64,000 nt of DNA from Ruminiclostridium papyrosolvens DSM 2782. Its GTDB lineage: Bacteria > Bacillota > Clostridia > Acetivibrionales > DSM-1351. The stretch is from assembly GCF_029318685.1 (NCBI RefSeq), contig NZ_CP119677.1, positions 2,967,001 to 3,031,000 of the forward strand, given 5' to 3'. Positions 1-64,000 of this stretch are shown one piece after another. The position numbers and the translations under genes are program-made. The notes beneath the pieces are model-generated. The model saw only the letters and a program-made list of their open reading frames with translations. It had not been told where the DNA came from and did no database searches. Position 1 is the stretch's first letter; every line of letters begins with the position of its first letter.

Positions 1-56
1 CAATGTGTCCCTCCACCTGTCAAACGACGCCCGAATGAATTACATAATTAGTCTTG

Positions 57-572
57 TCAAAATTTTACTATTGAATCAACTTTATAGCCTTTAAGCTTAT
101 CTCTTCCATTCAGAGACATAAGCTCTATAAAGAATATTACACCTGCAACCTCTCCTCCCAGCTGCTCAACAAGTCTGATGTTAGCTTGGGTAGTTCCGCC
201 CGTTGCAAGAAGATCATCAACTATTAATACTCTCTGTCCCGGCTTAATTGCATCTGAATGCATTTCGAGGACATCTGTTCCGTATTCCAGATCATATTCT
301 TCACGTACGGTTTTGTATGGAAGTTTTCCTTTCTTTCTTACAGGAACAAAGCCTTTATTCATGTGGTATGCCAAGGGGGCACCAAAAATAAATCCTCTTG
401 ACTCTGAACCTACGATAATATCAAAATCTCCCATTTTTTCCGCCAGTGTCTTGAATGTATCCATACATTCTCTAAATGCCTCAGAATCCTGAAGAACAGT
501 CGTAATATCGATAAAATCGATGCCTTCCTTAGGAAAATCCATAACATGTCTGAGTTTATCTTTAAAATCCAT
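57..572 (-). CDS. apt: Adenine phosphoribosyltransferase
   Basis: Purine salvage enzyme that makes AMP from adenine and PRPP in the cytoplasm. The 171 residues match the usual bacterial Apt length. The PRPP-binding signature VLIVDDLLATGGT lies at residues 115-127, and the family loop VRKKGKLP sits near residues 78-85. An AGGAG ribosome binding site precedes the ATG. In many Firmicutes apt follows recJ; here a dockerin-bearing glycosidase gene separates the two. It has its own promoter at 617-645. Confidence 0.96.
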   Translation of the reverse strand: MDFKDKLRHVMDFPKEGIDFIDITTVLQDSEAFRECMDTFKTLAEKMGDFDIIVGSESRGFIFGAPLAYHMNKGFVPVRKKGKLPYKTVREEYDLEYGTDVLEMHSDAIKPGQRVLIVDDLLATGGTTQANIRLVEQLGGEVAGVIFFIELMSLNGRDKLKGYKVDSIVKF

Positions 573-616
573 AGTAAACTCCTCTCATAAGTAAATATTA
601 TATCATACATTAATAT

Positions 617-645
617 ATTATAAATAAATAAATCTAAGGTTACAA
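617..645 (-). promoter_or_regulatory. Sigma-A promoter for apt
   Basis: On the minus strand, TTGTAA (645-640) and TATAAT (622-617) are separated by 17 bases, about 45 bases before the apt start. Confidence 0.6.
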
Positions 646-710
646 GGACGTATAAATATAGTGGAGGAAATAATTGCTTTTTGCCCCACAATATATTTTC
701 TATAAAACAT

Positions 711-762
711 CAAAAAGGCTCAAACTACAGGGTCATTTCACCTGTGTTTTGAGCCTTTTTTA
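711..762 (-). terminator. Terminator after the GH43 gene
   Basis: A long stem (arms at about 711-724 and 747-762, core AAAAGGCTCAAA) is flanked by A and T runs, so it could work in both directions. It lies 49 bases after the stop of the glycosidase gene. Confidence 0.8.
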
Positions 763-810
763 AGTATCCCCATTGGTATATTTCATTTGGGAATTCTCAA
801 CTGATACCTG

Positions 811-2421
811 CTACTTTATTTCAACCGGGAACTGTGTTCTTTTACCGAGGAGATATTCTTTCAGAAGTATATAGTCAAGAGAATCTATAGAGCCGCTGCC
901 ATCCAAGTCAGCAGCAGTGATTCCATCAGCGGAAGGGAACTTTGTTATCGAGCCAAGAATAAACTGCTTCATAAGTGAAAAGTCAAGTGCATTTATATCT
1001 CCGCTTCCGTCAAGGTCTCCGTATACAATTTTACTTGCTTGAGTATTGAACTTCCAATTATTTATATTGAATAAATACCCGCTTCCTCCGGTAAATTTCA
1101 GATATAAGTCATGTACTCCTGTTGCACCGCTAACTGCACAGGATTTTGTTACCCATTTCTGCCAGTCTCCGGTTCCTGCGACGTTACAAGTTCCAACAAG
1201 CTTTCCGTCAGCACTGTCAAGACGGATTTCAATACTGCCTCCGCTGTTCGCTGATGCAACACTGGCATCGAATGATGTTGCCCCGGCAGAACCAAAATCA
1301 ACGCCTCTTACCTTTACCCAGTCACCATTCTCAATATTGCATACATCACGGCCACCGGCGTTGCAAGCTTCAGTATTTATACCGCTTTCCTGCGCCATGG
1401 TTTCTGCTTCATTAACAACATAAGGATTTACATACTTCAGTTGGGTAAGACCGTCTTTGGTAATGTTAACCTTCTGCATTGTTCCGTCTGCGTTGTAGGT
1501 TATTTTATCTATGCACACATTTCTCTGGTATGTTCTTGCATCACCGCTCGAAGCACCATTAGCTATTGCAAGTGCTCTGTTGTGATAAGCTATATACCAG
1601 TTATTCTTATATGAGAATATACATTGATGGTTATTATTGCCCTCATTAGAAGGAGGATTTGCTAATACTGTTCCTTTGTATTGGAATCCTGTCATAGGGT
1701 TGTCACTCATCATGTAATCTATAGTGGCAGCTCCTTTTGAAAAATTCGTAGAATAAGAGAAATAATACTTGCCTTTGTACTTATGAAGCAATGAAGCTTC
1801 AAAGAAAATCGGAGCCACAATCTGAGAAGCAGAGCCTTTAATACTTATCATATCATCGTTAAGCTTAATTACCCTTGTATTACCCTCGCCGTTTCCGCCA
1901 AAGTATACATAAGCCTGTCCGTCATCATCCACAAAGGCGCCCGGGTCAAAGCACCAGAATCCGCTGGGAGCATTTACTCCGGGAGTGCTTCCGGTTATAA
2001 GAGCTTTTCCCAATGCATCCTTAAAAGGTCCGGTAGGACTATCGCTTACTGCAACTCCTATTGAACCGCCACCATTTCCGAAATACATATAGTATTTATT
2101 ATTCTTAGCTACAACTGTGGGAGCCCATGACAATGAAGCCCAGCCTGATGCTTTAAAAACCTCTCCGTGGTCAGTCCAGTTTTTTAAATCATCAGTAGAT
2201 ATACAGGTTATATCATTCATTTTATAACCCGGATTACTTGGATCATATACATCATGTGAACAATAAAGATAAAGTCGTCCATTGGCTTCTATACCGCTCG
2301 GGTCAGCAGTATAGCGCTGGTAAAATATCGGATAATCCGCAAAAACGGTATTAATTCCTGAAATTGATACCAGTATACAAACAACAAGAAGAATTGATAA
2401 TTTCTTAACTCTCTTAGACAT
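811..2421 (-). CDS. Cellulosomal GH43 glycosidase with CBM6 and dockerin
   Basis: Secreted hemicellulase, probably an arabinofuranosidase or xylosidase acting on xylan side chains. A signal peptide covers residues 1-28. The GH43 five-bladed propeller spans about 30-325, with likely catalytic base Asp40 (TADPSG), Asp159 (CFDPGAF) and acid Glu208 (FFEAS). A CBM6-type module spans about 335-457 and a type I dockerin 468-532 with two calcium-loop repeats (DLDGSGDINALD and DLDGSGSIDSLD). Recognition pairs are Ala-Leu and Ser-Leu, as in Ruminiclostridium-type dockerins. AAGGAGG lies nine bases before the ATG. The gene sits alone between recJ and apt. The exact substrate cannot be told from sequence. 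Confidence 0.92.
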   Translation of the reverse strand: MSKRVKKLSILLVVCILVSISGINTVFADYPIFYQRYTADPSGIEANGRLYLYCSHDVYDPSNPGYKMNDITCISTDDLKNWTDHGEVFKASGWASLSWAPTVVAKNNKYYMYFGNGGGSIGVAVSDSPTGPFKDALGKALITGSTPGVNAPSGFWCFDPGAFVDDDGQAYVYFGGNGEGNTRVIKLNDDMISIKGSASQIVAPIFFEASLLHKYKGKYYFSYSTNFSKGAATIDYMMSDNPMTGFQYKGTVLANPPSNEGNNNHQCIFSYKNNWYIAYHNRALAIANGASSGDARTYQRNVCIDKITYNADGTMQKVNITKDGLTQLKYVNPYVVNEAETMAQESGINTEACNAGGRDVCNIENGDWVKVRGVDFGSAGATSFDASVASANSGGSIEIRLDSADGKLVGTCNVAGTGDWQKWVTKSCAVSGATGVHDLYLKFTGGSGYLFNINNWKFNTQASKIVYGDLDGSGDINALDFSLMKQFILGSITKFPSADGITAADLDGSGSIDSLDYILLKEYLLGKRTQFPVEIK

Positions 2422-2575
2422 AAAATTAAGCCTCCTTAAAAATTTTTAAATTGGTGTTTAAAAATTGAAGCAATAAAATAGACTCCTATATCACCTGTAT
2501 AATATAAAGATGAGTTAATATATTTACTTTACCGGATTTATTTAACCTAACGTAAATTAGAGAGAAGGTATACAA

Positions 2576-2719
2576 ATGCTTCGAATTCTACTTCTTAACC
2601 TCCCTTCTTATATTTCACGAATTAAAATTCGAACCAACGAAGCACTTTCCCTGATTATTAATGATGCCACAACTAATACTACGACCCGAACAAGAATTAT
2701 TTTTAATAGGCAGGTGTAA
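2576..2719 (+). CDS. Possible 47-residue small protein
   Basis: A short open frame starting ATG with an AGAGAAGG sequence a few bases upstream, so translation is possible. The product is rich in Thr, Asn and Arg and has no recognisable domain. It is antisense to the direction of the surrounding genes and may be chance. Unknown function. Confidence 0.2.
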   Translation: MLRILLLNLPSYISRIKIRTNEALSLIINDATTNTTTRTRIIFNRQV

Positions 2720-2843
2720 AGAATAGGAGCAAGTTGAAAAGATCGATTAGTAAATCTCATTTCAACTCATTATAAAATGTAAACTGTTTCCATCTCAATA
2801 TAATTTCTTTTGACTTTAGTATAATAATTTTGTGATTATTTAA

Positions 2844-2884
2844 GGCTGATAAAAAACAGATAGTTTTTCTGTTTTTTATCAGCC
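2844..2884 (-). terminator. Terminator after recJ
   Basis: A perfect 17-base inverted repeat (2844-2860 with 2868-2884) around a 7-base loop, containing A and T runs in the arms. It lies 30 bases beyond the recJ stop. Confidence 0.75.
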
Positions 2885-2913
2885 CCATAATTTATTATTT
2901 ACTATATAAGATA

Positions 2914-4650
2914 CTATCTGTAATATTGTAAAACAATTTGAACATTTCGATATCCATTATATTCATTGATATCAATGTTGAAAATCATATCCAGTTTTAT
3001 AATACTGTTACGTCCTGCATATATGTTTTGTAATTCTTCACTTCCGAACCTTTCAGAAACATATGTATCGAACTCATCAATATTTCCGAAGTAAACGCAG
3101 TCAACAAAACTGTTTCCGTTCTGTAATCTAAGCTTTAATACTTTTCTTTCATTTCCGAATACCGTGGCTTTCCTTACTGATATATTTTTTTCAGCAAACA
3201 GAGGTTTTGTGTTTCCTTTTCCGTATGGCTCCAAATAACTTAATTCCTCTGCCGTCCTTATGTTAATTGCAGATAACGGTATATGTGCGTCAATATATAT
3301 TTTAGGAATAAGGTCATCCTCTGTAAGTGTAGTAATACTGTTTACTCTTTCCCTTAAAATATCAACTTTATCAGCGTCCAGGCTGAATCCGGCTGCCATT
3401 GGATGGCCCCCGAATTTGGTAAAAAGCTCCTTACACTTTAAAAGTTCCTCAAACATATTATATTCTTCTATTGAGCGACCAGAGCCTTTTACGCAATTCT
3501 CACCTCTTGTAAGTATAAATGTTGGAACATTATATTTTTCTCTTACCTTTCCGGCAATGATGCCCGCAATACTTTCATGGATTTCCGGCTTATATACTAC
3601 CAAAACTCTGTCACCTTTTAAATCACTGTTTTCTATTGTTTCAATTGTATCTTCCACACCTTTTACGGTCATGGATTTTCGCTCATTGTTCAATTCATAT
3701 AATTCAGCTGCCAAGGCTTCTGCTTCCTGTTGATTGTCAATAAGGAGTAATTTCAACCCCTTCATGGCCCAATCCAACCTGCCAGATGCATTAATACACG
3801 GACCTATTATAAAACCGAGATGGTATACACCTATACTTTTTCCTGATATTCCTGTCTTTTGCAGAAGTGCATTAAGTCCGATATTTTTTGTATCTGCTAT
3901 TGTATTAAGCCCCTTTCTTACAAGTATCCTGTTTTCTTCAGTCAAATCAACTACATCGCAAACAGTTGCAATTGCAACGAACTCGTAAAATTCGGCTTCT
4001 TCCTCACGGGGAATACACATTTCCTCGTATAGTACCTGTGTAAATTTAAACGCTACCCCTGCCCCGCATAGTAGTTTAAAGGGATACCGACAATCTGCCT
4101 GCTTCATATCTATAATTGCATCAGCTTCGGGAATAATGTCTGGTACATCATGATGGTCTGTAACTATTACTGTCATACCGGATTCTTTTGCAAATTGTAT
4201 CTGCTCTCTTGCAGCAATACCGTTATCACAGGTAATAATAGTGTCAATGCCGTCATTTAAAGCATTTTCAACCAAGCTGTTATTTATCCCGTATCCATCC
4301 AGTATTCTGTGAGGAATGGCATAGTCAACATTTGCACCACACCTGGCCAAGGCTTTATATAATATATAAGTACTTACAACCCCATCAACATCGTAGTCGC
4401 CAATAATCCGAATTTTTTTATTGAGCTTTATTTTTTCTTGAACAATTGAAACACCCAAAACCATATCTTTCATTAGTCTGGGATCGTTTAGCCCTTGTAA
4501 ATCGGCCTTTATATATTTTCTGGCATTATCTAAATCCTTAATGCCCCTGTTTACTATAATCCTGCAAAGAAGTTCGCTGATTCCTAATTCTTTTGACATT
4601 TTTTTAAAATCAAACTTAGGATTTTTTAGTATCCACTTTTGCAAATCCAC
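2914..4650 (-). CDS. recJ: Single-stranded-DNA-specific exonuclease RecJ
   Basis: DHH-superfamily 5'-3' exonuclease acting on single-stranded DNA in recombination and mismatch or base-excision repair. Metal-binding motifs are visible: DYDVDG at residues 85-90, CDNG at 141-144 and TDHHD at 164-168. The DHHA1 signature GGHPMAAGF is near residue 410. At 578 residues it has the compact E. coli-like length, not the extended Bacillus form. The start is GTG, with GGGGG just upstream. It follows holA closely (18-base gap), suggesting a comEC-holA-recJ operon. Confidence 0.93.
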   Translation of the reverse strand: MDLQKWILKNPKFDFKKMSKELGISELLCRIIVNRGIKDLDNARKYIKADLQGLNDPRLMKDMVLGVSIVQEKIKLNKKIRIIGDYDVDGVVSTYILYKALARCGANVDYAIPHRILDGYGINNSLVENALNDGIDTIITCDNGIAAREQIQFAKESGMTVIVTDHHDVPDIIPEADAIIDMKQADCRYPFKLLCGAGVAFKFTQVLYEEMCIPREEEAEFYEFVAIATVCDVVDLTEENRILVRKGLNTIADTKNIGLNALLQKTGISGKSIGVYHLGFIIGPCINASGRLDWAMKGLKLLLIDNQQEAEALAAELYELNNERKSMTVKGVEDTIETIENSDLKGDRVLVVYKPEIHESIAGIIAGKVREKYNVPTFILTRGENCVKGSGRSIEEYNMFEELLKCKELFTKFGGHPMAAGFSLDADKVDILRERVNSITTLTEDDLIPKIYIDAHIPLSAINIRTAEELSYLEPYGKGNTKPLFAEKNISVRKATVFGNERKVLKLRLQNGNSFVDCVYFGNIDEFDTYVSERFGSEELQNIYAGRNSIIKLDMIFNIDINEYNGYRNVQIVLQYYR

Positions 4651-4668
4651 CTGACCCCCATATTTGTA

Positions 4669-5685
4669 TTATTTCATTGAGACTATGAGAAGCTCAATTG
4701 CTGTTCTGTCAGTCATTTTTCCCGTCTTTACGGACTCATCCAGTTCAAGGCTGTAATACATGGCCTTTTCCAAAACCCCTATTTCCATATTCCTGCTTAA
4801 ACCAAGAACTTTAGAGGCAACAAAAGGTGTTAGTCCCATTTGCTTTGCTGCCGCATCCTCCCTCATGCCCTGTTGTTTGAGTAACTTCATTCTGTATACC
4901 ATTCTTATCTGTCTTACAATCATGTACATTATTTTCTGCATGGGCTCCTTTAAAAAAGCCATGTCATTTAAAAGCATAAGTGCTTTTGAAATATTTCCTT
5001 CTGCTACTGCATCTGTAAGGTCAAAAATTCTGCTTTTTATAGTAGTTGTACATACTGACTTTACATCGTCAATGGAAATATTCTGTATTTCGCCTGTAAA
5101 ATTTACTATTTTGTCAATTTCATTTAACAGCTCTACCATGGAATATTCGCTGTTTTCAACTATATACGAGGCTGCAATGGTATCTATTGTTTTTTTATGG
5201 CTTTTAAAAACCTTTACGACCCATTTTACAAGGTCAGCAGGCTTCTGATAATCAAACTCAACAACAAGCCCTTTTTTCTTTATGGTATTAACCAGCTTTA
5301 TTCTCTTGTCTACTTCCTGCTCCACAAATATGAGACAAGTATAGGGAGGCATATTTTCAATATAGTCTGCAAGTTTATTATTTTCTGATTTCTTATCAGA
5401 CCCCTCGCCGCCTCCTTTTTTTGACTTAAAATAGCCGGAATTCCTTGAAATTACAAGCTTTTTATCGCAAAAAACAGGCATTGTTTCGCAGTTTTCAATA
5501 AGCGTATTCGTATCCTTTTTGCCTTCAAGATATATATAATTTAAATCCTTTGTTTCTTCGTCAACAATCAGGTTACCTATAGCATTCATATAGTACTTTA
5601 TAAGGTAATCTTCCTGACCATAAAAGAGGTATACATTTTGCAGTTTATTTTCCTTTAATTCTTTTTTTAATATATCAAAACTCAT
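4669..5685 (-). CDS. holA: DNA polymerase III delta subunit
   Basis: Clamp-loader subunit that opens the beta sliding clamp. The 338 residues show the family pattern: N-terminal LFYGQEDYLIKYY, a central lid region and a C-terminal helical collar domain (MDRTAIELLIVSMK near the end). A GAGGA site precedes the ATG. It lies 24 bases after comEC, the usual Firmicutes order (comEC, holA). Confidence 0.9.
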   Translation of the reverse strand: MSFDILKKELKENKLQNVYLFYGQEDYLIKYYMNAIGNLIVDEETKDLNYIYLEGKKDTNTLIENCETMPVFCDKKLVISRNSGYFKSKKGGGEGSDKKSENNKLADYIENMPPYTCLIFVEQEVDKRIKLVNTIKKKGLVVEFDYQKPADLVKWVVKVFKSHKKTIDTIAASYIVENSEYSMVELLNEIDKIVNFTGEIQNISIDDVKSVCTTTIKSRIFDLTDAVAEGNISKALMLLNDMAFLKEPMQKIMYMIVRQIRMVYRMKLLKQQGMREDAAAKQMGLTPFVASKVLGLSRNMEIGVLEKAMYYSLELDESVKTGKMTDRTAIELLIVSMK

Positions 5686-5709
5686 ATTCTTCCTCTATTT
5701 ATTGTATTT

Positions 5710-8067
5710 TTAAGGTATCATTGTCCTAATGTTAAACCCATTTCCATAGCTGGCAGCAATAACTGCACCGCTTTCGTCCGTCCTAAAAAGTCTCGCTCCC
5801 TGCTTCTCAAATGTATCAATAACAAATTGGCTGGGATGGCCGAAATTGTTGCGACCTACCGGTATAATACCATATTTCGGCTTAACCGCCATTATGTAAT
5901 CCTTACTTGATGAGCCGGGAGACCCGTGATGTCCTACTTTTATTATGTCCGCTTTTAAATCCAGCCCTTGCTGTAACATTCTTTCCTCTGAGGGAAGCCC
6001 ACTGTCTCCCGTAAACAAAACTTTAGCATTCTTATAAAGTAATTTTAACACTAATGAGCTTTCATTCAAATCCTCTTGGGCAATGCTGTCTATTTTGTAT
6101 GGGAGGGGGTTTAATACTTCTAATACCGTTTCGTTATCAAGGTTTATTCTATCTCCCTGTTTGCATTTAATTATTAAAATATTTTTATCTTTACATATAC
6201 TATTTATTTTCCCAAAGCCTTTCCCGTCAGTTTCCGGCACTATAACCGTACCTACAGACAGTTCTCTGAGTACTGCCTCGAGACCTTCCGTATGGTCAGA
6301 ATGTCCGTGTGAGGCAATAACAATATCGACTTTTTTAGTACCCCTGTCAAGAATATATGGTATCATAACTGACTCCCCTATATCAAACTTGGATTTTGAG
6401 TTTGCCTCACGTCCTCCTCCGTCAATGAGTATTTTTGTTCCATGTGCTGTTTTTATAAATGCGCTGTCACCTTGACCCACATCCAGAAATGTTATTTCCA
6501 AAGGCTTAGGTATTAGCGCCTTAGCCCCGAATATAATAATTGTCAAAATAACAACTGCTCTTTTCAGGTGTTTTGTGTATTTCTTAACCTTAAAATAATT
6601 CCTGCCTTTAAACATATAAATTATGAATAAATAGTAGAACAAAACCATTCCAAGTGTTGGGGTAGGTAATTTTAATAACGAAAACGGTATTTTAGCCGTT
6701 ACTTCTGTAATAAACAATATGAAGGATAGAAAGGTGTTATTAATGTATCCGATAATAACCGCCAAGTATATATTAAGTAAACCTGTAAAAACCATAATAA
6801 AACCTATAATTGTTACAAATTCAACCAACGGTACAACGAGAATATTTGAAATAATAGAGAATGTTGAAAAGTTATTAAAATAATACAAGGTAACGGGTAT
6901 AACACCCAATTGGGCTGCAACGGTTGCTGCAAGTGTATCTGAAACTACGTTAGGGATATATTTTCCTTCGGTAAAGGACTTAATTCGCGGATAAAACAAA
7001 ACAAGGGACAAAGTTGCACCAAAAGATAGCTGAAATCCTATATCAAATAGTGTGTAAGGATTAATTATCAGTATAATAAGTGCCGAGGCTGAAATACTGG
7101 TATATATTTCGGGTTCACGCATAATAATTCTGCCTGCCAAAATTATTATTCCCATAATAACCGCCCTGACTACCGAGGCAGAAAAACCCGTAACAAATAC
7201 AAATAATATAAGTATAAAAATAGTAATTATGTTAGCTTTGAAATTGCTCAAACGCAACTTTTTGAAAATAAAAGTAAAGGGCATAATAATAAATGCAATA
7301 TTCATTCCCGAGGCTACCATGATATGGGTAAGCCCGGCTTTACTGAACGCTTTGAAGGCATTTTCATCCAAGCCGTCCTTATATCCTATGAGCATACCTT
7401 CCAGTAGTCCTGCCTGATTTTTATCCAGAGAAGAACTGATTATGTCAACAACTTTATTCTTTATTGCATACCCTGTTTTATATAAATAGCCACCTCCCTT
7501 TTTACCTGAGACTTGAATATCGGATGCACCATGTAAATATACTCGTCCGGAAATCCCCACAGATGCCAGATATCTTCTATAATCAAAGCCTCCCGGATTT
7601 GTTGCAGGCTTTGGCTTTTCAACAACTCCCGTAAAACTGATTTTTGCTCTATAGCCTTTTATGTTAATATTGTTTACATAAACAAGTATCCTGTTTTTGA
7701 CCTTGAAGGTCCTATTTTTATAAATTACAGATTCTGTTTGCAAAACAAAATTTGATTTGCCGTCCTCCGAATTCTGTACTTCACTATCAATAAAACCTTT
7801 TACTTCTATGGGATTGCCGTAATACTGATTAAAGCTTTTGGTATAGCGATATTCTGCATTATAGAAAAGCATCCCGCCTGCTATAAAAAAAGAAAGCAAT
7901 ATAAAAATTGTAGTTTTAAATTTTCCGAAATTTTTAAGAAAACATATTATAGTTAATAAAATTATGAATGAAGTGATAAGAAAGGAATTCAATCCAATAC
8001 AGCTTACAAGAAGTATCCCCAAAATAAAGGACACAGCAAAAAGACAGAGCGGTCTTTTGATATTCAA
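5710..8067 (-). CDS. comEC: ComEC/Rec2 DNA uptake channel
   Basis: Polytopic membrane protein thought to carry single-stranded DNA across the membrane in natural transformation. It has N-terminal helices and an OB-like DUF4131 region (about 1-170) and a competence transmembrane domain (about 210-500). A metallo-beta-lactamase domain follows (from DVGQGDSAF near 525, with ASHGHSDHTEG and VGHHGSPGSSS). The upstream ATG at 8079 has no ribosome site. GGAGGT lies inside that extension, five bases before a TTG at 8067, which I prefer as start. Full length, so possibly functional, though no other com genes are in view. Confidence 0.9.
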   Translation of the reverse strand: MNIKRPLCLFAVSFILGILLVSCIGLNSFLITSFIILLTIICFLKNFGKFKTTIFILLSFFIAGGMLFYNAEYRYTKSFNQYYGNPIEVKGFIDSEVQNSEDGKSNFVLQTESVIYKNRTFKVKNRILVYVNNINIKGYRAKISFTGVVEKPKPATNPGGFDYRRYLASVGISGRVYLHGASDIQVSGKKGGGYLYKTGYAIKNKVVDIISSSLDKNQAGLLEGMLIGYKDGLDENAFKAFSKAGLTHIMVASGMNIAFIIMPFTFIFKKLRLSNFKANIITIFILILFVFVTGFSASVVRAVIMGIIILAGRIIMREPEIYTSISASALIILIINPYTLFDIGFQLSFGATLSLVLFYPRIKSFTEGKYIPNVVSDTLAATVAAQLGVIPVTLYYFNNFSTFSIISNILVVPLVEFVTIIGFIMVFTGLLNIYLAVIIGYINNTFLSFILFITEVTAKIPFSLLKLPTPTLGMVLFYYLFIIYMFKGRNYFKVKKYTKHLKRAVVILTIIIFGAKALIPKPLEITFLDVGQGDSAFIKTAHGTKILIDGGGREANSKSKFDIGESVMIPYILDRGTKKVDIVIASHGHSDHTEGLEAVLRELSVGTVIVPETDGKGFGKINSICKDKNILIIKCKQGDRINLDNETVLEVLNPLPYKIDSIAQEDLNESSLVLKLLYKNAKVLFTGDSGLPSEERMLQQGLDLKADIIKVGHHGSPGSSSKDYIMAVKPKYGIIPVGRNNFGHPSQFVIDTFEKQGARLFRTDESGAVIAASYGNGFNIRTMIP

Positions 8068-8135
8068 AACAACCTCCATATTAAGTTTATAGAATTAATA
8101 ATTATGAATTTTCAAGATAAAAATTGAAAGTTAAT

Positions 8136-8179
8136 ATAGACCACAAAAACGTCTTATAAAAGACGTTTTCGTGGTCTAT
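8136..8179 (-). terminator. Terminator after the NlpC/P60 gene
   Basis: A 19-base stem (8136-8154 with 8161-8179, one wobble pair, core GACCACAAAAACGTCT) begins 8 bases after the stop codon at 8188. Confidence 0.7.
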
Positions 8180-8187
8180 GATAAGAT

Positions 8188-9078
8188 TTAAATTACTCTT
8201 TTCGCACCAATGTAAGTTCCCCGATATTCAGATAGACACTGAATAAGCACTTTTCCATTAGAAGTTGATGCATGAATAAATTGGTTGTTACCTAAGTAAA
8301 TACCAACATGGTCTATTTCACCAGCTGATTTTCTGGAAGATGCATCAAAGAACAACAAATCGCCAGCCCTTAAAGCTGTCTTAGAAACCCTTGTTCCGTT
8401 TGAATACATGCCTGATGCTGAGCAGTTAAGACTAACGCCAAAATTCTTATACACGTAGCCGACAAAGCCAGAGCAATCAAAGCCACTTGGACTTTTCCCA
8501 CCATAAACATACCTTACACCAATAAACTTCTTTGCATATGCAATTATTCTGCCAACTTGAGAATCATCATCATCGCTGACAAATGTCGCAGCTTCCGTAG
8601 AACGGGAAGTTTTTGCTGAATTCGCTGCTGAAGAAACAAATTTCTTCGAAACGTATCCAACCTTTGAACCCACTTTAATTTTGTGCCATTCATTAAGTGT
8701 ATCCAGTATTTGTACATCTGTTCCCTCTTTTAAAGAACTGATTACTTTGCTGCTTGTACTGGCACCCACTCTAAAATTGACACCATTAGCATTAATACTT
8801 CCTTTTGTGGTTATAACCTTTATGTAGTCATTGCTTACCCATCCGGTCTTTCCATCAAAAGAAATCTTGTACCAACCGCTAGACTTATCAAGCACTGAAA
8901 CTCTCTTATTGGAAAGTTTAGTGATGACACTTGCTGAAGTATTAGGCTCTTTTCTTACATTGACGCCAGTACCCTCAATCTGAGCCGACTGCGAAGCAGC
9001 CATTGCAGCAGAACATACTAACACAAGTGAAAAGGCGAAAATACAAGCGACAAGTACCTTGGTAATCTTACCTGTCAT
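8188..9078 (-). CDS. Secreted NlpC/P60 peptidoglycan hydrolase with two SH3b domains
   Basis: Cell-wall peptidase, probably cutting the D-Glu to diaminopimelate bond of peptide stems. A signal peptide (1-28) precedes two bacterial SH3 domains (about 31-88 and 92-149), a short acidic linker, and an NlpC/P60 domain (about 172-296). The catalytic triad is visible: Cys202 (GFDCSGF), His257 (IDHVGIY) and His269 (FIHAS). AGGAGGGG precedes the ATG. The leader carries a c-di-AMP riboswitch, which ties expression to cell-wall and osmotic status. Confidence 0.94.
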   Translation of the reverse strand: MTGKITKVLVACIFAFSLVLVCSAAMAASQSAQIEGTGVNVRKEPNTSASVITKLSNKRVSVLDKSSGWYKISFDGKTGWVSNDYIKVITTKGSINANGVNFRVGASTSSKVISSLKEGTDVQILDTLNEWHKIKVGSKVGYVSKKFVSSAANSAKTSRSTEAATFVSDDDDSQVGRIIAYAKKFIGVRYVYGGKSPSGFDCSGFVGYVYKNFGVSLNCSASGMYSNGTRVSKTALRAGDLLFFDASSRKSAGEIDHVGIYLGNNQFIHASTSNGKVLIQCLSEYRGTYIGAKRVI

Positions 9079-9090
9079 TGGCCCCTCCTA

Positions 9091-9213
9091 TAGTAGCGCT
9101 TCCGAAGTTAGCTGACGGGCTCGGGCAATAGGACATCCCTACCATTCCTTAAAACAATAAAAATGGATTAACCCCAAATCTTGGTTCCTCCGTACCTCTT
9201 TCGAGGATTCAGC
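9091..9213 (-). promoter_or_regulatory. Cyclic di-AMP (ydaO/yuaA) riboswitch
   Basis: Read on the minus strand, the leader contains the hallmark blocks of the ydaO class: GCTGAATCCTCGAAAGAGG at the 5' side, GGAGGAACCAA, TTGGGGTTAATCC, and the highly conserved CCCGTCAGCTAAC followed by TTCGGAAGCG. This family is known to be turned off by cyclic di-AMP and often precedes cell-wall hydrolase and ion-transport genes. Here it lies directly before the NlpC/P60 start. Confidence 0.9.
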
Positions 9214-9230
9214 TTATTTAATTCGTTATT

Positions 9231-9259
9231 ATTATATTTAATTTATTACAGTTTGTCAA
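9231..9259 (-). promoter_or_regulatory. Consensus sigma-A promoter of the NlpC/P60 gene
   Basis: On the minus strand a perfect TTGACA (9259-9254), a 17-base spacer and a perfect TATAAT (9236-9231) lie just upstream of the riboswitch. Confidence 0.85.
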
Positions 9260-9315
9260 ACTTTTAGTAATAAAACAGCAATTTTTTGGTAATAATTTTG
9301 TAATATTAATGTTTT

Positions 9316-9846
9316 TTACACTTTCTTCCACATAATCAGAGCATGTTCGGTTATTTTGTTTAAATCATATAAGGTGTCAAATTCATATTCGGTATAACCG
9401 CATTTTTCCCAAAATTTAAAACCGGATATATTATTTTTGCTTACGGAAAGACAATAAGTATTTACATTAAATGAATTTTTAAAGTAATTCTCGAGAATAC
9501 TAATTACTTTTTTACCATAGCCCTTTGATTGATACGGTAAATCAATGGCAAATGAATTTATCCAGAGTATATTTTCCTCAACAGACAAGGAGCCTTTGAC
9601 CAAACCTATGGATTTGCCTATAAACGAATCCTTTTTTTTAAGAAAAATATCCAAAAAGAATACATTATCCTTAGATATAAATTTGAAAAGCTGACTGGAA
9701 AATACATCATAGCTTATAAAACCATAAACTCCTGTTGCAAATTTAAAGCCATCCGTATTTTCGTAGATTGAATATATATTTTTAACACTTCTGTAACTAA
9801 TACTTTTTAAATGTAAATCATCAAACAAGATATCTAGCTTTAGCAT
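9316..9846 (-). CDS. GNAT family N-acetyltransferase
   Basis: A 176-residue acetyltransferase-fold protein of unknown substrate. The acetyl-CoA-binding motif A is visible as LPYQSKGYGKKVI near residues 102-114 (Q-x-x-G-x-G pattern), followed by the typical NISGFKFWEKCGY segment (motif B). An AAGGA site precedes the ATG. It is divergent from the next small gene. Confidence 0.75.
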   Translation of the reverse strand: MLKLDILFDDLHLKSISYRSVKNIYSIYENTDGFKFATGVYGFISYDVFSSQLFKFISKDNVFFLDIFLKKKDSFIGKSIGLVKGSLSVEENILWINSFAIDLPYQSKGYGKKVISILENYFKNSFNVNTYCLSVSKNNISGFKFWEKCGYTEYEFDTLYDLNKITEHALIMWKKV

Positions 9847-9935
9847 ATAACCATATCCTTACTGAACAATAGGTGTTGATACAATGAATTATACCAAATA
9901 ATACGGTATAAAAAACAGCCCATATTAGGAAATAT

Positions 9936-9964
9936 TTGACATATAATGTGATTAGCTTTATTTT
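9936..9964 (+). promoter_or_regulatory. Probable promoter of the 75-residue small gene
   Basis: TTGACA at 9936-9941 and TATTTT at 9959-9964 with a 17-base spacer lie about 50 bases before the ATG at 10013. A TATAAT at 9942-9947 overlaps the spacer but has no matching -35. Confidence 0.5.
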
Positions 9965-10012
9965 TATTATATAAGCTAAGCATTTTACAAAAGACAGAAA
10001 GGGGAACCGAAA

Positions 10013-10240
10013 ATGTGTAAGGTATTTAACGAGCAATTGTTTGAATGTTCTTATATTACTCTTAAACTGTTACTGGAAGTGTTTAAAAAAAATTTGATAG
10101 ATATAACTGATTTTAAGAGTAATAGTGAACTTAAAATCAGTTATATCCAAAATAATTTAAAGCATATAAGTCAAATTGAAAGAAGGTCATTAATCGAATG
10201 TGTAATTCATGAATGTATTGAAATTAATCGTAGTTGCTAA
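10013..10240 (+). CDS. Small protein of unknown function (75 residues)
   Basis: Starts ATG after AGAAAGGGG, a good ribosome site, and has a plausible promoter at 9936-9964. The product is largely helical in appearance and Cys-containing (MCK..., ECSY, IECVIHECIE, NRSC). I recognise no family. Its stop codon overlaps the stop of the convergent Spo0E-like gene by four bases. Confidence 0.6.
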   Translation: MCKVFNEQLFECSYITLKLLLEVFKKNLIDITDFKSNSELKISYIQNNLKHISQIERRSLIECVIHECIEINRSC

Positions 10241-10392
10241 TTTAAACTATAAAACTGTAAAATTAAGTCATCTAATCTCTTGCTGATTTTAAGAATGTCG
10301 TGTTTCGCCCATGGTTCATTATCCAACAAATCATAAAGCTGCTGCTTAAGACACTCGACTTCTTTGTTAAGTGTGTAAATATTTGTTTGCAT
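10237..10392 (-). CDS. Spo0E-like aspartyl-phosphate phosphatase
   Basis: A 51-residue two-helix protein of the Spo0E family, which dephosphorylates Spo0A and delays sporulation. The N-terminal helix (NKEVECLKQQLYDLL), a short turn and the second helix with the signature-like ILKISKRLDDLILQFY fit the family (usual S-x-x-L-D-x-L-I pattern). The reading frame extends upstream, but the internal ATG at 10392 has AGTGGGG at the right distance and gives the normal family length. Its end overlaps the convergent small gene. Confidence 0.7.
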   Translation of the reverse strand: MQTNIYTLNKEVECLKQQLYDLLDNEPWAKHDILKISKRLDDLILQFYSLN

Positions 10393-10551
10393 TATGTAAC
10401 CCCACTTCTTTTCTTTGGTAAAATATATACTTATTTTACCATTATTTTGTATTAAAGTAAATACATATCCCAAAATTTGTAAGTGATTACTGATTTTTTT
10501 CCAAAAACAGTTTACTTTTTAAACATTCAGTAGTATATTAAAATAAAATAG

Positions 10552-10564
10552 TTTGAAATTCAAA
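10552..10564. promoter_or_regulatory. Palindromic operator before the MarR gene
   Basis: TTTGAAATTCAAA is a perfect palindrome 22 bases before the MarR start. A related site (TTTGGAATTTCAAA, 11074-11087) lies before the downstream transporter gene. Both resemble boxes bound by FabT-like MarR proteins. Direct binding is inference. Confidence 0.5.
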
Positions 10565-10585
10565 TTAAGTGAGGATTAAAAGACC

Positions 10586-11056
10586 ATGAACTCAGAAACA
10601 GAAAATAGTTTACTTATTGTAGATGAACTGTTTAGAAAGCTTATTGATAAGTACAATAAACTTGAGAGTAAGAAATTTTTCAGTAAAACACTTGACGATC
10701 TTACTGTTATCGAAATCAACACATTAGTTGTTATAGGTCACGGTGAGGAAGATAAGAGGATGTCAGAAATTGCAAATTCTTTAGGTGTTACTTTTGGTAC
10801 TCCTACTGTTACTGTTGACAGACTTATAAAAAAAGGTTATGTCATCAGAAGACGGGACAATGAAGACCGTAGACAAGTTTTTATTTCTCTTTCTGACACT
10901 GGGAAAGATGTTTTTGAATCAATTATTATTATTAGGAATATACTGGCTGAAAAGATATACGGTATCCTTAGTGAGGACGAAAGAAAAGCCCTGATTAATA
11001 TACTTTCATCACTTGATTCACACTTTGATGATATTTTTAGCTTTAGGAATAAATAG
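10586..11056 (+). CDS. MarR family transcriptional regulator
   Basis: A 156-residue winged-helix dimeric repressor. The DNA-binding core spans about residues 55-115: MSEIANSLGVTFGTPTVTV is the recognition helix region and IRRRDNEDRRQVFISL is the wing. The layout resembles FabT-like MarR proteins. It is followed 113 bases later by a YhgE/Pip membrane protein in the same direction, so it probably controls itself and that gene through the palindromes at 10552 and 11074. Confidence 0.85.
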   Translation: MNSETENSLLIVDELFRKLIDKYNKLESKKFFSKTLDDLTVIEINTLVVIGHGEEDKRMSEIANSLGVTFGTPTVTVDRLIKKGYVIRRRDNEDRRQVFISLSDTGKDVFESIIIIRNILAEKIYGILSEDERKALINILSSLDSHFDDIFSFRNK

Positions 11057-11073
11057 TTTTTTTTGTCGAAATA

Positions 11074-11087
11074 TTTGGAATTTCAAA
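11074..11087. promoter_or_regulatory. Palindromic operator before yhgE-like gene
   Basis: TTTGGAATTTCAAA, a near copy of the palindrome upstream of the MarR gene, lies 83 bases before the transporter start. Confidence 0.45.
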
Positions 11088-11169
11088 TTATTTTTAATTT
11101 AAAACATTCGAAATTACTAAGTAAAATTCAAACGAACATCTATATTCAGAGAAAAGGGAGGTAAAATTT

Positions 11170-13383
11170 ATGCAAGCATTAAGAAAATACAAGAAATTTG
11201 CCGTAGTTGTTGCAGTTATTTTAATACCATTGGTTTACAGTTTCTTCTATTTAGATGCTTTTTGGGATCCATACAGCAAACTTGACAAGCTTCCTGTAGC
11301 CGTTGTTAATCAGGATAACGGAGCAACTATTGGCGGTGTAAGCAGAAATCTGGGTAAAGAAATTACAGACAATATTAAAAACGATAAAAATCTTAAATGG
11401 GTTGTTACATCAGAATCTGATGCAAAAGACGGTGTAGAAAACAGAAGGTATTACGCTATGATTAATATACCTGATGATTTCTCCAAAAATATTTCTTCCG
11501 CTGCCGGCAGTAACAAGACTCAAGGTAATTTAACATATACTGTTAATGAAAAAAGAAATTATCTTGCAAGTCAAGTACTAAACAGAATTACACTAGAGTT
11601 TAAGGATAAAGTATCCAAGTCCGTTTCTGAAGAAATTGTAGGAACCCTTTTAAATCAAATACATAAACTTCCTGCTGATCTAAAGAAACTTGATAACGGC
11701 TTAAATGAAATAAAAGACGGAGCTGAACTACTCTACGATAGCAATAGTAAAATTGTAGACGGTCAGAAAAAATTTAATGCTGGTGTTAATAAGCTGAACG
11801 ACGGACTTATAGCAGTCAACAATGGTTCTGCTGTTCTGGCACAAGGTTCAAAGCAGCTAAGCGATGGCGCAGAACTGTTCTACAGGAGTTTATCCGGAGG
11901 TTCCGATAAAATAACCGGTTTGGTTAACGGCTCAAACAGTTTTATGTCAGGTTTGTCAAATCTGAATTCAGGTTTAAATCAATTGAATTCAAGCATTACC
12001 AAGGCTGCTCCACAGATTTCTCAGCTCTCTAAAGGAGGCTCAGACTTAAATAACGGTTTGCAGTCCTATACTTCAGGTGTAGATAAATATATAGAATCTG
12101 TAAACAAGGTTTCGCAGGCTCAATCCGTATTGGCAACCTCTATTCAAAAATATGCTGCAAGCCATCCGGAAGCCATGACAGACCCGAATTTCAAAGCTGT
12201 AATAGCTACTCTGGAAGCATCAAAGTCTGTTCCTGAACAGCTCAAAGCAGGCGGAGACCAGTTATCCACTTCAGGAAAACAGCTTGCTGCAGGTTCAGAA
12301 AAAGTTGCAGGCGGCGTTTCACAGTTGGCTGCACAGTTGGGTTCTGTAACCGGAGGTATAGATAAGCTTTCTGCTGGAGCAAATAAATTGAATAAATCTT
12401 ATCCAATGATTAATAAAGGTATACGTGATACTGCCGGCAGCATAAAAACTGCCTCCAATAAATCTAAAGTGCTTGCTTCGGGTGCTTCATCCGTCAAAGA
12501 CGGAGTTGCCAAACTATCTGACGGTGTTTCAGCACTGGAAGGTGGCAGTAAGGAATTATCAAAGAATTCCGTTGTTATCCTTAGCGGTGAAACAAAGCTT
12601 CAGGACGGTTTAGCTAAACTTAAGGCTGGAGTAACTGAAGCCGGCAACGGTGTATCCTCTTCTCTTCTCAAGGCCGATAGTCAAATGAACGGGACTGACG
12701 GGTTGAAAGAATATGCTGCATCTCCTGTTAAAATTACGGAAAAGAAAGTATACGGTATTCCTGATTACGGTACCGCCTTTACGCCTTATTTTGTATCGTT
12801 GTCCCTTTGGGTTGGTGCATTGATGATGTTCTTTGCAATTTATCTGGATGAGGAAGTAAGATTCCGCAGATTCTCTTCAGCTTCTAAAGGCTATATGAGA
12901 TTTTTTGCATATACTTTCATTGGCATTGCTCAGGCACTGGTTTTGGATATCGTTATTCTTAAAGCCTTACACCTGAATGTTACCAATGTTGGACTTTTTG
13001 TACTCACAAGTATAATAATTTCAATGTCATTTACTTCTATAATGAGATTTTTACTTGTACAGTTAAGGGATGTGGGCAAATTTATTGCTATTCTTCTTTT
13101 GATATTACAGCTTACTTCCTGTGGAGGAACCTTCCCTATGGAGCTTGTTCCAAGATTCTTCAACGTAATTAATCCGTTTATGCCAATGACATACTCAGTT
13201 AACGTATTGCGAGAAGTGATTTCAGGTGTTAATGGCGGATTTCTGACTCAGAGCCTAATTGTTTTGGTTGCTATAATGGCTGGTTTCTTTGCATTAAACA
13301 TTGTAATATCAAAGCTTAGATTCGGATGTATTTCTTCTGATTCTGATGATTTTGTTAAAATATCCGAAGAAGCTTCAGCTTAA
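11170..13383 (+). CDS. YhgE/Pip family membrane protein
   Basis: A 737-residue protein of the phage-infection-protein (YhgE/Pip) group, related to ABC-2 type permeases and thought to act in export or envelope maintenance. One N-terminal helix (about 11-31) is followed by a large extracytoplasmic region (about 40-520) full of short helical repeats of the pattern L-x-x-G-x-x-x-L. Five or so C-terminal membrane helices follow (about 540-720). GGGAGG precedes the ATG. The MarR gene upstream is the likely regulator. The substrate is unknown. Confidence 0.87.
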   Translation: MQALRKYKKFAVVVAVILIPLVYSFFYLDAFWDPYSKLDKLPVAVVNQDNGATIGGVSRNLGKEITDNIKNDKNLKWVVTSESDAKDGVENRRYYAMINIPDDFSKNISSAAGSNKTQGNLTYTVNEKRNYLASQVLNRITLEFKDKVSKSVSEEIVGTLLNQIHKLPADLKKLDNGLNEIKDGAELLYDSNSKIVDGQKKFNAGVNKLNDGLIAVNNGSAVLAQGSKQLSDGAELFYRSLSGGSDKITGLVNGSNSFMSGLSNLNSGLNQLNSSITKAAPQISQLSKGGSDLNNGLQSYTSGVDKYIESVNKVSQAQSVLATSIQKYAASHPEAMTDPNFKAVIATLEASKSVPEQLKAGGDQLSTSGKQLAAGSEKVAGGVSQLAAQLGSVTGGIDKLSAGANKLNKSYPMINKGIRDTAGSIKTASNKSKVLASGASSVKDGVAKLSDGVSALEGGSKELSKNSVVILSGETKLQDGLAKLKAGVTEAGNGVSSSLLKADSQMNGTDGLKEYAASPVKITEKKVYGIPDYGTAFTPYFVSLSLWVGALMMFFAIYLDEEVRFRRFSSASKGYMRFFAYTFIGIAQALVLDIVILKALHLNVTNVGLFVLTSIIISMSFTSIMRFLLVQLRDVGKFIAILLLILQLTSCGGTFPMELVPRFFNVINPFMPMTYSVNVLREVISGVNGGFLTQSLIVLVAIMAGFFALNIVISKLRFGCISSDSDDFVKISEEASA

Positions 13384-13416
13384 ATTGAATTAATTTTAAT
13401 AGTTTTATAAAATCCC

Positions 13417-13452
13417 AAAACTGACATGGTATTTCTACTGTGTCAGTTTTTT
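13417..13452 (+). terminator. Terminator after the YhgE-like gene
   Basis: Stem AAAACTGACA (13417-13426) with TGTCAGTTTT (13441-13450), followed by T residues, 34 bases after the stop. Confidence 0.8.
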
Positions 13453-13546
13453 ATTGGAAGCATATCTTTTCTATTTTGCAGCAAAATACTATTAAAGGTA
13501 TTCACATTATTATATGGCCAAAATATGGCAGACGGAGGTATTGGCA

Positions 13547-13696
13547 ATGAGAAACAGAAAAATAGACGATGACTCTCTTTTAACGGTTTTTGAACGAATT
13601 ATAAATAGTATTCCAATAAGATTTCAAAGTACCACCAGAGAAGATACTTATGATGACAGTAAGATGTCTGAGGATGATATCGAAAAATTTAGATAA
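13547..13696 (+). CDS. Small acidic protein of unknown function (49 residues)
   Basis: The ATG at 13547 has GGAGGT at ideal spacing, so I prefer it to an in-frame ATG at 13514. The product is charged, with many Asp and Arg residues (MRNRKIDDDSLL, then MSEDDIEKFR at the end). It lacks membrane segments and known motifs. It stands alone between two terminators, so it is probably its own transcription unit. Confidence 0.6.
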   Translation: MRNRKIDDDSLLTVFERIINSIPIRFQSTTREDTYDDSKMSEDDIEKFR

Positions 13697-13708
13697 ACTG
13701 TTGTCTTT

Positions 13709-13745
13709 AAGACTATGGATGAACCATAGTCTTTTCTCTTTTTTA
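13709..13745 (+). terminator. Terminator after the 49-residue gene
   Basis: Stem AAGACTATGG (13709-13718) with CCATAGTCTT (13724-13733) followed by a T-rich stretch. Confidence 0.85.
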
Positions 13746-13767
13746 TATAATTATATTCACACATGTC

Positions 13768-13795
13768 TTGACAAATATGTATTCTATTTTATATT
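13768..13795 (+). promoter_or_regulatory. Promoter of the sulfhydrylase gene
   Basis: TTGACA (13768-13773), a 16-base spacer and TATATT (13790-13795), 66 bases before the ATG. No S-box or T-box is seen in the short leader. Confidence 0.65.
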
Positions 13796-13861
13796 CTTTT
13801 GTTATAAGAAAATAATATTCGTTTTAGAGATAATTAGTTTAATTTTATATGAGGTGATTAT

Positions 13862-15130
13862 ATGCCATGGAAAATTGAAACCAAGTGCCTTCAGGAAGGC
13901 TATAAACCTGAAAACGGTCAACCCCGTGTACTCCCTATTTACCAGAGTACAACCTACAAATATGACTCAACTGAGCATGTTGCCAAGCTTTTTGATTTAT
14001 CGGTTCCCGGACACATGTATTCCAGAATAAGCAATCCCACCGTTGAATGTGTTGAAAACAAGATTGCTGCACTGGAAGGCGGTATCGGTGCGCTCTGTAC
14101 CTCATCAGGACAAGCTGCTTCACTGATATCAATTCTGAATATATGTGAAGCAGGAGAGCATTTTGTCTGCTCCGGAACAATTTACGGTGGCACTATAAAT
14201 CTCTTCGGTGCCAGCTTGAAAAAACACGGTATAAGTGTAACTTTTGTTGATCAAGACAGCTCGGAAGAAGAGATTCAGAAAGCTTTTCAGCCTAATACAA
14301 AAGCTCTGTTCGGTGAATCAATTGCAAACCCTAAAATTAGTGTACTTGATATAGAAAAGTTTGCAAAAATAGCCCATAAAAACAATGTTCCCCTTATAAT
14401 TGACAATACCTTTGCAACACCTATCTTGCTCAGACCAATTGAGTATGGTGCTGATATTGTAGTACATTCCACTACAAAGTACATGGACGGACATGCCGTA
14501 AGCATTGGCGGAGTTATAGTTGACTCAGGCAAATTCAACTGGGATAATGGCAAGTTCCCGGGTTTAACAGAACCTGATGACACATATCACGGTATGGTTT
14601 ATACAAGAGACTGTGGTAAAGCTGCATACATAACTAAAGCAAGAGTACAGCTTATCAGGGATTATGGGTGCTACATGTCCGCAAATAATGCATTTTTATT
14701 GAATCTGGGATTAGAAACCCTTCACTTGAGAATAGAACGTCACTGTCGGAACGCAGAAAAAGTTGCAGAATATCTGTCAACCAGCGATAAAATAATGTCT
14801 GTAAGTTATCCTACTCTGGCAAAGGATTCTTATCACTCACTTGCACAAAAATATCTTCCAAAGGGTTGCAGCGGAGTTGTTTCCTTCAGAATTAAAGGTG
14901 GCAGAGAAGGTGCAGTTAAGTTTATGGATAAGTTAAAGCTTGCCGCTATAGTAGTTCATGTGGCTGATTGCAGAACAGCAGTATTGCACCCTGCAAGTTC
15001 CACACACAGGCAATTGAGTGATGAACAACTTGTACAGGCTGGAATCGACCCGGGTCTTATCCGCTTTTCCGTAGGTATCGAAAATATCAAGGACATAATC
15101 GAGGACATAAAACAGGCCTTGGAAGATTAA
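13862..15130 (+). CDS. O-acetylhomoserine sulfhydrylase-like PLP enzyme
   Basis: A 422-residue cystathionine-gamma-synthase-family enzyme, most like O-acetylhomoserine aminocarboxypropyltransferase, which makes homocysteine (methionine synthesis) from O-acetylhomoserine and sulfide. The PLP lysine lies in HSTTKYMDGH. Other family signatures are PIYQSTTYKY, YSRISNPT, LIIDNTFATP and the C-terminal HPASSTHRQL and IRFSVGIE. GAGGTGA precedes the ATG. An Lrp-type regulator follows. A methionine gamma-lyase activity cannot be excluded from sequence alone. Confidence 0.85.
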   Translation: MPWKIETKCLQEGYKPENGQPRVLPIYQSTTYKYDSTEHVAKLFDLSVPGHMYSRISNPTVECVENKIAALEGGIGALCTSSGQAASLISILNICEAGEHFVCSGTIYGGTINLFGASLKKHGISVTFVDQDSSEEEIQKAFQPNTKALFGESIANPKISVLDIEKFAKIAHKNNVPLIIDNTFATPILLRPIEYGADIVVHSTTKYMDGHAVSIGGVIVDSGKFNWDNGKFPGLTEPDDTYHGMVYTRDCGKAAYITKARVQLIRDYGCYMSANNAFLLNLGLETLHLRIERHCRNAEKVAEYLSTSDKIMSVSYPTLAKDSYHSLAQKYLPKGCSGVVSFRIKGGREGAVKFMDKLKLAAIVVHVADCRTAVLHPASSTHRQLSDEQLVQAGIDPGLIRFSVGIENIKDIIEDIKQALED

Positions 15131-15147
15131 GAATTATATATATTTAG

Positions 15148-15196
15148 TATGGATAATACTGCTATATTTTAATTGTGGTGTTATCCATATTATTTT
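15148..15196 (+). terminator. Possible terminator between the sulfhydrylase and Lrp genes
   Basis: TATGGATAA (15148-15156) pairs with TTATCCATA (15181-15189) over a 24-base loop, followed by a T-rich run. The loop is long, so it is a weak candidate. Confidence 0.4.
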
Positions 15197-15227
15197 GTAC
15201 CAGCCAATATTTTAATGAGGTGTTATT

Positions 15228-15716
15228 ATGCAATTTACTTTTGACGAACTTGATAAACAAATACTTGAAATAATACAGGCTGACCCTGTAATTTCAAATA
15301 AAGACCTTGCAGAAAAGGTTGGACTCTCTCCTTCTGCATGTCTCAGCCGTACAAAGAGATTAAAGGAAATAGGCGTTATAAAAAAGTTTGCAGCAATTAT
15401 GGATGAAAAAAAGCTTGGATATGAAGTAATAGCATTTACTTTTGTAACCCTTTCACCTCATAACAGGGATATAACTAATGCCTTCATTTCAAAAATCAAT
15501 GAAACACCCCAGATACTTGAGTGCTATAATATTTCAGGCAGCTGGGATTACCTTATTAAAATTGCTGCCCACAATCTGGCTGATTGCCGGGACTTTCTTA
15601 TTGATACTTTTCTATCATTTCCCGGCGTAAACAAAATTGAAACCAGTATGGTTCTAAGCACCGACAAGCAGAGTTTCTGCCTGCCTGTGGATTCATCTGA
15701 GCAAAAACAGAGCTAG
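15228..15716 (+). CDS. Lrp/AsnC family transcriptional regulator
   Basis: A 162-residue feast/famine regulator. It has an N-terminal helix-turn-helix (about residues 8-60: LDKQILEIIQADP, then NKDLAEKVGLSPSACLSRTK) and a C-terminal RAM/AsnC ligand-binding domain (about 70-150: ECYNISGSWDYLIKIAA). Such proteins bind amino acids and often regulate neighbouring amino-acid genes. Here the sulfhydrylase gene lies directly upstream. GAGGTG precedes the ATG. Confidence 0.88.
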   Translation: MQFTFDELDKQILEIIQADPVISNKDLAEKVGLSPSACLSRTKRLKEIGVIKKFAAIMDEKKLGYEVIAFTFVTLSPHNRDITNAFISKINETPQILECYNISGSWDYLIKIAAHNLADCRDFLIDTFLSFPGVNKIETSMVLSTDKQSFCLPVDSSEQKQS

Positions 15717-15760
15717 TTTGTTGGTCTGTAAAATGGTATACTAAATATGATTTGGAAAAT

Positions 15761-15790
15761 AAGTTGCAATTATTGCAGCTTTATTTTTTA
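15761..15790 (+). terminator. Terminator after the Lrp gene
   Basis: Stem AAGTTGCAA (15761-15769) with TTGCAGCTT (15773-15781), a three-base loop and a T-rich tail. Confidence 0.65.
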
Positions 15791-15833
15791 CAAATTGAGT
15801 TTGTTTAAAATATGCATGTCAGGAGCTTTAAAA

Positions 15834-17612
15834 ATGCCATTTGATGGAATAGTAACAAAATGTATAGTCAGTGAAATGAATGATTTACTTTCAGGAGGTA
15901 GAATAGACAAGGTATTCCAGCCTGAAAACGATGAGATAGTTTTGTTGGTACGTTCAAAAGGTCAGAATTACAGACTTGTTGCAAGTGCAAATGCAAGTAA
16001 TCCAAGACTGCATCTGACAACCTTGCAAAAGGAAAATCCTTCCACCCCACCTGTTTTTTGTATGCTTATGAGAAAACATGTTGCAGGCGGAAGGCTCTTG
16101 GATATAAGCTTTCATGATTATGAGCGTGTAATTACATTGAATATAGAATCTGTCAACGAGCTTGGGGACCTTACTGTAAAAAAGCTTGTTGTAGAAATCA
16201 TGGGTAAGTACAGTAATATTATCCTGCTAAATAGTGAAAATAAAATTATAGATTCCGTTAAACATGTTGACAGCGATATAAGCAGTGTCAGAGAAGTTAT
16301 GCCTGCCAGAATTTATATACTCCCCCCTGCTCAGAATAAGGAGCTTCCTGAAAATATAGAAGTTGATAATATTTTCAATGAGGAAAACGTTGAAGGGGCC
16401 AAACATGCGGAAGGTATAATTTTAAATACCGTTAAGGGCTTTAGTCCTTATACCTGCCGGGATATATGTTCTGCTGCGGGAGTTCCGTCCAAAACTCCTT
16501 TAAATGAGTTAAATGAATCTGATAAAGAAAAAATTAAAACTGCCCTTTCGAATTATATAGACAAAATTAAAAGCAACAATTTTTCACCCTGTATTGTCTA
16601 TGAAGATAAAAGCTTGTTGAGACCAATTGACTTTTATTGTTTTGAGCCTTCAAAGGAGGTTTTCTACAAAAGCTATGACCTTTTGTCCACAGCTTTGGAC
16701 CAATACTACCTGCTGCGTGATACAAACGAGCGTCTTGGACAGAAAATGGGTGATGTTCTAAAGGTTGTTAAAAACGGTATTGACAGATGCAAAAAAAAGG
16801 CTTCCATGTTTAATGAAAAACTCAGAGAAGTTTCAGACAGAGATAAACTTCAGCTATATGGAGAGTTGATTACTGCAAATATATACTGTATTCCCGAAGG
16901 TGCAAAATCTACAAAAGTACTTAATTATTACAGTGAAAATGAAGAATATGTTGATATTCCTCTGAATGAGTATAAATCTGCTCAGGATAACGCACAAAAA
17001 TATTTCAAGCAATATTCAAAGGCAAAAAGTACTCATTTAAATGTAACCAAACAGCAAGAGGAAACCTTGTCAGAGCTTGAGTACCTTCAAAGCGTTCTGA
17101 CTATGCTTGAAAATTGCAGTTCAAGACTGGAAGTCGATGAAATAAGACAGGAGTTAATAGACCAGGGCTACATCAGAAGGTCATTGAAGAATGGGAAAAA
17201 AAAGCAGGATAAGCCGTCTTCCCCTCTGGAGTTTGTATCAAGTGACGGATTTCAGATTTTAGTGGGTAAAAATAATAAGCAGAATGACTTGCTTACACTA
17301 AAAACAGCTGCTTCAAATGATTTATGGCTTCATACAAAAAACATACCCGGTTCTCACGTTATTATCAGAACTGAACGCAACTCCGTACCGGATTCTACAT
17401 TGTTGGAAGCAGCAACCCTTGCAGCATATCACAGCAGTGCAAAAATGTCTTACAATGTTCCTGTGGACTATACCACTGTAAGAAATGTAAAAAAACCGTC
17501 CGGTGCCAAACCGGGAATGGTTATATATGAAAATTTTAAAACTATTAATGTTACACCTGAAGAAGAAACGGTAATAAAAATAATTAATAATAAAAATATT
17601 CCTGGTAAGTAG
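15834..17612 (+). CDS. rqcH: RqcH (NFACT) ribosome quality control protein
   Basis: Bacterial Rqc2 homologue that binds obstructed 50S subunits and recruits tRNA-Ala to add C-terminal alanine tails; formerly called fibronectin-binding FbpA. NFACT-N begins at MPFDGIVTKC. Helix-hairpin-helix and coiled-coil regions fill the middle (about 270-430), and the NFACT-R domain (about 455-570) contains NDLWLHTKNIPGSHVII. The start at 15834 has AGGAG and gives 592 residues; the longer frame from 15747 lacks a ribosome site. At the position of the B. subtilis Asp97-Arg98 pair it has Glu97-Arg98. Confidence 0.9.
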   Translation: MPFDGIVTKCIVSEMNDLLSGGRIDKVFQPENDEIVLLVRSKGQNYRLVASANASNPRLHLTTLQKENPSTPPVFCMLMRKHVAGGRLLDISFHDYERVITLNIESVNELGDLTVKKLVVEIMGKYSNIILLNSENKIIDSVKHVDSDISSVREVMPARIYILPPAQNKELPENIEVDNIFNEENVEGAKHAEGIILNTVKGFSPYTCRDICSAAGVPSKTPLNELNESDKEKIKTALSNYIDKIKSNNFSPCIVYEDKSLLRPIDFYCFEPSKEVFYKSYDLLSTALDQYYLLRDTNERLGQKMGDVLKVVKNGIDRCKKKASMFNEKLREVSDRDKLQLYGELITANIYCIPEGAKSTKVLNYYSENEEYVDIPLNEYKSAQDNAQKYFKQYSKAKSTHLNVTKQQEETLSELEYLQSVLTMLENCSSRLEVDEIRQELIDQGYIRRSLKNGKKKQDKPSSPLEFVSSDGFQILVGKNNKQNDLLTLKTAASNDLWLHTKNIPGSHVIIRTERNSVPDSTLLEAATLAAYHSSAKMSYNVPVDYTTVRNVKKPSGAKPGMVIYENFKTINVTPEEETVIKIINNKNIPGK

Positions 17613-17632
17613 GATTGGGGGACTCATTTAAA

Positions 17633-18811
17633 ATGATATCTAAAAAGATAAGCCATAATCTGGCTAATTCATCAATGATACGTGCGATGTTTGAGGAAGG
17701 TGAAAAATTAAGAAAAATTTATGGAGCGGACAAAGTTTATGACTTTTCGTTGGGCAATCCTGATCCGGAGCCTCCTGTAGAAGTTAAATCTGCTCTCAGG
17801 GAACTTGCAGGCTCCGACCAGCTAAAAATGCATTCCTATATGAACAATGCAGGATTTCCTGAGGTAAGAGAAACTATTGCTCAGAAAATAAACAGCGAAA
17901 CTGGACTGAATTTGAATTTTAGCAATGTTGTTATGACTGTTGGTGCAGGAGGTGCTTTAAATGTCGTTCTTAAAACACTTCTTAACCCCGGTGAAGAAGT
18001 AATAGTTTTTGCGCCATTTTTTGTAGAGTATACCTCTTATATTGATAATCACGGAGGAAAAACGGTAATAATTAATACGGATTTCAATACCTTCCTTCCT
18101 GACCCTGAGATATTAAGAGCAAAAATAACTCCGAATACCAAGGCAGTTATTATTAATACACCAAATAATCCAACAGGTGTTGTATACAGCAGAGATACTT
18201 TAAGCAGTATTGCTAAGGTTTTAGAAGATAAGAGCCGGGAGTACGGAAATACTATTTATCTTATATCTGACGAACCATACAGGAAGCTTGCTTATGATGT
18301 AGAGGTTCCTAATATTTTAACTATTTATAGAAATGCTATAATGATTGACTGTTTCAGTAAATCATTATCCCTTCCCGGTGAACGCATGGGATATATAGCT
18401 ACAAATCCTGAAGCAGACGACGTGACTACACTTATGAACGGACTTGTTTACTGCAACAGAGTATTAGGCTTTGTTAATGCCCCTGCCCTGTTCCAGAAGG
18501 TTATCGCAAAAACCATCAACTCAACAGTTGACATAAACATTTACAAGGAAAGAAGAGATTTATTGTATAACAGTCTTACCGAATTGGGTTATGAATGTGT
18601 TAAGCCTGACGGAGCCTTTTATTTGTTCCCTAAAGCTTTAATTCCTGATGATATTGAGTTTAAAAACCGAGCTGTAAAATACAATCTGCTTATTGTACCG
18701 GGTTCAGGGTTCAGAGCACCGGGCTACTTCCGACTTGCCTACTGCGTAAGTCTTGAAACAATTAAAAACTCTCTGCCGGCCTTTGAAGCACTTGCAAAAG
18801 AGTTTAAATAA
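17633..18811 (+). CDS. PLP-dependent class I aminotransferase
   Basis: A 392-residue fold-type I aminotransferase, probably acting on an amino acid such as aspartate or an aromatic residue. Visible features are FSLGNPDPEPP near the N-terminus, the NTPNNPTG motif, ISDEPYRKL, the PLP lysine in DCFSKSLSLPGERMGY, and a C-terminal FRLAYCVS. The ATG at 17633 has GGGGGA about eleven bases upstream and is preferred to a TTG at 17615. It begins 20 bases after rqcH, so it is probably co-transcribed. Confidence 0.85.
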   Translation: MISKKISHNLANSSMIRAMFEEGEKLRKIYGADKVYDFSLGNPDPEPPVEVKSALRELAGSDQLKMHSYMNNAGFPEVRETIAQKINSETGLNLNFSNVVMTVGAGGALNVVLKTLLNPGEEVIVFAPFFVEYTSYIDNHGGKTVIINTDFNTFLPDPEILRAKITPNTKAVIINTPNNPTGVVYSRDTLSSIAKVLEDKSREYGNTIYLISDEPYRKLAYDVEVPNILTIYRNAIMIDCFSKSLSLPGERMGYIATNPEADDVTTLMNGLVYCNRVLGFVNAPALFQKVIAKTINSTVDINIYKERRDLLYNSLTELGYECVKPDGAFYLFPKALIPDDIEFKNRAVKYNLLIVPGSGFRAPGYFRLAYCVSLETIKNSLPAFEALAKEFK

Positions 18812-18830
18812 TTTTAAACTGTCTTTGTAT

Positions 18831-18875
18831 GAAAACCCCGAAAAAATCTCATATAGTAGTTTTTTCGGGGTTTTC
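18831..18875. terminator. Bidirectional terminator
   Basis: A perfect 16-base stem (GAAAACCCCGAAAAAA with its complement, 18831-18846 and 18860-18875) between two convergent genes. A and T runs on both sides suit both directions. Confidence 0.9.
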
Positions 18876-18877
18876 AT

Positions 18878-19783
18878 TTATCCTTTGTCTACAGATAAAC
18901 CATCTCCGTATGCTGCCTGACTGAATATGTTTTCTGCCTCAACCAAGGGTATTCCCTCAATGGTGATATTCGCAATATCACTTTCACCAATTTTTTTATT
19001 ACTGCATTCGAACAAATATCGTATTGCCTGAGGTTTGAAACCCATAAGCCGTGCTGCTACAGTATCTGTTGCTACCGGATCGCAGCCTGCAATCACCAGT
19101 CCTGTATGTCTGGCAATTCCTTTGGTAGGACCTGTCCCAATCATTGCGGGGCTTGCACTTACTATTGACAAATCAATAGGTATTTGCTCAGCCATTGCCG
19201 CTATGAAGCCATGCAACTCATTATGAATACCACAGTTTTTCTTTGGATGTCCATGTTCGTCAGCCGGAGGCCAGCCCAAAGCTATATTTTTAATTGCAGC
19301 TGATATTGTTGCCTCTTCATGTTGTTTTAACTGTGTAAAGGAGATAAGTACTGTTACCTCCTCTAAGAGCTTGTTTATATTAGTTGATGTCACAACTGAA
19401 TGGTTGAGGTTTATCCGTACAAAAGGGCCGTGGTTAAGGTCAATAAATTCTACTCCTTCATCTCTTATTACCTTCCCAAATCCGACATTATTCATTACGT
19501 CAGCTGTCTCACCATCTGCAGTACCTGTTGCAACTACAATTCGTTTTGGTTCTCTTAGTTTTACCATACTTATAATTTGTCTTAAACTGTCAGGACCTAC
19601 AACTACACCTGAGTCAGGACTTTTTTTATTATTTACCCAGTTTGGTGTTATAACTACAACGTCCTTTTTACCAATTGTCGGTATAATCTGAAGGAGTTCA
19701 ACAGCTTCCCTTATAGCAACTACCTCTATTTCATTTCGAGTAATGGCTACTGATGAGTTCTTCCATCGTCTGTCTTTTCTCAT
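18878..19783 (-). CDS. DUF362 domain protein
   Basis: A 301-residue protein with the DUF362 fold, a family often tied to iron-sulfur proteins but of unclear role. Visible are VVVITPNWVNN near residue 43, a central GTADGETADV, TQLKQHEEATISAAIKN, and the C-terminal AGCDPVATDTVAARLMGF that typifies the family. No ferredoxin cysteines are fused. GGAGG precedes the ATG. It is separated by 27 bases from the preceding ger operon on the same strand, so it may be read through from it. Confidence 0.8.
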   Translation of the reverse strand: MRKDRRWKNSSVAITRNEIEVVAIREAVELLQIIPTIGKKDVVVITPNWVNNKKSPDSGVVVGPDSLRQIISMVKLREPKRIVVATGTADGETADVMNNVGFGKVIRDEGVEFIDLNHGPFVRINLNHSVVTSTNINKLLEEVTVLISFTQLKQHEEATISAAIKNIALGWPPADEHGHPKKNCGIHNELHGFIAAMAEQIPIDLSIVSASPAMIGTGPTKGIARHTGLVIAGCDPVATDTVAARLMGFKPQAIRYLFECSNKKIGESDIANITIEGIPLVEAENIFSQAAYGDGLSVDKG

Positions 19784-19810
19784 ATTACCTCCAAATTTAA
19801 ACTGTATATT

Positions 19811-19978
19811 TTATTTACTCTTCATATACAAAATGACCATTGGGGCTATTGTGCCAAATATGGCAATTACGATTGTACTAAAACCTCCCAATCTGTTTTT
19901 ACCTTTTATCTGGCTAATTCCGAAAGTAAATGTATAATATCCGCTTAAGAGCATAAAAAGCATCAGTAAATATATCAT
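19811..19978 (-). CDS. Two-helix membrane protein ending the ger operon (possible D subunit)
   Basis: A 55-residue protein starting ATG with AGGAG eight bases upstream, only 11 bases after the gerC stop. It has two membrane segments, about residues 2-21 (IYLLMLFMLLSGYY) and 31-52 (GGFSTIVIAIFGTIAPMVIL), joined by a basic loop (QIKGKNR). Some Bacillus germinant receptor operons encode small two-helix D subunits that modulate germination. Position, size and topology fit that idea, though I see no certain sequence match. Confidence 0.7.
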   Translation of the reverse strand: MIYLLMLFMLLSGYYTFTFGISQIKGKNRLGGFSTIVIAIFGTIAPMVILYMKSK

Positions 19979-19989
19979 ATCTATTTCTC

Positions 19990-21291
19990 CTATTTTGCAG
20001 TTCTATTTCGGTATCTTACCGGTACAGTTTCCGCCACAAGCCCGGTTCTTCTTATATTTGTACGTACACTTACATTTATTTTTGCATCTATAAAATGCGA
20101 TAACCAATTATATTTTTCCAAATCATTAATTGTTATAAATTTACTTGCAGCATAATAACCAAAACCAAAAATATCGGTTCCCATTTGTTTCTGAACTCTT
20201 TTTATTGTTTTACTTACTCCGCCTTCTATAGTATCTTTTAATAGATCACTTAATTCTTTTATTCTATCCGTACTTTCATAATGCATACCGCTTTGTATGC
20301 CAACTATATCAGCTTCTATATTAAGATTTACATCAATTATTGGAGTGCTTTTATCAAAACTTACCTTAATATCGGGTTTTCTTCCGGGGCGCAAATCAAA
20401 TGGTATCGCCATTCCGGGATGCCTTTTGTCCTCAATAGTCAAAATACCATGTCTGAACTCGTTTACTACCATAAGAAAATAGCGGGTCTCTTCTGCATTC
20501 AGTGTACCGACTAACTTGTCCCCGTTAAAAATGGCAGTTCCAATCATTTCTTGCTTTAAATTTCCTTTTTTAGGAACATCTCCCGGATAATAATTCTCAT
20601 GGGTTTTAAGAGGAGGGTTTTTCTCTTTATCTGAATTTTGTAAGTTTTTAAAATTGTTTATTCCCATATAAATAGAATATGCCTGTGAATAAGGTGAAAT
20701 AGTACTTTTGTAGAAATTTGTAAACCCCATCATAGGAAATAATCCAGAATTTTTAGACTGAGAAAATGAAAGCTCTATGGATTTAAAAATATTATCACCT
20801 ATCAATGTTTTATTCTCCATGATATACTCTTCAGCTTTTCCCCTGCAAACACCTATATTTGCAATACGTCTGGTTTCTCTGAATCTCGCAAAATCCGACA
20901 AATAAAAATTTATCCCTTCTTGAGCCAATTGCTCTGAGAAAATCATTGCCTTACAATGGACAAGGGATATATGTCTTGAAGTTGAAGTATTAAGTAAATT
21001 TATCCCTTCCAGTACAGTTGCACATTCAATAGAGACAACTACCGTACCATCTACCAGGCCATGTTCTTTTTCATCACTGTTTCCTCCCCCGCCACCTGAA
21101 GAACTCCCGTTCCCGCCTCCTTTGTATGTGGGAAACTGAACAGTCAGTCTTATTTTATTATCTACTCCCTTGTCAATTCCAACCATTATTGCATATGCCT
21201 GGTCATCTATATTTTTACTATCTGTTGTACAACCTGTTAAAATATATACAAATGTAATTAACAAAACGATTACTTTACTGACTTTAAACAT
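19990..21291 (-). CDS. gerC: Spore germinant receptor subunit C (GerAC family lipoprotein)
   Basis: A 433-residue lipoprotein of the inner spore membrane; part of the nutrient receptor that triggers germination. The signal sequence ends in the lipobox LTGC (Cys21). The family body follows, including VDNKIRLTVQFP, the SLVHCKAMIFSEQLAQEG block and RETRRIANIGV. A Gly/Ser-rich insert (about residues 60-72) breaks the first domain. GGGGGG precedes the ATG, and the start overlaps gerB by 22 bases. Confidence 0.92.
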   Translation of the reverse strand: MFKVSKVIVLLITFVYILTGCTTDSKNIDDQAYAIMVGIDKGVDNKIRLTVQFPTYKGGGNGSSSGGGGGNSDEKEHGLVDGTVVVSIECATVLEGINLLNTSTSRHISLVHCKAMIFSEQLAQEGINFYLSDFARFRETRRIANIGVCRGKAEEYIMENKTLIGDNIFKSIELSFSQSKNSGLFPMMGFTNFYKSTISPYSQAYSIYMGINNFKNLQNSDKEKNPPLKTHENYYPGDVPKKGNLKQEMIGTAIFNGDKLVGTLNAEETRYFLMVVNEFRHGILTIEDKRHPGMAIPFDLRPGRKPDIKVSFDKSTPIIDVNLNIEADIVGIQSGMHYESTDRIKELSDLLKDTIEGGVSKTIKRVQKQMGTDIFGFGYYAASKFITINDLEKYNWLSHFIDAKINVSVRTNIRRTGLVAETVPVRYRNRTAK

Positions 21292-22382
21292 TTGCTATCC
21301 CCCCTTTTACCAAATATTACGGAGATAAATAAAATCAGAACCGGTATTCCATAAACCAGTATCATGCTATATTCACGTAAAACTACAATATTTGTTTTTG
21401 CAAGCTGGATAAGACCCTCTGGCAAAAGAGTTACCATAAAGGTTAAGAAAGCAAATTGTAATATCAAAGGTCTGTGATTGCTAATTTTAAATGCTTTGCA
21501 AAAACTGCTGATAGCAATATAAAATGCAAGTCCCACAGTTATCAGAGATGCAAGAATCCAAATAAAAAGAAATATTGATTCAATCCTTTGAAAGAACCTG
21601 CTAAAATATATTACTCTGGCCAACTGAAAAAGATCCGAAACATTTTCGCTTGACATTGTATAGTCAAAGGCCATAATATTGCATAAACAGTTTGATGTAA
21701 AAACAATTCCTGAAATAAAAAGACTTAAAACTCCAACCTTTCTAAATTTTTTTACACCATCAATTGAGTTTATAATGAATGCCAAAATTATTACTTCATC
21801 ATATGCCGAGCTTCTGAAAAAACCTGATTTTAATGTTTCTGCAATACCATATCCACCGATTGGAAATATCGCTCTTACATTGTAATACGGATATGCAAGA
21901 AATAGAATCAGAGCTATTCCAATAAGTACTGGATAAAAAATAACGGATGCAAACCTGACCATACCCTCCAAGCCTATATATGCCAGAACTACAACTACAG
22001 CCATAAAAGCAAAAATTATTAAACTCGGGGGCGTATATGGCAGATTGTACGCCTTTATCATTTCCAAGAACTCTCTAAGGCTGGAGCCTGCATAGTACAC
22101 AAAATATGCTGAAAACACCAAAGTTAATATTTTCCCAAAAAATCTGCCTGTTACAAGTTCGAATATTTCAACCAGATTTTTGCCCGGAAATCTTTTCATA
22201 ACCAAGGATATCAGAAGAAAAAATATTATACTTGTCAGGCAAGATACAATAGTCATATACCACGCAGCAGTTCCTGTAATCTTTATCATAACACGTATAC
22301 TTGTATAAAAGGCTTTAGATGCTATAACAAGCGTAGTCAGGTAAACCGCTTCTGCTGTCCCGAATTTTCTTTCGTTAGTCAT
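21270..22382 (-). CDS. gerB: Spore germinant receptor subunit B (GerAB family)
   Basis: A roughly 370-residue polytopic membrane protein of the amino-acid-polyamine transporter fold. It is the subunit implicated in germinant recognition. About ten membrane helices are visible from AVYLTTLVIASKAFY on. Three in-frame ATGs compete (22400, 22391, 22382). I prefer 22382 because AAAGGG lies nine bases upstream and the protein then begins like its family. It overlaps gerA by eight bases. Confidence 0.9.
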   Translation of the reverse strand: MTNERKFGTAEAVYLTTLVIASKAFYTSIRVMIKITGTAAWYMTIVSCLTSIIFFLLISLVMKRFPGKNLVEIFELVTGRFFGKILTLVFSAYFVYYAGSSLREFLEMIKAYNLPYTPPSLIIFAFMAVVVVLAYIGLEGMVRFASVIFYPVLIGIALILFLAYPYYNVRAIFPIGGYGIAETLKSGFFRSSAYDEVIILAFIINSIDGVKKFRKVGVLSLFISGIVFTSNCLCNIMAFDYTMSSENVSDLFQLARVIYFSRFFQRIESIFLFIWILASLITVGLAFYIAISSFCKAFKISNHRPLILQFAFLTFMVTLLPEGLIQLAKTNIVVLREYSMILVYGIPVLILFISVIFGKRGDSKCLKSVK

Positions 22383-24144
22383 CCTCTTCATCCCTTTCAT
22401 AGCTGTATTTTGGCTCTTCCTTCATCCACTGCCTTGATATCTTGTCTTGTCTTTTCTGTTTTAAAGCATTTACATAATCCGGTCTATACATCTGCTGCCA
22501 TACAGGCTTTCTAAAGAATAAATCGGTACTTTCTTTTGTTTTTGGGGCAATAGGAGCAAAAAACGGCACTCCAAATGATTTTATATTTGTAATCAGTATA
22601 ATGTAAAAAGCAATTCCAATGCTTATTCCATAAAATCCAAGTAACGCACCTAAAATAATAAAGCAAAATCGAGATACTCTGGCTGACAGCGCCAGACTGT
22701 AATTTGGTATTGCAAAGTTACCAAGTCCTGTTACCGAAACAACAATTATTAATACAGGACTTACAATATTTGCCTGAACAGCTGCCTGTCCCAGAATTAA
22801 CGCACCAATTATACCTAATGTGTTACCGATTATACCAGGAATTCTTATACCGGCCTCCCTTATAAGCTCAAAGGATAATTCCATTAGCACCACCTCAACC
22901 AGTGTTGGAAAGGGTACATTTTCTTTTGACTTTGCTATTGCAATAAGAAGCTCGGTAGGTATCATTTCCTGATGGAAACTGGTAATGGCAACATAAATCC
23001 CCGGCAGTAATGTAGCAATAAACGCTGCTAAAAATCTGATTAGCCTTATTAATGTGCCATAGGGCCAACGCATATATGAATCCTCGGGACTGTGCATAAG
23101 TGATGGAAGTGTTACCGGCACAATTTTTGCAAAGGGTGCTCCTTCAGTAAATATTGCCACCTTTCCCTCCATTATGTGGGACGCAGTTCTGTCCGGTCTT
23201 TCTGTACTTAATATGGTTGGTACAATTGAGTAGGGATTGTCTTCTATAAACTGTTCCAGAATACCGTCACCAAGTACCATATCACTTTTGATATTTTTTA
23301 ATCTTCGTTTTACCTCTTCCACTATTGCAGGATTAGTTATTCCTTTTATTGAAACAATTGCACATAACTGTTTGTTTACATTTCCTACCTTTACAAATTC
23401 AGTTGTAAGGTTATTATTCTTTATTAACTTCCTTATAAGTGTTATATTTGTTCTTAAATTTTCATTAAAGGCTTCCTGTGGACCAATAACCACTCCTTCT
23501 ATTAGGGGTTTTTCCACGCCTCTTTTGTCATAGCCTTTTGTTTCATTGGTTATATAAAAATCGCATCCGTCAACATATAAAAGTGTATTTCCTGAGAGAA
23601 TTTCGTACATAAAATCATCAGAACTTTCCACCTTTTTTGCCTGATTGGTCTGCAATATGTTAGACAATATAAAATCCAGCTTGCATTTATCATCGGTATC
23701 TTCATGGAATTTTACGTCATTTACCATCAATGCCCTTAATATAAAGTTGTTTATGGTTATTCTGTCAACCATCCCGTCAATATAAGCAATAAATGCTTTG
23801 TACTTTTTTGCAACCATTAACTCTCTTATAACAATATCCTTATTAACAGGTGAATTAAATTTAAGCTTTATATATTTTATGTTTTCTTCAATGTTTACAG
23901 ATATTTTCTCATCGTCAGCCTTTTCATACACAGGCTTATTCTCTTTACCTGATTCCGAAACCGGAACAGGCTTCTTTAGTCCCCTGTTTTTTTGGCCTTC
24001 TCGTTTCATTGTAGTATTTTTTTGTTCCTCGGACTTAGTATCTTCATTATCTATTTCAGGGATATAGAATTGTTTTTTAGGTTTTTTTTCTTTATAAGTT
24101 ATATAAGAAAACAGAGTTCTCATAAAACCTTTCTTTTTACTCAT
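22375..24144 (-). CDS. gerA: Spore germinant receptor subunit A (GerAA family)
   Basis: A 589-residue GerA/SpoVAF-family protein. A charged N-terminal tail (about 1-85, many Lys and Glu) precedes the conserved soluble domain (about 90-340: VRELMVAKKYKAFIAYIDGM, VIGPQEAFNENLRTNI, FTEGAPFAKIVP). A membrane region with several helices follows (about 365-510) and then a basic tail. The ATG at 24144 follows AAGGTG and is preferred over the GTG at 24153. First gene of a four-gene operon. Confidence 0.93.
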   Translation of the reverse strand: MSKKKGFMRTLFSYITYKEKKPKKQFYIPEIDNEDTKSEEQKNTTMKREGQKNRGLKKPVPVSESGKENKPVYEKADDEKISVNIEENIKYIKLKFNSPVNKDIVIRELMVAKKYKAFIAYIDGMVDRITINNFILRALMVNDVKFHEDTDDKCKLDFILSNILQTNQAKKVESSDDFMYEILSGNTLLYVDGCDFYITNETKGYDKRGVEKPLIEGVVIGPQEAFNENLRTNITLIRKLIKNNNLTTEFVKVGNVNKQLCAIVSIKGITNPAIVEEVKRRLKNIKSDMVLGDGILEQFIEDNPYSIVPTILSTERPDRTASHIMEGKVAIFTEGAPFAKIVPVTLPSLMHSPEDSYMRWPYGTLIRLIRFLAAFIATLLPGIYVAITSFHQEMIPTELLIAIAKSKENVPFPTLVEVVLMELSFELIREAGIRIPGIIGNTLGIIGALILGQAAVQANIVSPVLIIVVSVTGLGNFAIPNYSLALSARVSRFCFIILGALLGFYGISIGIAFYIILITNIKSFGVPFFAPIAPKTKESTDLFFRKPVWQQMYRPDYVNALKQKRQDKISRQWMKEEPKYSYERDEEDD

Positions 24145-24176
24145 ATTATTCACCTTAATCTCTTTTTAGTTGTAGT

Positions 24177-24206
24177 TAGTATAAGAATAATTTAAAAAAG
24201 GTATCC
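24177..24206 (-). promoter_or_regulatory. Candidate sigma-G promoter of the ger operon
   Basis: On the minus strand GGATA (24206-24202), an 18-base spacer and TATACTA (24183-24177) approximate the forespore sigma-G pattern (GHATR, 17-18 bases, CATWMTA), about 33 bases before the gerA ATG. Each element has one mismatch. Confidence 0.4.
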
Positions 24207-24302
24207 GAAGAAATTTTTGCAAATATACTCAAAATATGAGAAAGTATTTATATAATAAGAATAATATAAATTGATACAAATAATATGCAAAGGACATTTT
24301 TT

Positions 24303-24647
24303 ATGAATAATCTATTTACACAAAATGAGAAGCTTTTCTATATAGATATAAAAGATGGGGTTATTTTTGAAGGAAAATTTATTGAAAAAAACGGCAATGG
24401 AATTTGGATAAGGTTAAATGGAGATGCCCTAAACACCTATGTGTATTCTGACTTAGTGGAAGAAAGAGTCTTTAACGATTACGGCCTTGCCTCTGAGGGT
24501 TTGGAAACCATTAAAAAAAATTTAAAAGCAAGACTATTAAAAGATAACGCTTTTATAAAGGATTTGACTGCAAAGCTTAAGAAAAGCGAAGGTAATTTGT
24601 ATGCCACCATTATTGAGGGGATATTGCATGAAAAAACAAATACCTGA
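24303..24647 (+). CDS. Protein of unknown function (114 residues)
   Basis: The ATG at 24303 has AAAGGA at good spacing; an ATG at 24285 does not. The N-terminal part (FYIDIKDGVIFEGKFIEKNGNGIWIRL) looks like a small beta domain, and the C-terminal part is helical and lysine-rich (about 65-114). No signal peptide or membrane segment. It is divergent from the ger operon. I recognise no family. Confidence 0.6.
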   Translation: MNNLFTQNEKLFYIDIKDGVIFEGKFIEKNGNGIWIRLNGDALNTYVYSDLVEERVFNDYGLASEGLETIKKNLKARLLKDNAFIKDLTAKLKKSEGNLYATIIEGILHEKTNT

Positions 24648-24722
24648 AATAAAAAGAACTGATAGCTGTATTTTTGTTTTATACAACAATCAGTTCATTA
24701 TATCTTCTGAAATCCAAATAGG

Positions 24723-26177
24723 TTATCTGGTAAAAAGATTAATATCTATGGCCTCTGCAATTCTTGCATACCCAGCAGGACTGAGGTGCAAATGGTCTCC
24801 GCTGTCATATATACTTAGCAGCCTGGTTGGGTTGTTTGGATTTTTTACGGCTCCATCCAAATCTATTACTGCATCAAATTGACCACTTGTTCTTATCCAA
24901 TTATTCACTGTCTCTCTTGCCTGTTCATGTATGCTGCTATCGTATTGCGAGCCGCCAAAGGGCGTAATTGTAGCTCCATATACAAGAATATTTTGGGAAT
25001 GTGCCTTAGTTATGAATTCTTTGTAGGCATTTATCAGGTTTGTTGCTACTGATACAGAAGAACTTGCCCCAATATCATTAACCCCTTCAAACACAATGAG
25101 GAATCTCACCCCGCTTTGCTCCAGTACATCACGCTGAAATCTGGAAAGTGCGGTTGGCCCAAGGCCTCCCGAAAACACAGCATTGCCGCCTATTCCCTGA
25201 TTAAGCACCGAAATATTTGACGTAGCAGAATTTTCTCGTAATCGCCGAGATAGGTTGTCCGCCCACCTGTTGTTTGCATTTGTGGTGGACCCCCTGCCGT
25301 CAGTAATAGAATCCCCCAAAGCAACTATCCCTTGAAATGAGTTATCGGTAAGCACATCTATTCCTGATATAATATACCAGTGTTCTGTAGGTTGTGCCGA
25401 AGGCATGCTCAATTTATTAACACCATTTCCGGTCTGAATATAGGATGTTGTCCTTGAGCCCGGATGGCCTGTTAATGCTGACGGCACACTGCCGAAGTAT
25501 ATGGTAACTGCAATGTTCTCAAGATTATGTAAGCTAAAATTGACAACATCTGAAATAACAGTTTTTCCGGCCGGAATTGTTACAGTTTCCTTCCCTTCAA
25601 AAGTCAACGCCTTGTCTGTACCCGACTGAATAGAGCTTCCCCCTGTTGAAAGGGCTAAATGTACAGAATTTATATTAACAGGTGTACTCCCGTATTGATT
25701 GGAAAATTTCAATCTCAGTTGATTTCCCCCAATCGATACATGCACTATCTGCCGAAGTGTGTTGTTAGCTAATCCCGGACTTGGAGGCATATTGGCAGGC
25801 TCGGTCAATTGCTGTGCCGCTGTCCATGTACCAACCCATTTAGTTGTCGGTTGGGTTGGGTTATAGGGTAATTTACTGACCTTTCCTAGTAAGTATTGCT
25901 TCATTATTGAATAATCAATTGCATCCACTTCATTATCTTGGTTTAAGTCCATAATCTTATTATATTTATCACCTTTATTCATTAATTCTTGCTTTAACAA
26001 TGCAAAATCCAGAGCATCTATATTTCCGTCGTTGTTGCAGTCCCCGTATACCAATGCATTGACTGCCGTTTGTGTGTCTGCTGGTGCAGCTGAAATAGTG
26101 TATTTATCAGGTATCAACATAAGTATTAATGTGAAAGATATAATAAACAAAATAATTCTGTTTATTATCTTCAACAA
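24723..26177 (-). CDS. Cellulosomal SGNH/GDSL esterase with N-terminal dockerin
   Basis: Secreted esterase, probably removing acetyl groups from plant polysaccharide. A signal peptide (1-31) is followed by a type I dockerin (about 43-100; pairs Ala-Leu and Ala-Ile in [12 protein letters not shown] and [12 protein letters not shown]). A beta-rich domain (about 113-275) and an SGNH hydrolase domain (about 280-484) come next. Catalytic residues are Ser290 (ALGDSITDG), Gly330, Asn367 (EGVNDIG), Asp461 and His464 (GDHLHLSP). The start is TTG, with GGAG eleven bases upstream. N-terminal dockerins are less common than C-terminal ones. Confidence 0.88.
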
Positions 26178-26276
26178 TTATCTATCATCTCCTTTTTTAA
26201 TATAAATTTGCAGCTAAATCTACAAGCCAATTAATTATACCAATTACCAATATTTACAGTCAACCAATCAACTAAT

Positions 26277-26326
26277 ATTAAAAAGGAGTCTGTCATCCAC
26301 ATGTCGTGCTGACAAAACTCCTCTTT
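26277..26326 (-). terminator. Terminator after the zinc-ribbon gene
   Basis: AAGGAGTCTGTCA pairs with TGACAAAACTCCT (a two-base bulge) and, read on the minus strand, runs into TTTTTAATAT. It lies 17 bases after the stop. Confidence 0.7.
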
Positions 26327-26342
26327 AGCCGTAATTTAACTA

Positions 26343-26549
26343 TTAACTGCTCATTTTATCAGATAGGCTGCTTACCTTGTTTTCCAACTCATTAAGCTTA
26401 TTTGCATAATTATTACTATCAATTACTCCAACAACAGTCCCACAGACCATGCACTGAACAAATGACAAATTAAAGTTGCTTCCTGCCAAAGATTTTTCAA
26501 CAACCTCAAAATTATGATTGTTGCATTTAGGACATGTACTCCAAGCCAT
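26343..26549 (-). CDS. Small zinc-ribbon protein
   Basis: A 68-residue protein with two Cys pairs, CPKC (residues 6-9) and CMVC (33-36), forming a probable zinc ribbon, then a heptad-rich C-terminal helix (NKLNELENKVSSLSDKM) that may dimerise. AGGAGG precedes the ATG. It looks like its own transcription unit. Function unknown. Confidence 0.75.
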   Translation of the reverse strand: MAWSTCPKCNNHNFEVVEKSLAGSNFNLSFVQCMVCGTVVGVIDSNNYANKLNELENKVSSLSDKMSS

Positions 26550-26688
26550 ATAGCAACCCTCCTGTTATTTTTCTAAATTAATAACAATTAAGCTCCGTTA
26601 TGCACGGAGCCGTTAAAAAGGATGTACCTTATGAAAAAGGTTTGTAATTATTTTACATCTATAGTATTAATTTAGTATTTTGTAATGG

Positions 26689-27171
26689 TTAATTTCCTGT
26701 TAATTCGCTTTTTCTCTTGAAAAACCATATATAGTATTTTCTGGAAAGATAAAGTGTTAAGTAAAATGTAATCCATGAATAGTACCAAGTCCAATTGGTA
26801 TATTCAATCAGGTCAGTATAAATTTCACATAATACCTCAAAGATTGTCATTCCGGTGCAGTAGCAAAAAAAGTATAAAAACTGCTTCTTCTTACTATTGT
26901 CTTTCGGGTAATGTAAGTTAAAAATAACACAAATTGACGGATATATGAAATATTCAAAACTAAAGCTTGTTCTGTTTGCATAGGAAAATAATCTTGCAGG
27001 ATACTCTATAAATCTCATTTCCACCACAATTAGTCCTAAAACCCAAGTAACAAACTGTTGAAATAAGAATACAACCTGAGCATGCCTTATTTTCTCTTTT
27101 GGAACAAAAGCTATTAACGTAGAAATCATTAATAGCCAAGCAGCAACCATTATTACTATTTCTTTTATCAT
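26689..27171 (-). CDS. CBO0543-type integral membrane protein
   Basis: A 160-residue protein with about five hydrophobic helices, beginning MIKEIVIMVAAWLLM. Segments such as EMRFIEYPARLFSYANRTSF and the C-terminal YYSWITFYLTLYLSRKYY fit the uncharacterised CBO0543 family of Firmicutes. The ATG at 27171 follows AGAGAG; the longer frame starts with TTG at 27213 without a clear ribosome site. Role unknown. Confidence 0.7.
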   Translation of the reverse strand: MIKEIVIMVAAWLLMISTLIAFVPKEKIRHAQVVFLFQQFVTWVLGLIVVEMRFIEYPARLFSYANRTSFSFEYFIYPSICVIFNLHYPKDNSKKKQFLYFFCYCTGMTIFEVLCEIYTDLIEYTNWTWYYSWITFYLTLYLSRKYYIWFFKRKSELTGN

Positions 27172-27261
27172 ATATTCTCTCTTATATCTATTTATTTTCA
27201 ACAAGGATGGCAATCATTTATTTATATTTACCTTTTTATCGGTTTTTATTTGATTTAACTA

Positions 27262-27299
27262 AAAAAACATGATGCAAATAAATTTGCATCATGTTTTTT
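27262..27299 (-). terminator. Terminator after the DUF624 gene
   Basis: A perfect 18-base inverted repeat (AAAAAACATGATGCAAAT with its complement) with A and T runs at both ends, 25 bases after the stop. Confidence 0.85.
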
Positions 27300-27323
27300 C
27301 AACTAATATATTAATATGCTATT

Positions 27324-28208
27324 TTATTCTTTTTCTTCAGGTAGTACCTTTTTATAGAAACCTTCACCGTTATCATCATCGGAATCCTCTTCTTCATCTT
27401 CTGTTGCAATCTGCGTAGTGTCTATAACATATTTCTTTATAGTAGGATTAACAAAGAAATTATTCATAAGACCTGTAATACTAGGAGTAATAAGTAAAAA
27501 TAAAACTATCCCAATTATAGGGTTATAGAAGGCCGCATACGCTATCAAAATATTTAAAATTACAAACAGTATGTTCGGTAATAGCTTTAAAAGCGAAAGT
27601 ATAAATGCATTCTTATAAAGATTTTTTATACTTAATTGTACTGTTACCAACATAGGGTATAAATATAAATGCATAATACAATACACAATTATTGATAGAA
27701 ATACAAAGGCTGACGCCGCTGTTGCAAGTATTCCCGGGGTACTAAGATAGAAATTCAAAGCTATACCCAAAATATACATAACAACAATATCAATACCTGT
27801 TATTATCATACCTTGTTTAAAGTTCTTAATGAAATTATCCTTAAAATCCCACCATATAAATGCATGTTCTTCTCTGGAATAATTTCTCAAAACATAAGTG
27901 AAACCTGCTTGTACGGGGCCAATTGTTACCACTGATAAAAAAATCATAATAGCTGCAAGGAATATCCTAATATAAAAATCGTTTAATCCTGAATTATCTA
28001 TATGGACTTTTTGTAAATAAGCGCTGGAAACATATAATGCCAACACCAAAGCGGGTATATTGCAAAGAACATATAGAAAGTTGATTCTTATAAGATGCCA
28101 GAATTTTCTTTTTAATACCTCAAAAAATGTAAAAAATCGCGGTTTTGGAGGAGCATCTTTATCAACTCCAGGTCCCGGTTTATTGTAATTTGCACTAAAT
28201 AGACCCAC
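27324..28208 (-). CDS. YesL-like (DUF624) membrane protein
   Basis: A 294-residue protein with about five membrane helices (first near 38-60). It matches the DUF624/YesL family by FFEVLKRKFWHLIRINFLYVLC and the SREEHAFIWWDFKDNFIKNFKQG segment. It has an unusual acidic tail (EDEEEDSDDDNGEG). YesL genes usually neighbour sugar ABC transporters or YesMN two-component systems; none is adjacent here, but one lies at 50-58 kb. Confidence 0.78.
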   Translation of the reverse strand: MGLFSANYNKPGPGVDKDAPPKPRFFTFFEVLKRKFWHLIRINFLYVLCNIPALVLALYVSSAYLQKVHIDNSGLNDFYIRIFLAAIMIFLSVVTIGPVQAGFTYVLRNYSREEHAFIWWDFKDNFIKNFKQGMIITGIDIVVMYILGIALNFYLSTPGILATAASAFVFLSIIVYCIMHLYLYPMLVTVQLSIKNLYKNAFILSLLKLLPNILFVILNILIAYAAFYNPIIGIVLFLLITPSITGLMNNFFVNPTIKKYVIDTTQIATEDEEEDSDDDNGEGFYKKVLPEEKE

Positions 28209-28351
28209 GTATAACTCTCCTTTTTATTTATGTCATCAAATAGTATTGTATCAGTCGTAGCATTTCACTTCAACATATTTCGCGTAAAATAAATAATTTA
28301 TTTACAATATGTTATGGTAATATAATTTAATAATTTTTTTAAAATATTGTA

Positions 28352-28380
28352 TTGACAACCTTAATAGTAGCTAGTATAAT
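28352..28380 (+). promoter_or_regulatory. Consensus promoter of tRNA-Leu
   Basis: Perfect TTGACA (28352-28357), 17-base spacer, perfect TATAAT (28375-28380), about 50 bases before the tRNA. Confidence 0.88.
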
Positions 28381-28431
28381 CATACTTGCTGATGCGGAAT
28401 GCGGCAGCGATAACACAGAAATTTAATAGAT

Positions 28432-28514
28432 GCGGTCGTGGCGGAACTGGCAGACGCGTACGTTTGAGGGGCGTATGGGAGACCGTGTGGGTTCAAGTCC
28501 CACCGTCCGCACCA
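28432..28514 (+). tRNA. tRNA-Leu (anticodon GAG)
   Basis: Cloverleaf read by eye. The acceptor GCGGTCG pairs with CGTCCGC (one T-T mismatch). The anticodon stem TACGT/GCGTA encloses TTGAGGG, giving anticodon GAG. A long variable arm is typical of leucine tRNAs. The T arm is GTGGG-TTCAAGT-CCCAC, and CCA is encoded at 28512-28514. A decayed copy of its 3' half lies at 33410-33456. Confidence 0.93.
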
Positions 28515-28550
28515 AATAAAGAGAAGATTAATTAATCTTCTCTTTATTGT
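28515..28550 (+). terminator. Terminator after tRNA-Leu
   Basis: A 34-base perfect palindrome (AATAAAGAGAAGATTA and its complement) followed by GTTTTG directly after the tRNA. Confidence 0.8.
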
Positions 28551-28567
28551 TTTGTAGAACAGGAAAA

Positions 28568-29321
28568 CCTCTGACTATAAAAGGATTTTTTATATGAATT
28601 ATAAGAGCTTTGCATTAATTACTAAAATGGATAAAAAATTAAATTCACAGCACCCTACATATGAATCAGTTCCCTTTGGAATGCTTCTTGCCATCGTAGG
28701 CGGTTTTTTGGATGCATACACTTATATAGGCAGAGGAGGTGTCTTTGCAAATGCACAAACCGGAAACATTGTTTTTCTTGGTATTTATGCATCAAAAGGA
28801 GAATGGCATCAGGCCCTTGCCCACCTTCCACCTATTATAGCCTTTGTACTTGGTGTAATTGTTGCTGAAGCTATAAAGGATAACTCGCCCAGATTATTTT
28901 TACTGCATTGGACACCGGCAATTCTCCTTTTTGAAATGACTGTACTTATTTTTATAGGATTTATTACAAATACAGCTCACAATAGTATTGTAACTGTTAT
29001 AGTTTCATTTGTTTCTTCAGTTCAAATATCCTCCTTCAGAAAACTTGTAGATTCCCCGTACTGCACAACCATGTCTACAGGCAATCTACGTTCAGCTTTC
29101 AGAGCAGTATATATTGCTGTTACTCAGAAGGATCGTACTTCAGGCATTCGTGCCCTCCGCTATTTCGTAATTATTCTTGCATTTGTCTCAGGCGCTTTTT
29201 TAGGAGGACTGCTTACTTTTAATTTCGGAGTAAGAGCTATTTGGGGTGCAGCGGTTGTTCTGGCTTTAACTGTAGTATTATTTAGGGTCGGTGAACGAAG
29301 GCGCTTGAGGAAATCATAATT
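28568..29321 (+). repeat. Direct repeat copy 1 (DUF1275 region)
   Basis: This 754-base segment, from CCTCTGACTATAAAAGG to just past the DUF1275 stop, recurs at 33661-34175 with near identity except for a 239-base internal deletion. Homology begins and ends sharply at these borders. Confidence 0.9.
28594..29319 (+). CDS. DUF1275 (YoaK family) membrane protein, intact copy
   Basis: A 241-residue polytopic membrane protein. Family signatures are GGFLDAYTYIGRGGVFANAQTG near the N-terminus, the TMSTGNLRSAF segment and the GAFLGGLLTFNFG helix near the C-terminus. Role unknown; the family is loosely described as transport-related. AAAGGA precedes the ATG. A broken second copy lies at 33687-34173. 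Confidence 0.88.
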   Translation: MNYKSFALITKMDKKLNSQHPTYESVPFGMLLAIVGGFLDAYTYIGRGGVFANAQTGNIVFLGIYASKGEWHQALAHLPPIIAFVLGVIVAEAIKDNSPRLFLLHWTPAILLFEMTVLIFIGFITNTAHNSIVTVIVSFVSSVQISSFRKLVDSPYCTTMSTGNLRSAFRAVYIAVTQKDRTSGIRALRYFVIILAFVSGAFLGGLLTFNFGVRAIWGAAVVLALTVVLFRVGERRRLRKS

Positions 29322-29422
29322 GTAGAACTGCTTCTTTAGTTGTTTTATCATTACAAACTTTTGCTTTGTTTCTCTATGAATAGTACATATCAATAAACCC
29401 CATGAAATATTTAAGTTCAACT

Positions 29423-30004
29423 TTATTTGGTTTCTTTATTCCTCTTTTTATAAAAAAATGATGTCCCTTGAAAAAGAAGCTTTGAGATAAGCTCAGCCAT
29501 TTGTTCGGGAGACTCAACCATACCATCATGTAGCCATTTTTTGAAAATTTCCAAAGCCCCAGAAAGAATAAAACACTGCAAATATTCTGATGTTCTCACA
29601 TCAATACTATGGTCGTCCTTAACCTTTGAGATTATTTTTTGCTGCGAAAGGGACATGAAGTCTCTTTGAAATGCAGAGCCACAATTCTCACTCAACAACA
29701 CTTTAAACAATTCGGCATCTTTAGCAGCATACTCAAGAACTTGATTCAATACTTGCGAAGGTTCATTCTTAACATGATTGATATATTCCTTAAGATTTGT
29801 CATAACTTCCTGTTCCAATTTTTCAAGTAAATCATACTGATCAGCATAGTGTGCATAAAATGTACTTCTATTAATATCTGCGGTATTACAGAGCATTTTG
29901 ACCGATACTTTTGAGATGTGTTTAGTTTTTAATAATTCAATAATACTTTCTTTTAAAAGCAAGTTTGTATATTTTACCCTGCGGTCTATTTTTTCAATTT
30001 TCAT
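29423..30004 (-). CDS. TetR family transcriptional regulator
   Basis: A 193-residue repressor. The N-terminal helix-turn-helix spans about residues 10-58 (TNLLLKESIIELLKTKHISKVSVKMLCNTADINRSTFYAHYAD), and the C-terminal helical ligand domain resembles the DhaS/TetR_C group (AELFKVLLSENCG, QCFILSGALEIFKKWLHDG). It is divergent from the MMPL transporter gene, the usual arrangement for local control of efflux. Confidence 0.87.
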   Translation of the reverse strand: MKIEKIDRRVKYTNLLLKESIIELLKTKHISKVSVKMLCNTADINRSTFYAHYADQYDLLEKLEQEVMTNLKEYINHVKNEPSQVLNQVLEYAAKDAELFKVLLSENCGSAFQRDFMSLSQQKIISKVKDDHSIDVRTSEYLQCFILSGALEIFKKWLHDGMVESPEQMAELISKLLFQGTSFFYKKRNKETK

Positions 30005-30112
30005 GTCTACCTCTCATAAGTTTTTAATTTTTCATTAATTACCAACAATTTTGTCTAATATGTAGCAATTAACACAATGTCAAGAAAATTGCTGGTTGTA
30101 TTACCATCCTTA

Positions 30113-30147
30113 GTGAATTATACTACACTAAACGAATTATACTTCAC
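30113..30147. promoter_or_regulatory. Candidate TetR operator between tetR and the MMPL gene
   Basis: GAATTATACTACAC (30115-30128) and GAATTATACTTCAC (30134-30147) form a direct repeat at 19-base spacing. The same region also reads as an imperfect inverted repeat (GTGAATTATACT against GTGAAGTATAAT on the other strand). It lies in the divergent intergenic region. Confidence 0.5.
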
Positions 30148-30291
30148 GATTGATGATAAAGCAACACAATGTTGACTAATCTTGAAAGTTATTAATCTGC
30201 CAGGAACTAAGTAGCAGCAAATATGAGTTACATATTATCATAAATCGTGTAGAAATCATCAGAAATGACTTTTATTAAGGGAGGTAGTTAA

Positions 30292-33200
30292 ATGAAAACA
30301 ATCATCAAAAGTCGCTGGGCTATATTTTCAATATGGCTTCTGGCAACAGTGCTACTTACAATATCTCAGCCTGATATTAACAGTATACTACAGCAGAGAG
30401 GTCAGTCTCCTCTGCCCGATAACAGTCCGTCGGTTGTGGCAGACTCCATTAAAAAGAAGATGGAATCCTCTGAAGGCACTAACAACCTAATTGTATTTTA
30501 TTCTCAAAACGGACTATCAAATGAAGAAATGAACCGAATTGATGATACCGTAAAAGATATAACCGCCAGCAGTTCTAAGCTTGGCATTGAGAAAGTTGTT
30601 GACCCATTCAGTAATCCTGATGTAAAAAACTCACTGATATCAGCAGATGGTACTACGCTGATGGTAAGCTTCAAACTTAATAAGCTTGATCGAAAGGTCG
30701 ATGACATTAAGGCTGCTTTTGAAAGTAAACTTAAAAACGTCGGCGTGGAGTATTATCTGACAGGTCAGGATTTTATTGCGAATGATTATGTAAATGCTTC
30801 AGTTTCAGGTATCGAAAAGAGCGCAATATTAACAGTTTTTTTTATTCTTATAATCCTGATAATTATGTTCAGATCTGTCGTAACGCCTGTAGTGTCCCTG
30901 TTGACTGTAGCCTTTTCATATCTGGTATCCATTGGTATCGCCGCTCAGCTCATTGATAAAGCTAATTTTCCTGTGACAACCTTGACACAAATTCTTTTAG
31001 TAATGATACTTTTTGGCATTGGTACAGATTACAACATTCTTCTCTTTAACAGATTTAAGGAAGAATTATCCCATGGCAGTTCCACTGATGAGGCCATCAT
31101 ACAAACATATAAAACGGCTGGTAAGACTATTGCTTTCAGCGTTCTGACCATACTTATCGCTTTCTTTAGCTTGATTTTTTCTGAATCACCTATTTATAAA
31201 TCAGGTATCGTGGTCGTCATAGGTGCCGCGATTTTATTACTCCAAATCATGACCCTAACGCCGTTTTCAATGAAAGTATTGGGCAAAAGAATTTTCTGGC
31301 CATCAAAAAGTGCAGATGGCCATAATGAAAGCAAATTATGGGGCAAGGTCTCTACATTTTCAACGAAGCGCTCACTTTTTTCAATAATGGTTGTTGTTAT
31401 AATTATAGGAGCAACTGTTTTTTTCTATCAGCAAAAGCTAAGCTTCGATCAAATCGGTGAACTTGGTGATTCACACCCCTCATCAAAAGGATTCGGCATA
31501 GTGGCTGAACATTTCGGCAAAGGCGAAGCCATATCTTCAACGCTTGTACTAGAAAGTAATGGTACGCTTGACAACAACGATGCCTTGTCTGTTATTGATA
31601 AAATTACAGAAAATATTAAGAATATTGACGGTGTCAAGCAGGTGGCTTCTGTGACACAACCCCGTGGCACGCAAATTGATAATTTTTATATCAGCAATCA
31701 GATGACCGCTGTAACGAAAGGTCTCACAACAATGCAAGACGGCCTAAATAAAATGGGTACTGGTTTTGGCGAAGGGCAAGCTAAGCTCGACTCGGCAGAT
31801 TTTTCAAAGATCGACGAAATGGTTGATGGTACGGCCAAGCTTCACGATGCGATGAGTGCTCTTACAAGTGGGTTAAGTCAGCTACAGGCAGGTTTGGCAG
31901 ACGGCACTGACGATTCGGCTACAATCAGTAACGGTATTGTAGCTATCGAAAAAAATTTGTCAACTATGAGCAGCGGTCTGAAAACACTCATCGATAATTA
32001 TAGCGCCATGCAAACAGGCTTTAAGGAAACCGGCAGGTATTATCAGGATGTCACCAATGCGCTTCTGGGTATAAAAGCAACTTTACCGCAGATGCAGTCC
32101 ATGGTAGCTGCATTGGGAGACAGTTATACAAATTCAAAGAATGATCCCAATTATTCAGGTCTAAAAAATTCTATCGATTCATTGATATCTACGCTAAAGG
32201 ATATAACTCCCGAAGGGGTCAATGCCCTCAATTCCAGGTATAATGCCATAACCGCCGGTTTTGGCGAAGCAAACAAAAATCTGACAATTATGAGTGCAGG
32301 CCTATCGCAGATGGCAGTCGGTCTGAATAAAGTAAATAGCGGTCTCACCAAAGCATCGAAAGGTGTTGGGACAATCGTCACAAACATGAACAGCGTAACC
32401 GAAGGTCTTGATAAGATGAAATCAGGCCAGCGGCAGCTCGCATCAGGGCTTAACAATTTTTCTTCATTCGGTACGCAGCTTTCAGATGTGAGTACTGCTT
32501 TAAAGGATATATCCGGTGGCTTGGAGAAGAGCAAGGATTTCCTATCACAATACAACAAAGAAAAAACCTTTCATATTCCAGCCGAGGCCTTAACAAGCGG
32601 GGATTTCAAACCTGCGCTTGATACGTTTATGTCAAGTGACAGAACTGTTACAAAGATGATTATCGTGTTGAAATATGACCCGTATTCCATGGATGCGATA
32701 AATACCATTCAAGAAATCAACACAGCAGTAACGAACGGGGTTAAAGGAACAGTGCTTTCTGATGCCAGGTTTGGTGTAGCCGGACCTAGCTCAACAACAA
32801 ACGACATGAACGATGTACTAAATCGTGATCTCACCAGAATGATCATCATCGTTTTGACTGGAATATTCCTTGTTCTGCTTTTTATCATCAGATCCTTCTG
32901 GACATCAATTTTCATTACCATATCCCTCGTGGGCTCTTATTTTGCGGCCATTTTTGTGTCAAACACTATTTTCATCCAGATAATGCATTATACGGGACTA
33001 TCGTCATTTGTACCATTTTTCTCATTCATTATCATTGCGGCGCTGGGAGTCGACTATAGTATTTTCTTAATGATGAGGTTCAAGGAATATAAGCACCTGC
33101 CACCAAAAGACGCAATCGTCAAGGCATCTAAACAAATAGGCGGAGTGGTTATGTCAGCAGTCATAATACTAGGAGGCACTTTTGCTACACTCATGCCTTC

Positions 33201-33360
33201 CGGATTGCTACTGTTATCCGAATTAGCTGTCACCGTCATTGCAGGTCTCGCTATACTTTGTTTCATCATGCTTCTAGTATTCCTGCCTGCAATGATCAGT
33301 CTTGTGAATAAAATTACAAAACTAGGTTTAGAAAACAATGAAAAAGATTGCTCGTTGTAG
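30292..33360 (+). CDS. MMPL/RND superfamily transporter
   Basis: A 1022-residue export pump with two MMPL halves. The first has a signal-like helix (8-25), an extracytoplasmic domain (about 50-165) and helices about 175-340. The second has helices about 845-1010. Conserved ion-translocating stretches are FGIGTDYNILLFNRFKEE and ALGVDYSIFLMMRFKEY. The middle (about 440-760) carries helical repeats of the type MSSGLKTL and MAVGLNKVNSGL. GGGAGG precedes the ATG. By eye the gene is richer in G and C than its neighbours, which suggests transfer. Substrate unknown; TetR-controlled drug or lipid efflux is likely. Confidence 0.9.
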   Translation: MKTIIKSRWAIFSIWLLATVLLTISQPDINSILQQRGQSPLPDNSPSVVADSIKKKMESSEGTNNLIVFYSQNGLSNEEMNRIDDTVKDITASSSKLGIEKVVDPFSNPDVKNSLISADGTTLMVSFKLNKLDRKVDDIKAAFESKLKNVGVEYYLTGQDFIANDYVNASVSGIEKSAILTVFFILIILIIMFRSVVTPVVSLLTVAFSYLVSIGIAAQLIDKANFPVTTLTQILLVMILFGIGTDYNILLFNRFKEELSHGSSTDEAIIQTYKTAGKTIAFSVLTILIAFFSLIFSESPIYKSGIVVVIGAAILLLQIMTLTPFSMKVLGKRIFWPSKSADGHNESKLWGKVSTFSTKRSLFSIMVVVIIIGATVFFYQQKLSFDQIGELGDSHPSSKGFGIVAEHFGKGEAISSTLVLESNGTLDNNDALSVIDKITENIKNIDGVKQVASVTQPRGTQIDNFYISNQMTAVTKGLTTMQDGLNKMGTGFGEGQAKLDSADFSKIDEMVDGTAKLHDAMSALTSGLSQLQAGLADGTDDSATISNGIVAIEKNLSTMSSGLKTLIDNYSAMQTGFKETGRYYQDVTNALLGIKATLPQMQSMVAALGDSYTNSKNDPNYSGLKNSIDSLISTLKDITPEGVNALNSRYNAITAGFGEANKNLTIMSAGLSQMAVGLNKVNSGLTKASKGVGTIVTNMNSVTEGLDKMKSGQRQLASGLNNFSSFGTQLSDVSTALKDISGGLEKSKDFLSQYNKEKTFHIPAEALTSGDFKPALDTFMSSDRTVTKMIIVLKYDPYSMDAINTIQEINTAVTNGVKGTVLSDARFGVAGPSSTTNDMNDVLNRDLTRMIIIVLTGIFLVLLFIIRSFWTSIFITISLVGSYFAAIFVSNTIFIQIMHYTGLSSFVPFFSFIIIAALGVDYSIFLMMRFKEYKHLPPKDAIVKASKQIGGVVMSAVIILGGTFATLMPSGLLLLSELAVTVIAGLAILCFIMLLVFLPAMISLVNKITKLGLENNEKDCSL

Positions 33361-33390
33361 CACTGTTTTTCTTGTGCAGAAAAACAGTGC
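33360..33390 (+). terminator. Hairpin directly after the MMPL gene
   Basis: GCACTGTTTTTCT (33360-33372) pairs perfectly with 33378-33390. There is no T run after it, and a second inverted repeat (GCCCCTA with TAGGGGC, 33389-33417) overlaps its end. Terminator function is uncertain. Confidence 0.5.
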
Positions 33391-33686
33391 CCCTAAAATA
33401 TCACCTCCATAGGGGCATAATGGTAGACTGTGTGGGTTCAAGTCCAACAGTCCGCAAAAAAAGACCTGCTAACTCAAGTCAATAATATGATAAAAAAACA
33501 CTAAAAAGTAATAATGCATCACAAATAGACCGATGGTATAAGCCGTCGGTCTAAATTTATGAAAAGAGATACTAATCTGTATACAAGGCACTTACTCTAG
33601 CATAGTAAATTCTTAGAAATTTATTTAAGGCAGCAATCTTAGCCAGCTTTTTTGGCTTACCCTCTGACTATAAAAGGATTTTTTAT
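33391..33686 (+). other. Non-coding stretch between the MMPL gene and the broken DUF1275 copy
   Basis: About 300 bases without a credible gene. It holds a second inverted repeat, the tRNA-Leu relic (33410-33456) and an 11-base-pair hairpin (TAGACCGATGG with CCGTCGGTCTA, 33527-33553). The rest is AT-rich. No integrase or transposase remnant is visible. Confidence 0.6.
33410..33456 (+). pseudogene. Decayed 3' half of tRNA-Leu
   Basis: From AGGGGC to TCCGCA this stretch aligns with the anticodon, variable and T arms of the intact tRNA-Leu at 28432-28514. The block GTGTGGGTTCAAGTCC is identical; scattered changes and loss of CCA lie around it. It has no 5' half. It may be an attachment-site remnant or part of an old tandem duplication. 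Confidence 0.75.
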
Positions 33687-34175
33687 ATGAATTATAAGAG
33701 CTTTGCATTAATTACTAAAAACGATAAAAAATTAAATTCACAGCACCCTACATATGAATCAGTTCCCTTTGGAATGCTTCTTGCCATTGTAGGCGGTTTT
33801 TTGGATGCATACACTTATATAGGCAGAGGAGGTGTCTTTGCAAATGCACAAACCGGAAACATTGTTTTTCTTGGTATTTATGCATCAAAAGGAGAATGGC
33901 ATCAGGCCCTTGCCCACCTCCCACCTATTATAGCCTTTGTACTTGGTGTAATTGTTGCTGAAGCTATAAAGGATAACTCGCCCAGACCGTACTTCAGGCA
34001 TTCGTGCCCTCCGCTATTTTGTAATTATTATTTCATTTGTCTCAGGCGCTTTTTTAGGAGAACTGCTTACTTTTAATTTCGGAGTAAGAGCTATTTGGGG
34101 TGCAGCGGTTGTTCTGGCTTTAACTGTAGTATTATTTAGGGTCGGTGAACGAAGGCGCTTGAGGAAATCATAATA
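33661..34175 (+). repeat. Direct repeat copy 2 (deleted DUF1275 region)
   Basis: Near-identical to 28568-29321 but lacking a 239-base stretch that corresponds to about 28894-29132 of copy 1. Confidence 0.9.
33687..34173 (+). pseudogene. DUF1275 gene copy broken by a 239-base deletion
   Basis: The first 100 or so codons match the intact gene at 28594 almost perfectly. The deletion removes the middle and shifts the frame (239 is not a multiple of three). An open frame continues out of register to 34076. The original 3' end is still recognisable in another frame up to 34173. Ribosome site and start are retained, so a truncated protein could still be made. Confidence 0.9.
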
Positions 34176-34199
34176 CTATTAATTTGTACACTCTGATTA

Positions 34200-34745
34200 T
34201 TAGAGGGATTTCCACTCCTCTGCTAATATTGCATATACACAATCATCACACCATTGGTTTCCCATCCTATAGCTTTTGATAAAGTGAGCTTCTTTTCTAA
34301 ATCCTATTTTTTCAAGAAGTTTTACTGATTTTATGTTGTCGGGATCAACAGATGCCGACACTCTATGTTTTTTATGTTCAACAAAAGCACAATTAATTAC
34401 GGCTTTTACTGCTTCTGCGGCATAACCGTTACCTTGATGCTCAGGAGAAAGTGTATATCCTATTTCAATCTGATAATCGTCATCTATAAAATGAATGCCA
34501 ATATCTCCAATCAGTTGTCCCTCCTTCAGGCACACAGCCAATTGCAGCCATGTATCACTTGTGTTAGGACATACCAAAATGTTTTTATTTATAAACTCTT
34601 CAATTTCTTCAATATTCTTTGGTCTCCATCCTTGGTACTGGCAAACCTCAGGCAGACAACGGTATTTGAAAAAATCATTTTTATCCTTCATACTTAAGGT
34701 TCTTATTAACAATCTATCTGTTTCAATATAATTAAACTTGTTCAT
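34200..34745 (-). CDS. RimJ/RimL-type GNAT acetyltransferase
   Basis: A 181-residue acetyltransferase. N-terminal FNYIETDRLLIRTL, the acetyl-CoA motif LSPEHQGNGYAAEAVKAVI (about residues 100-118) and SVKLLEKIGFRKEAHFIKSY fit the Acetyltransf_3 family, which modifies protein N-termini or small amines. The ATG at 34745 has AAAGGA upstream and is preferred to 34787, which overlaps the helicase gene. Probably co-transcribed with the helicase. Confidence 0.82.
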   Translation of the reverse strand: MNKFNYIETDRLLIRTLSMKDKNDFFKYRCLPEVCQYQGWRPKNIEEIEEFINKNILVCPNTSDTWLQLAVCLKEGQLIGDIGIHFIDDDYQIEIGYTLSPEHQGNGYAAEAVKAVINCAFVEHKKHRVSASVDPDNIKSVKLLEKIGFRKEAHFIKSYRMGNQWCDDCVYAILAEEWKSL

Positions 34746-34779
34746 TATTATTCCTTTACCTTCTTTATATATATTTTCA

Positions 34780-36225
34780 TTATGCATCCATTGTTTTGCT
34801 TACCTTGCGAAGTCTTCCTTTTATAGGTGTTTTCTGCAGTTCCTTATAAACCAGCTCACCTTTATTGTTCAGTATTTCTACAAAGGTAGATACATCAAGT
34901 ATATTTATGATACCTATATCTTCAGCTGTCATACCTTTTATATTGCAGAGTGTTCCTACAATGTCCACAGGCCGCATCTTTGTTTTCTTTCCTGCATTGA
35001 TATGTAATTTCATAATCTCTTTATTAAGATGCACTCCCTTTGTTTCTTTAATTTCAGGTGCAGTAACTATTTTCTCAGAAAACTCCTGTTTTAAATTATT
35101 TACGGTTTCTCTATCGGGCTTTTCTTTTAGTATAATCTCTTTGCCAATGTATTGATTTATATCATTCAGATACTTACTTTCATCTTCTGTTACAAAAGAT
35201 ATAGCTTTGCCATCCCTGCCTATACGCCCGGTTCTTCCTATTCTGTGTACATATGTTTCACCATCTTGTGGAATATCATAATTAATTACCAGTGAAATGT
35301 TGTCTATATCTATCCCTCTGGCAGCAACATCTGTAGCTATCAGATATCTGAAATATCCACGCTTGAAGTCATTCATTACCTTTAATCTGTCACGCTGGTC
35401 CATTCCCCCATGAATTTTTTCACAGGAATATTTAAACAGTAGAAGTCTATCATATACATCATCTACCTTTTGCTTTGTATTACAAAATATTATACAGCTA
35501 TCCGGATTTTCTACTATTGTTATATCTCTTAAAAGTTTTATTTTACTTGCCCTTTCTACATCATATCTCTCCTGATGTACCCTGTCTGTCGTTGTATTTT
35601 GCTCCTCGATTTCAACACGTATTGGCTCTTTCATGTATTTATTGCATAGGGTCTCTATATCTATCGGCATTGTTGCTGATAATAGCACTGTTACACGTTC
35701 TTTTGAAAGACTTGACACTATGGTTTCTATTTGTTCAATAAATCCCATATGGAGCATTTCATCAGCTTCATCTATTACAAGATATTTTATATTTGATGTA
35801 TCAAAGGTATTTCTTTCGATATGGTCTATAATACGTCCCGGTGTTCCAACTACCACATGGGTTTTTTGCTTGAGTTCCTTTTCCTGATTATAGAAAGGAG
35901 ATTTGCCGTAAATTGCTGATACTTTAAGCCTTTTGAATCTACCTATATTAAATATATCTTCCTTCACTTGGATAGCAAGTTCTCTTGTTGGTGTAAGCAC
36001 TAATGCCTGAGGTTTATTTTCATCCCACTCTACCAACTCACAGATGGGAACAGCAAAGGCAGCTGTTTTCCCACTCCCTGTCTGGGATTTTACTATAATG
36101 TCCTTTTTCTCTATAACAGCCGGTATAACCTTTTCTTGAACCTTTGTTGGACTTTTAAAATTCAACATGCTTATTGCTTTTAATATTTCATTACTCAATT
36201 TATAATCAATAAAAGATGGGTTCAT
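34780..36225 (-). CDS. dbpA: DEAD-box RNA helicase, DbpA/YxiN type
   Basis: A 481-residue ATP-dependent RNA helicase for 50S assembly. Motifs are visible in order: Q-motif (FKSPTKVQ), I (SQTGSGKT), Ia (PTRELA), II (DEAD in VIDEADEML), III (SAT), IV-V (IATDVAARGID) and VI (HRIGRTGR). The C-terminal 75 residues (VHLNKEIMKLHINAGKKTKMRPVDIVGTLC) match the DbpA RNA-binding domain, which recognises 23S rRNA hairpin 92. Length equals B. subtilis YxiN. Confidence 0.9.
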   Translation of the reverse strand: MNPSFIDYKLSNEILKAISMLNFKSPTKVQEKVIPAVIEKKDIIVKSQTGSGKTAAFAVPICELVEWDENKPQALVLTPTRELAIQVKEDIFNIGRFKRLKVSAIYGKSPFYNQEKELKQKTHVVVGTPGRIIDHIERNTFDTSNIKYLVIDEADEMLHMGFIEQIETIVSSLSKERVTVLLSATMPIDIETLCNKYMKEPIRVEIEEQNTTTDRVHQERYDVERASKIKLLRDITIVENPDSCIIFCNTKQKVDDVYDRLLLFKYSCEKIHGGMDQRDRLKVMNDFKRGYFRYLIATDVAARGIDIDNISLVINYDIPQDGETYVHRIGRTGRIGRDGKAISFVTEDESKYLNDINQYIGKEIILKEKPDRETVNNLKQEFSEKIVTAPEIKETKGVHLNKEIMKLHINAGKKTKMRPVDIVGTLCNIKGMTAEDIGIINILDVSTFVEILNNKGELVYKELQKTPIKGRLRKVSKTMDA

Positions 36226-36421
36226 TTTTTCATATCTCCTTTATGGTAATTTCTCTTTTGTCTGTTTTTCTTTATACTTATTTATTTTTCTTACTTAATT
36301 CTTTTTTATGCTTGTCCGATATTGCAAAGTCAATTATATCACATCTATAAATGAAACCTAAACACGAAATAACAGCTCTAATATGCAGCAAACCAAAAGA
36401 ATAAACTCCATCACCCTGCAC

Positions 36422-36456
36422 AAAAAAACTACTGAATCCAAATCAGTAGTTTTTAT
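36422..36456 (-). terminator. Terminator after the WG-repeat gene
   Basis: Stem AAAAACTACTGA (36424-36435) with TCAGTAGTTTTT (36443-36454), 14 bases after the stop; A and T runs suit both directions. Confidence 0.85.
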
Positions 36457-36469
36457 TTCCCTTGAGGTT

Positions 36470-37993
36470 TTAATCCAGGCTGTATACTAGTGCGCCCTTC
36501 TTGCCATTACTGTCAAAAGTAAAAATTTCAAACTCCCGAGAGTCTGAATTACAAGGCATCATGTTCTTATAGCTTTGTTGTGTAATTGCTATCCCATCCA
36601 GTCCAAATAATTTGGAGAACCCATTGGTTTCAGCACAAATAACCTTTTTGATAACTTTAATACTCGTGAAGTTTGGGGTTAGAATAACTTTACCATTTTT
36701 ATCAAGTACTCCAAACTTTCCTTTTTCCTTTACTATATACAACTGGTTTTCGTAACTATGTTCAATTGAATCGTATTTTAGGTTTGTCAAGTACTTTCCA
36801 TTTTTGTCTATAATCCCGTACTTACCACCTTTCAATACAGCTGCAGTTCCAAACTCAAAATTCTCATTTCCGTTTTCATCTTTCATTATTTCAAATTGTG
36901 CCGTAATAACCAGCTTATTTTTTATATTTATGTAACCTATCTTCCCTTTTATAACAACCGGGGCCAAGCCGTAACAAAACGTCCCTGCTCCATCATACTG
37001 TGGTTTAATTATCTCTTTACCGTTTTTATCTATAAAACCATATTTGGTACCTTTTTTTACTTTCATATAACCATCGGCTGATATAGTACCTGCAGCGTCA
37101 AATTGTGGCTTAGCCAAAACCGTCATCTTTCTATTTATCAGTCCCAATTTTTTACCTTGGGAAAAGAAAGAGATATCATTTCTTCCAAAGTCATAAATAT
37201 AGTCATAAATTGGATTAAGCACAACACCGTCTCTAGTAGCAAGCCCGACTTTTTTATTTTTCACAAATGGAGCAAATCCGTCTCTATAGTCATATGCTTC
37301 ATCAAGCTGAGGCTTTACAACCTCTTTTCCGGTTTCATCAATATACCCCCATTTATTGCTAAAATCCTTTACCTGAGCAATCCCACCCCTAAAACTGACA
37401 AGGGTACCGATGCCTTCAGCTTCATAGCCAATCTGCGCATATTTGGGGGCAAGTATCTCTTTGCCTGTCTTATCAATAAGCCCCCATTTCCCTTTTACAC
37501 ATACAGGTACAACACCATTAGCAAAATCAAAAACATCATCATATTTTAATGGAATGACTTCTTTTCCTACTGTGTCAATGAAGCCCCATTTCCCTTGTAG
37601 CTCCACCCTTGCAAGTCCTTCAAAAAAGTTTCCGACACCATACATATCATATTTTATGTCAGTAATTTTTTTACCTTTCTCATCTATAAACCCAACTTTA
37701 TCGTCTTTTATAACCATAATAAACCCATGAAAGTAATCCCATATATCATCATAAATTGCGTCTGCTATAATAACACCATCTTTATTTATTACTCCATATT
37801 TATCATCGCTTTGAAATTTTAAAAGCGGCAGGTTATTGCTATTTATATCATAGTCTGAACTTGTAAGTTCCTCTAAATTGTCATACTTAGCCTGTAAAAC
37901 CGTTATTTTACTATCCAAGGTAGCTGCACCAACATTTGTACATAGCAATACTGATAAAACCGCAGCTAAAAATATAAGATATGTTCTCTTCAT
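36470..37993 (-). CDS. Secreted WG-repeat protein
   Basis: A 507-residue exported protein. A signal peptide (1-23, ending in NVGAAT) is followed by about eleven repeats of roughly 35 residues, each like KWGFIDTVGKEVIPLKYDDV (KWGLIDKTGKEILAPKY, KYGFIDKNGKEIIKPQYD and others). WG repeats form beta-rich modules probably used for binding; function is unknown. No anchor or dockerin is visible. Confidence 0.85.
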   Translation of the reverse strand: MKRTYLIFLAAVLSVLLCTNVGAATLDSKITVLQAKYDNLEELTSSDYDINSNNLPLLKFQSDDKYGVINKDGVIIADAIYDDIWDYFHGFIMVIKDDKVGFIDEKGKKITDIKYDMYGVGNFFEGLARVELQGKWGFIDTVGKEVIPLKYDDVFDFANGVVPVCVKGKWGLIDKTGKEILAPKYAQIGYEAEGIGTLVSFRGGIAQVKDFSNKWGYIDETGKEVVKPQLDEAYDYRDGFAPFVKNKKVGLATRDGVVLNPIYDYIYDFGRNDISFFSQGKKLGLINRKMTVLAKPQFDAAGTISADGYMKVKKGTKYGFIDKNGKEIIKPQYDGAGTFCYGLAPVVIKGKIGYINIKNKLVITAQFEIMKDENGNENFEFGTAAVLKGGKYGIIDKNGKYLTNLKYDSIEHSYENQLYIVKEKGKFGVLDKNGKVILTPNFTSIKVIKKVICAETNGFSKLFGLDGIAITQQSYKNMMPCNSDSREFEIFTFDSNGKKGALVYSLD

Positions 37994-38099
37994 AAATTAC
38001 CTCTTTTCTAAAAATGAATGTAATATACATATATTAGAACATATTGAATTTAATAACAGTTAGATGAAATAAATTCATCGGCAGTATGGTTTATGTAAA

Positions 38100-38648
38100 C
38101 TATTGTAATCTGTTTTCATGCATTTTATAAACATTTAACAGTTCATTTTTTATACTTACAGTACTATTTATATCAGTGTATGAAATATATTTAGAAAACT
38201 GATTGATATTGAAGTTTTTAATAATAAGCATTACCCGGTAAAATTCATTAATGTCCTCGTTTTTTCTCATAGTATCAATACAAGCTCTTTCATATAGTAT
38301 TTCCTTTCTATTATACAATCCAACGCCACAGAATTGATTATTTAACTGACTTTGTAAAAATGAAAGCTCGTTCAAATACCAAACACCGTCAATAATAAGA
38401 AAATCAACAGTTTCATGAAGCTTCAATATTTTATTTGCCCAAAAAGACTTGCCGAACAGTTGTAAAGATTCAATATACTTATCTTCCACTTCCTGACCAC
38501 TTAACGTGGGAGCATCATAAAAAGCTTTTATCAACTGCGACAATTTAACAATCTTTACTTTGTACCCCATAGCTGAATATTCATTCTCCAATTCCTTGGA
38601 AAACGTAGTTTTTCCTGCGCAGGGTAATCCAATTAAAGCAATAATCAT
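38100..38648 (-). CDS. P-loop kinase-like protein of the biosynthetic operon
   Basis: A 182-residue cytoplasmic P-loop protein. The Walker A is GLPCAGKTT (residues 7-15) and a Walker-B-like FLIIDGVWYL lies near residue 87. The overall shape recalls dephospho-CoA, adenylate or nucleoside kinases. Its ATG overlaps the stop of the carbamoyltransferase gene by four bases, so the two are translationally coupled. The substrate is unknown; a kinase acting on the cluster product or its precursor is inference. Confidence 0.65.
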   Translation of the reverse strand: MIIALIGLPCAGKTTFSKELENEYSAMGYKVKIVKLSQLIKAFYDAPTLSGQEVEDKYIESLQLFGKSFWANKILKLHETVDFLIIDGVWYLNELSFLQSQLNNQFCGVGLYNRKEILYERACIDTMRKNEDINEFYRVMLIIKNFNINQFSKYISYTDINSTVSIKNELLNVYKMHENRLQ

Positions 38649-40372
38649 AGCTTTTCACCTCTGTTTTTTACAATTTCGTAACTGCCTATATACAAATAAT
38701 CCAAGTCACTTTCCAAAAAACTGGCTACGGCTTCTTCAACACTACATACGATCGGCTGACCTTTGATATTAAAAGAAGTGTTTAATAATATAGGTATACC
38801 TGTTATTTGTTTGAAACATTTTATCAAGTTATAATATTTCTCATTATCACCTGCAGAAACAGTCTGTATTCTAGATGTACCATCAACATGTACAACAGCT
38901 GGTATTTGACTGATAATGCTTGGATTTGCTTTGACTGTTGACAGCATGTATTTATATAAAGAAAGTGCACAATTTTGAACTTGAAAAAACTCAGATACGT
39001 CTTCATATAATACTGAAGGTGCAAATGGTCTGAATTCTTCTCTGAATTTGATTTTTTTATTAATTAAATCCTTCATTCCAGAAAGTCTTGGGTCTGCAAG
39101 AATACTTCTATTGCCTAATGCACGTGGACCGAATTCCATACGTCCCTGATACCATCCGATAACATTTCCCTTTGATATTTTCTGGGCAGCACATTCACAA
39201 ACATTTTTTTGATAGTAATAACTAATATCCTTATATTTTGATATTCTAGCTTGTATATCAGCATCTGTATCTGTATCACGCCCAAGATATGCATTCTTTA
39301 ATTTAACCGTTGGAGTATTGGGACTTTTCAAATAAAAACAGTACAATGCGGCACCAAGTGATGTTCCTGCATCATTGGCTGCCGGATTAATAAATATGTT
39401 ATCAAAGAGCTGAGATTCCGCTATAGCTGTATTCATTGAGCAATTCAAAGCTACACCTCCAGCAAGACATAAGTTTTTGACAGTTTTATGCTTATTGAGC
39501 ACATCCTTTAAAATCTCCAACACTATTAAGTTTAAATGCTTTTGAAGTGAGTAAGCCAAATCAGCGTCATCTTGCCCAAGATTATTTTTATACCTGGGAC
39601 TGCCAAATGTTTTCTGAAATTTTTTCGAGTACAGCATTCTTCTTTTACCAAATTTATAATGATGGTCAAAGAAATGCAGATTAAGGCGAAATTTATTATT
39701 TTTCAGACTAAAAAGTTTACTTATCTTGTTATCAGCATCCTGATTTTGTCTCCCATATGATGCCAAGCCCATAACTTTATATTCATCATGCTTAGGTTTG
39801 AATCCCAAAAATTTTGTTAAAGCCGTATACATATATCCTATTGAGTGGGGATACTTATAGCTGTATAATTTTATAATTTTTGTTCCTTCTCCCTTGTATA
39901 TGCCTATTGTTTCATACTCCCCTCTGCCATCTAATGTAACAATGATAGCCGAAGCATATCCTGATGCATAATAGGAGCTGGCAGCATGTGCTAAATGATG
40001 ATTTACATAATGCACCTTATTTTTAAACTTTTCACCAAAGTAAGAATAAATCTGTCTATATATTTCTTTTCTTCTCTTAATCCACTTGATTATGTACGGA
40101 ATATATAATATCGACTTAGGAAATTGGGAAAAAGAATTATAAAAAAATAAACGCTTATACAGTTTTGGCTCCACAAATACCGCTATTTCATCTATTTGGT
40201 TCATGGTAATGCAACATGTTTTAAAACAATCTTCAATTGCTTCTTTAGGAAATTTTTTTGTATGCTTTTCTCTATTAAACCGCTCTGCTTCAGCAGCGTA
40301 TATTATTTCTCCATCTTTGACCAAAGATACGGCAGAATCGTGAGTAGTAAAATTTATACCTAATATATACAT
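38645..40372 (-). CDS. NodU/CmcH family O-carbamoyltransferase
   Basis: A 575-residue enzyme that transfers carbamoyl from carbamoyl phosphate, via carbamoyl-adenylate, to a hydroxyl group. The N-terminal ASKHA-like domain has LGINFTTHDSAVSLV and NHHLAHAASSYYAS (124-137). A central CLAGGVALNCSMN and NDAGTSLGAALY follow. The C-terminal domain has GRMEFGPRALGNRSILADPR and EEFRPFAPSVL. These enzymes decorate antibiotics, Nod factors and nucleosides. It is third in the operon, seven bases or less from its neighbours. Confidence 0.9.
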   Translation of the reverse strand: MYILGINFTTHDSAVSLVKDGEIIYAAEAERFNREKHTKKFPKEAIEDCFKTCCITMNQIDEIAVFVEPKLYKRLFFYNSFSQFPKSILYIPYIIKWIKRRKEIYRQIYSYFGEKFKNKVHYVNHHLAHAASSYYASGYASAIIVTLDGRGEYETIGIYKGEGTKIIKLYSYKYPHSIGYMYTALTKFLGFKPKHDEYKVMGLASYGRQNQDADNKISKLFSLKNNKFRLNLHFFDHHYKFGKRRMLYSKKFQKTFGSPRYKNNLGQDDADLAYSLQKHLNLIVLEILKDVLNKHKTVKNLCLAGGVALNCSMNTAIAESQLFDNIFINPAANDAGTSLGAALYCFYLKSPNTPTVKLKNAYLGRDTDTDADIQARISKYKDISYYYQKNVCECAAQKISKGNVIGWYQGRMEFGPRALGNRSILADPRLSGMKDLINKKIKFREEFRPFAPSVLYEDVSEFFQVQNCALSLYKYMLSTVKANPSIISQIPAVVHVDGTSRIQTVSAGDNEKYYNLIKCFKQITGIPILLNTSFNIKGQPIVCSVEEAVASFLESDLDYLYIGSYEIVKNRGEKL

Positions 40373-40378
40373 TATTTG

Positions 40379-41203
40379 TCACCTTATTCTTTCAAACATT
40401 TCCATGTTGATGCTGTCATAATAGCCTTGAGCACACCTGTTGGCAACCATAATATCTGATTTTACGTGTTCAATATTACCCATGGAAGTTACACACGTAT
40501 TTATTTCTGAAAAAGAAAGGCAAAATGCTAACATGTATTGATATATATCATCCGTTCCATTTTTGTAGCCAATTTCTTTCAATAGCTTTTGAAGTGAATC
40601 CTTAGCATTAATTTTGTTGCCGCAAAACGGCGAAAAAGTTATCAATATTTTATCATCTAATAAGCCTTTATTTAAATATGGAAGTAACCATCTTTCCTGA
40701 ACATTAAATTTAGCAGCCCATCCCTGTATATTAGAATACTGCATTGCAAGCTCAAAAATATTGGCATTTTCTATATAAAGCAAGCTCCTATACCTGTTGC
40801 TCATTGTAGTTGTCAAAAAATCATCAAGTCTTTTTATATTTTCTTTTGTTGCCAGATTTTTATCTGAAAATTCGAACTGCAATATAATTTCCGAACTACC
40901 TAAGGATTCACAGTTTAACATTATTTCACTATCAATTTGATTAAGCTTATCCATTTCTTTTATTTTAAGCTTAATCAAATGTGTAATTGTATTCTGTACC
41001 GGATTTTTTTTCAGCACTTCTTTAACTCCCCATTGGGTATAAAGGCTATGATTTGAATGTATTACATGTATGCCATTTTCTACAGCATAGTTTAAAGCCG
41101 CTAGTCCTTGCTCCGAATTGCATTGCGGATTAAGTTTTCCTGCCACGAAAGTTGAAGTACCATAGCCTAATTTTGATAACTTTTGATTATTTTTATTTAT
41201 CAT
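40379..41203 (-). CDS. Degenerate aldo-keto reductase-like protein
   Basis: A 274-residue protein with aldo-keto reductase outline: KLGYGTSTFVAG at the start, NYAVENGIHVIHSNHSLY where the family has its DTA-x-x-Y motif, and SMGNIEHVKSDI near the end. The catalytic Asp appears replaced by His, the usual catalytic Lys region reads ITHLIKL, and no family-type catalytic His is visible. Only the Tyr seems kept. It may bind rather than reduce a substrate, or catalyse something else. It lies between the radical SAM and carbamoyltransferase genes. Confidence 0.7.
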   Translation of the reverse strand: MINKNNQKLSKLGYGTSTFVAGKLNPQCNSEQGLAALNYAVENGIHVIHSNHSLYTQWGVKEVLKKNPVQNTITHLIKLKIKEMDKLNQIDSEIMLNCESLGSSEIILQFEFSDKNLATKENIKRLDDFLTTTMSNRYRSLLYIENANIFELAMQYSNIQGWAAKFNVQERWLLPYLNKGLLDDKILITFSPFCGNKINAKDSLQKLLKEIGYKNGTDDIYQYMLAFCLSFSEINTCVTSMGNIEHVKSDIMVANRCAQGYYDSINMEMFERIR

Positions 41204-41250
41204 CTGATTATGTCCTTTGCTTAAAAAATTAGTGCCAGTAGTATAAGAGA

Positions 41251-42291
41251 TTATTTCTCAATTAATGATTTAAAATAATCCAACTCTTTCGGAGCATCAA
41301 CTTTCCCAAATCTCAATTCGCCTAGTTGTCCACGAAAATGTTTTCTTTTAGGATCAATAAAATCCAAATTTTCTCTTTCCTTCATTAAATAACCTACTAA
41401 ATCAACTTTTTCTTTCAATGTCGTGTTCGTAAAATTATAAATTTTATTTTGATGTAAACAAACAGAAAGATTACCATAAGGCTGAACTCTTAATTTATGG
41501 CACCTTCCGCACGGATATTCTTTTGAAAACATAGACAATAAAGCAATAATAATATTGTATTTTTTAACTAAATAATAATCATAGCTGGGATTATCACCTT
41601 CAATTTCGCTACGATCAATAGGTATAATATCTGATATTTCACGATACTTTGAAAGTATTTCTTCAGATGAAACAAACTCTTCAGACCAGTATTTTGCACC
41701 CTCTGCGGATAGTTGCCTTGGGTTACACGGAAAAAATTGATTAAACTTAATTGCCAACCTTCCTAAATATCCTTTATGGTTTATACAATTGGCATATTGG
41801 AAGAAATCCTCAAATTCCAAAAGCGTTGAACGCATAGTAACTACACTGAGTTTTGTTAGTGTAGGCAATTTTGAAACGCTCGCCTCAATGGTTTTCAATA
41901 CATTATCTAAGCAATTCATACCTGTTAATGCTTTAAATCTATCTTTTTTTAACGAGTCAATACTTACGATGACTCTGGTTAAACCGTTTTCTATATACTT
42001 ATTAATATCATTATGTAATGTTTGACCGTTTGTAGTTATTATCTGCTGCGTTATTCCAATTTCTTTTGCTGCTTTCATCAGCTCAGGAAGATCCTGACGT
42101 ATTGTTGGTTCTCCCCCTGTCCAATGTATTCTTGTTATGCCGTTACATCGTGAAGCTTCTATTAATTCCACAAGATCTTTAAAGCTAACATTTTCTTTAT
42201 CTTCCCAAAGACCTTCAGGGTTGCAATATACACACCTGAAATTACACCTGGATGTAACACCTATTCTTAAATGCCAATTTTTTTCATTCAT
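41251..42291 (-). CDS. MoaA-like radical SAM enzyme
   Basis: A 346-residue radical SAM enzyme. The SAM-cluster motif CNFRCVYC (Cys16, 20, 23) and GGEPT lie in the barrel. Near the C-terminus CGRC-HKLRVQPYGNLSV-C gives C-x2-C-x13-C, the second iron-sulfur motif of MoaA. The double-Gly tail of true MoaA is missing (ends FKSLIEK), and no other molybdopterin genes are in this window. I infer a paralogue recruited for another product. The ATG at 42291 has AGGAG at good spacing and is preferred to 42297. Confidence 0.85.
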   Translation of the reverse strand: MNEKNWHLRIGVTSRCNFRCVYCNPEGLWEDKENVSFKDLVELIEASRCNGITRIHWTGGEPTIRQDLPELMKAAKEIGITQQIITTNGQTLHNDINKYIENGLTRVIVSIDSLKKDRFKALTGMNCLDNVLKTIEASVSKLPTLTKLSVVTMRSTLLEFEDFFQYANCINHKGYLGRLAIKFNQFFPCNPRQLSAEGAKYWSEEFVSSEEILSKYREISDIIPIDRSEIEGDNPSYDYYLVKKYNIIIALLSMFSKEYPCGRCHKLRVQPYGNLSVCLHQNKIYNFTNTTLKEKVDLVGYLMKERENLDFIDPKRKHFRGQLGELRFGKVDAPKELDYFKSLIEK

Positions 42292-42367
42292 TTGCATTTC
42301 TCCTAACCCAATAAATTAACAAATGCTTTTAAAAGCCTTTTTTTCTGTGCTAAACCAAATTTACTAA

Positions 42368-42396
42368 ATTATACTATCATAGTTATATAGTGTCAA
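42368..42396 (-). promoter_or_regulatory. Consensus promoter of the radical SAM/carbamoyltransferase operon
   Basis: On the minus strand perfect TTGACA (42396-42391) and TATAAT (42373-42368) with a 17-base spacer. A small inverted repeat AGTG-ATTGA-CACT overlaps the -35 and could be an operator. Confidence 0.85.
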
Positions 42397-42435
42397 TCAC
42401 TATGAATAACTGTAAAACGGCTGTTGACACTCCTT

Positions 42436-42738
42436 TTATTGGCGAAGGATACTTTCTAGGTAGTCTATTTCAACTGAGATTGTTGGGGGATTTACTGTTA
42501 CGTTAGCTATAGCTTGATTAGTTGTACCGTTTACAGTTCCTTTATAACCAACAGTTATGAATGCATTATTACCCCAAGTAATACCATATAGTATTGTTAT
42601 AGTTGGTTTGTTTACTTTTATAGTACTCCATGTAATTTCTCTGGAAGCTGAAACCTGATTTACTTGAAAAACTAAAGCTATACCGCATAAAATAATGTAT
42701 AATAAAGTAAATATATGCACTTTTCTTCTCATTAACAT
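42436..42738 (-). CDS. Small secreted protein, possibly a truncated repeat protein
   Basis: A 100-residue protein with a signal peptide (about 1-31, ending VSA). The segment ILYGITWGNNAFITVGYKG resembles one blade of the WGN..F..VG..G repeats found in secreted propeller proteins, but only one repeat is present and the rest (NVTVNPPTISVEI) looks like a different module. It may be the remnant of a larger gene. Not part of the downstream operon, which has its own promoter. Confidence 0.5.
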   Translation of the reverse strand: MLMRRKVHIFTLLYIILCGIALVFQVNQVSASREITWSTIKVNKPTITILYGITWGNNAFITVGYKGTVNGTTNQAIANVTVNPPTISVEIDYLESILRQ

Positions 42739-42888
42739 TATTTATCCTATATTGTTTTATTTTGTAATATATAGTAGTATTATAGGCTATTGCTTTAATT
42801 TAAACAATATATTTCTATAATGTGAAGTGCTATTTAAAGGACAGGTTCTTGTAAGAGGATGCTGCAGAAATAATTAAATCTTTTTACA

Positions 42889-42915
42889 CAAAAAAAGCAG
42901 ATACATATCTGTACC
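42889..42915 (-). terminator. Probable terminator after ligA
   Basis: On the minus strand ACAGATATGTATCTGC is followed by seven Ts. The stem is short, so confidence is moderate. Confidence 0.5.
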
Positions 42916-42951
42916 CGCCTTCTCTCTAACCTTATTGAATTTTTTTAACGC

Positions 42952-44925
42952 TTACTCAGGCTTTACCCCGTTATTTATCCATTCAACAAACTGCGCTTCT
43001 GTTATAATACTTATGTTTAGCTCTTTTGCTTTTTTATTTTTTGACGAATTAGATAAATTATCGTTATTTATAAGATAGTTGGTTTTTGAAGTAACCGAGC
43101 CGGTTACTTTTCCGCCTTTTTCCTCAATAACCCCCTTTAATTCATCCCTGTTTTTAAACATCTCAACAGACCCCGTAATGACAAAGTTTACATTCTCAAA
43201 AATCTGTTCTGATTGAGATACCTGAACCTCCTCAAGTTCAAGCTCCTTTAAAACATCATGAACTATAATCCTCTTCTTTTCATCGGCAAAAAAGCTGATG
43301 AAGGATTCCGCCATAATATCACCGATTCCGCCTATTTGAATTAGTTCGGTAAAATCAGCATTCTCAATATTATTCCAATCGTATTTAAAATATTTGCATA
43401 TGAGCTTCGCATTAGACAAACCTACATTGGGAATACCAAGGCTATATAGAAGCCTTATAGCAGTTGTTTTTCTGGCCTTATTTATTGACGCAATCAATTT
43501 ATTAAAGGATTTTTCCCCCAGGCCCTCCATCTCAATTATTTCATTTTTGTACATTTCTATATGAAATAAGTCAGCCAGTTCTTTTATTAAGCCTTTCGCA
43601 ATTAATTTTTCCAAAGTGGCTTCTGATAAACCTTCTATATTCATAGCATCCCTGCTTACGAAATGGGTAAAGGACTTAATCTGCTTTGCAAGACACTCAT
43701 TATTGACACAATATAATGTTTTTACCCCATTCTCCTGCTTTATTTCAGTTTTGCCGCTGCAAACAGGACACTCTTCAGGTATTGGTGCCATACCGCTTCT
43801 GGTGAGATTTTCAGAAATCTGGGGTATAATCATATTTGCCTTATATACACCTATGGTATCACCAATTCCCAACTCCAGCCCCTCCATAATACTTAGATTA
43901 TGTATACTGGCTCTGCTTACAGTGGTTCCTTCCAGCTCAACCGGCTCAAAAATTGCAATAGGATTTATCAACCCGGTTCTTGATGCACTCCACTCAATTT
44001 CAAGAAGGGTAGTTTCTTTGATTTCGTCCCTCCACTTAAAAGCAATGGAATCTCTGGGGAATTTAGCCGTAGAGCCCAACGATTCTCCATAGGCAATGTT
44101 ATCAAATGTAAGCACCAACCCGTCTGACGGCAAATCGTTTGCTTCAATATTCTGTGAAAACCATTGAACGGTTTCTTCTATATCATTACTTGTTACCTCT
44201 TTAAACTCCACAATGTCAAAGCCCTGATTTTTCAACCAGTTCATTTGAGAAGCTCTGGAGTTTTCAAGCTCAACATTATCGGCTTTTACCAACGAAAAGG
44301 CAAAGAAATATACATTTCTTTCCGAGGTAACCTTGTTATTCAGCTGTCTTACAGACCCGCTGCAAAGGTTTCTGGGATTCTTATATTTTGCATCAACGTC
44401 TGATATTTCATTATTTATTTTAATAAAATCAGAATATCGGATAATGGCTTCACCGCGCAAAATCAACGTGTCCTTGTATGCTATGGTAACAGGCAAGTTC
44501 CTGAATACCCTTGCATTATTTGTAATAACCTCTCCCACTTCACCGGTGCCTCTTGTAACCGCCTTTACCAAATGCCCGTCCTGATAAGTCAACACAATAG
44601 TAAGACCGTCTAGTTTCCATGAAAGAATACCCTTTTGTGTACCTATCCATTCCTTTAACGCACCGACCTCCTTGGTCTTATCCAATGAAAGCATAGGTTT
44701 TTCATGACGTTCTTTTGGCAGATTGCTCAGAAGCTCATAGCCTACATGAATAGACGGACTATTGGAAAGAACAACACCTGTTTCTTTTTCAAGTTCCAAT
44801 AATTCATCATAAAGCTTGTCGTATTCTATATTAGGCATAATTTCAGTATTTTCCTGATAATATGCTTTCGCCGCTTTGTTAAGTATCTCAATCTTATCTT
44901 TCATTAGTTGAATTTTATCTGCCAT
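42952..44925 (-). CDS. ligA: NAD-dependent DNA ligase
   Basis: A 657-residue ligase that seals nicks using NAD+. The nucleotidyltransferase domain has the adenylated lysine in KLDG (Lys104). An OB fold follows, then a Cys4 zinc finger (CPVC near 390 and CVNNEC near 411), helix-hairpin-helix repeats and a C-terminal BRCT domain (about 580-657, NFVITGSVEMFKNRDEL). The sequence diverges from typical LigA at places such as SNSPSIHVGYE (usual DSPTQRVG) and KLDG (usual KIDG), so it may be a second, divergent ligase. Confidence 0.88.
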   Translation of the reverse strand: MADKIQLMKDKIEILNKAAKAYYQENTEIMPNIEYDKLYDELLELEKETGVVLSNSPSIHVGYELLSNLPKERHEKPMLSLDKTKEVGALKEWIGTQKGILSWKLDGLTIVLTYQDGHLVKAVTRGTGEVGEVITNNARVFRNLPVTIAYKDTLILRGEAIIRYSDFIKINNEISDVDAKYKNPRNLCSGSVRQLNNKVTSERNVYFFAFSLVKADNVELENSRASQMNWLKNQGFDIVEFKEVTSNDIEETVQWFSQNIEANDLPSDGLVLTFDNIAYGESLGSTAKFPRDSIAFKWRDEIKETTLLEIEWSASRTGLINPIAIFEPVELEGTTVSRASIHNLSIMEGLELGIGDTIGVYKANMIIPQISENLTRSGMAPIPEECPVCSGKTEIKQENGVKTLYCVNNECLAKQIKSFTHFVSRDAMNIEGLSEATLEKLIAKGLIKELADLFHIEMYKNEIIEMEGLGEKSFNKLIASINKARKTTAIRLLYSLGIPNVGLSNAKLICKYFKYDWNNIENADFTELIQIGGIGDIMAESFISFFADEKKRIIVHDVLKELELEEVQVSQSEQIFENVNFVITGSVEMFKNRDELKGVIEEKGGKVTGSVTSKTNYLINNDNLSNSSKNKKAKELNISIITEAQFVEWINNGVKPE

Positions 44926-44970
44926 GTTTCCCTCCGCATAGTCATGTATAATTAATATTTATGTTAACAT

Positions 44971-45675
44971 TTAATACCTTTTCCTTGACGGCTTGCCTTT
45001 ACTCTTTAGAAAAACAGAATATACCGCAAAAATGGATATGCCTACCCAAATCAAGCCCCAGACTATAGCCGGAATATGGGTAAGTCTGGATAAAGAAACA
45101 GCATCAGTAACCGGCATACTGCCCATTCTGAAAAGTCCAAACTGATAATTAAGCTGCATTATCACAGTATCTACAAGGGTGTCATATATTGCATATGTAA
45201 CACTTCCAATACCAATAATCTCAATTACCCATTGGTTAAGAGTGTCATTCTGAATCATATAAAGTACGAGAGCAAAAACAGCAAAAATTACAGAATAAAT
45301 CATTGTAAATGACGCAATACCGGAGTATCTGAATGTAAATCCAAGAAATATAATTGCTATGACCCCAATAATATATTTTCTGAAACGGGTATTTTTAAGC
45401 ACCAGTATCAGAATAGCAAAAAGAACACTTCCCAAATAACCCCCGTTGGCGATAAGAAAGGCTGACCACCAGCTTTTGGGAAGTGACATGACATGTCCGC
45501 TTTCATTAAAATATATTTTAAGCTCGGTTATCCCGCTGCCGGTGGCAATAGCCATAAATGCATGCCCCAGCTCATGGAGAAAAACAGTAAACAATTTTAT
45601 GGGCTTAATCAAAAATGTATTCCATAATATCATAAGTAAACCAAATATTATAAAAAATCTTCCTGTCTGCTTCAA
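44971..45675 (-). CDS. M50-like membrane metalloprotease
   Basis: A 234-residue polytopic protein with the zinc motif HELGH at residues 34-38 in the first or second helix and NGGYLGSVLFAI further on, as in the M50B-like group. It has about six helices and a basic tail (SKGKPSRKRY). The start is TTG with GGAGG seven bases upstream. It might perform intramembrane proteolysis; the substrate is unknown. Confidence 0.75.
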   Translation of the reverse strand: MKQTGRFFIIFGLLMILWNTFLIKPIKLFTVFLHELGHAFMAIATGSGITELKIYFNESGHVMSLPKSWWSAFLIANGGYLGSVLFAILILVLKNTRFRKYIIGVIAIIFLGFTFRYSGIASFTMIYSVIFAVFALVLYMIQNDTLNQWVIEIIGIGSVTYAIYDTLVDTVIMQLNYQFGLFRMGSMPVTDAVSLSRLTHIPAIVWGLIWVGISIFAVYSVFLKSKGKPSRKRY

Positions 45676-45763
45676 AATTACCTCCTAAAGGGAAATATCA
45701 ATGTTAAACGTCCAAATAAAATTATAACCTGTGAGGCAGCAAAAGGGAAGATATTCATATATA

Positions 45764-46771
45764 TCAGTTAATGTATCTGCCTACATCATCAAGTGTGATT
45801 CCCTGATGCAGTGCCATATTTAGCCCGTTTGCTACTACCTTTGAAACACGGCTGATAATATCATCTATTTCCTTAGGAGTAACAATAAGGTGTCCTACAA
45901 AGGGATTTAAGGCCGCCTTTATAAGTTCATACTTCTGGTCACGGTCAATATCCTTTAAAGTGTTGTAAAATCCGGAATCCTTTGGTGATTCATTCATAAG
46001 GCTGTCAATTACTAAATCCATTGCATCATTTGTCAAAGTAGCCGCATCAACTACCGTCGGCACTCCTATAGCAACCACAGGCATTCCCAAAGTCTGCTCA
46101 CTCAGCTCCATTCTCTTGTTTCCGACTCCCCCTCCGGGTGCAATACCCGTATCAGCAATCTGAATGGTAGTGCTGACCCTCTCCATATTTCTTGCAGCAA
46201 GAGCATCTATTGCAATTAAGGCATCAGGTTTAAGTCTATCAACGACGCCTCTTACAATTTCTCCTGTTTCAATTCCTGTTATCCCCAGCACTCCCGGCGA
46301 AATGGCGCAGACAGGACTAACCCCCTCATCAACATGTTCAGGTACATATTGAAGCAAGTGCCTTGTTACCATCAGATTTGAAACGACCTTGGGTCCCAGC
46401 GCATCAGGAGTGACGTTCCAGTTTCCCAACCCAATAACAAGAGTAGTAGAGCCTTCTTTCAGCTTCAGCATATCCCTTAATTCTCTTGCCAAAGCATCAA
46501 TTGTTTTTTTATTTACATCCTCGTTATTATCCTTTAGTTCAGGAATTTCAAGAGTTATATAGTTTCCCATAGGCTTACCGATGGAAGCTTCCCCTGTACG
46601 TGAAGTAATACGCACTCTTGTAATCTTTACATCCTCGTCTCCGGCATTTTCAATAACCACTCCCGGAGGTGTTTTTCCTTCCTGAGCCTGCTGTTTTGCT
46701 TCACTGCTGTTCATAAATATTTCATGTGCTTCAATTGCAAGGTCTGTATACCTGTTGGACAAATTAATCAT
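45764..46771 (-). CDS. gpr: GPR spore protease
   Basis: Germination protease that degrades small acid-soluble spore proteins; made as a zymogen that self-cleaves. The N-terminal NRYTDLAIEAHE is the typical region near the processing site. Conserved blocks GLGNWNVTPDALGP, AISPGVLGITGIETGEI and AIDALAARNMERVSTTIQI are present. The ATG at 46771 follows AAGGA; the longer frame to 46810 lacks a good ribosome site. In many Clostridia gpr neighbours rpsT, as here. Confidence 0.95.
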   Translation of the reverse strand: MINLSNRYTDLAIEAHEIFMNSSEAKQQAQEGKTPPGVVIENAGDEDVKITRVRITSRTGEASIGKPMGNYITLEIPELKDNNEDVNKKTIDALARELRDMLKLKEGSTTLVIGLGNWNVTPDALGPKVVSNLMVTRHLLQYVPEHVDEGVSPVCAISPGVLGITGIETGEIVRGVVDRLKPDALIAIDALAARNMERVSTTIQIADTGIAPGGGVGNKRMELSEQTLGMPVVAIGVPTVVDAATLTNDAMDLVIDSLMNESPKDSGFYNTLKDIDRDQKYELIKAALNPFVGHLIVTPKEIDDIISRVSKVVANGLNMALHQGITLDDVGRYIN

Positions 46772-46893
46772 AAATATTTTTCCTTTCGTGATAAAACTTT
46801 TGAAATTCATTAATATTATTTCAAAATGTCACATTTTTAGTATTAATTTTTAAAAATATTATTGTGTACTAATCAAATTTATCCAGTTTCTAC

Positions 46894-46922
46894 TTGCAAT
46901 TTAAAACCTTTCATGGTAAAAT
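46894..46922 (+). promoter_or_regulatory. Promoter of rpsT
   Basis: TTGCAA (46894-46899), 17-base spacer, TAAAAT (46917-46922). The roughly 95-base leader contains a hairpin CGGTTT-GTA-AAACCG (46945-46959), possibly used in S20 autoregulation. Confidence 0.6.
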
Positions 46923-47024
46923 ATCATCTGTTATGGGCAAGAAGCGGTTTGTAAAACCGATTAACATATTTTTGTAATTTTTGCTCACTTATTATGCTAA
47001 ACCGGCTCGCAGGAGGTGAATACT

Positions 47025-47282
47025 GTGCCAAACATTAAATCTGCTATAAAGAGAGTTAAGGTAATTGAGACTAAGACTTTGAAGAACACTATCAGAAAGT
47101 CAGCACTCAAGACTACTGTTAAAAAATGCAAGGAAGCTATCGCTACTGGTGAAAATAAGACTGACGCTTATAAAGCAGCTACAAAGGCTTTAGATAAAGC
47201 CGCAGCAAAGAACTTAATGCATAAAAACACCGCTGCGAGAAAGAAATCCAGATTAGCTAAGGCTTTAAATGCAGCAAAATAA
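47025..47282 (+). CDS. rpsT: 30S ribosomal protein S20
   Basis: An 85-residue, very basic, all-helical ribosomal protein binding 16S r[24 protein letters not shown] is the family N-terminus. It starts at GTG (47025), eight bases after AGGAGG; the in-frame GTG at 47016 overlaps the ribosome site. Divergent from gpr and convergent with hemW. Confidence 0.97.
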
Positions 47283-47291
47283 TTAAAAAAC

Positions 47292-47324
47292 AAAAACTCA
47301 GGTTTAACCCTGAGTTTTTATTTT
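47292..47324. terminator. Bidirectional terminator between rpsT and hemW
   Basis: Stem AAAAACTCAGG with CCTGAGTTTTT around a short loop, T-rich on the plus side and A-rich on the other, between two convergent genes. Confidence 0.88.
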
Positions 47325-47336
47325 TGTCTTTTATAT

Positions 47337-48488
47337 TTATACAAATTCTACAAATACCTGATTAGCCAAGTCAAAACCAAGACTTGTTAATTTAACACAA
47401 TCACCTGATATTTCGATAAGTCCTTTTTTCTCAAGCTTTTCAAGAGAAGCCTTATACTTTGAAAATAAATCCTGATTGAAACGCAAGAAGAATTCCCTTC
47501 CAGTTACCCCTTTTGTTAACCGTAATCCCAAAAACATATATTCCGACATTTTATCAGTTAATTCAAGTGGAATATTTTCATATACAGGTTTGTCCCCATG
47601 TTTCAGATAATCTATATATCCCTCTATAGAAACCTCGTTTGAAAATCTTACGTCCTTTAAACAGGAATGCGCCCCCGCACCCAAGCCAAGGTAGTCCACA
47701 CATTTCCAATATGTCAGATTGTGCTTACATTCATACCCGGCTTTTGCAAAATTGGATATCTCATACTGCTTTAATCCCTGTTCACTTAAGTAATCAACAG
47801 CATAATGATACATTTCCCTATCAAGCTCATCTTCTACCTGAACAAGACTGCCTTCTTTCTCCATAGTGCCGAATTTAGTACCCTCTTCAATTTTAAGGCT
47901 GTAGGCTGAAATATGATTTATACCCCGAGAAATTAAGTAACTAAGGGTTTCTTTCCAGTTCTCAATTGTCTGTCCGGGAATTCCAAAAATAATATCCGCA
48001 TTAATATTTTCAAAACCTGCATCTCTTGCATTTTTTACGCTTGCAGAAAAATCCTCATGGCTATGACACCTTCCAAGATACTTTAAAAGATTTTTCTGAT
48101 ACGCCTGTAATCCCATGCTTATCCTATTTATACCTGCTTTTTTATAAGCCTTTAGTTTTTCTATGCTTAAAGTACCGGGGTTACTTTCTATACTTATTTC
48201 GCAGTTGTCAGAAATATTGAAACATGTCTTACATTTTTCCAAAATTTCAAAAATATACCTTTCACTAACAACCGAAGGTGTTCCACCACCTATGAATATC
48301 GTATGGATTAGATAATCTTTCATGTACTCTTTATAAAGCTCAACTTCTTTTTTCATGGCTTTAAAATAATTATCAGCAAAATTAATCTTTCCTGCATAGG
48401 AATTAAAATCACAGTAATTACATTTTGAACTGCAAAAGGGCACATGAATATATAAACCTGAATTATTACTACAAAACAAAGCCTTCAT
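47337..48488 (-). CDS. hemW: Radical SAM heme chaperone HemW
   Basis: A 383-residue radical SAM protein related to HemN; HemW binds heme and delivers it to target proteins. The cluster motif CSSKCNYCDF (Cys19, 23, 26) has Phe where HemN has a fourth Cys, marking HemW. GGGTPS and the C-terminal HemN_C region (YMFLGLRLTKGV) are present. AGGAG directly abuts the ATG at 48488, so a TTG at 48479 is a possible alternative start. Confidence 0.9.
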   Translation of the reverse strand: MKALFCSNNSGLYIHVPFCSSKCNYCDFNSYAGKINFADNYFKAMKKEVELYKEYMKDYLIHTIFIGGGTPSVVSERYIFEILEKCKTCFNISDNCEISIESNPGTLSIEKLKAYKKAGINRISMGLQAYQKNLLKYLGRCHSHEDFSASVKNARDAGFENINADIIFGIPGQTIENWKETLSYLISRGINHISAYSLKIEEGTKFGTMEKEGSLVQVEDELDREMYHYAVDYLSEQGLKQYEISNFAKAGYECKHNLTYWKCVDYLGLGAGAHSCLKDVRFSNEVSIEGYIDYLKHGDKPVYENIPLELTDKMSEYMFLGLRLTKGVTGREFFLRFNQDLFSKYKASLEKLEKKGLIEISGDCVKLTSLGFDLANQVFVEFV

Positions 48489-48584
48489 CTCCTAAAAGTA
48501 AGGTTCTATTAACTTTACTTATGGTATCACATTATGATATTGTATACTAGTTATAAAAATGATTCAAAATACGGAGTATTCAAA

Positions 48585-49949
48585 ATGGAAAACAACATCA
48601 TAACCAAGGACACTAAATCCTTCTATAAAATGGCTTTCGCACTGGTTCTTCCTATGGCTTTCCAAAACCTAATAAATGTAGGAATAACCTCAATAGACGT
48701 TCTTATGCTTGGAAAAGTAAGCGAAGCTGTACTATCTGCCGCTTCTTTGGCAGGTCAGATTCAGTTCATAATGACTCTTATATTTTTTGGGCTGACATCA
48801 GGTGCGGCAGTACTTACAGCTCAATACTGGGGTAAAGGCGACACCAAGAGCATTGAAAAAATTATGGGAATCTGTATGAGATTTTCTCTTTTAGTTGCAC
48901 TTTTTTTTACTGCAATTGTGTTACTATTTCCGGCACAGGTAATGACTATTTTTACCAATGAAGCACCGGTTATTGCCGAAGGTGTTAAATACCTTAAAAT
49001 TATAGCATTATCATATATTTTTATGTCAATTACTATGATTTATCTTAACATAATGAGAAGCGTGGAACGTGTAATTATTTCAACGATTGTATACCTCGTT
49101 TCCCTTATTGTAAACTTAATTATTGCATCATCACTTATTTTCGGACTTTTTGGTTTACCCAAAATGGGCATAGTAGGTGCTGCAATAGCAACCTTGGCTT
49201 CACGTGGAGTTGAATTGCTAATCGTTATTATATATCACTCGAAGGTTAATAAGCTGATTAAATTCAAGCCATCCGATTTATTTGTACACGATAAACTATT
49301 ATTCAGGGATTTTTTGACTTATTCAATCCCTGTTACATTAAATGAGCTTATGTGGGGCGCAGGTGTAGCTACAAATGCAATTGTAATAGGACATCTGGGG
49401 AGTTCGGTAGTCTCTGCAAATTCCGTAGCCCAGATTGCCAGACAGCTTGCCACAGTCATAGCCTTCGGGCTGGCAAATGCCACAGCTATAACTGTGGGTA
49501 AAGCAATAGGCGAAAATAATTATGAGGGTGCAAAGAATTACGCAAACCGTTTTATAAAGCTAAGTATACTGGCAGGAATAGGAGGAGGAATTCTTATACT
49601 CATTGCAAGGCCTTTTCTTATGTCAATACTTAACCTGACTCCTGTAACCAGAGGGCATTTGTCGGTTATGATGTTCGTCATGTCCTATTTCGTGGTGGCA
49701 CAAGCTTATAATACTACCCTTGTAGTGGGTGTTTTCCGTGGTGGTGGAGATACAAAGTTCGGTTTGTTCCTTGACGTATTGACCATGTGGGGCGGCTCAA
49801 TCCTATTTGGTGCTTTGGCAGCTTTCATTTTCAAATGGAGTGTACCTGTTGTATACATAATTCTGATGAGTGATGAAATCATTAAAGTTCCACTGGTTTT
49901 ATGGAGATACAGAAGTCTTAAATGGCTTAGAAATGTGACAAGAGATTAG
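48585..49949 (+). CDS. MATE family efflux transporter
   Basis: A 454-residue, twelve-helix exporter (MatE domains about 15-175 and 235-395). LPMAFQNLINVGITSIDVLMLG and ANSVAQIARQLATVIAFGLANA are typical. It uses a sodium or proton gradient to expel drugs or metabolites. The ATG at 48585 has CGGAG eight bases upstream and is preferred to 48534. Standalone gene with a strong terminator. Confidence 0.9.
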   Translation: MENNIITKDTKSFYKMAFALVLPMAFQNLINVGITSIDVLMLGKVSEAVLSAASLAGQIQFIMTLIFFGLTSGAAVLTAQYWGKGDTKSIEKIMGICMRFSLLVALFFTAIVLLFPAQVMTIFTNEAPVIAEGVKYLKIIALSYIFMSITMIYLNIMRSVERVIISTIVYLVSLIVNLIIASSLIFGLFGLPKMGIVGAAIATLASRGVELLIVIIYHSKVNKLIKFKPSDLFVHDKLLFRDFLTYSIPVTLNELMWGAGVATNAIVIGHLGSSVVSANSVAQIARQLATVIAFGLANATAITVGKAIGENNYEGAKNYANRFIKLSILAGIGGGILILIARPFLMSILNLTPVTRGHLSVMMFVMSYFVVAQAYNTTLVVGVFRGGGDTKFGLFLDVLTMWGGSILFGALAAFIFKWSVPVVYIILMSDEIIKVPLVLWRYRSLKWLRNVTRD

Positions 49950-49970
49950 CCAAAAAGAATAATAAATGCC

Positions 49971-50021
49971 GAAAAAGCACAGTACGTGACATATATATGT
50001 GAAAGATACTGTGCTTTTTTC
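49971..50021. terminator. Bidirectional terminator between MATE and regulator genes
   Basis: Stem GAAAAAGCACAGTA (49971-49984) with TACTGTGCTTTTTTC (50007-50021), shared by two convergent genes. Confidence 0.88.
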
Positions 50022-50023
50022 TA

Positions 50024-51658
50024 TTAAAGCATATTCAGCTTTTCTCTATAGTCTGTGGGATTTATACCCACAATTTTTTTAAATGCCGTGCTAAAATAAT
50101 ATGCATCGCGGTAACCAACCCTATCTGCAATTTCATAAATTTTGAGGTCCGTACTTTTAAGCAGATTTTTTGCACTTTGAATTCTCAGGTTGGTAAGATA
50201 ATCAATAAAATTCTGCCCTATATAATCATTGAACAGCACACTAAGGTACCCTGAACTAATCCCAAAATCCTTAGAAATACTTGTAAGGGTTATATTTTCA
50301 CTATAATTCCCATCCACATAATCCTTTACCTTGGAAAGCAGCTTTTGATTTCGGTTGCTTCTTTTTTGATTAATATATTCGTTAACTTTATAAAAAAAGC
50401 TGAGGAGCCATTCTTCAAGCTGTACAAGATTATTTATTTCCTTTACATCAAAATGAAGGTTAAAATCCTCGCCCATTATTTCGAAAATGTCATAGCCCAG
50501 CTCATTTATTGTTTTGCAGGATAAAAGCACTACATTATAAATAATAGTATTTATTGCATCCAACTCAAGTTTGGAACTCTTAATCTGCGTAATAATATCA
50601 ACAATATCATTTTTTATTTCAGGAAATGCACCTATTTTAAGGTCATCATACAGCTTTGTATCTCCGAGGATGTGAAGTTGTTTACTGTAAACCTTATTGC
50701 CAAAATTAAGGTCGTTAAAAATATAAACAATCTCCCTTCCGTAAACACGATCAAGCAAAGCTGCCGAGCAGGCTTCTCTGTAGGAAATGTGTACATCCGT
50801 AAGATTTTTGTATTTATTCCCTATACCAATAGTAATGCAAAATCCCAGTTCCATTCTCCCTAATTTAATTAAATCTTCAAATGCAGAAGTAAATTTGTCA
50901 ATATCCTCATAAACCACAATTACAAGCTGATCTATTTTATAATTTATAACAGAGTATACAAGCTTGTCTTCACTGGTGTCGGAAGAGTCCTTTTCCAAGT
51001 ATGTTAGAAACTTGGTTACAAGGTTATAAAAGGACAGATTTACTATATATTTCTGCTCCTCATCCTCCTCTATGATAAGCTCCATAAAATTATTAATATT
51101 TATTACTGCAATAAAGTATTCCCGGTTTCTTAATTTTGAAAGCTCAAGATAATTCAAGTCACTTTCTATATCGCCGATATAGCTGTTACTTAATAAATCA
51201 TTAAAAAGTTTTTCACGCAAGGCTTTTTTGTTTTCTCGCAGTTGCCTTCTCAAGTTTTCAACTTCTACCCGCTCGTTCCTCTCCCTATTAATTTCTTCTG
51301 AGAGTTTTTTTACAATATCTAAAAGGTCCTTGGACTTAAAGGGTTTAAGGATATAATCATTGACATTGAGTTTGACAGACTCCTTTGCATACTCAAACTC
51401 TGCATATGCAGTAATAATTATGCACTTAATACCCCGATTAAGGCTTTTTATCTCTCTTATAAGCTCAATGCCGTTCATTTCGGGCATTTGTATATCGGTA
51501 ATGACTATGTCAATATTATTTTTTCTGACAATATCAAGGGCCTCCATACCATTACTCGCTTGTAAGACTTCAACAAAGCCGTGTTCTTTCCAGTTCGTAT
51601 TATATATTATTTTGTTTCGTATCATTTCTTCATCTTCAACAACTAAAAGCCTGAACAT
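50024..51658 (-). CDS. YesN-like response regulator (AraC type)
   Basis: A 544-residue two-component regulator. The receiver domain (1-120) has phosphoacceptor Asp55 (VITDIQMPEMNG) and Lys near 106 (ILKPFKSKDL). A middle region (about 150-420) of unclear role is followed by an AraC helix-turn-helix domain (about 440-540: ISKDFGISSGYLSVLFND, then IADRVGYRDAYYFSTAFKK). It starts four bases after the kinase gene, so the pair is co-transcribed. Likely target: the adjacent sugar transporter genes. Confidence 0.92.
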   Translation of the reverse strand: MFRLLVVEDEEMIRNKIIYNTNWKEHGFVEVLQASNGMEALDIVRKNNIDIVITDIQMPEMNGIELIREIKSLNRGIKCIIITAYAEFEYAKESVKLNVNDYILKPFKSKDLLDIVKKLSEEINRERNERVEVENLRRQLRENKKALREKLFNDLLSNSYIGDIESDLNYLELSKLRNREYFIAVININNFMELIIEEDEEQKYIVNLSFYNLVTKFLTYLEKDSSDTSEDKLVYSVINYKIDQLVIVVYEDIDKFTSAFEDLIKLGRMELGFCITIGIGNKYKNLTDVHISYREACSAALLDRVYGREIVYIFNDLNFGNKVYSKQLHILGDTKLYDDLKIGAFPEIKNDIVDIITQIKSSKLELDAINTIIYNVVLLSCKTINELGYDIFEIMGEDFNLHFDVKEINNLVQLEEWLLSFFYKVNEYINQKRSNRNQKLLSKVKDYVDGNYSENITLTSISKDFGISSGYLSVLFNDYIGQNFIDYLTNLRIQSAKNLLKSTDLKIYEIADRVGYRDAYYFSTAFKKIVGINPTDYREKLNML

Positions 51659-51662
51659 ACCC

Positions 51663-53456
51663 TCACCTACCTATCTGCGGAATATTTACCACTACTTTTG
51701 TACCTACAGATACCTTGCTTTGGTATTTTAAGCCATACTCACTTCCAAAATTCAATTTTATGCGTTCATTTACATTTCTAATACCAAAATACATGTTTTG
51801 ATCCTCAACCTCTTCTTCTCCCGCCATTATTCGGTTAAGCTGCTGAGTTTTTTCTTCCCCTATCCCTTCACCGTTATCTGAGATTTCAAATATAACCTGT
51901 TCATCCTTTAAGTAGCCATTTATAACTATAAGTCCTTTTTTATCCAAATTTCTTATGCCATGGTATATTGAATTCTCTACAAGTGGTTGCAGTATTAACT
52001 TAACAGTTTTAAAATTGTAAATTTCATCATTTATCTCAAACAAATAGTCAAATTTGTAGGAAAATCTAAATTGCTGTATCATCAGGTAGCTTCTGATATG
52101 GTCAATTTCCTCCCTTATAAAAACAACCTCTCTTCCGTGGCTAAGGCTTGTTCTGAAGAATTTACCAAGGGAATCAACAATATCTATTGCATCGTCGTTC
52201 CTATTCTGTTCAAGAAGTCCGATAATAGAGTCAAGAGTGTTGTAGACAAAATGCGGTTTAATAAGCTCCTGCATTGCCTTCATTTCCATAACTCTTATTT
52301 TCTGCTGGTCGTCTTTGACTTTATCCATAAGCTCTCTTATCTGATTCATCATTTTATTAAAACTGCTTGCCAACTGCCCTATTTCATCTCTGGTCCTTAT
52401 ATCAGCATAAATAGATAAATCATTTTCAGAAGCCTGTTTCATGATGCTCCTAAGCTTTCTCATTGGATTTGTCAGAACATAGGTAAGATATGTGGTAAGC
52501 AGTAGAATTATAATGATAATTAAGGTTATAAGCCAGAAAAACACCCCTCTTAATGTACTAATTTCTCTGGTCATTTCAGCTTCCGGAGTAACTCCTATGA
52601 TTTTCCACCCGGTAATTTCAGATGTCTTATAGGTAATTATATAATTTGTGTTGTTTATGCTTTCTATAAAGTTTCCATCTTTGCTATCCGTAAGCTTAGG
52701 GTTTTGAGTGATTGTATTTGAAAACCCGTGCTTTTCAGAGCTCTGTGGCGTAAATACTACTTTACCATCCTTTTCAAAGAGAACAAAACCTGTTTCGCCC
52801 AGCTTAATATCGCTGCAGATTTTATTCAAGAAATTAACATCTATGTCAATAGCCATAATTCCCATATCCCCTTTTTCAGTACGGTTCACTGCCTGACCAA
52901 TGGAAAAAACTTTTTTATTCAGAATATTCAAATGCGGTGACTGTATAGCTACTACATCCTTTTTTTGTAGTACTAATTCACTATATAATGGTTCAGTGGT
53001 TATATCTCCCCAGTATCTGCCGTAACAACTTATAGCACTTCCGGAATGGGATATATATCTTATGTCAACTAAATCTGTTTTCATTTGTTTAAGACTATCA
53101 AAAGTTTCCCATATTCTTACTGTATATTTTCTGTTTCCTTCAATATCTCCTGCTTCATTTAATTTAGAATACTGCTGAAAGTAATAATTGCTTCTTAACC
53201 TCATTATATTTTCAATATCACTGATATAGGTTTCTAAATTTTTATCAACTCTTTCAATTACCTGTTCCGAATAGCTTGCTACATTTTTATGGAGGTTTTG
53301 CAAATACATTTGGTCAGAAATAAGTCCAAAAACCAGTATAGGTACAAGACCCAAAGCCAGAAAGCAAATGGTCATTTTTGATCTGATGCTGTAAATACTG
53401 AACTTTTTAAACAAACCAAATAAAAAGTTGTCCTTCATAACTATTTTATCTCCCAT
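51663..53456 (-). CDS. YesM-like sensor histidine kinase
   Basis: A 597-residue membrane kinase. Helix one (about 27-48), a dCACHE-like extracytoplasmic sensor domain (about 50-295), helix two (about 300-325), HAMP (about 325-378), then the His_kinase module with the phospho-His in KPHFVYNTLDSI and an HATPase domain (ILQPLVENSIYHGIRN, ISDNGEGIG). This family senses carbohydrates. It overlaps the upstream solute-binding protein gene by 16 bases, so the binding protein is probably its ligand-presenting partner. Confidence 0.92.
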   Translation of the reverse strand: MGDKIVMKDNFLFGLFKKFSIYSIRSKMTICFLALGLVPILVFGLISDQMYLQNLHKNVASYSEQVIERVDKNLETYISDIENIMRLRSNYYFQQYSKLNEAGDIEGNRKYTVRIWETFDSLKQMKTDLVDIRYISHSGSAISCYGRYWGDITTEPLYSELVLQKKDVVAIQSPHLNILNKKVFSIGQAVNRTEKGDMGIMAIDIDVNFLNKICSDIKLGETGFVLFEKDGKVVFTPQSSEKHGFSNTITQNPKLTDSKDGNFIESINNTNYIITYKTSEITGWKIIGVTPEAEMTREISTLRGVFFWLITLIIIIILLLTTYLTYVLTNPMRKLRSIMKQASENDLSIYADIRTRDEIGQLASSFNKMMNQIRELMDKVKDDQQKIRVMEMKAMQELIKPHFVYNTLDSIIGLLEQNRNDDAIDIVDSLGKFFRTSLSHGREVVFIREEIDHIRSYLMIQQFRFSYKFDYLFEINDEIYNFKTVKLILQPLVENSIYHGIRNLDKKGLIVINGYLKDEQVIFEISDNGEGIGEEKTQQLNRIMAGEEEVEDQNMYFGIRNVNERIKLNFGSEYGLKYQSKVSVGTKVVVNIPQIGR

Positions 53457-54499
53457 CTTTGTTTCCCCTCAAGGAGTTTAGCAAAATTACTCTTGTCTCC
53501 CAACTCAAGACCTGTATCTATAAAACTTGAAGGAACCTTTTCACCTCTGATTGCCTTATACAAATTTTTTATACTCAACTCGCCCATCTTATTAAAATTC
53601 TGACCAACCAAAGCATCTGCCAAGCCCTTTTCAGCGGCTTCCAGTACCGGATAATAGGTATCTACAAGAATAGAAATTCCTCCGTTTTTACACCATGCAT
53701 GAAAACCCGGAAGTGATTCCGGAGGTGAAACAAATGGCCACCCCCCCGTACTAAAAAAGACGTCAGGAGTATTCCCTGTCCTAATATGATTTTCCAGCAT
53801 ATCTCCCGCAATATTAACATCGTCATTGCAGTACAGAGTATCTGTTATATTAAGCTTAATTCCCCCGTGGCGAACAGTTTCAAGAAAACCATTAAGCCTC
53901 TTATTCAGGTTGTTGCTTTCTTTATCTGCAGTCATTAATAAAACATCCAGTACCTGCTTGTCCATTCCCTTTTCCTTAGCTTCTTTTATCAGAGCCTTAC
54001 CACATGCTACACCTGCTGCATAATTGTCGGTTCCGCAGTAAAAAAGCCTGCTGCTGTCAGGAGAATCTGAATCAAAGGTTGCAACCTGTATACCTGCCTT
54101 GACAGCTTTATCAATAACAGGCTTTATTTTAGCAGGGTCAATACAACTGATAACAATTCCGTCAACCCTGCGCCTTATAAGGCTCTCAACTATTGCAATC
54201 TGAACATTTGTATCAGACTGCATAGGTCCAAGCCATTCAACTTTTATCCCCAATTCCCTGCCAACACGCTCACCCTGTTCAAGTGCATCAAGAAATACAG
54301 GATTATCCAAAGATTTGGGAACCATAGCTATTATAATATCCTTCTTTTGAGTGTTATTCGAGTTTTCTTCATAAGACGTATTTGGCTCAGTTCCTTTATT
54401 TTTTTCAGTTGTTGAACCTCCACATCCGGGTAAAGCAATAAGTAAAGCCAATATCAAATAAACGAGTCTGGTTTTATTAAAAAATCTGTCTTTAGCCAT
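53441..54499 (-). CDS. Sugar-binding lipoprotein partnered with the histidine kinase
   Basis: A roughly 350-residue periplasmic-binding-protein-1 (LacI/RbsB-like) lipoprotein. A signal peptide ends in the lipobox LPGC. IIIAMVPKSLDNPVFLDALEQG opens the binding domain, and DGIVISCIDPAKIKPVIDKAVKAGIQVATFDSD is typical of sugar binders. It is not next to a permease on the same transcript but precedes the kinase and regulator, suggesting a sensor role. The ATG at 54499 is 14 bases from AAGGAG; a TTG at 54511 is an alternative start. Confidence 0.85.
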   Translation of the reverse strand: MAKDRFFNKTRLVYLILALLIALPGCGGSTTEKNKGTEPNTSYEENSNNTQKKDIIIAMVPKSLDNPVFLDALEQGERVGRELGIKVEWLGPMQSDTNVQIAIVESLIRRRVDGIVISCIDPAKIKPVIDKAVKAGIQVATFDSDSPDSSRLFYCGTDNYAAGVACGKALIKEAKEKGMDKQVLDVLLMTADKESNNLNKRLNGFLETVRHGGIKLNITDTLYCNDDVNIAGDMLENHIRTGNTPDVFFSTGGWPFVSPPESLPGFHAWCKNGGISILVDTYYPVLEAAEKGLADALVGQNFNKMGELSIKNLYKAIRGEKVPSSFIDTGLELGDKSNFAKLLEGKQRWEIK

Positions 54500-54574
54500 T
54501 GTTTCAATCAAAACTCCTTGTATATGTCAAAATTTTCCTTCAATTGAATTATACCATCAAGGCTAAATATAAAT

Positions 54575-54627
54575 AATAGGATTTCTGCTACCGTCAGCTT
54601 ACAACGCAGACGGTACGAAATCCTATT
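54575..54627 (-). terminator. Terminator between the ABC transporter and the sensor operons
   Basis: A long two-part stem: AATAGGATTTC (54575-54585) with its complement (54617-54627), and inside it ACCGTC with GACGGT. It separates the two units on the minus strand. Confidence 0.8.
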
Positions 54628-54652
54628 TTAATATTTGTAAAACTACCTCTTT

Positions 54653-55825
54653 TTATTTTGATTTTGATTTAGAAAGTACATCAAATGCAACTGCTACCAA
54701 TAATACAAGACCTTTGATTGTCATCTGCATGTCACTGCCTACTCCAAGTATTGACATACCGTTATTCAGAACACCCATAACCAGAGCACCAATAACACCT
54801 CCAACAACAGTTCCTATTCCGCCGTAAGCAGATGCTCCACCTATAAAGCAGGCTGCAATAGCATCAAGTTCAAAGTTGATTCCGGCTTGAGGAGAAGCCG
54901 CATTTAAACGTGCAGTGAAGGTTATACCAGCAAGCGCAGCCAACACTGCCATATTTACATATGAGAAGAAAAGAACCCTGTTGGTATTTATACCTGACAA
55001 TTTTGCAGCCTTTTCATTTCCGCCCATTGCATAAAGGTAACGTCCCGGTACAGTCTTCATTGTAAATATTGAATAAGCCAGTATGAGGATACCGATTAAT
55101 GCAAGAATTATTGGAATTCCCTTATAAACAGCCAACCAGTAAGTGAAAACACCTATTGCAGCTACCACAAGAACTAATTGGATTATAAACAAATAACCCG
55201 GTGTAACTTCGAAATCATATCTTTTTCTTTCTGCTCTTTTCTTAACTTCCAGATAAATATATATTATTGAAACAATTACCCCTACAAATAGAGTCAATAT
55301 GTTGAGTTTTGTACCAAATCCGTTAAATAAATCAGGAATATACCCGGCACTGATATTAGTAAAGCTTTCCGGGAAAGGTGAAAGAGTCAATCCTTTAAGC
55401 ATAGTTATTGTAAGTCCCCTGAAAATAAGCATTCCAGCCAAGGTAACTATAAATGCCGGAATTCTTATATAGGCAATCCAGAAACCCTGCCAAACTCCGA
55501 TAATAAAACCAATTAAAAGGCACAATAAAACGGCAAGTCCAACATTCATTTTCATATTTATTACAAAAATACCCATGATACCGCCAATGAAAGCACAGAC
55601 GGAACCTACAGAAAGGTCTATGTTACCGCCGGTTAAAATACATAGGGTCATACCAACTGCAAGAATAAGAACATAGCTATTTTGAAGTATCAAGTTTGAT
55701 ACGTTCATGGGTAACAGAAGAACACCTTTTGTTGCTATCTGAAAAAATGCCATTATTACAACCAAGGCAACCAGCATGGCATACTGCCTTATATTCTTTT
55801 TGAAAATATTTTTAATTGTTTCCAT
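54653..55825 (-). CDS. CUT2 sugar ABC transporter permease (GguB/XylH type)
   Basis: A 390-residue permease with about ten to eleven helices. Typical family segments are LAVGMTLCILTGGNIDLSVGSV, GIWIAYIRIPAFIVTLAGML-like stretches, AMGGNEKAAKLSGINT (the EAA-like loop) and ACFIGGASAYGGIGTVVGGVIGALVMG. The long form resembles GguB or XylH. It shares one base with the ATPase stop codon; GGAGG precedes the ATG. Confidence 0.93.
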   Translation of the reverse strand: METIKNIFKKNIRQYAMLVALVVIMAFFQIATKGVLLLPMNVSNLILQNSYVLILAVGMTLCILTGGNIDLSVGSVCAFIGGIMGIFVINMKMNVGLAVLLCLLIGFIIGVWQGFWIAYIRIPAFIVTLAGMLIFRGLTITMLKGLTLSPFPESFTNISAGYIPDLFNGFGTKLNILTLFVGVIVSIIYIYLEVKKRAERKRYDFEVTPGYLFIIQLVLVVAAIGVFTYWLAVYKGIPIILALIGILILAYSIFTMKTVPGRYLYAMGGNEKAAKLSGINTNRVLFFSYVNMAVLAALAGITFTARLNAASPQAGINFELDAIAACFIGGASAYGGIGTVVGGVIGALVMGVLNNGMSILGVGSDMQMTIKGLVLLVAVAFDVLSKSKSK

Positions 55826-57360
55826 TACACTACCTCCCTGTTACTCTGCATAATGCATTTCATAATGCTTTCCTGTGATGCTTGACTCTTGTCAAGTTCT
55901 CCTACAATCCTTCCTTCATTCATGACATATACTCTATCGCTCATGCCAAGTATTTCAGGAAGCTCTGATGATATGATTATGACTGACTTTCCTTCGTCTA
56001 CCAGTTTATTTATTATGGTGTATATTTCGTATTTGGCTCCAACGTCGATACCTCTTGTAGGTTCGTCCAGAATCAGCACATCCGGCTCAGTATATATCCA
56101 TTTGCTTAATACAACTTTTTGTTGATTCCCTCCGGATAAATTGCCTGTCTTCTGTAATATGCTGGGAGACTTAATGTTCATTTTTTTACGAAATTCCTCA
56201 GCAACACGGATTTCCTGATTTTCATCCACAAGCATATTTTTCTTGAGTTTTTGAATACCTGAGAGAGAAATATTATTTTTAATATCCTGAATAAGGATAA
56301 GACCTGCTGACTTTCTGTCTTCCGTTACATAAGCCAGTCCATTATCAATTGCTTGTTTTATATTGTGAAGCTCTATCTTTTTTCCGTCCTTAACAATCTC
56401 TCCGCTGATATTTTTACCGTAAGATTTTCCAAATACACTCATTGCCAGTTCGGTTCTTCCTGATCCCATTAATCCGGCAATACCCACTATTTCACCTTTT
56501 TTTACATTTAGGTTTACGTTCTTTATAACCTTTTTGCCTTCAATAGCCGGATCATAAACATTCCAGTTCTTAATTTCGAAATTTATTTTGCCGATTTTAG
56601 GTGCTCTTTTAGGGAACCTGTCAACCAGCTGACGTCCAACCATTCCTTTTATTATTCTGTCTTCAGTTAAATCCTCATCCTTTTGGATAGTCTCGATAGT
56701 AGCACCATCACGGAGAACAGTGATAGTATCAGCTACCTCCAAAACCTCATTTAGCTTATGTGAAATTATAATGGAACTGATTCCTTCTGCTTTTAACTCA
56801 AGTATAAGTTTTAGAAGATTTTCCGAGTCATCTTCGTTCAATGCGGCAGTGGGCTCATCCAATATAAGCAGTTTAACATCCTTAGCAAGGGCTTTTGCAA
56901 TTTCAACCAACTGTTGTTTACCTACACCAATTTCAGATATAAGTGTATGCGGATCTTCTTTTAGACGAACTTTTTTCAGAAGTTCGGTTGCCTGAATATG
57001 TGTCTTGTTCCAGTTAATAAAACCGTATTTTGCCCTTTCATTACGTAAGAATATATTTTCACCTATTGAAAGGTAAGGTTCCAAAGCCAACTCCTGATGG
57101 ATAATAACAATTCCCATCTTTTCACTATCTTTTATATTACTAAAAATACATTCCTGTCCGTCAAAAATTATATCTCCTGCGTAAGTGCCATGAGGATAAA
57201 TTCCACTAAGTACATTCATCAATGTGGATTTTCCCGCTCCATTCTCTCCAACAAGTGCGTGGACTTCCCCTTTTCGCACTTTAAAATTAACGTTGTCAAG
57301 GGCTCTTACTCCGGGAAAAAGCTTTGTAATATTTCTCATTTCAAGTATAAACTCTGCCAT
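55825..57360 (-). CDS. CUT2 sugar ABC transporter ATP-binding protein (GguA/XylG type)
   Basis: A 511-residue protein with two fused ABC domains. The first has Walker [10 protein letters not shown], Walker [12 protein letters not shown] and a [14 protein letters not shown] signature. The second has a degenerate Walker A (GLMGSGRTE), signature [14 protein letters not shown] and [15 protein letters not shown]. Such asymmetry is normal for the RbsA/XylG family. It energises uptake of a monosaccharide or short sugar. Confidence 0.94.
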
Positions 57361-57422
57361 TTCCTCATCTCCCTTACTTTGTATTCGGCTTGCATATATG
57401 AAAGCTTATCAAGCCTTGACAT

Positions 57423-57456
57423 ATGCAAACCGAACACATTCATGTCCGGTTTGCAT
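57423..57456 (-). other. Stem-loop between the binding-protein and ATPase genes
   Basis: ATGCAAACCG pairs with CGGTTTGCAT, with inner ACA/TGT pairing, and no T run follows. Such hairpins often stabilise the binding-protein mRNA and lower expression of the genes after it. Confidence 0.6.
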
Positions 57457-57505
57457 AATGTAATTAGTTTGCTTAATTAAATTATCTGCATATTTTTATT
57501 AATTA

Positions 57506-58645
57506 TTACTTCAGGTCAGCTTCCTTGTAGTAACCGCTGTCTACAAGAATTTTCTTGTAGTTTTCTTTATCAGCGTATACAGGATCACAGAGGAAGGAAG
57601 GAACAATTTTGCTTCCGTTGTTGTAATCCGTTTTATTGTTTACAGAAGCTTCTTTTCCTTGTAATACACTATCTACCATTTCAACAACCTTTGTTGCAAG
57701 AGTTCTTGTATCCTTGAATATTGACATTGACTGCTGTCCGTTAATCATTGCCATAACGTTTGGCTTGTCACAGTCCTGTCCGGTAATAATTGGATATGGC
57801 TTGTCACTGCTACCGTAACCTGCATTTTTAAGAGATGCAACAATACCGATTGCAAGGCTGTCATTTGGTGACAGAACTGCATCAAGTTTCTTACCACCTG
57901 CATAGTTAGCAGTAATCAGATTATCCATTCTTGCCTGTGCTTTTGCAGAATCCCATCCTTGGATTGCGATTTTTGCAAAATCCTTCTGACCGCTTGTTAC
58001 AACAAGCTTACCGCTATCTATATATGGTTTCAGAATACTATATGCACCGTCGAAGAAGTAATTTGCATTATTATCATCAGGTGATCCGCCGAAAAGTTCA
58101 ATATTGAATGGTCCTTTTCCATCTTTAAGGCCCAATTTTGTTTCAATATATTGACCTTGGATTACACCAACCTTGAAATTATCAAATGTTGCATAATAGT
58201 CTACGTTTGGAGTCTTCATTATAAGTCTGTCATAGGCTATTACTTTTACTCCACTATCTGCTGCTTTTTTCAAAACGTCAGAAAGTGCTGAACCGTCAAT
58301 AGAAGCAATAACAACAACTTTGCTGCCCTTAACAATCATGTTTTCGATCTGTTGAATCTGAGTGTTTACATCATTGTTAGCATACTGAAGATCAACCTTG
58401 TAGCCTTTTGCTTCAAGTTCCTTCTTCATGTTGGCACCATCCTGGTTCCAACGCTGCAATGACTGAGTAGGCATTGCTACACCGATTAATTGTCCGCCGG
58501 TAGCTGTATCTGTAGCTTTTGCAGAATCTGTTGATGCTGCTGATGATGAAGATGCGGAAGTATCAGTTGAAGGTGAAGCTCCACATGCTGCAAGCATACC
58601 TACTGAAAGAACAACTACTAAAATCAAAGCGATTACCTTTTTCAT
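57506..58645 (-). CDS. Sugar-binding lipoprotein of the CUT2 transporter (ChvE/XylF type)
   Basis: A 379-residue lipoprotein. A signal peptide with lipobox LAAC (Cys21) precedes a Ser/Thr/Ala-rich linker and a type 1 periplasmic binding domain beginning [25 protein letters not shown]. Visible hinge and ligand segments are [31 protein letters not shown] and [12 protein letters not shown]. The ChvE/XylF group binds xylose, glucose, galactose or arabinose; the exact sugar is not evident. AGGAGG precedes the ATG. Confidence 0.93.
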
Positions 58646-58959
58646 GTCTTTATTCCTCCTGAAAATATTTTACCCTCCCGACGTATATTAGAAGTAAGCT
58701 CCGGGAACAATAAGTATGTCGGTCAAGTTTTATACTGTTATATTAATCTTTCGAGGAATCTAAATAAATGTGATTTTTTTTATAATCCTTTAATTTTTTT
58801 AGAATTTTTTTAGTAATTATAGACAAAGATAGTCATAAAATTATTATGTTTACTATAAACTTTGTACAAAAATATTCATTTCCAAAGTAAGTATTAATCA
58901 AAAAAGCACAAAAAAATACCCCAAAGCCATTCTTTTAATCGAAGGTTTGAGGTATTCTT
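58646..58959. other. Upstream region of the sugar transporter operon
   Basis: 314 AT-rich bases. The part near the gene carries a purine-rich leader. The far end holds the thiE terminator (58915-58956). A TCTATAATTACT stretch near 58820 on the minus strand could be a -10, but no clear promoter or regulator site is evident. Confidence 0.4.
58915..58956 (-). terminator. Terminator at the end of the thi operon
   Basis: AATACCCCAAA pairs with TTTGAGGTATT (one mismatch); on the minus strand a T run follows. It begins right at the thiE stop codon. Confidence 0.6.
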
Positions 58960-59592
58960 TTACGCTTTTTCCACAAATATTTCAAGCATTTTTTCAGCAG
59001 ATAGTTTTATATCCTTTTGTGCAATTATAGCAGATACAACGGCAATCCCATCTATTCCGGTATTTTTAAGTTGAGCTACATTCTGTTCATTTATTCCGCC
59101 TATCCCTACTACAGGAATAGAAACTTCCTTTACAATTTTAATGAGAGTCTCTTTTGACACCGATTTAGCATCAGTTTTAGTGCTTGTTGAGAACAAGGCA
59201 CCCACTCCGATATAGTCAGCTCCTTCTCTTTGAGCCTCTATAGCCTTCTCGGCACACCCTGCCGATACGCCAAGTATTTTGTCTTTACCTATGATTTTCC
59301 GGACAATAGTAGCGGGCAAATCGCTCTGCCCTACATGAACTCCGTCAGCATCTATAGCCAAAGCAATATCAACTCTGTCATTTATAATAAGAGGTACTTT
59401 ATATTTGTCCGTTATTGCTTTAATATTAAGGGCCGTTTGGTAAAACTCCCGTGAAGAAGCTGTCTTTTCACGTAACTGAACCAAAGTACAACCGCCCATT
59501 ATTGCCTGCTCTACTGCTTCTTCCAGTGTCTTGGTACTCATCAGCTCACGGTCGGTTACAAGGTAAAGGGTATAATCAACTTTAGTTTTCAT
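58960..59592 (-). CDS. thiE: Thiamine phosphate synthase
   Basis: A 210-residue TIM-barrel enzyme joining HMP-pyrophosphate and thiazole phosphate into thiamine phosphate. [65 protein letters not shown] and [10 protein letters not shown] are the family blocks. It overlaps thiM by 11 bases and is the last gene of the operon. Confidence 0.95.
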
Positions 59593-60403
59593 TTATTCTT
59601 GCCTTCTCTCCAAAAATATTTTCATCCATCTTACTAATGGAATCAATTATTGCAATATGATAGCTTCCCGTACCTTTATGTCCTGCGGCTTCATAGGCGA
59701 GCTCTCCTGCTATCCCCATTACTGCCACTCCTGCCACAGCAGCCTTGAAATAATCTCTTTCTGCACCGCAGAAGGAGCCAACCAGGGCAGTAGTCATACA
59801 GCCGGTCCCCGTAACATCTGACAACATTTTATGTCCATTTGAGATGGTCACAAGGTTTTTTCCGTCAGAAATTACATCAACGGCTCCGGTTAAGGCTACA
59901 ATACAACCAAGCTTTACAGCCGCCTTTTTTGCAACGGCTGTGGAGTCATTGGATTCAATATCAGCTTCTGATGCATCAACACCTTTTGTTGTGGCATTAA
60001 GTCCTGCAATGTAAGCTATCTCAGATAAATTTCCTCGCAAAACATTTATTTTCACTTCGTCCAGAATAGTTTTTGTGACTTCATTTCTCAACTTTGAGGC
60101 CCCTGCACCAACTGGATCAAATATTACGGGAATACCCTTCTCATTTGCTTTTTTACCTGATAAAATCATCGATTCCACAGTTCTTTTGTTTAATGTCCCT
60201 ATATTTATTACTAGTGCGGAAGAAATTGACGTAATATCCCCAGCCTCATTAATATCATCTGCCATAATGGGAGAAGCCCCTATTGCCAGAATTATATTTG
60301 CACAATCATTTACAGTTACATAATTTGTAATATTGTGAATAAGTGGCTTTTTATTTCTGACTTCTGTAATTAAGCTTGTTATTTGTTTTGTATACCCACT
60401 CAT
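59582..60403 (-). CDS. thiM: Hydroxyethylthiazole kinase
   Basis: A 273-residue ribokinase-fold enzyme phosphorylating salvaged hydroxyethylthiazole. [28 protein letters not shown] opens the protein, with [15 protein letters not shown] and the C-terminal [15 protein letters not shown] anion-hole region. With thiD and thiE but no thiG or thiH here, the thiazole half may come from salvage, at least by this operon. AAAGGAG precedes the ATG. Confidence 0.95.
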
Positions 60404-60418
60404 AGTTAGTCTCCTTTA

Positions 60419-61729
60419 CTATTTCTCGGTTACGAACTCAACCTTTTCACCGGCTAAAATCTTATTTGTAGTTCTCATAGCACACATTTTTCCGCACATA
60501 GAGCAGGTATGCTTGTCAGTAGGAGGTGTGCTTTCAAAATATGCTCTTGCCTTATCTTCGTCAATAGCATATGAGAACATATCTTCCCAGTCAATTCGGC
60601 GTCTGGCATCGCTCATTTTGTTATCAATTTCACGTGCATTGGGTATCCCCTTAGCAATATCAGCAGCATGAGCAGCTATTTTTGAAGCAACTATTCCTTC
60701 TTTTACATCGGAAAGGTCAGGCAATCTTAAATGCTCTGCTGGAGTTACATAACACAAGAAATCTGCACCGTTAGCAGCCGCAATTGCTCCGCCAATTGCC
60801 GAAGTAATATGGTCATAACCCGGTGCTATGTCAGTTACCAAAGGCCCCAGTACATAGAAAGGTGCTCCATGACAGAGTCTCTTTTGAATAGTCATATTTG
60901 CAGCTATTTCATTTATCGCCATATGTCCCGGCCCCTCAACCATTACCTGAACATCTTTTTCCCATGCACGCTTGGTCAGGTTGCCCAATTCTATAAGTTC
61001 ACTTAACTGTCCGGCATCTGAGCTGTCATTGATACTGCCGGGCCTCAATGCATCTCCTAAACTTATTGTGACATCATATGCTTTGAGAATTTCAAGAAAC
61101 TCATCATAATATTCATAAAAAGGATTTTCATTTCCGGTCATCTCCATCCATGCAAAAAGAAGTGAGCCTCCTCTTGAAACAATATTTGTAAGTCTTTTTG
61201 AACGTTTGAAGCACTCAACGGCACGTTTATTTATTCCTGCATGAATTGTCATAAAATCCACGCCTTCCATAGCGTGAGCCTCAACTACTTTAAAAAAGTC
61301 CGAAGCCTTAATATCCATCAAGTCCTTTTCAAGGTAGCCTATGGCATCATACATGGGAACTGTTCCTATCATTGCAGGAGAGCGCTTAATAAGCTCTTTG
61401 CGGAAGGTATTTGTCTTTCCGTAATTACTTAGGTCCATTATGGCTTCAACGCCAAATTTGATTGACATATCAACCTTTTCCATTTCTTTTGTGTAGTCAG
61501 GACAATCTCCTGATATACCAAGATTTACATTGATTTTTGTCCTGAGTCCCTGGCCTATTCCCTCCGGACTGAGGGATTTGTGGTTTATATTAGCCGGAAT
61601 AGCTATTTTACCCTCTCCCACAAGTTCCCTAAGCTTGTTTTCGTCCATTGACTCTTTCTGTGCAACAATCCTCATTTCTTTTGTAATAATACCTTTTTTT
61701 GCTGCTTCCATCTGTGTTTTGTAATTCAT
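60419..61729 (-). CDS. thiC: Phosphomethylpyrimidine synthase
   Basis: A 436-residue radical SAM enzyme that converts AIR to HMP phosphate. The C-terminal cluster motif [10 protein letters not shown] (C-x2-C-x3/4-C) is present near residue 409. [29 protein letters not shown]-like and [15 protein letters not shown] blocks identify the family. It is the short form without the N-terminal domain. The ATG at 61729 overlaps the thiD stop (ATGA) and has GGAGG upstream; the TTG at 61741 is not used. Confidence 0.95.
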
Positions 61730-62538
61730 AGTGACCTCCAATTATTTAATCCGTTTTTATAAACTCCATATAAATGATGTGTGGGACCATGCCCCTTTCC
61801 GATTTCCAGGGAATGTTCAATTGCCATTGTGACGTATTCTTTTGCTTTTTCGACTGCTGTTGGAAAAGGCAGTCCCAAGGCAAGGTTTGAGGCTATGGCA
61901 GAGGAAAATGTACACCCTGTTCCATGGGTATTTTTTGTCTGAATTCTTTTAGTTGAATATATGTAAAATTCTTTTCCGTCATAAAGTATATCCTCCGCAT
62001 CTCCCTTCAAATGTCCGCCTTTTATAAGGACACTTCCTGCACCCATGCGGTATATGCTGACAGCTGCCTTTTTCATATCCTCTGAGGTAGTTATCTCCAT
62101 TCCTGTTATTGCCTCCGCCTCAGGTATGTTAGGAGTAAGCATACCCGCCAGTGGTATCAATCTTTTTATAAAAAACTCCAAAGCATCTTCTTTCATCAGG
62201 GCATGCCCGCCTTTTGCAATCATTACAGGGTCGATAACTACGTTTTCAGGCTTATAATTATCCAATTTTTCAGCAACAGCTTCCATACACTCTCTGCCTG
62301 ACAGCATACCTACTTTTACAGCATCGGGTGTTATGTCTTCAAAAACTGCATCCATCTGTTTTTTAATCATATCAGGTGTTATGTCCTGAATATCAATAAC
62401 CCGGCACGTATTCTCTGCTACCACCGACACAATAACACTCATTCCATAAACACCATGAGCAGCAAAGGTCTTTAAGTCTGCCTGAACTCCTGCTCCTCCG
62501 CTGCAATCAGAACCTGCAACTGTTAGTACTTTTTTCAT
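61726..62538 (-). CDS. thiD: Hydroxymethylpyrimidine/phosphomethylpyrimidine kinase
   Basis: A 270-residue ribokinase-fold enzyme making HMP pyrophosphate. [22 protein letters not shown] at the start, [12 protein letters not shown] in the middle and [21 protein letters not shown] near the C-terminus are diagnostic. AAGGAGG precedes the ATG. It is the first gene of the thi operon, behind two tandem TPP riboswitches. Confidence 0.95.
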
Positions 62539-62607
62539 TAATTGCTACACCTCCTTAATCTGAAAGGGGTATTTGTACCACTTGACCTTTGGAATGGTAA
62601 AAACATA

Positions 62608-62640
62608 CAAAAAGATGCCCTCAAACAGGAAAGCACCTTT
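62608..62640 (-). terminator. Terminator of the proximal TPP riboswitch
   Basis: On the minus strand AAGGTGC pairs with GCATCTT around a 15-base loop and runs into Ts. It lies between the proximal aptamer and thiD, the position expected for the expression platform. Confidence 0.65.
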
Positions 62641-62664
62641 AACCTATACAATAATTAATCGTAT

Positions 62665-62750
62665 TTGCTTCCCTACACCGGTATTAACCGACAGGTTCCA
62701 AGGGTCAGGTTTTACCTTCTCAACCAAAAATTGGTCCCCCCACAAGTCAC
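62665..62750 (-). promoter_or_regulatory. TPP riboswitch, proximal copy
   Basis: On the minus strand the THI-box elements are clear: GGGGGGACC, GGTTGAGAAGG, ACCTGACCCTTGGAACCTG, GTTAATACCGGTGTAGGGAAG. This class binds thiamine pyrophosphate and represses thi genes. It is near-identical to the distal copy (one mismatch in the shared 66 bases at its 3' side). Confidence 0.93.
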
Positions 62751-62769
62751 TGCTATAAACTTTTCCAAT

Positions 62770-62799
62770 AAAAAAACGCTCACCTTTGTAAGGTAAGCG
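62770..62799 (-). terminator. Terminator of the distal TPP riboswitch
   Basis: On the minus strand CGCTTACCTT pairs with AAGGTGAGCG (one wobble) followed by seven Ts. It sits between the two aptamers. Confidence 0.8.
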
Positions 62800-62838
62800 G
62801 CATTTATCAAAATCTCTTCTAAAATTTCTGATAATATT

Positions 62839-62920
62839 TTGCTTCCCTACACCGGTGTTAACCGACAGGTTCCAAGGGTCAGGTTTTACCTTCTCAACCA
62901 AAATGGTTCCCCCGCAACTG
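62839..62920 (-). promoter_or_regulatory. TPP riboswitch, distal copy
   Basis: Second THI element on the same leader: GCGGGGGAACC, GGTTGAGAAGG, ACCTGACCCTTGGAACCTG, GTTAACACCGGTGTAGGGAAGC. It starts close to the predicted transcription start and has its own terminator before the proximal copy. Confidence 0.93.
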
Positions 62921-62930
62921 TTACTATTAA

Positions 62931-62959
62931 ATTTTATCATAATATAATAAATGGGTAAA
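62931..62959 (-). promoter_or_regulatory. Promoter of the thi operon
   Basis: On the minus strand TTTACC (62959-62954), 17-base spacer, TAAAAT (62936-62931), placing the start point just before the distal aptamer. The -35 overlaps no gene; it is a few bases after the stop of the tocopherol-cyclase-like gene. Confidence 0.55.
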
Positions 62960-62962
62960 GAT

Positions 62963-63940
62963 TTAATTTTCCGTTTCAAATTGTAAGAAGTCCCCTGCCA
63001 GTTCCAATCCCGTATTATTACCCTTATCTGAAAAAATAATATTACCCTTTTTATCTTGCAAAATAACGTCTACCTGAGATGTTATACTTTCGGTTATATC
63101 TATATCCATCATACCGTTTTTCGGAGCCTTTAAAACTCCTCCCCTTGCTACTGAAGCTTTTATTGAAAGTATATTCTTTGAATCTTCCACAACAATTTCA
63201 AGAATGTTATTTACATAAGATAGCTTCTTAATTTTAGCTCCGGTATAAGTGGCAAACCTAAAAAAATCATCTCCAAACTTTAAAAATGAAATCAAACCGT
63301 CAAAACTTGAGGTCAACCATGGTATGGATGCAATAGAAAACATAAGACAAGTATTTTCCGATTTAAAATGATTGCATTGAAGCCAAATCCAAGACTTTGG
63401 AAAAGAAGTTCCCCAGTCCTTTTCAAGATACCCGTAACCTCCGGTAAAATCCGTATCCTTGCCATTGATACATAAAAATCCTTCAATCTCGCAATGTATG
63501 TTTACAATTCCGTGATAACATTCCATAAAGGGTATAAAAGAAAAAGGCCCCATAATACCCGGATTAAATATAGTTTTGGGAAACGGAACCACCTCTGTAT
63601 AACCTATTTTACCTCTTAAATTGAAGCCCTCATCCTTTATATTAATAGAGAAACCATTTCTGTCGAAGTGATTGTCTTTTATGGAAATATGAAAGTCTTT
63701 TACAGAATATGAAAAGTCACTGATTGAAAACCTTTTGTAAAGTGTTTTCCCTGAAACCCCATCAATTATCTGTATAAAAGCATGCTTGTCGCTTTTGGTT
63801 TTTGACACACCGGGAATAACCGCATAAATATTTTTAGCATTTTTATCAATTATTTTAAAATACCAGCCCTCAAAATAGCCTCTACGTCTATATCTTCCCT
63901 GATATATTTCGGGGTTAAAAATTCTGTTGATTAAATACAT
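62963..63940 (-). CDS. Tocopherol-cyclase-like protein
   Basis: A 325-residue protein of the tocopherol cyclase-like family. The hallmark RRRGYFEGWYFKIID lies near residue 20, with FNPGIMGPFSFIPFMECYHGIV and GYGYLEKDWGTSFPKSWIWLQ further on. In plants and cyanobacteria relatives close the chromanol ring, but many bacterial members lie outside vitamin E pathways; here the lipid-like substrate is unknown. The ATG at 63940 has CGGAG upstream and is preferred to 63982. The ribosome site lies within a hairpin (63946-63977). Confidence 0.85.
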   Translation of the reverse strand: MYLINRIFNPEIYQGRYRRRGYFEGWYFKIIDKNAKNIYAVIPGVSKTKSDKHAFIQIIDGVSGKTLYKRFSISDFSYSVKDFHISIKDNHFDRNGFSINIKDEGFNLRGKIGYTEVVPFPKTIFNPGIMGPFSFIPFMECYHGIVNIHCEIEGFLCINGKDTDFTGGYGYLEKDWGTSFPKSWIWLQCNHFKSENTCLMFSIASIPWLTSSFDGLISFLKFGDDFFRFATYTGAKIKKLSYVNNILEIVVEDSKNILSIKASVARGGVLKAPKNGMMDIDITESITSQVDVILQDKKGNIIFSDKGNNTGLELAGDFLQFETEN

Positions 63941-63945
63941 AAAGA

Positions 63946-63977
63946 AACACTCCGTTAGTTGTATATAACGAAGTGTT
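63946..63977 (-). promoter_or_regulatory. Hairpin covering the ribosome site of the tocopherol-cyclase-like gene
   Basis: A 12-base inverted repeat (AACACTTCGTTA and TAACGGAGTGTT on the minus strand, one wobble) contains the GGAG ribosome site in its 3' arm, six bases before the start codon. It could hide the site, or be a terminator from an upstream gene outside the window. Confidence 0.4.
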
Positions 63978-64000
63978 CCCATTTTTTGAATTCTTAAGCT

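Follow-up and report, generated by a model that had tools for sequence, protein, structure and literature searches.

Introduction

MoaA is usually assigned a single role, to catalyze the opening step of molybdenum cofactor synthesis, and the NodU/CmcH O-carbamoyltransferases include GdmN, NovN and TobZ, with GdmN and the decarbamoylnovobiocin carbamoyltransferase (NovN) acting on antibiotics. Phage thymidine hypermodification pathways combine a P-loop kinase and a radical SAM enzyme on a nucleotide, and in prokaryotic viperins with kinases (pVip/VakA) a small radical SAM enzyme is likewise accompanied by a nucleotide-type kinase; carbamoyltransferases are not known to belong to viperin systems. 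In MoaA, GTP is reported to bind at the second Fe-S cluster (PMC5352715).

Comparing these systems with a four-gene operon in our window (the whole 64,000-nucleotide stretch of Ruminiclostridium papyrosolvens DSM 2782 DNA analyzed here), we found that its carbamoyltransferase has both domains and the conserved motifs in common with NodU/CmcH enzymes but differs in context (a MoaA-like enzyme, a degenerate aldo-keto reductase and a putative kinase) and is at most 41% identical to the relatives found. The operon has a putative P-loop kinase and a radical SAM enzyme, the combination of phage thymidine hypermodification, but it is chromosomal and its four genes include no recognized phage genes or hydroxymethyl-base synthase. 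The pairing of a small radical SAM enzyme with a putative nucleotide-type kinase also makes it resemble pVip/VakA, from which it differs by a second Fe-S motif, kinship to MoaA, and the carbamoyltransferase and aldo-keto-reductase-like (AKR-like) genes. With MoaA (TIGR02666), finally, the radical SAM enzyme has in common the radical SAM core, the CxxC-x13-C second cluster and the equivalents of R17 and R268, whereas it lacks the terminal GG, carries R71->H, R192->K and a change of the universal N110 to Ile, and falls under the family cut-off; unlike MoaA systems, its genome is missing MoaC and molybdopterin oxidoreductase.

Operon organization and genomic setting

The operon and its surroundings comprise the following features.

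41251..42297, minus strand: MoaA-related radical SAM enzyme, 348 aa (possibly 346 aa from 42291), two three-Cys motifs, GG tail absent
40379..41203, minus strand: degenerate aldo-keto-reductase-like protein, 274 aa
38645..40372, minus strand: NodU/CmcH-type O-carbamoyltransferase, 575 aa, conserved motifs retained
38100..38648, minus strand: small P-loop kinase-like protein, 182 aa, weakly NMP-kinase/AdkA-like
42368..42396, minus strand: sigma-70-type promoter TTGACA-17-TATAAT, 12/12 consensus match
42377..42431, no strand assigned: inverted repeats at the promoter, possible operator, two repeat pairs
38069..42880 (approximate), no strand assigned: insertion between ligA and a WG-repeat gene, absent from the site in the two nearest relatives

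The arrangement claimed in the earlier note, four minus-strand genes spanning 38100-42297 with gaps of 47 and 6 bases and then a 4-base overlap, was reproduced from the ORF list, as was the perfect promoter (12 of 12 positions, 42396-42368). Such a perfect TTGACA-17-TATAAT occurs in one of 300 simulated 8-kb stretches of the same dinucleotide make-up, once in the real 8-kb stretch and three times in the whole window. Because two inverted repeats (TCATAGT at 42405-42399 with ACTATGA at 42383-42377; AGTGTCAA at 42431-42424 with TTGACACT at 42396-42389) overlap this promoter, it may be regulated, with the repeats as a candidate operator; an Rfam scan of 37900-43100 gave zero matches. The true start of the first protein may be the in-frame ATG at 42291, given that an AGGAG at 42304-42300 lies only 2 bases ahead of the listed ATG and 8 ahead of the in-frame one, with which the start of an archaeal relative (L165, below) also aligns. 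Neither the ORF list nor Pfam placed a transporter, NRPS or glycosyltransferase among the four genes, which suggests an intracellular product, one that likely acts inside the cell.

Evaluating the site in the ten genus genomes, we found that the two closest by LigA (G005 and G008, 96% and 95% identical) have the WG-repeat gene about 350 bases after ligA and lack the operon. The alignment to these relatives stops near 42881 and restarts near 38063-38068, such that about 4.8 kb replaces about 200-220 bases, while in the other 8 genus genomes the operon and the WG gene were both missing from the examined ligA flank. The operon has a G+C of 0.30-0.35 and its surroundings 0.34-0.39. The operon was probably acquired recently, and we infer that the acquisition was horizontal. 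Among the 20 flanking window genes, Pfam families are mainly transport, cellulosome, sporulation and housekeeping ones, including dockerins in two flanking proteins and GerA, which suggests a clostridium that forms cellulosomes and spores; the relatives carry a patatin gene in this variable region.

A radical SAM enzyme related to MoaA

Both three-Cys motifs of MoaA (C18-x3-C22-x2-C25 and C263-x2-C266-x13-C280) are present in the radical SAM enzyme and the double-Gly tail is missing, as the earlier note had claimed; the sequence and a comparison with 50 MoaA-like proteins, all 50 of which end in GG, bear this out. That set came from 18 of 29 loci in class genomes, 25 of 30 other motif-pattern loci and 7 of 9 new phylum-search loci, the remainder having been removed by length or motif filters. 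The enzyme scores 79.7 bits against Pfam Radical_SAM, 36.5 against Mob_synth_C (just below the cut-off of 37.4) and 169.6 against the NCBIfam moaA model (TIGR02666), far short of the cut-off of 284.

Assessing the substrate pocket, we found that position 110 is Asn in all 50 MoaA-like proteins, position 58 Arg in 49 and position 184 Arg in 49, against Ile, His and Lys, respectively, in both the window protein and L165. Aligned to S. aureus MoaA, whose R17, K69, R71, R192, R266 and R268 we take to be GTP contacts, the enzyme keeps R17 and R268 and has K69->R, R71->H, R192->K and R266->K, with identical residues at all six positions in L165. The pocket thus appears to remain largely basic; as other residues take the place of R71 and N110, which nearly every MoaA has, the substrate may be something other than GTP.

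In the whole genome (one contig, 5,027,861 bases) no protein exceeded the moaA cut-off, the radical SAM enzyme being the best match to that model, and neither MoaC (PF01967) nor molybdopterin oxidoreductase (PF00384) was found, each by a search that gave hits in 11 of 14 control genomes. The earlier observation that moa partner genes are lacking nearby thus extends, for MoaC, to the entire genome. Together with the moaA score and the lost GG tail, these absences uphold the proposed distinction from true MoaA, and sequence comparison supports an enzyme of MoaA kinship with no part in making the molybdenum cofactor.

A relative in Nanoarchaeota

An initial search of genome contigs with the radical SAM protein returned 20 stretches and zero relatives. 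In genome contigs, 31 stretches fit the pattern R-x3-T-x-R-C-N-[FLIMV]-R-C-x-Y-C-N-P, 30 of them with a BLAST-similar ORF, and one of these, L165 from a Nanoarchaeota MAG (JAHJSS010000075.1), is 35-36% identical to the window protein over 339 residues (207 BLAST bits); the other 29 reached at most 121 bits and the best class relative 139. L165 and the window protein both have YCNP, HWTGGEPT, an RKH..G..G..RFG end and no GG. In viral contigs the motif patterns matched 0, 0 and 2 stretches, the two being a chance match in a 1473-aa ORF and a viral sequence, L170. Searching by tblastn, the radical SAM protein matched 75 plasmid records (best 107 bits among 40 listed) and 11 phage records (best 97), and L165 matched 43 plasmid records (best 119 bits among 10 listed).

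Two trees paired the window protein with L165, tree 1 (49 rows) at 100/92 and tree 2 (52 rows, unrooted, with L170 left out and no outgroup) at 100/99. Tree 1 placed this pair plus L170 beside two class MoaA-like rows (86/94), and the tree program flagged long branches meeting in it, the putative subfamily being two sequences with long branches. The trees support the pairing, which may have originated either within or beside MoaA. The phylogeny that the earlier note had called for, made here with MoaA-like proteins, paired its protein with L165 and with none of the 50 MoaA-like proteins, and the two appear to form a subfamily separate from the other radical SAM proteins compared.

Profile searches for a third member found none, either in 327 sampled genomes of the archaeon's phylum, where the top score outside the archaeon's own genome was 94 bits, or in 358 from the phylum of the window, where the corresponding score was 151 bits, both samples being drawn from larger groups; the seven proteins compared from the latter search all end in GG. 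Across 391 class genomes, with at most five candidates scored per genome, no other radical SAM match exceeded 131 HMMER bits. The motif pattern is strict, so members with different motif letters would be missed.

Just 4 bases separate the start of the L165 gene from a preceding 398-aa ORF that joins an AAA_28/NadR-like half to a thymidylate-kinase (dTMP-kinase-like) half, and an HD-domain protein gene comes next after L165. Homologues of the other three window proteins were not matched in the 8 kb around it, and the alignment of the window kinase to the archaeal fused kinase is limited to the P-loop (BLAST E 0.001). What would recur is thus a partnership of radical SAM enzyme and P-loop kinase in a loose sense, at two loci and with different kinases. 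The basic pocket and the nucleotide-kinase-like archaeal neighbor fit a nucleotide-like substrate.

The three other operon proteins

The carbamoyltransferase has both Pfam domains above cut-off (Carbam_trans_C 229.9 bits, Carbam_trans_N 207.7 bits), and its closest solved structures are GdmN (336.8 bits) and decarbamoylnovobiocin carbamoyltransferase (310.5). The motifs HHxxHA, DGRGE, EFGPRALG and NTSFN are retained in alignment to GdmN, and the conserved motifs are also kept in an alignment to four homologues, confirming the identity first assigned. Homologues (E 1e-20 or better) occur in 7 of 391 class genomes including its own, the other six at 36-41% identity. When six class-genome carbamoyltransferase loci were set against the four window proteins, none had a kinase match (a second G354 copy lay outside the stretch), the only AKR-like match (E 0.003) was to a 659-aa ORF in L055 with a radical-SAM-type Cys motif, and radical SAM ORFs lay near two (G354 and G170) at no more than 57 bits. 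The carbamoyltransferase matched 279 plasmid and 143 phage records. In viral contigs the single query gave 4 stretches and zero relatives, an alignment query at least 600 stretches (the best 80 at 31-36% identity), and a second alignment query 25 loci, matched in part and with E-values no better than 1e-14.

The AKR-like protein can be aligned over its whole length to an ordinary AKR, with 22-23% identity. It scores 14.9 bits (E=0.015) against Pfam Aldo_ket_red, whose cut-off is 24. At the positions that we take to be the Asp-Tyr-Lys-His catalytic tetrad of aldo-keto reductases, two alignments, uncertain at about 22% identity, agree on Asp->His, His->Ser and a kept Tyr, with Lys kept in one. 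By its sequence, then, the protein is degenerate, in keeping with the description given from the ORFs. An orthologue was found in none of 59 relatives (all 10 genus genomes included), and the other 390 class genomes held none that was convincing, only two weak candidates (one an ordinary AKR, 23% identical, the other a fragment interrupted by stops); in viral contigs the protein matched one stretch, not a relative.

In the small protein the Walker A motif GLPCAGKT is present, consistent with the P-loop assignment, and kinase-family matches are weak: AdkA-like 3lw7 is the best solved match (E 0.0028), AAA_18 (2.4e-5) is below its Pfam cut-off, and KTI12 (24.8 bits against a cut-off of 22) covers only residues 2-39, the P-loop region. 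Neither this protein nor the AKR-like one had a match among phages or plasmids, and structure models from single sequences reached pLDDT 40 (kinase) and 41 (AKR-like).

Conservation of the locus

A locus with all four genes was found only in the window, in searches that spanned the relatives, class genomes, phages, plasmids and the archaeal 8 kb. The earlier note had made conservation of the four genes together elsewhere a test of its reading, and within these searches that expectation was contradicted; the part that stood is the radical SAM and P-loop kinase pairing, which recurs once and with a different kinase. Our literature search, in which subscription papers were poorly covered, turned up no description of this operon.

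Proposed mechanism and alternatives

We tentatively read the operon as a self-contained, horizontally acquired module whose product, made inside the cell, would be a nucleotide-like molecule that is radical-modified, carbamoylated and phosphorylated. The second [4Fe-4S] cluster of the radical SAM enzyme would bind a phosphorylated substrate, probably a nucleotide, and this anionic substrate, docking like GTP in MoaA, would be modified through 5'-deoxyadenosyl radical chemistry. The carbamoyltransferase would put a carbamoyl group on a hydroxyl and the P-loop protein would phosphorylate substrate or product, with the AKR-like protein as a non-canonical TIM-barrel enzyme or binding partner. Sequence establishes the operon, its family assignments and conserved motifs, the lost GG tail, the missing Moco genes and the insertion relative to the two nearest relatives; we infer the nucleotide nature of the substrate, the order of steps, and the identity and role of the product. 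The earlier note's reading, a small carbamoylated and perhaps nucleotide-derived metabolite, is thereby supported in part, for the MoaA-related enzyme.

An ordinary small carbamoylated specialized metabolite (a sugar, an amino acid or something antibiotic-like), nucleotide-free and with the MoaA-related enzyme acting on another anionic substrate, is a somewhat doubtful alternative: the nearest solved carbamoyltransferases are those for antibiotics and both subfamily members have other residues in place of MoaA's N110 and R58, but the basic pocket is largely retained, the archaeal gene adjoins nucleotide-type kinases and the operon is without a transporter. The idea that the radical SAM gene is no more than a divergent moaA of this genome draws on its being the top match to the MoaA model and on the tree 1 placement beside two MoaA-like rows; with MoaC and molybdopterin oxidoreductases absent from the genome, the GG tail missing and the protein grouping with L165 rather than any of 50 MoaA-like proteins, we find it scarcely credible and reject it. 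It seems improbable to us that the enzymes modify a macromolecule, such as tRNA or some other nucleic acid, instead of a free metabolite. Such a target could explain the kinship of the carbamoyltransferase to TsaD (Pfam TsaD 3.6e-8), the KTI12 score of the small protein and the Nol-like carbamoyltransferases of cyanophages, but the KTI12 match is confined to the P-loop region and none of the four proteins has a Pfam RNA-binding domain.

A viperin-like antiviral module, in which phage replication would be blocked by a modified nucleotide from the radical SAM enzyme and a nucleotide kinase, is unlikely as well. PADLOC viperin models match the radical SAM protein (best 2.6e-20), VakA is matched by the archaeal kinase (1.4e-9) and an anti-phage dCTPase model by that of the window (6.4e-8), and the operon is a single-operon insertion in a variable region where relatives have a patatin gene. 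The viperin match is confined to the radical SAM core (residues 7-135), however, and the NCBIfam viperin model (NF038283) gives 63.3 bits against a cut-off of 180, compared with 169.6 bits for moaA; PADLOC matches neither the carbamoyltransferase nor the AKR-like protein, and the 20 flanking genes are by Pfam mainly transport, cellulosome, sporulation and housekeeping ones. Slightly less probable still is a bolder reading, a horizontally mobile, independently evolved, MoaA-derived counterpart of viperin. Its core, a repurposed MoaA with a nucleotide kinase, would be common to a bacterium and a DPANN archaeon and would make a new radical-modified nucleotide, carbamoylated in the bacterium, as an antiviral or a signal inside the cell.

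Returning to the module for a carbamoylated, nucleotide-like molecule, the operon is compact enough for whole expression and assay, so that the substrate question is directly testable. If the subfamily is real, with cluster motifs and basic pocket kept, GG lost, and no MoaC or molybdopterin oxidoreductase in the window genome, MoaA chemistry would have been redirected.

Small ORFs and gene order around the insert

Within the insert, which lies between ligA and the WG-repeat gene, we also observed a 100-aa ORF with a signal-like start (42436-42738); it had no Pfam match. This ORF could be a remnant, or it could encode a small secreted protein. The two nearest relatives have genes for a 780-aa protein and a patatin-like phospholipase, placed between the WG-repeat gene and the GNAT gene (L213, 4124-7896; L214, 5207-9033), and the window carries neither at the equivalent place and has its GNAT and DEAD-helicase genes in the reverse order. 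The 780-aa protein in L213 had no Pfam match, and matches to PADLOC phospholipase effectors were only weak. Elsewhere in the window, the copy of DUF1275 (33687-34076, 129 aa) looks truncated, because its match to the family is limited to positions 2-72 of 193 and the homologue in the relative G005 has 243 aa.

Loci in other genomes

In a genome from the same class (G354; L052, 942-9825), a NodU-type carbamoyltransferase gene is followed by three ORFs and then by four more with Cys motifs of the radical SAM type; the whole series lies on a single strand. On a viral contig (L170, 9581-10327), a 248-aa radical SAM ORF carries the same HWTGGEPT motif as the window protein and its archaeal relative. 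Nearby are ORFs that, on inspection by eye, appear PAPS-reductase-like and methylase-like, and a role of this viral gene neighbourhood in DNA modification is possible.
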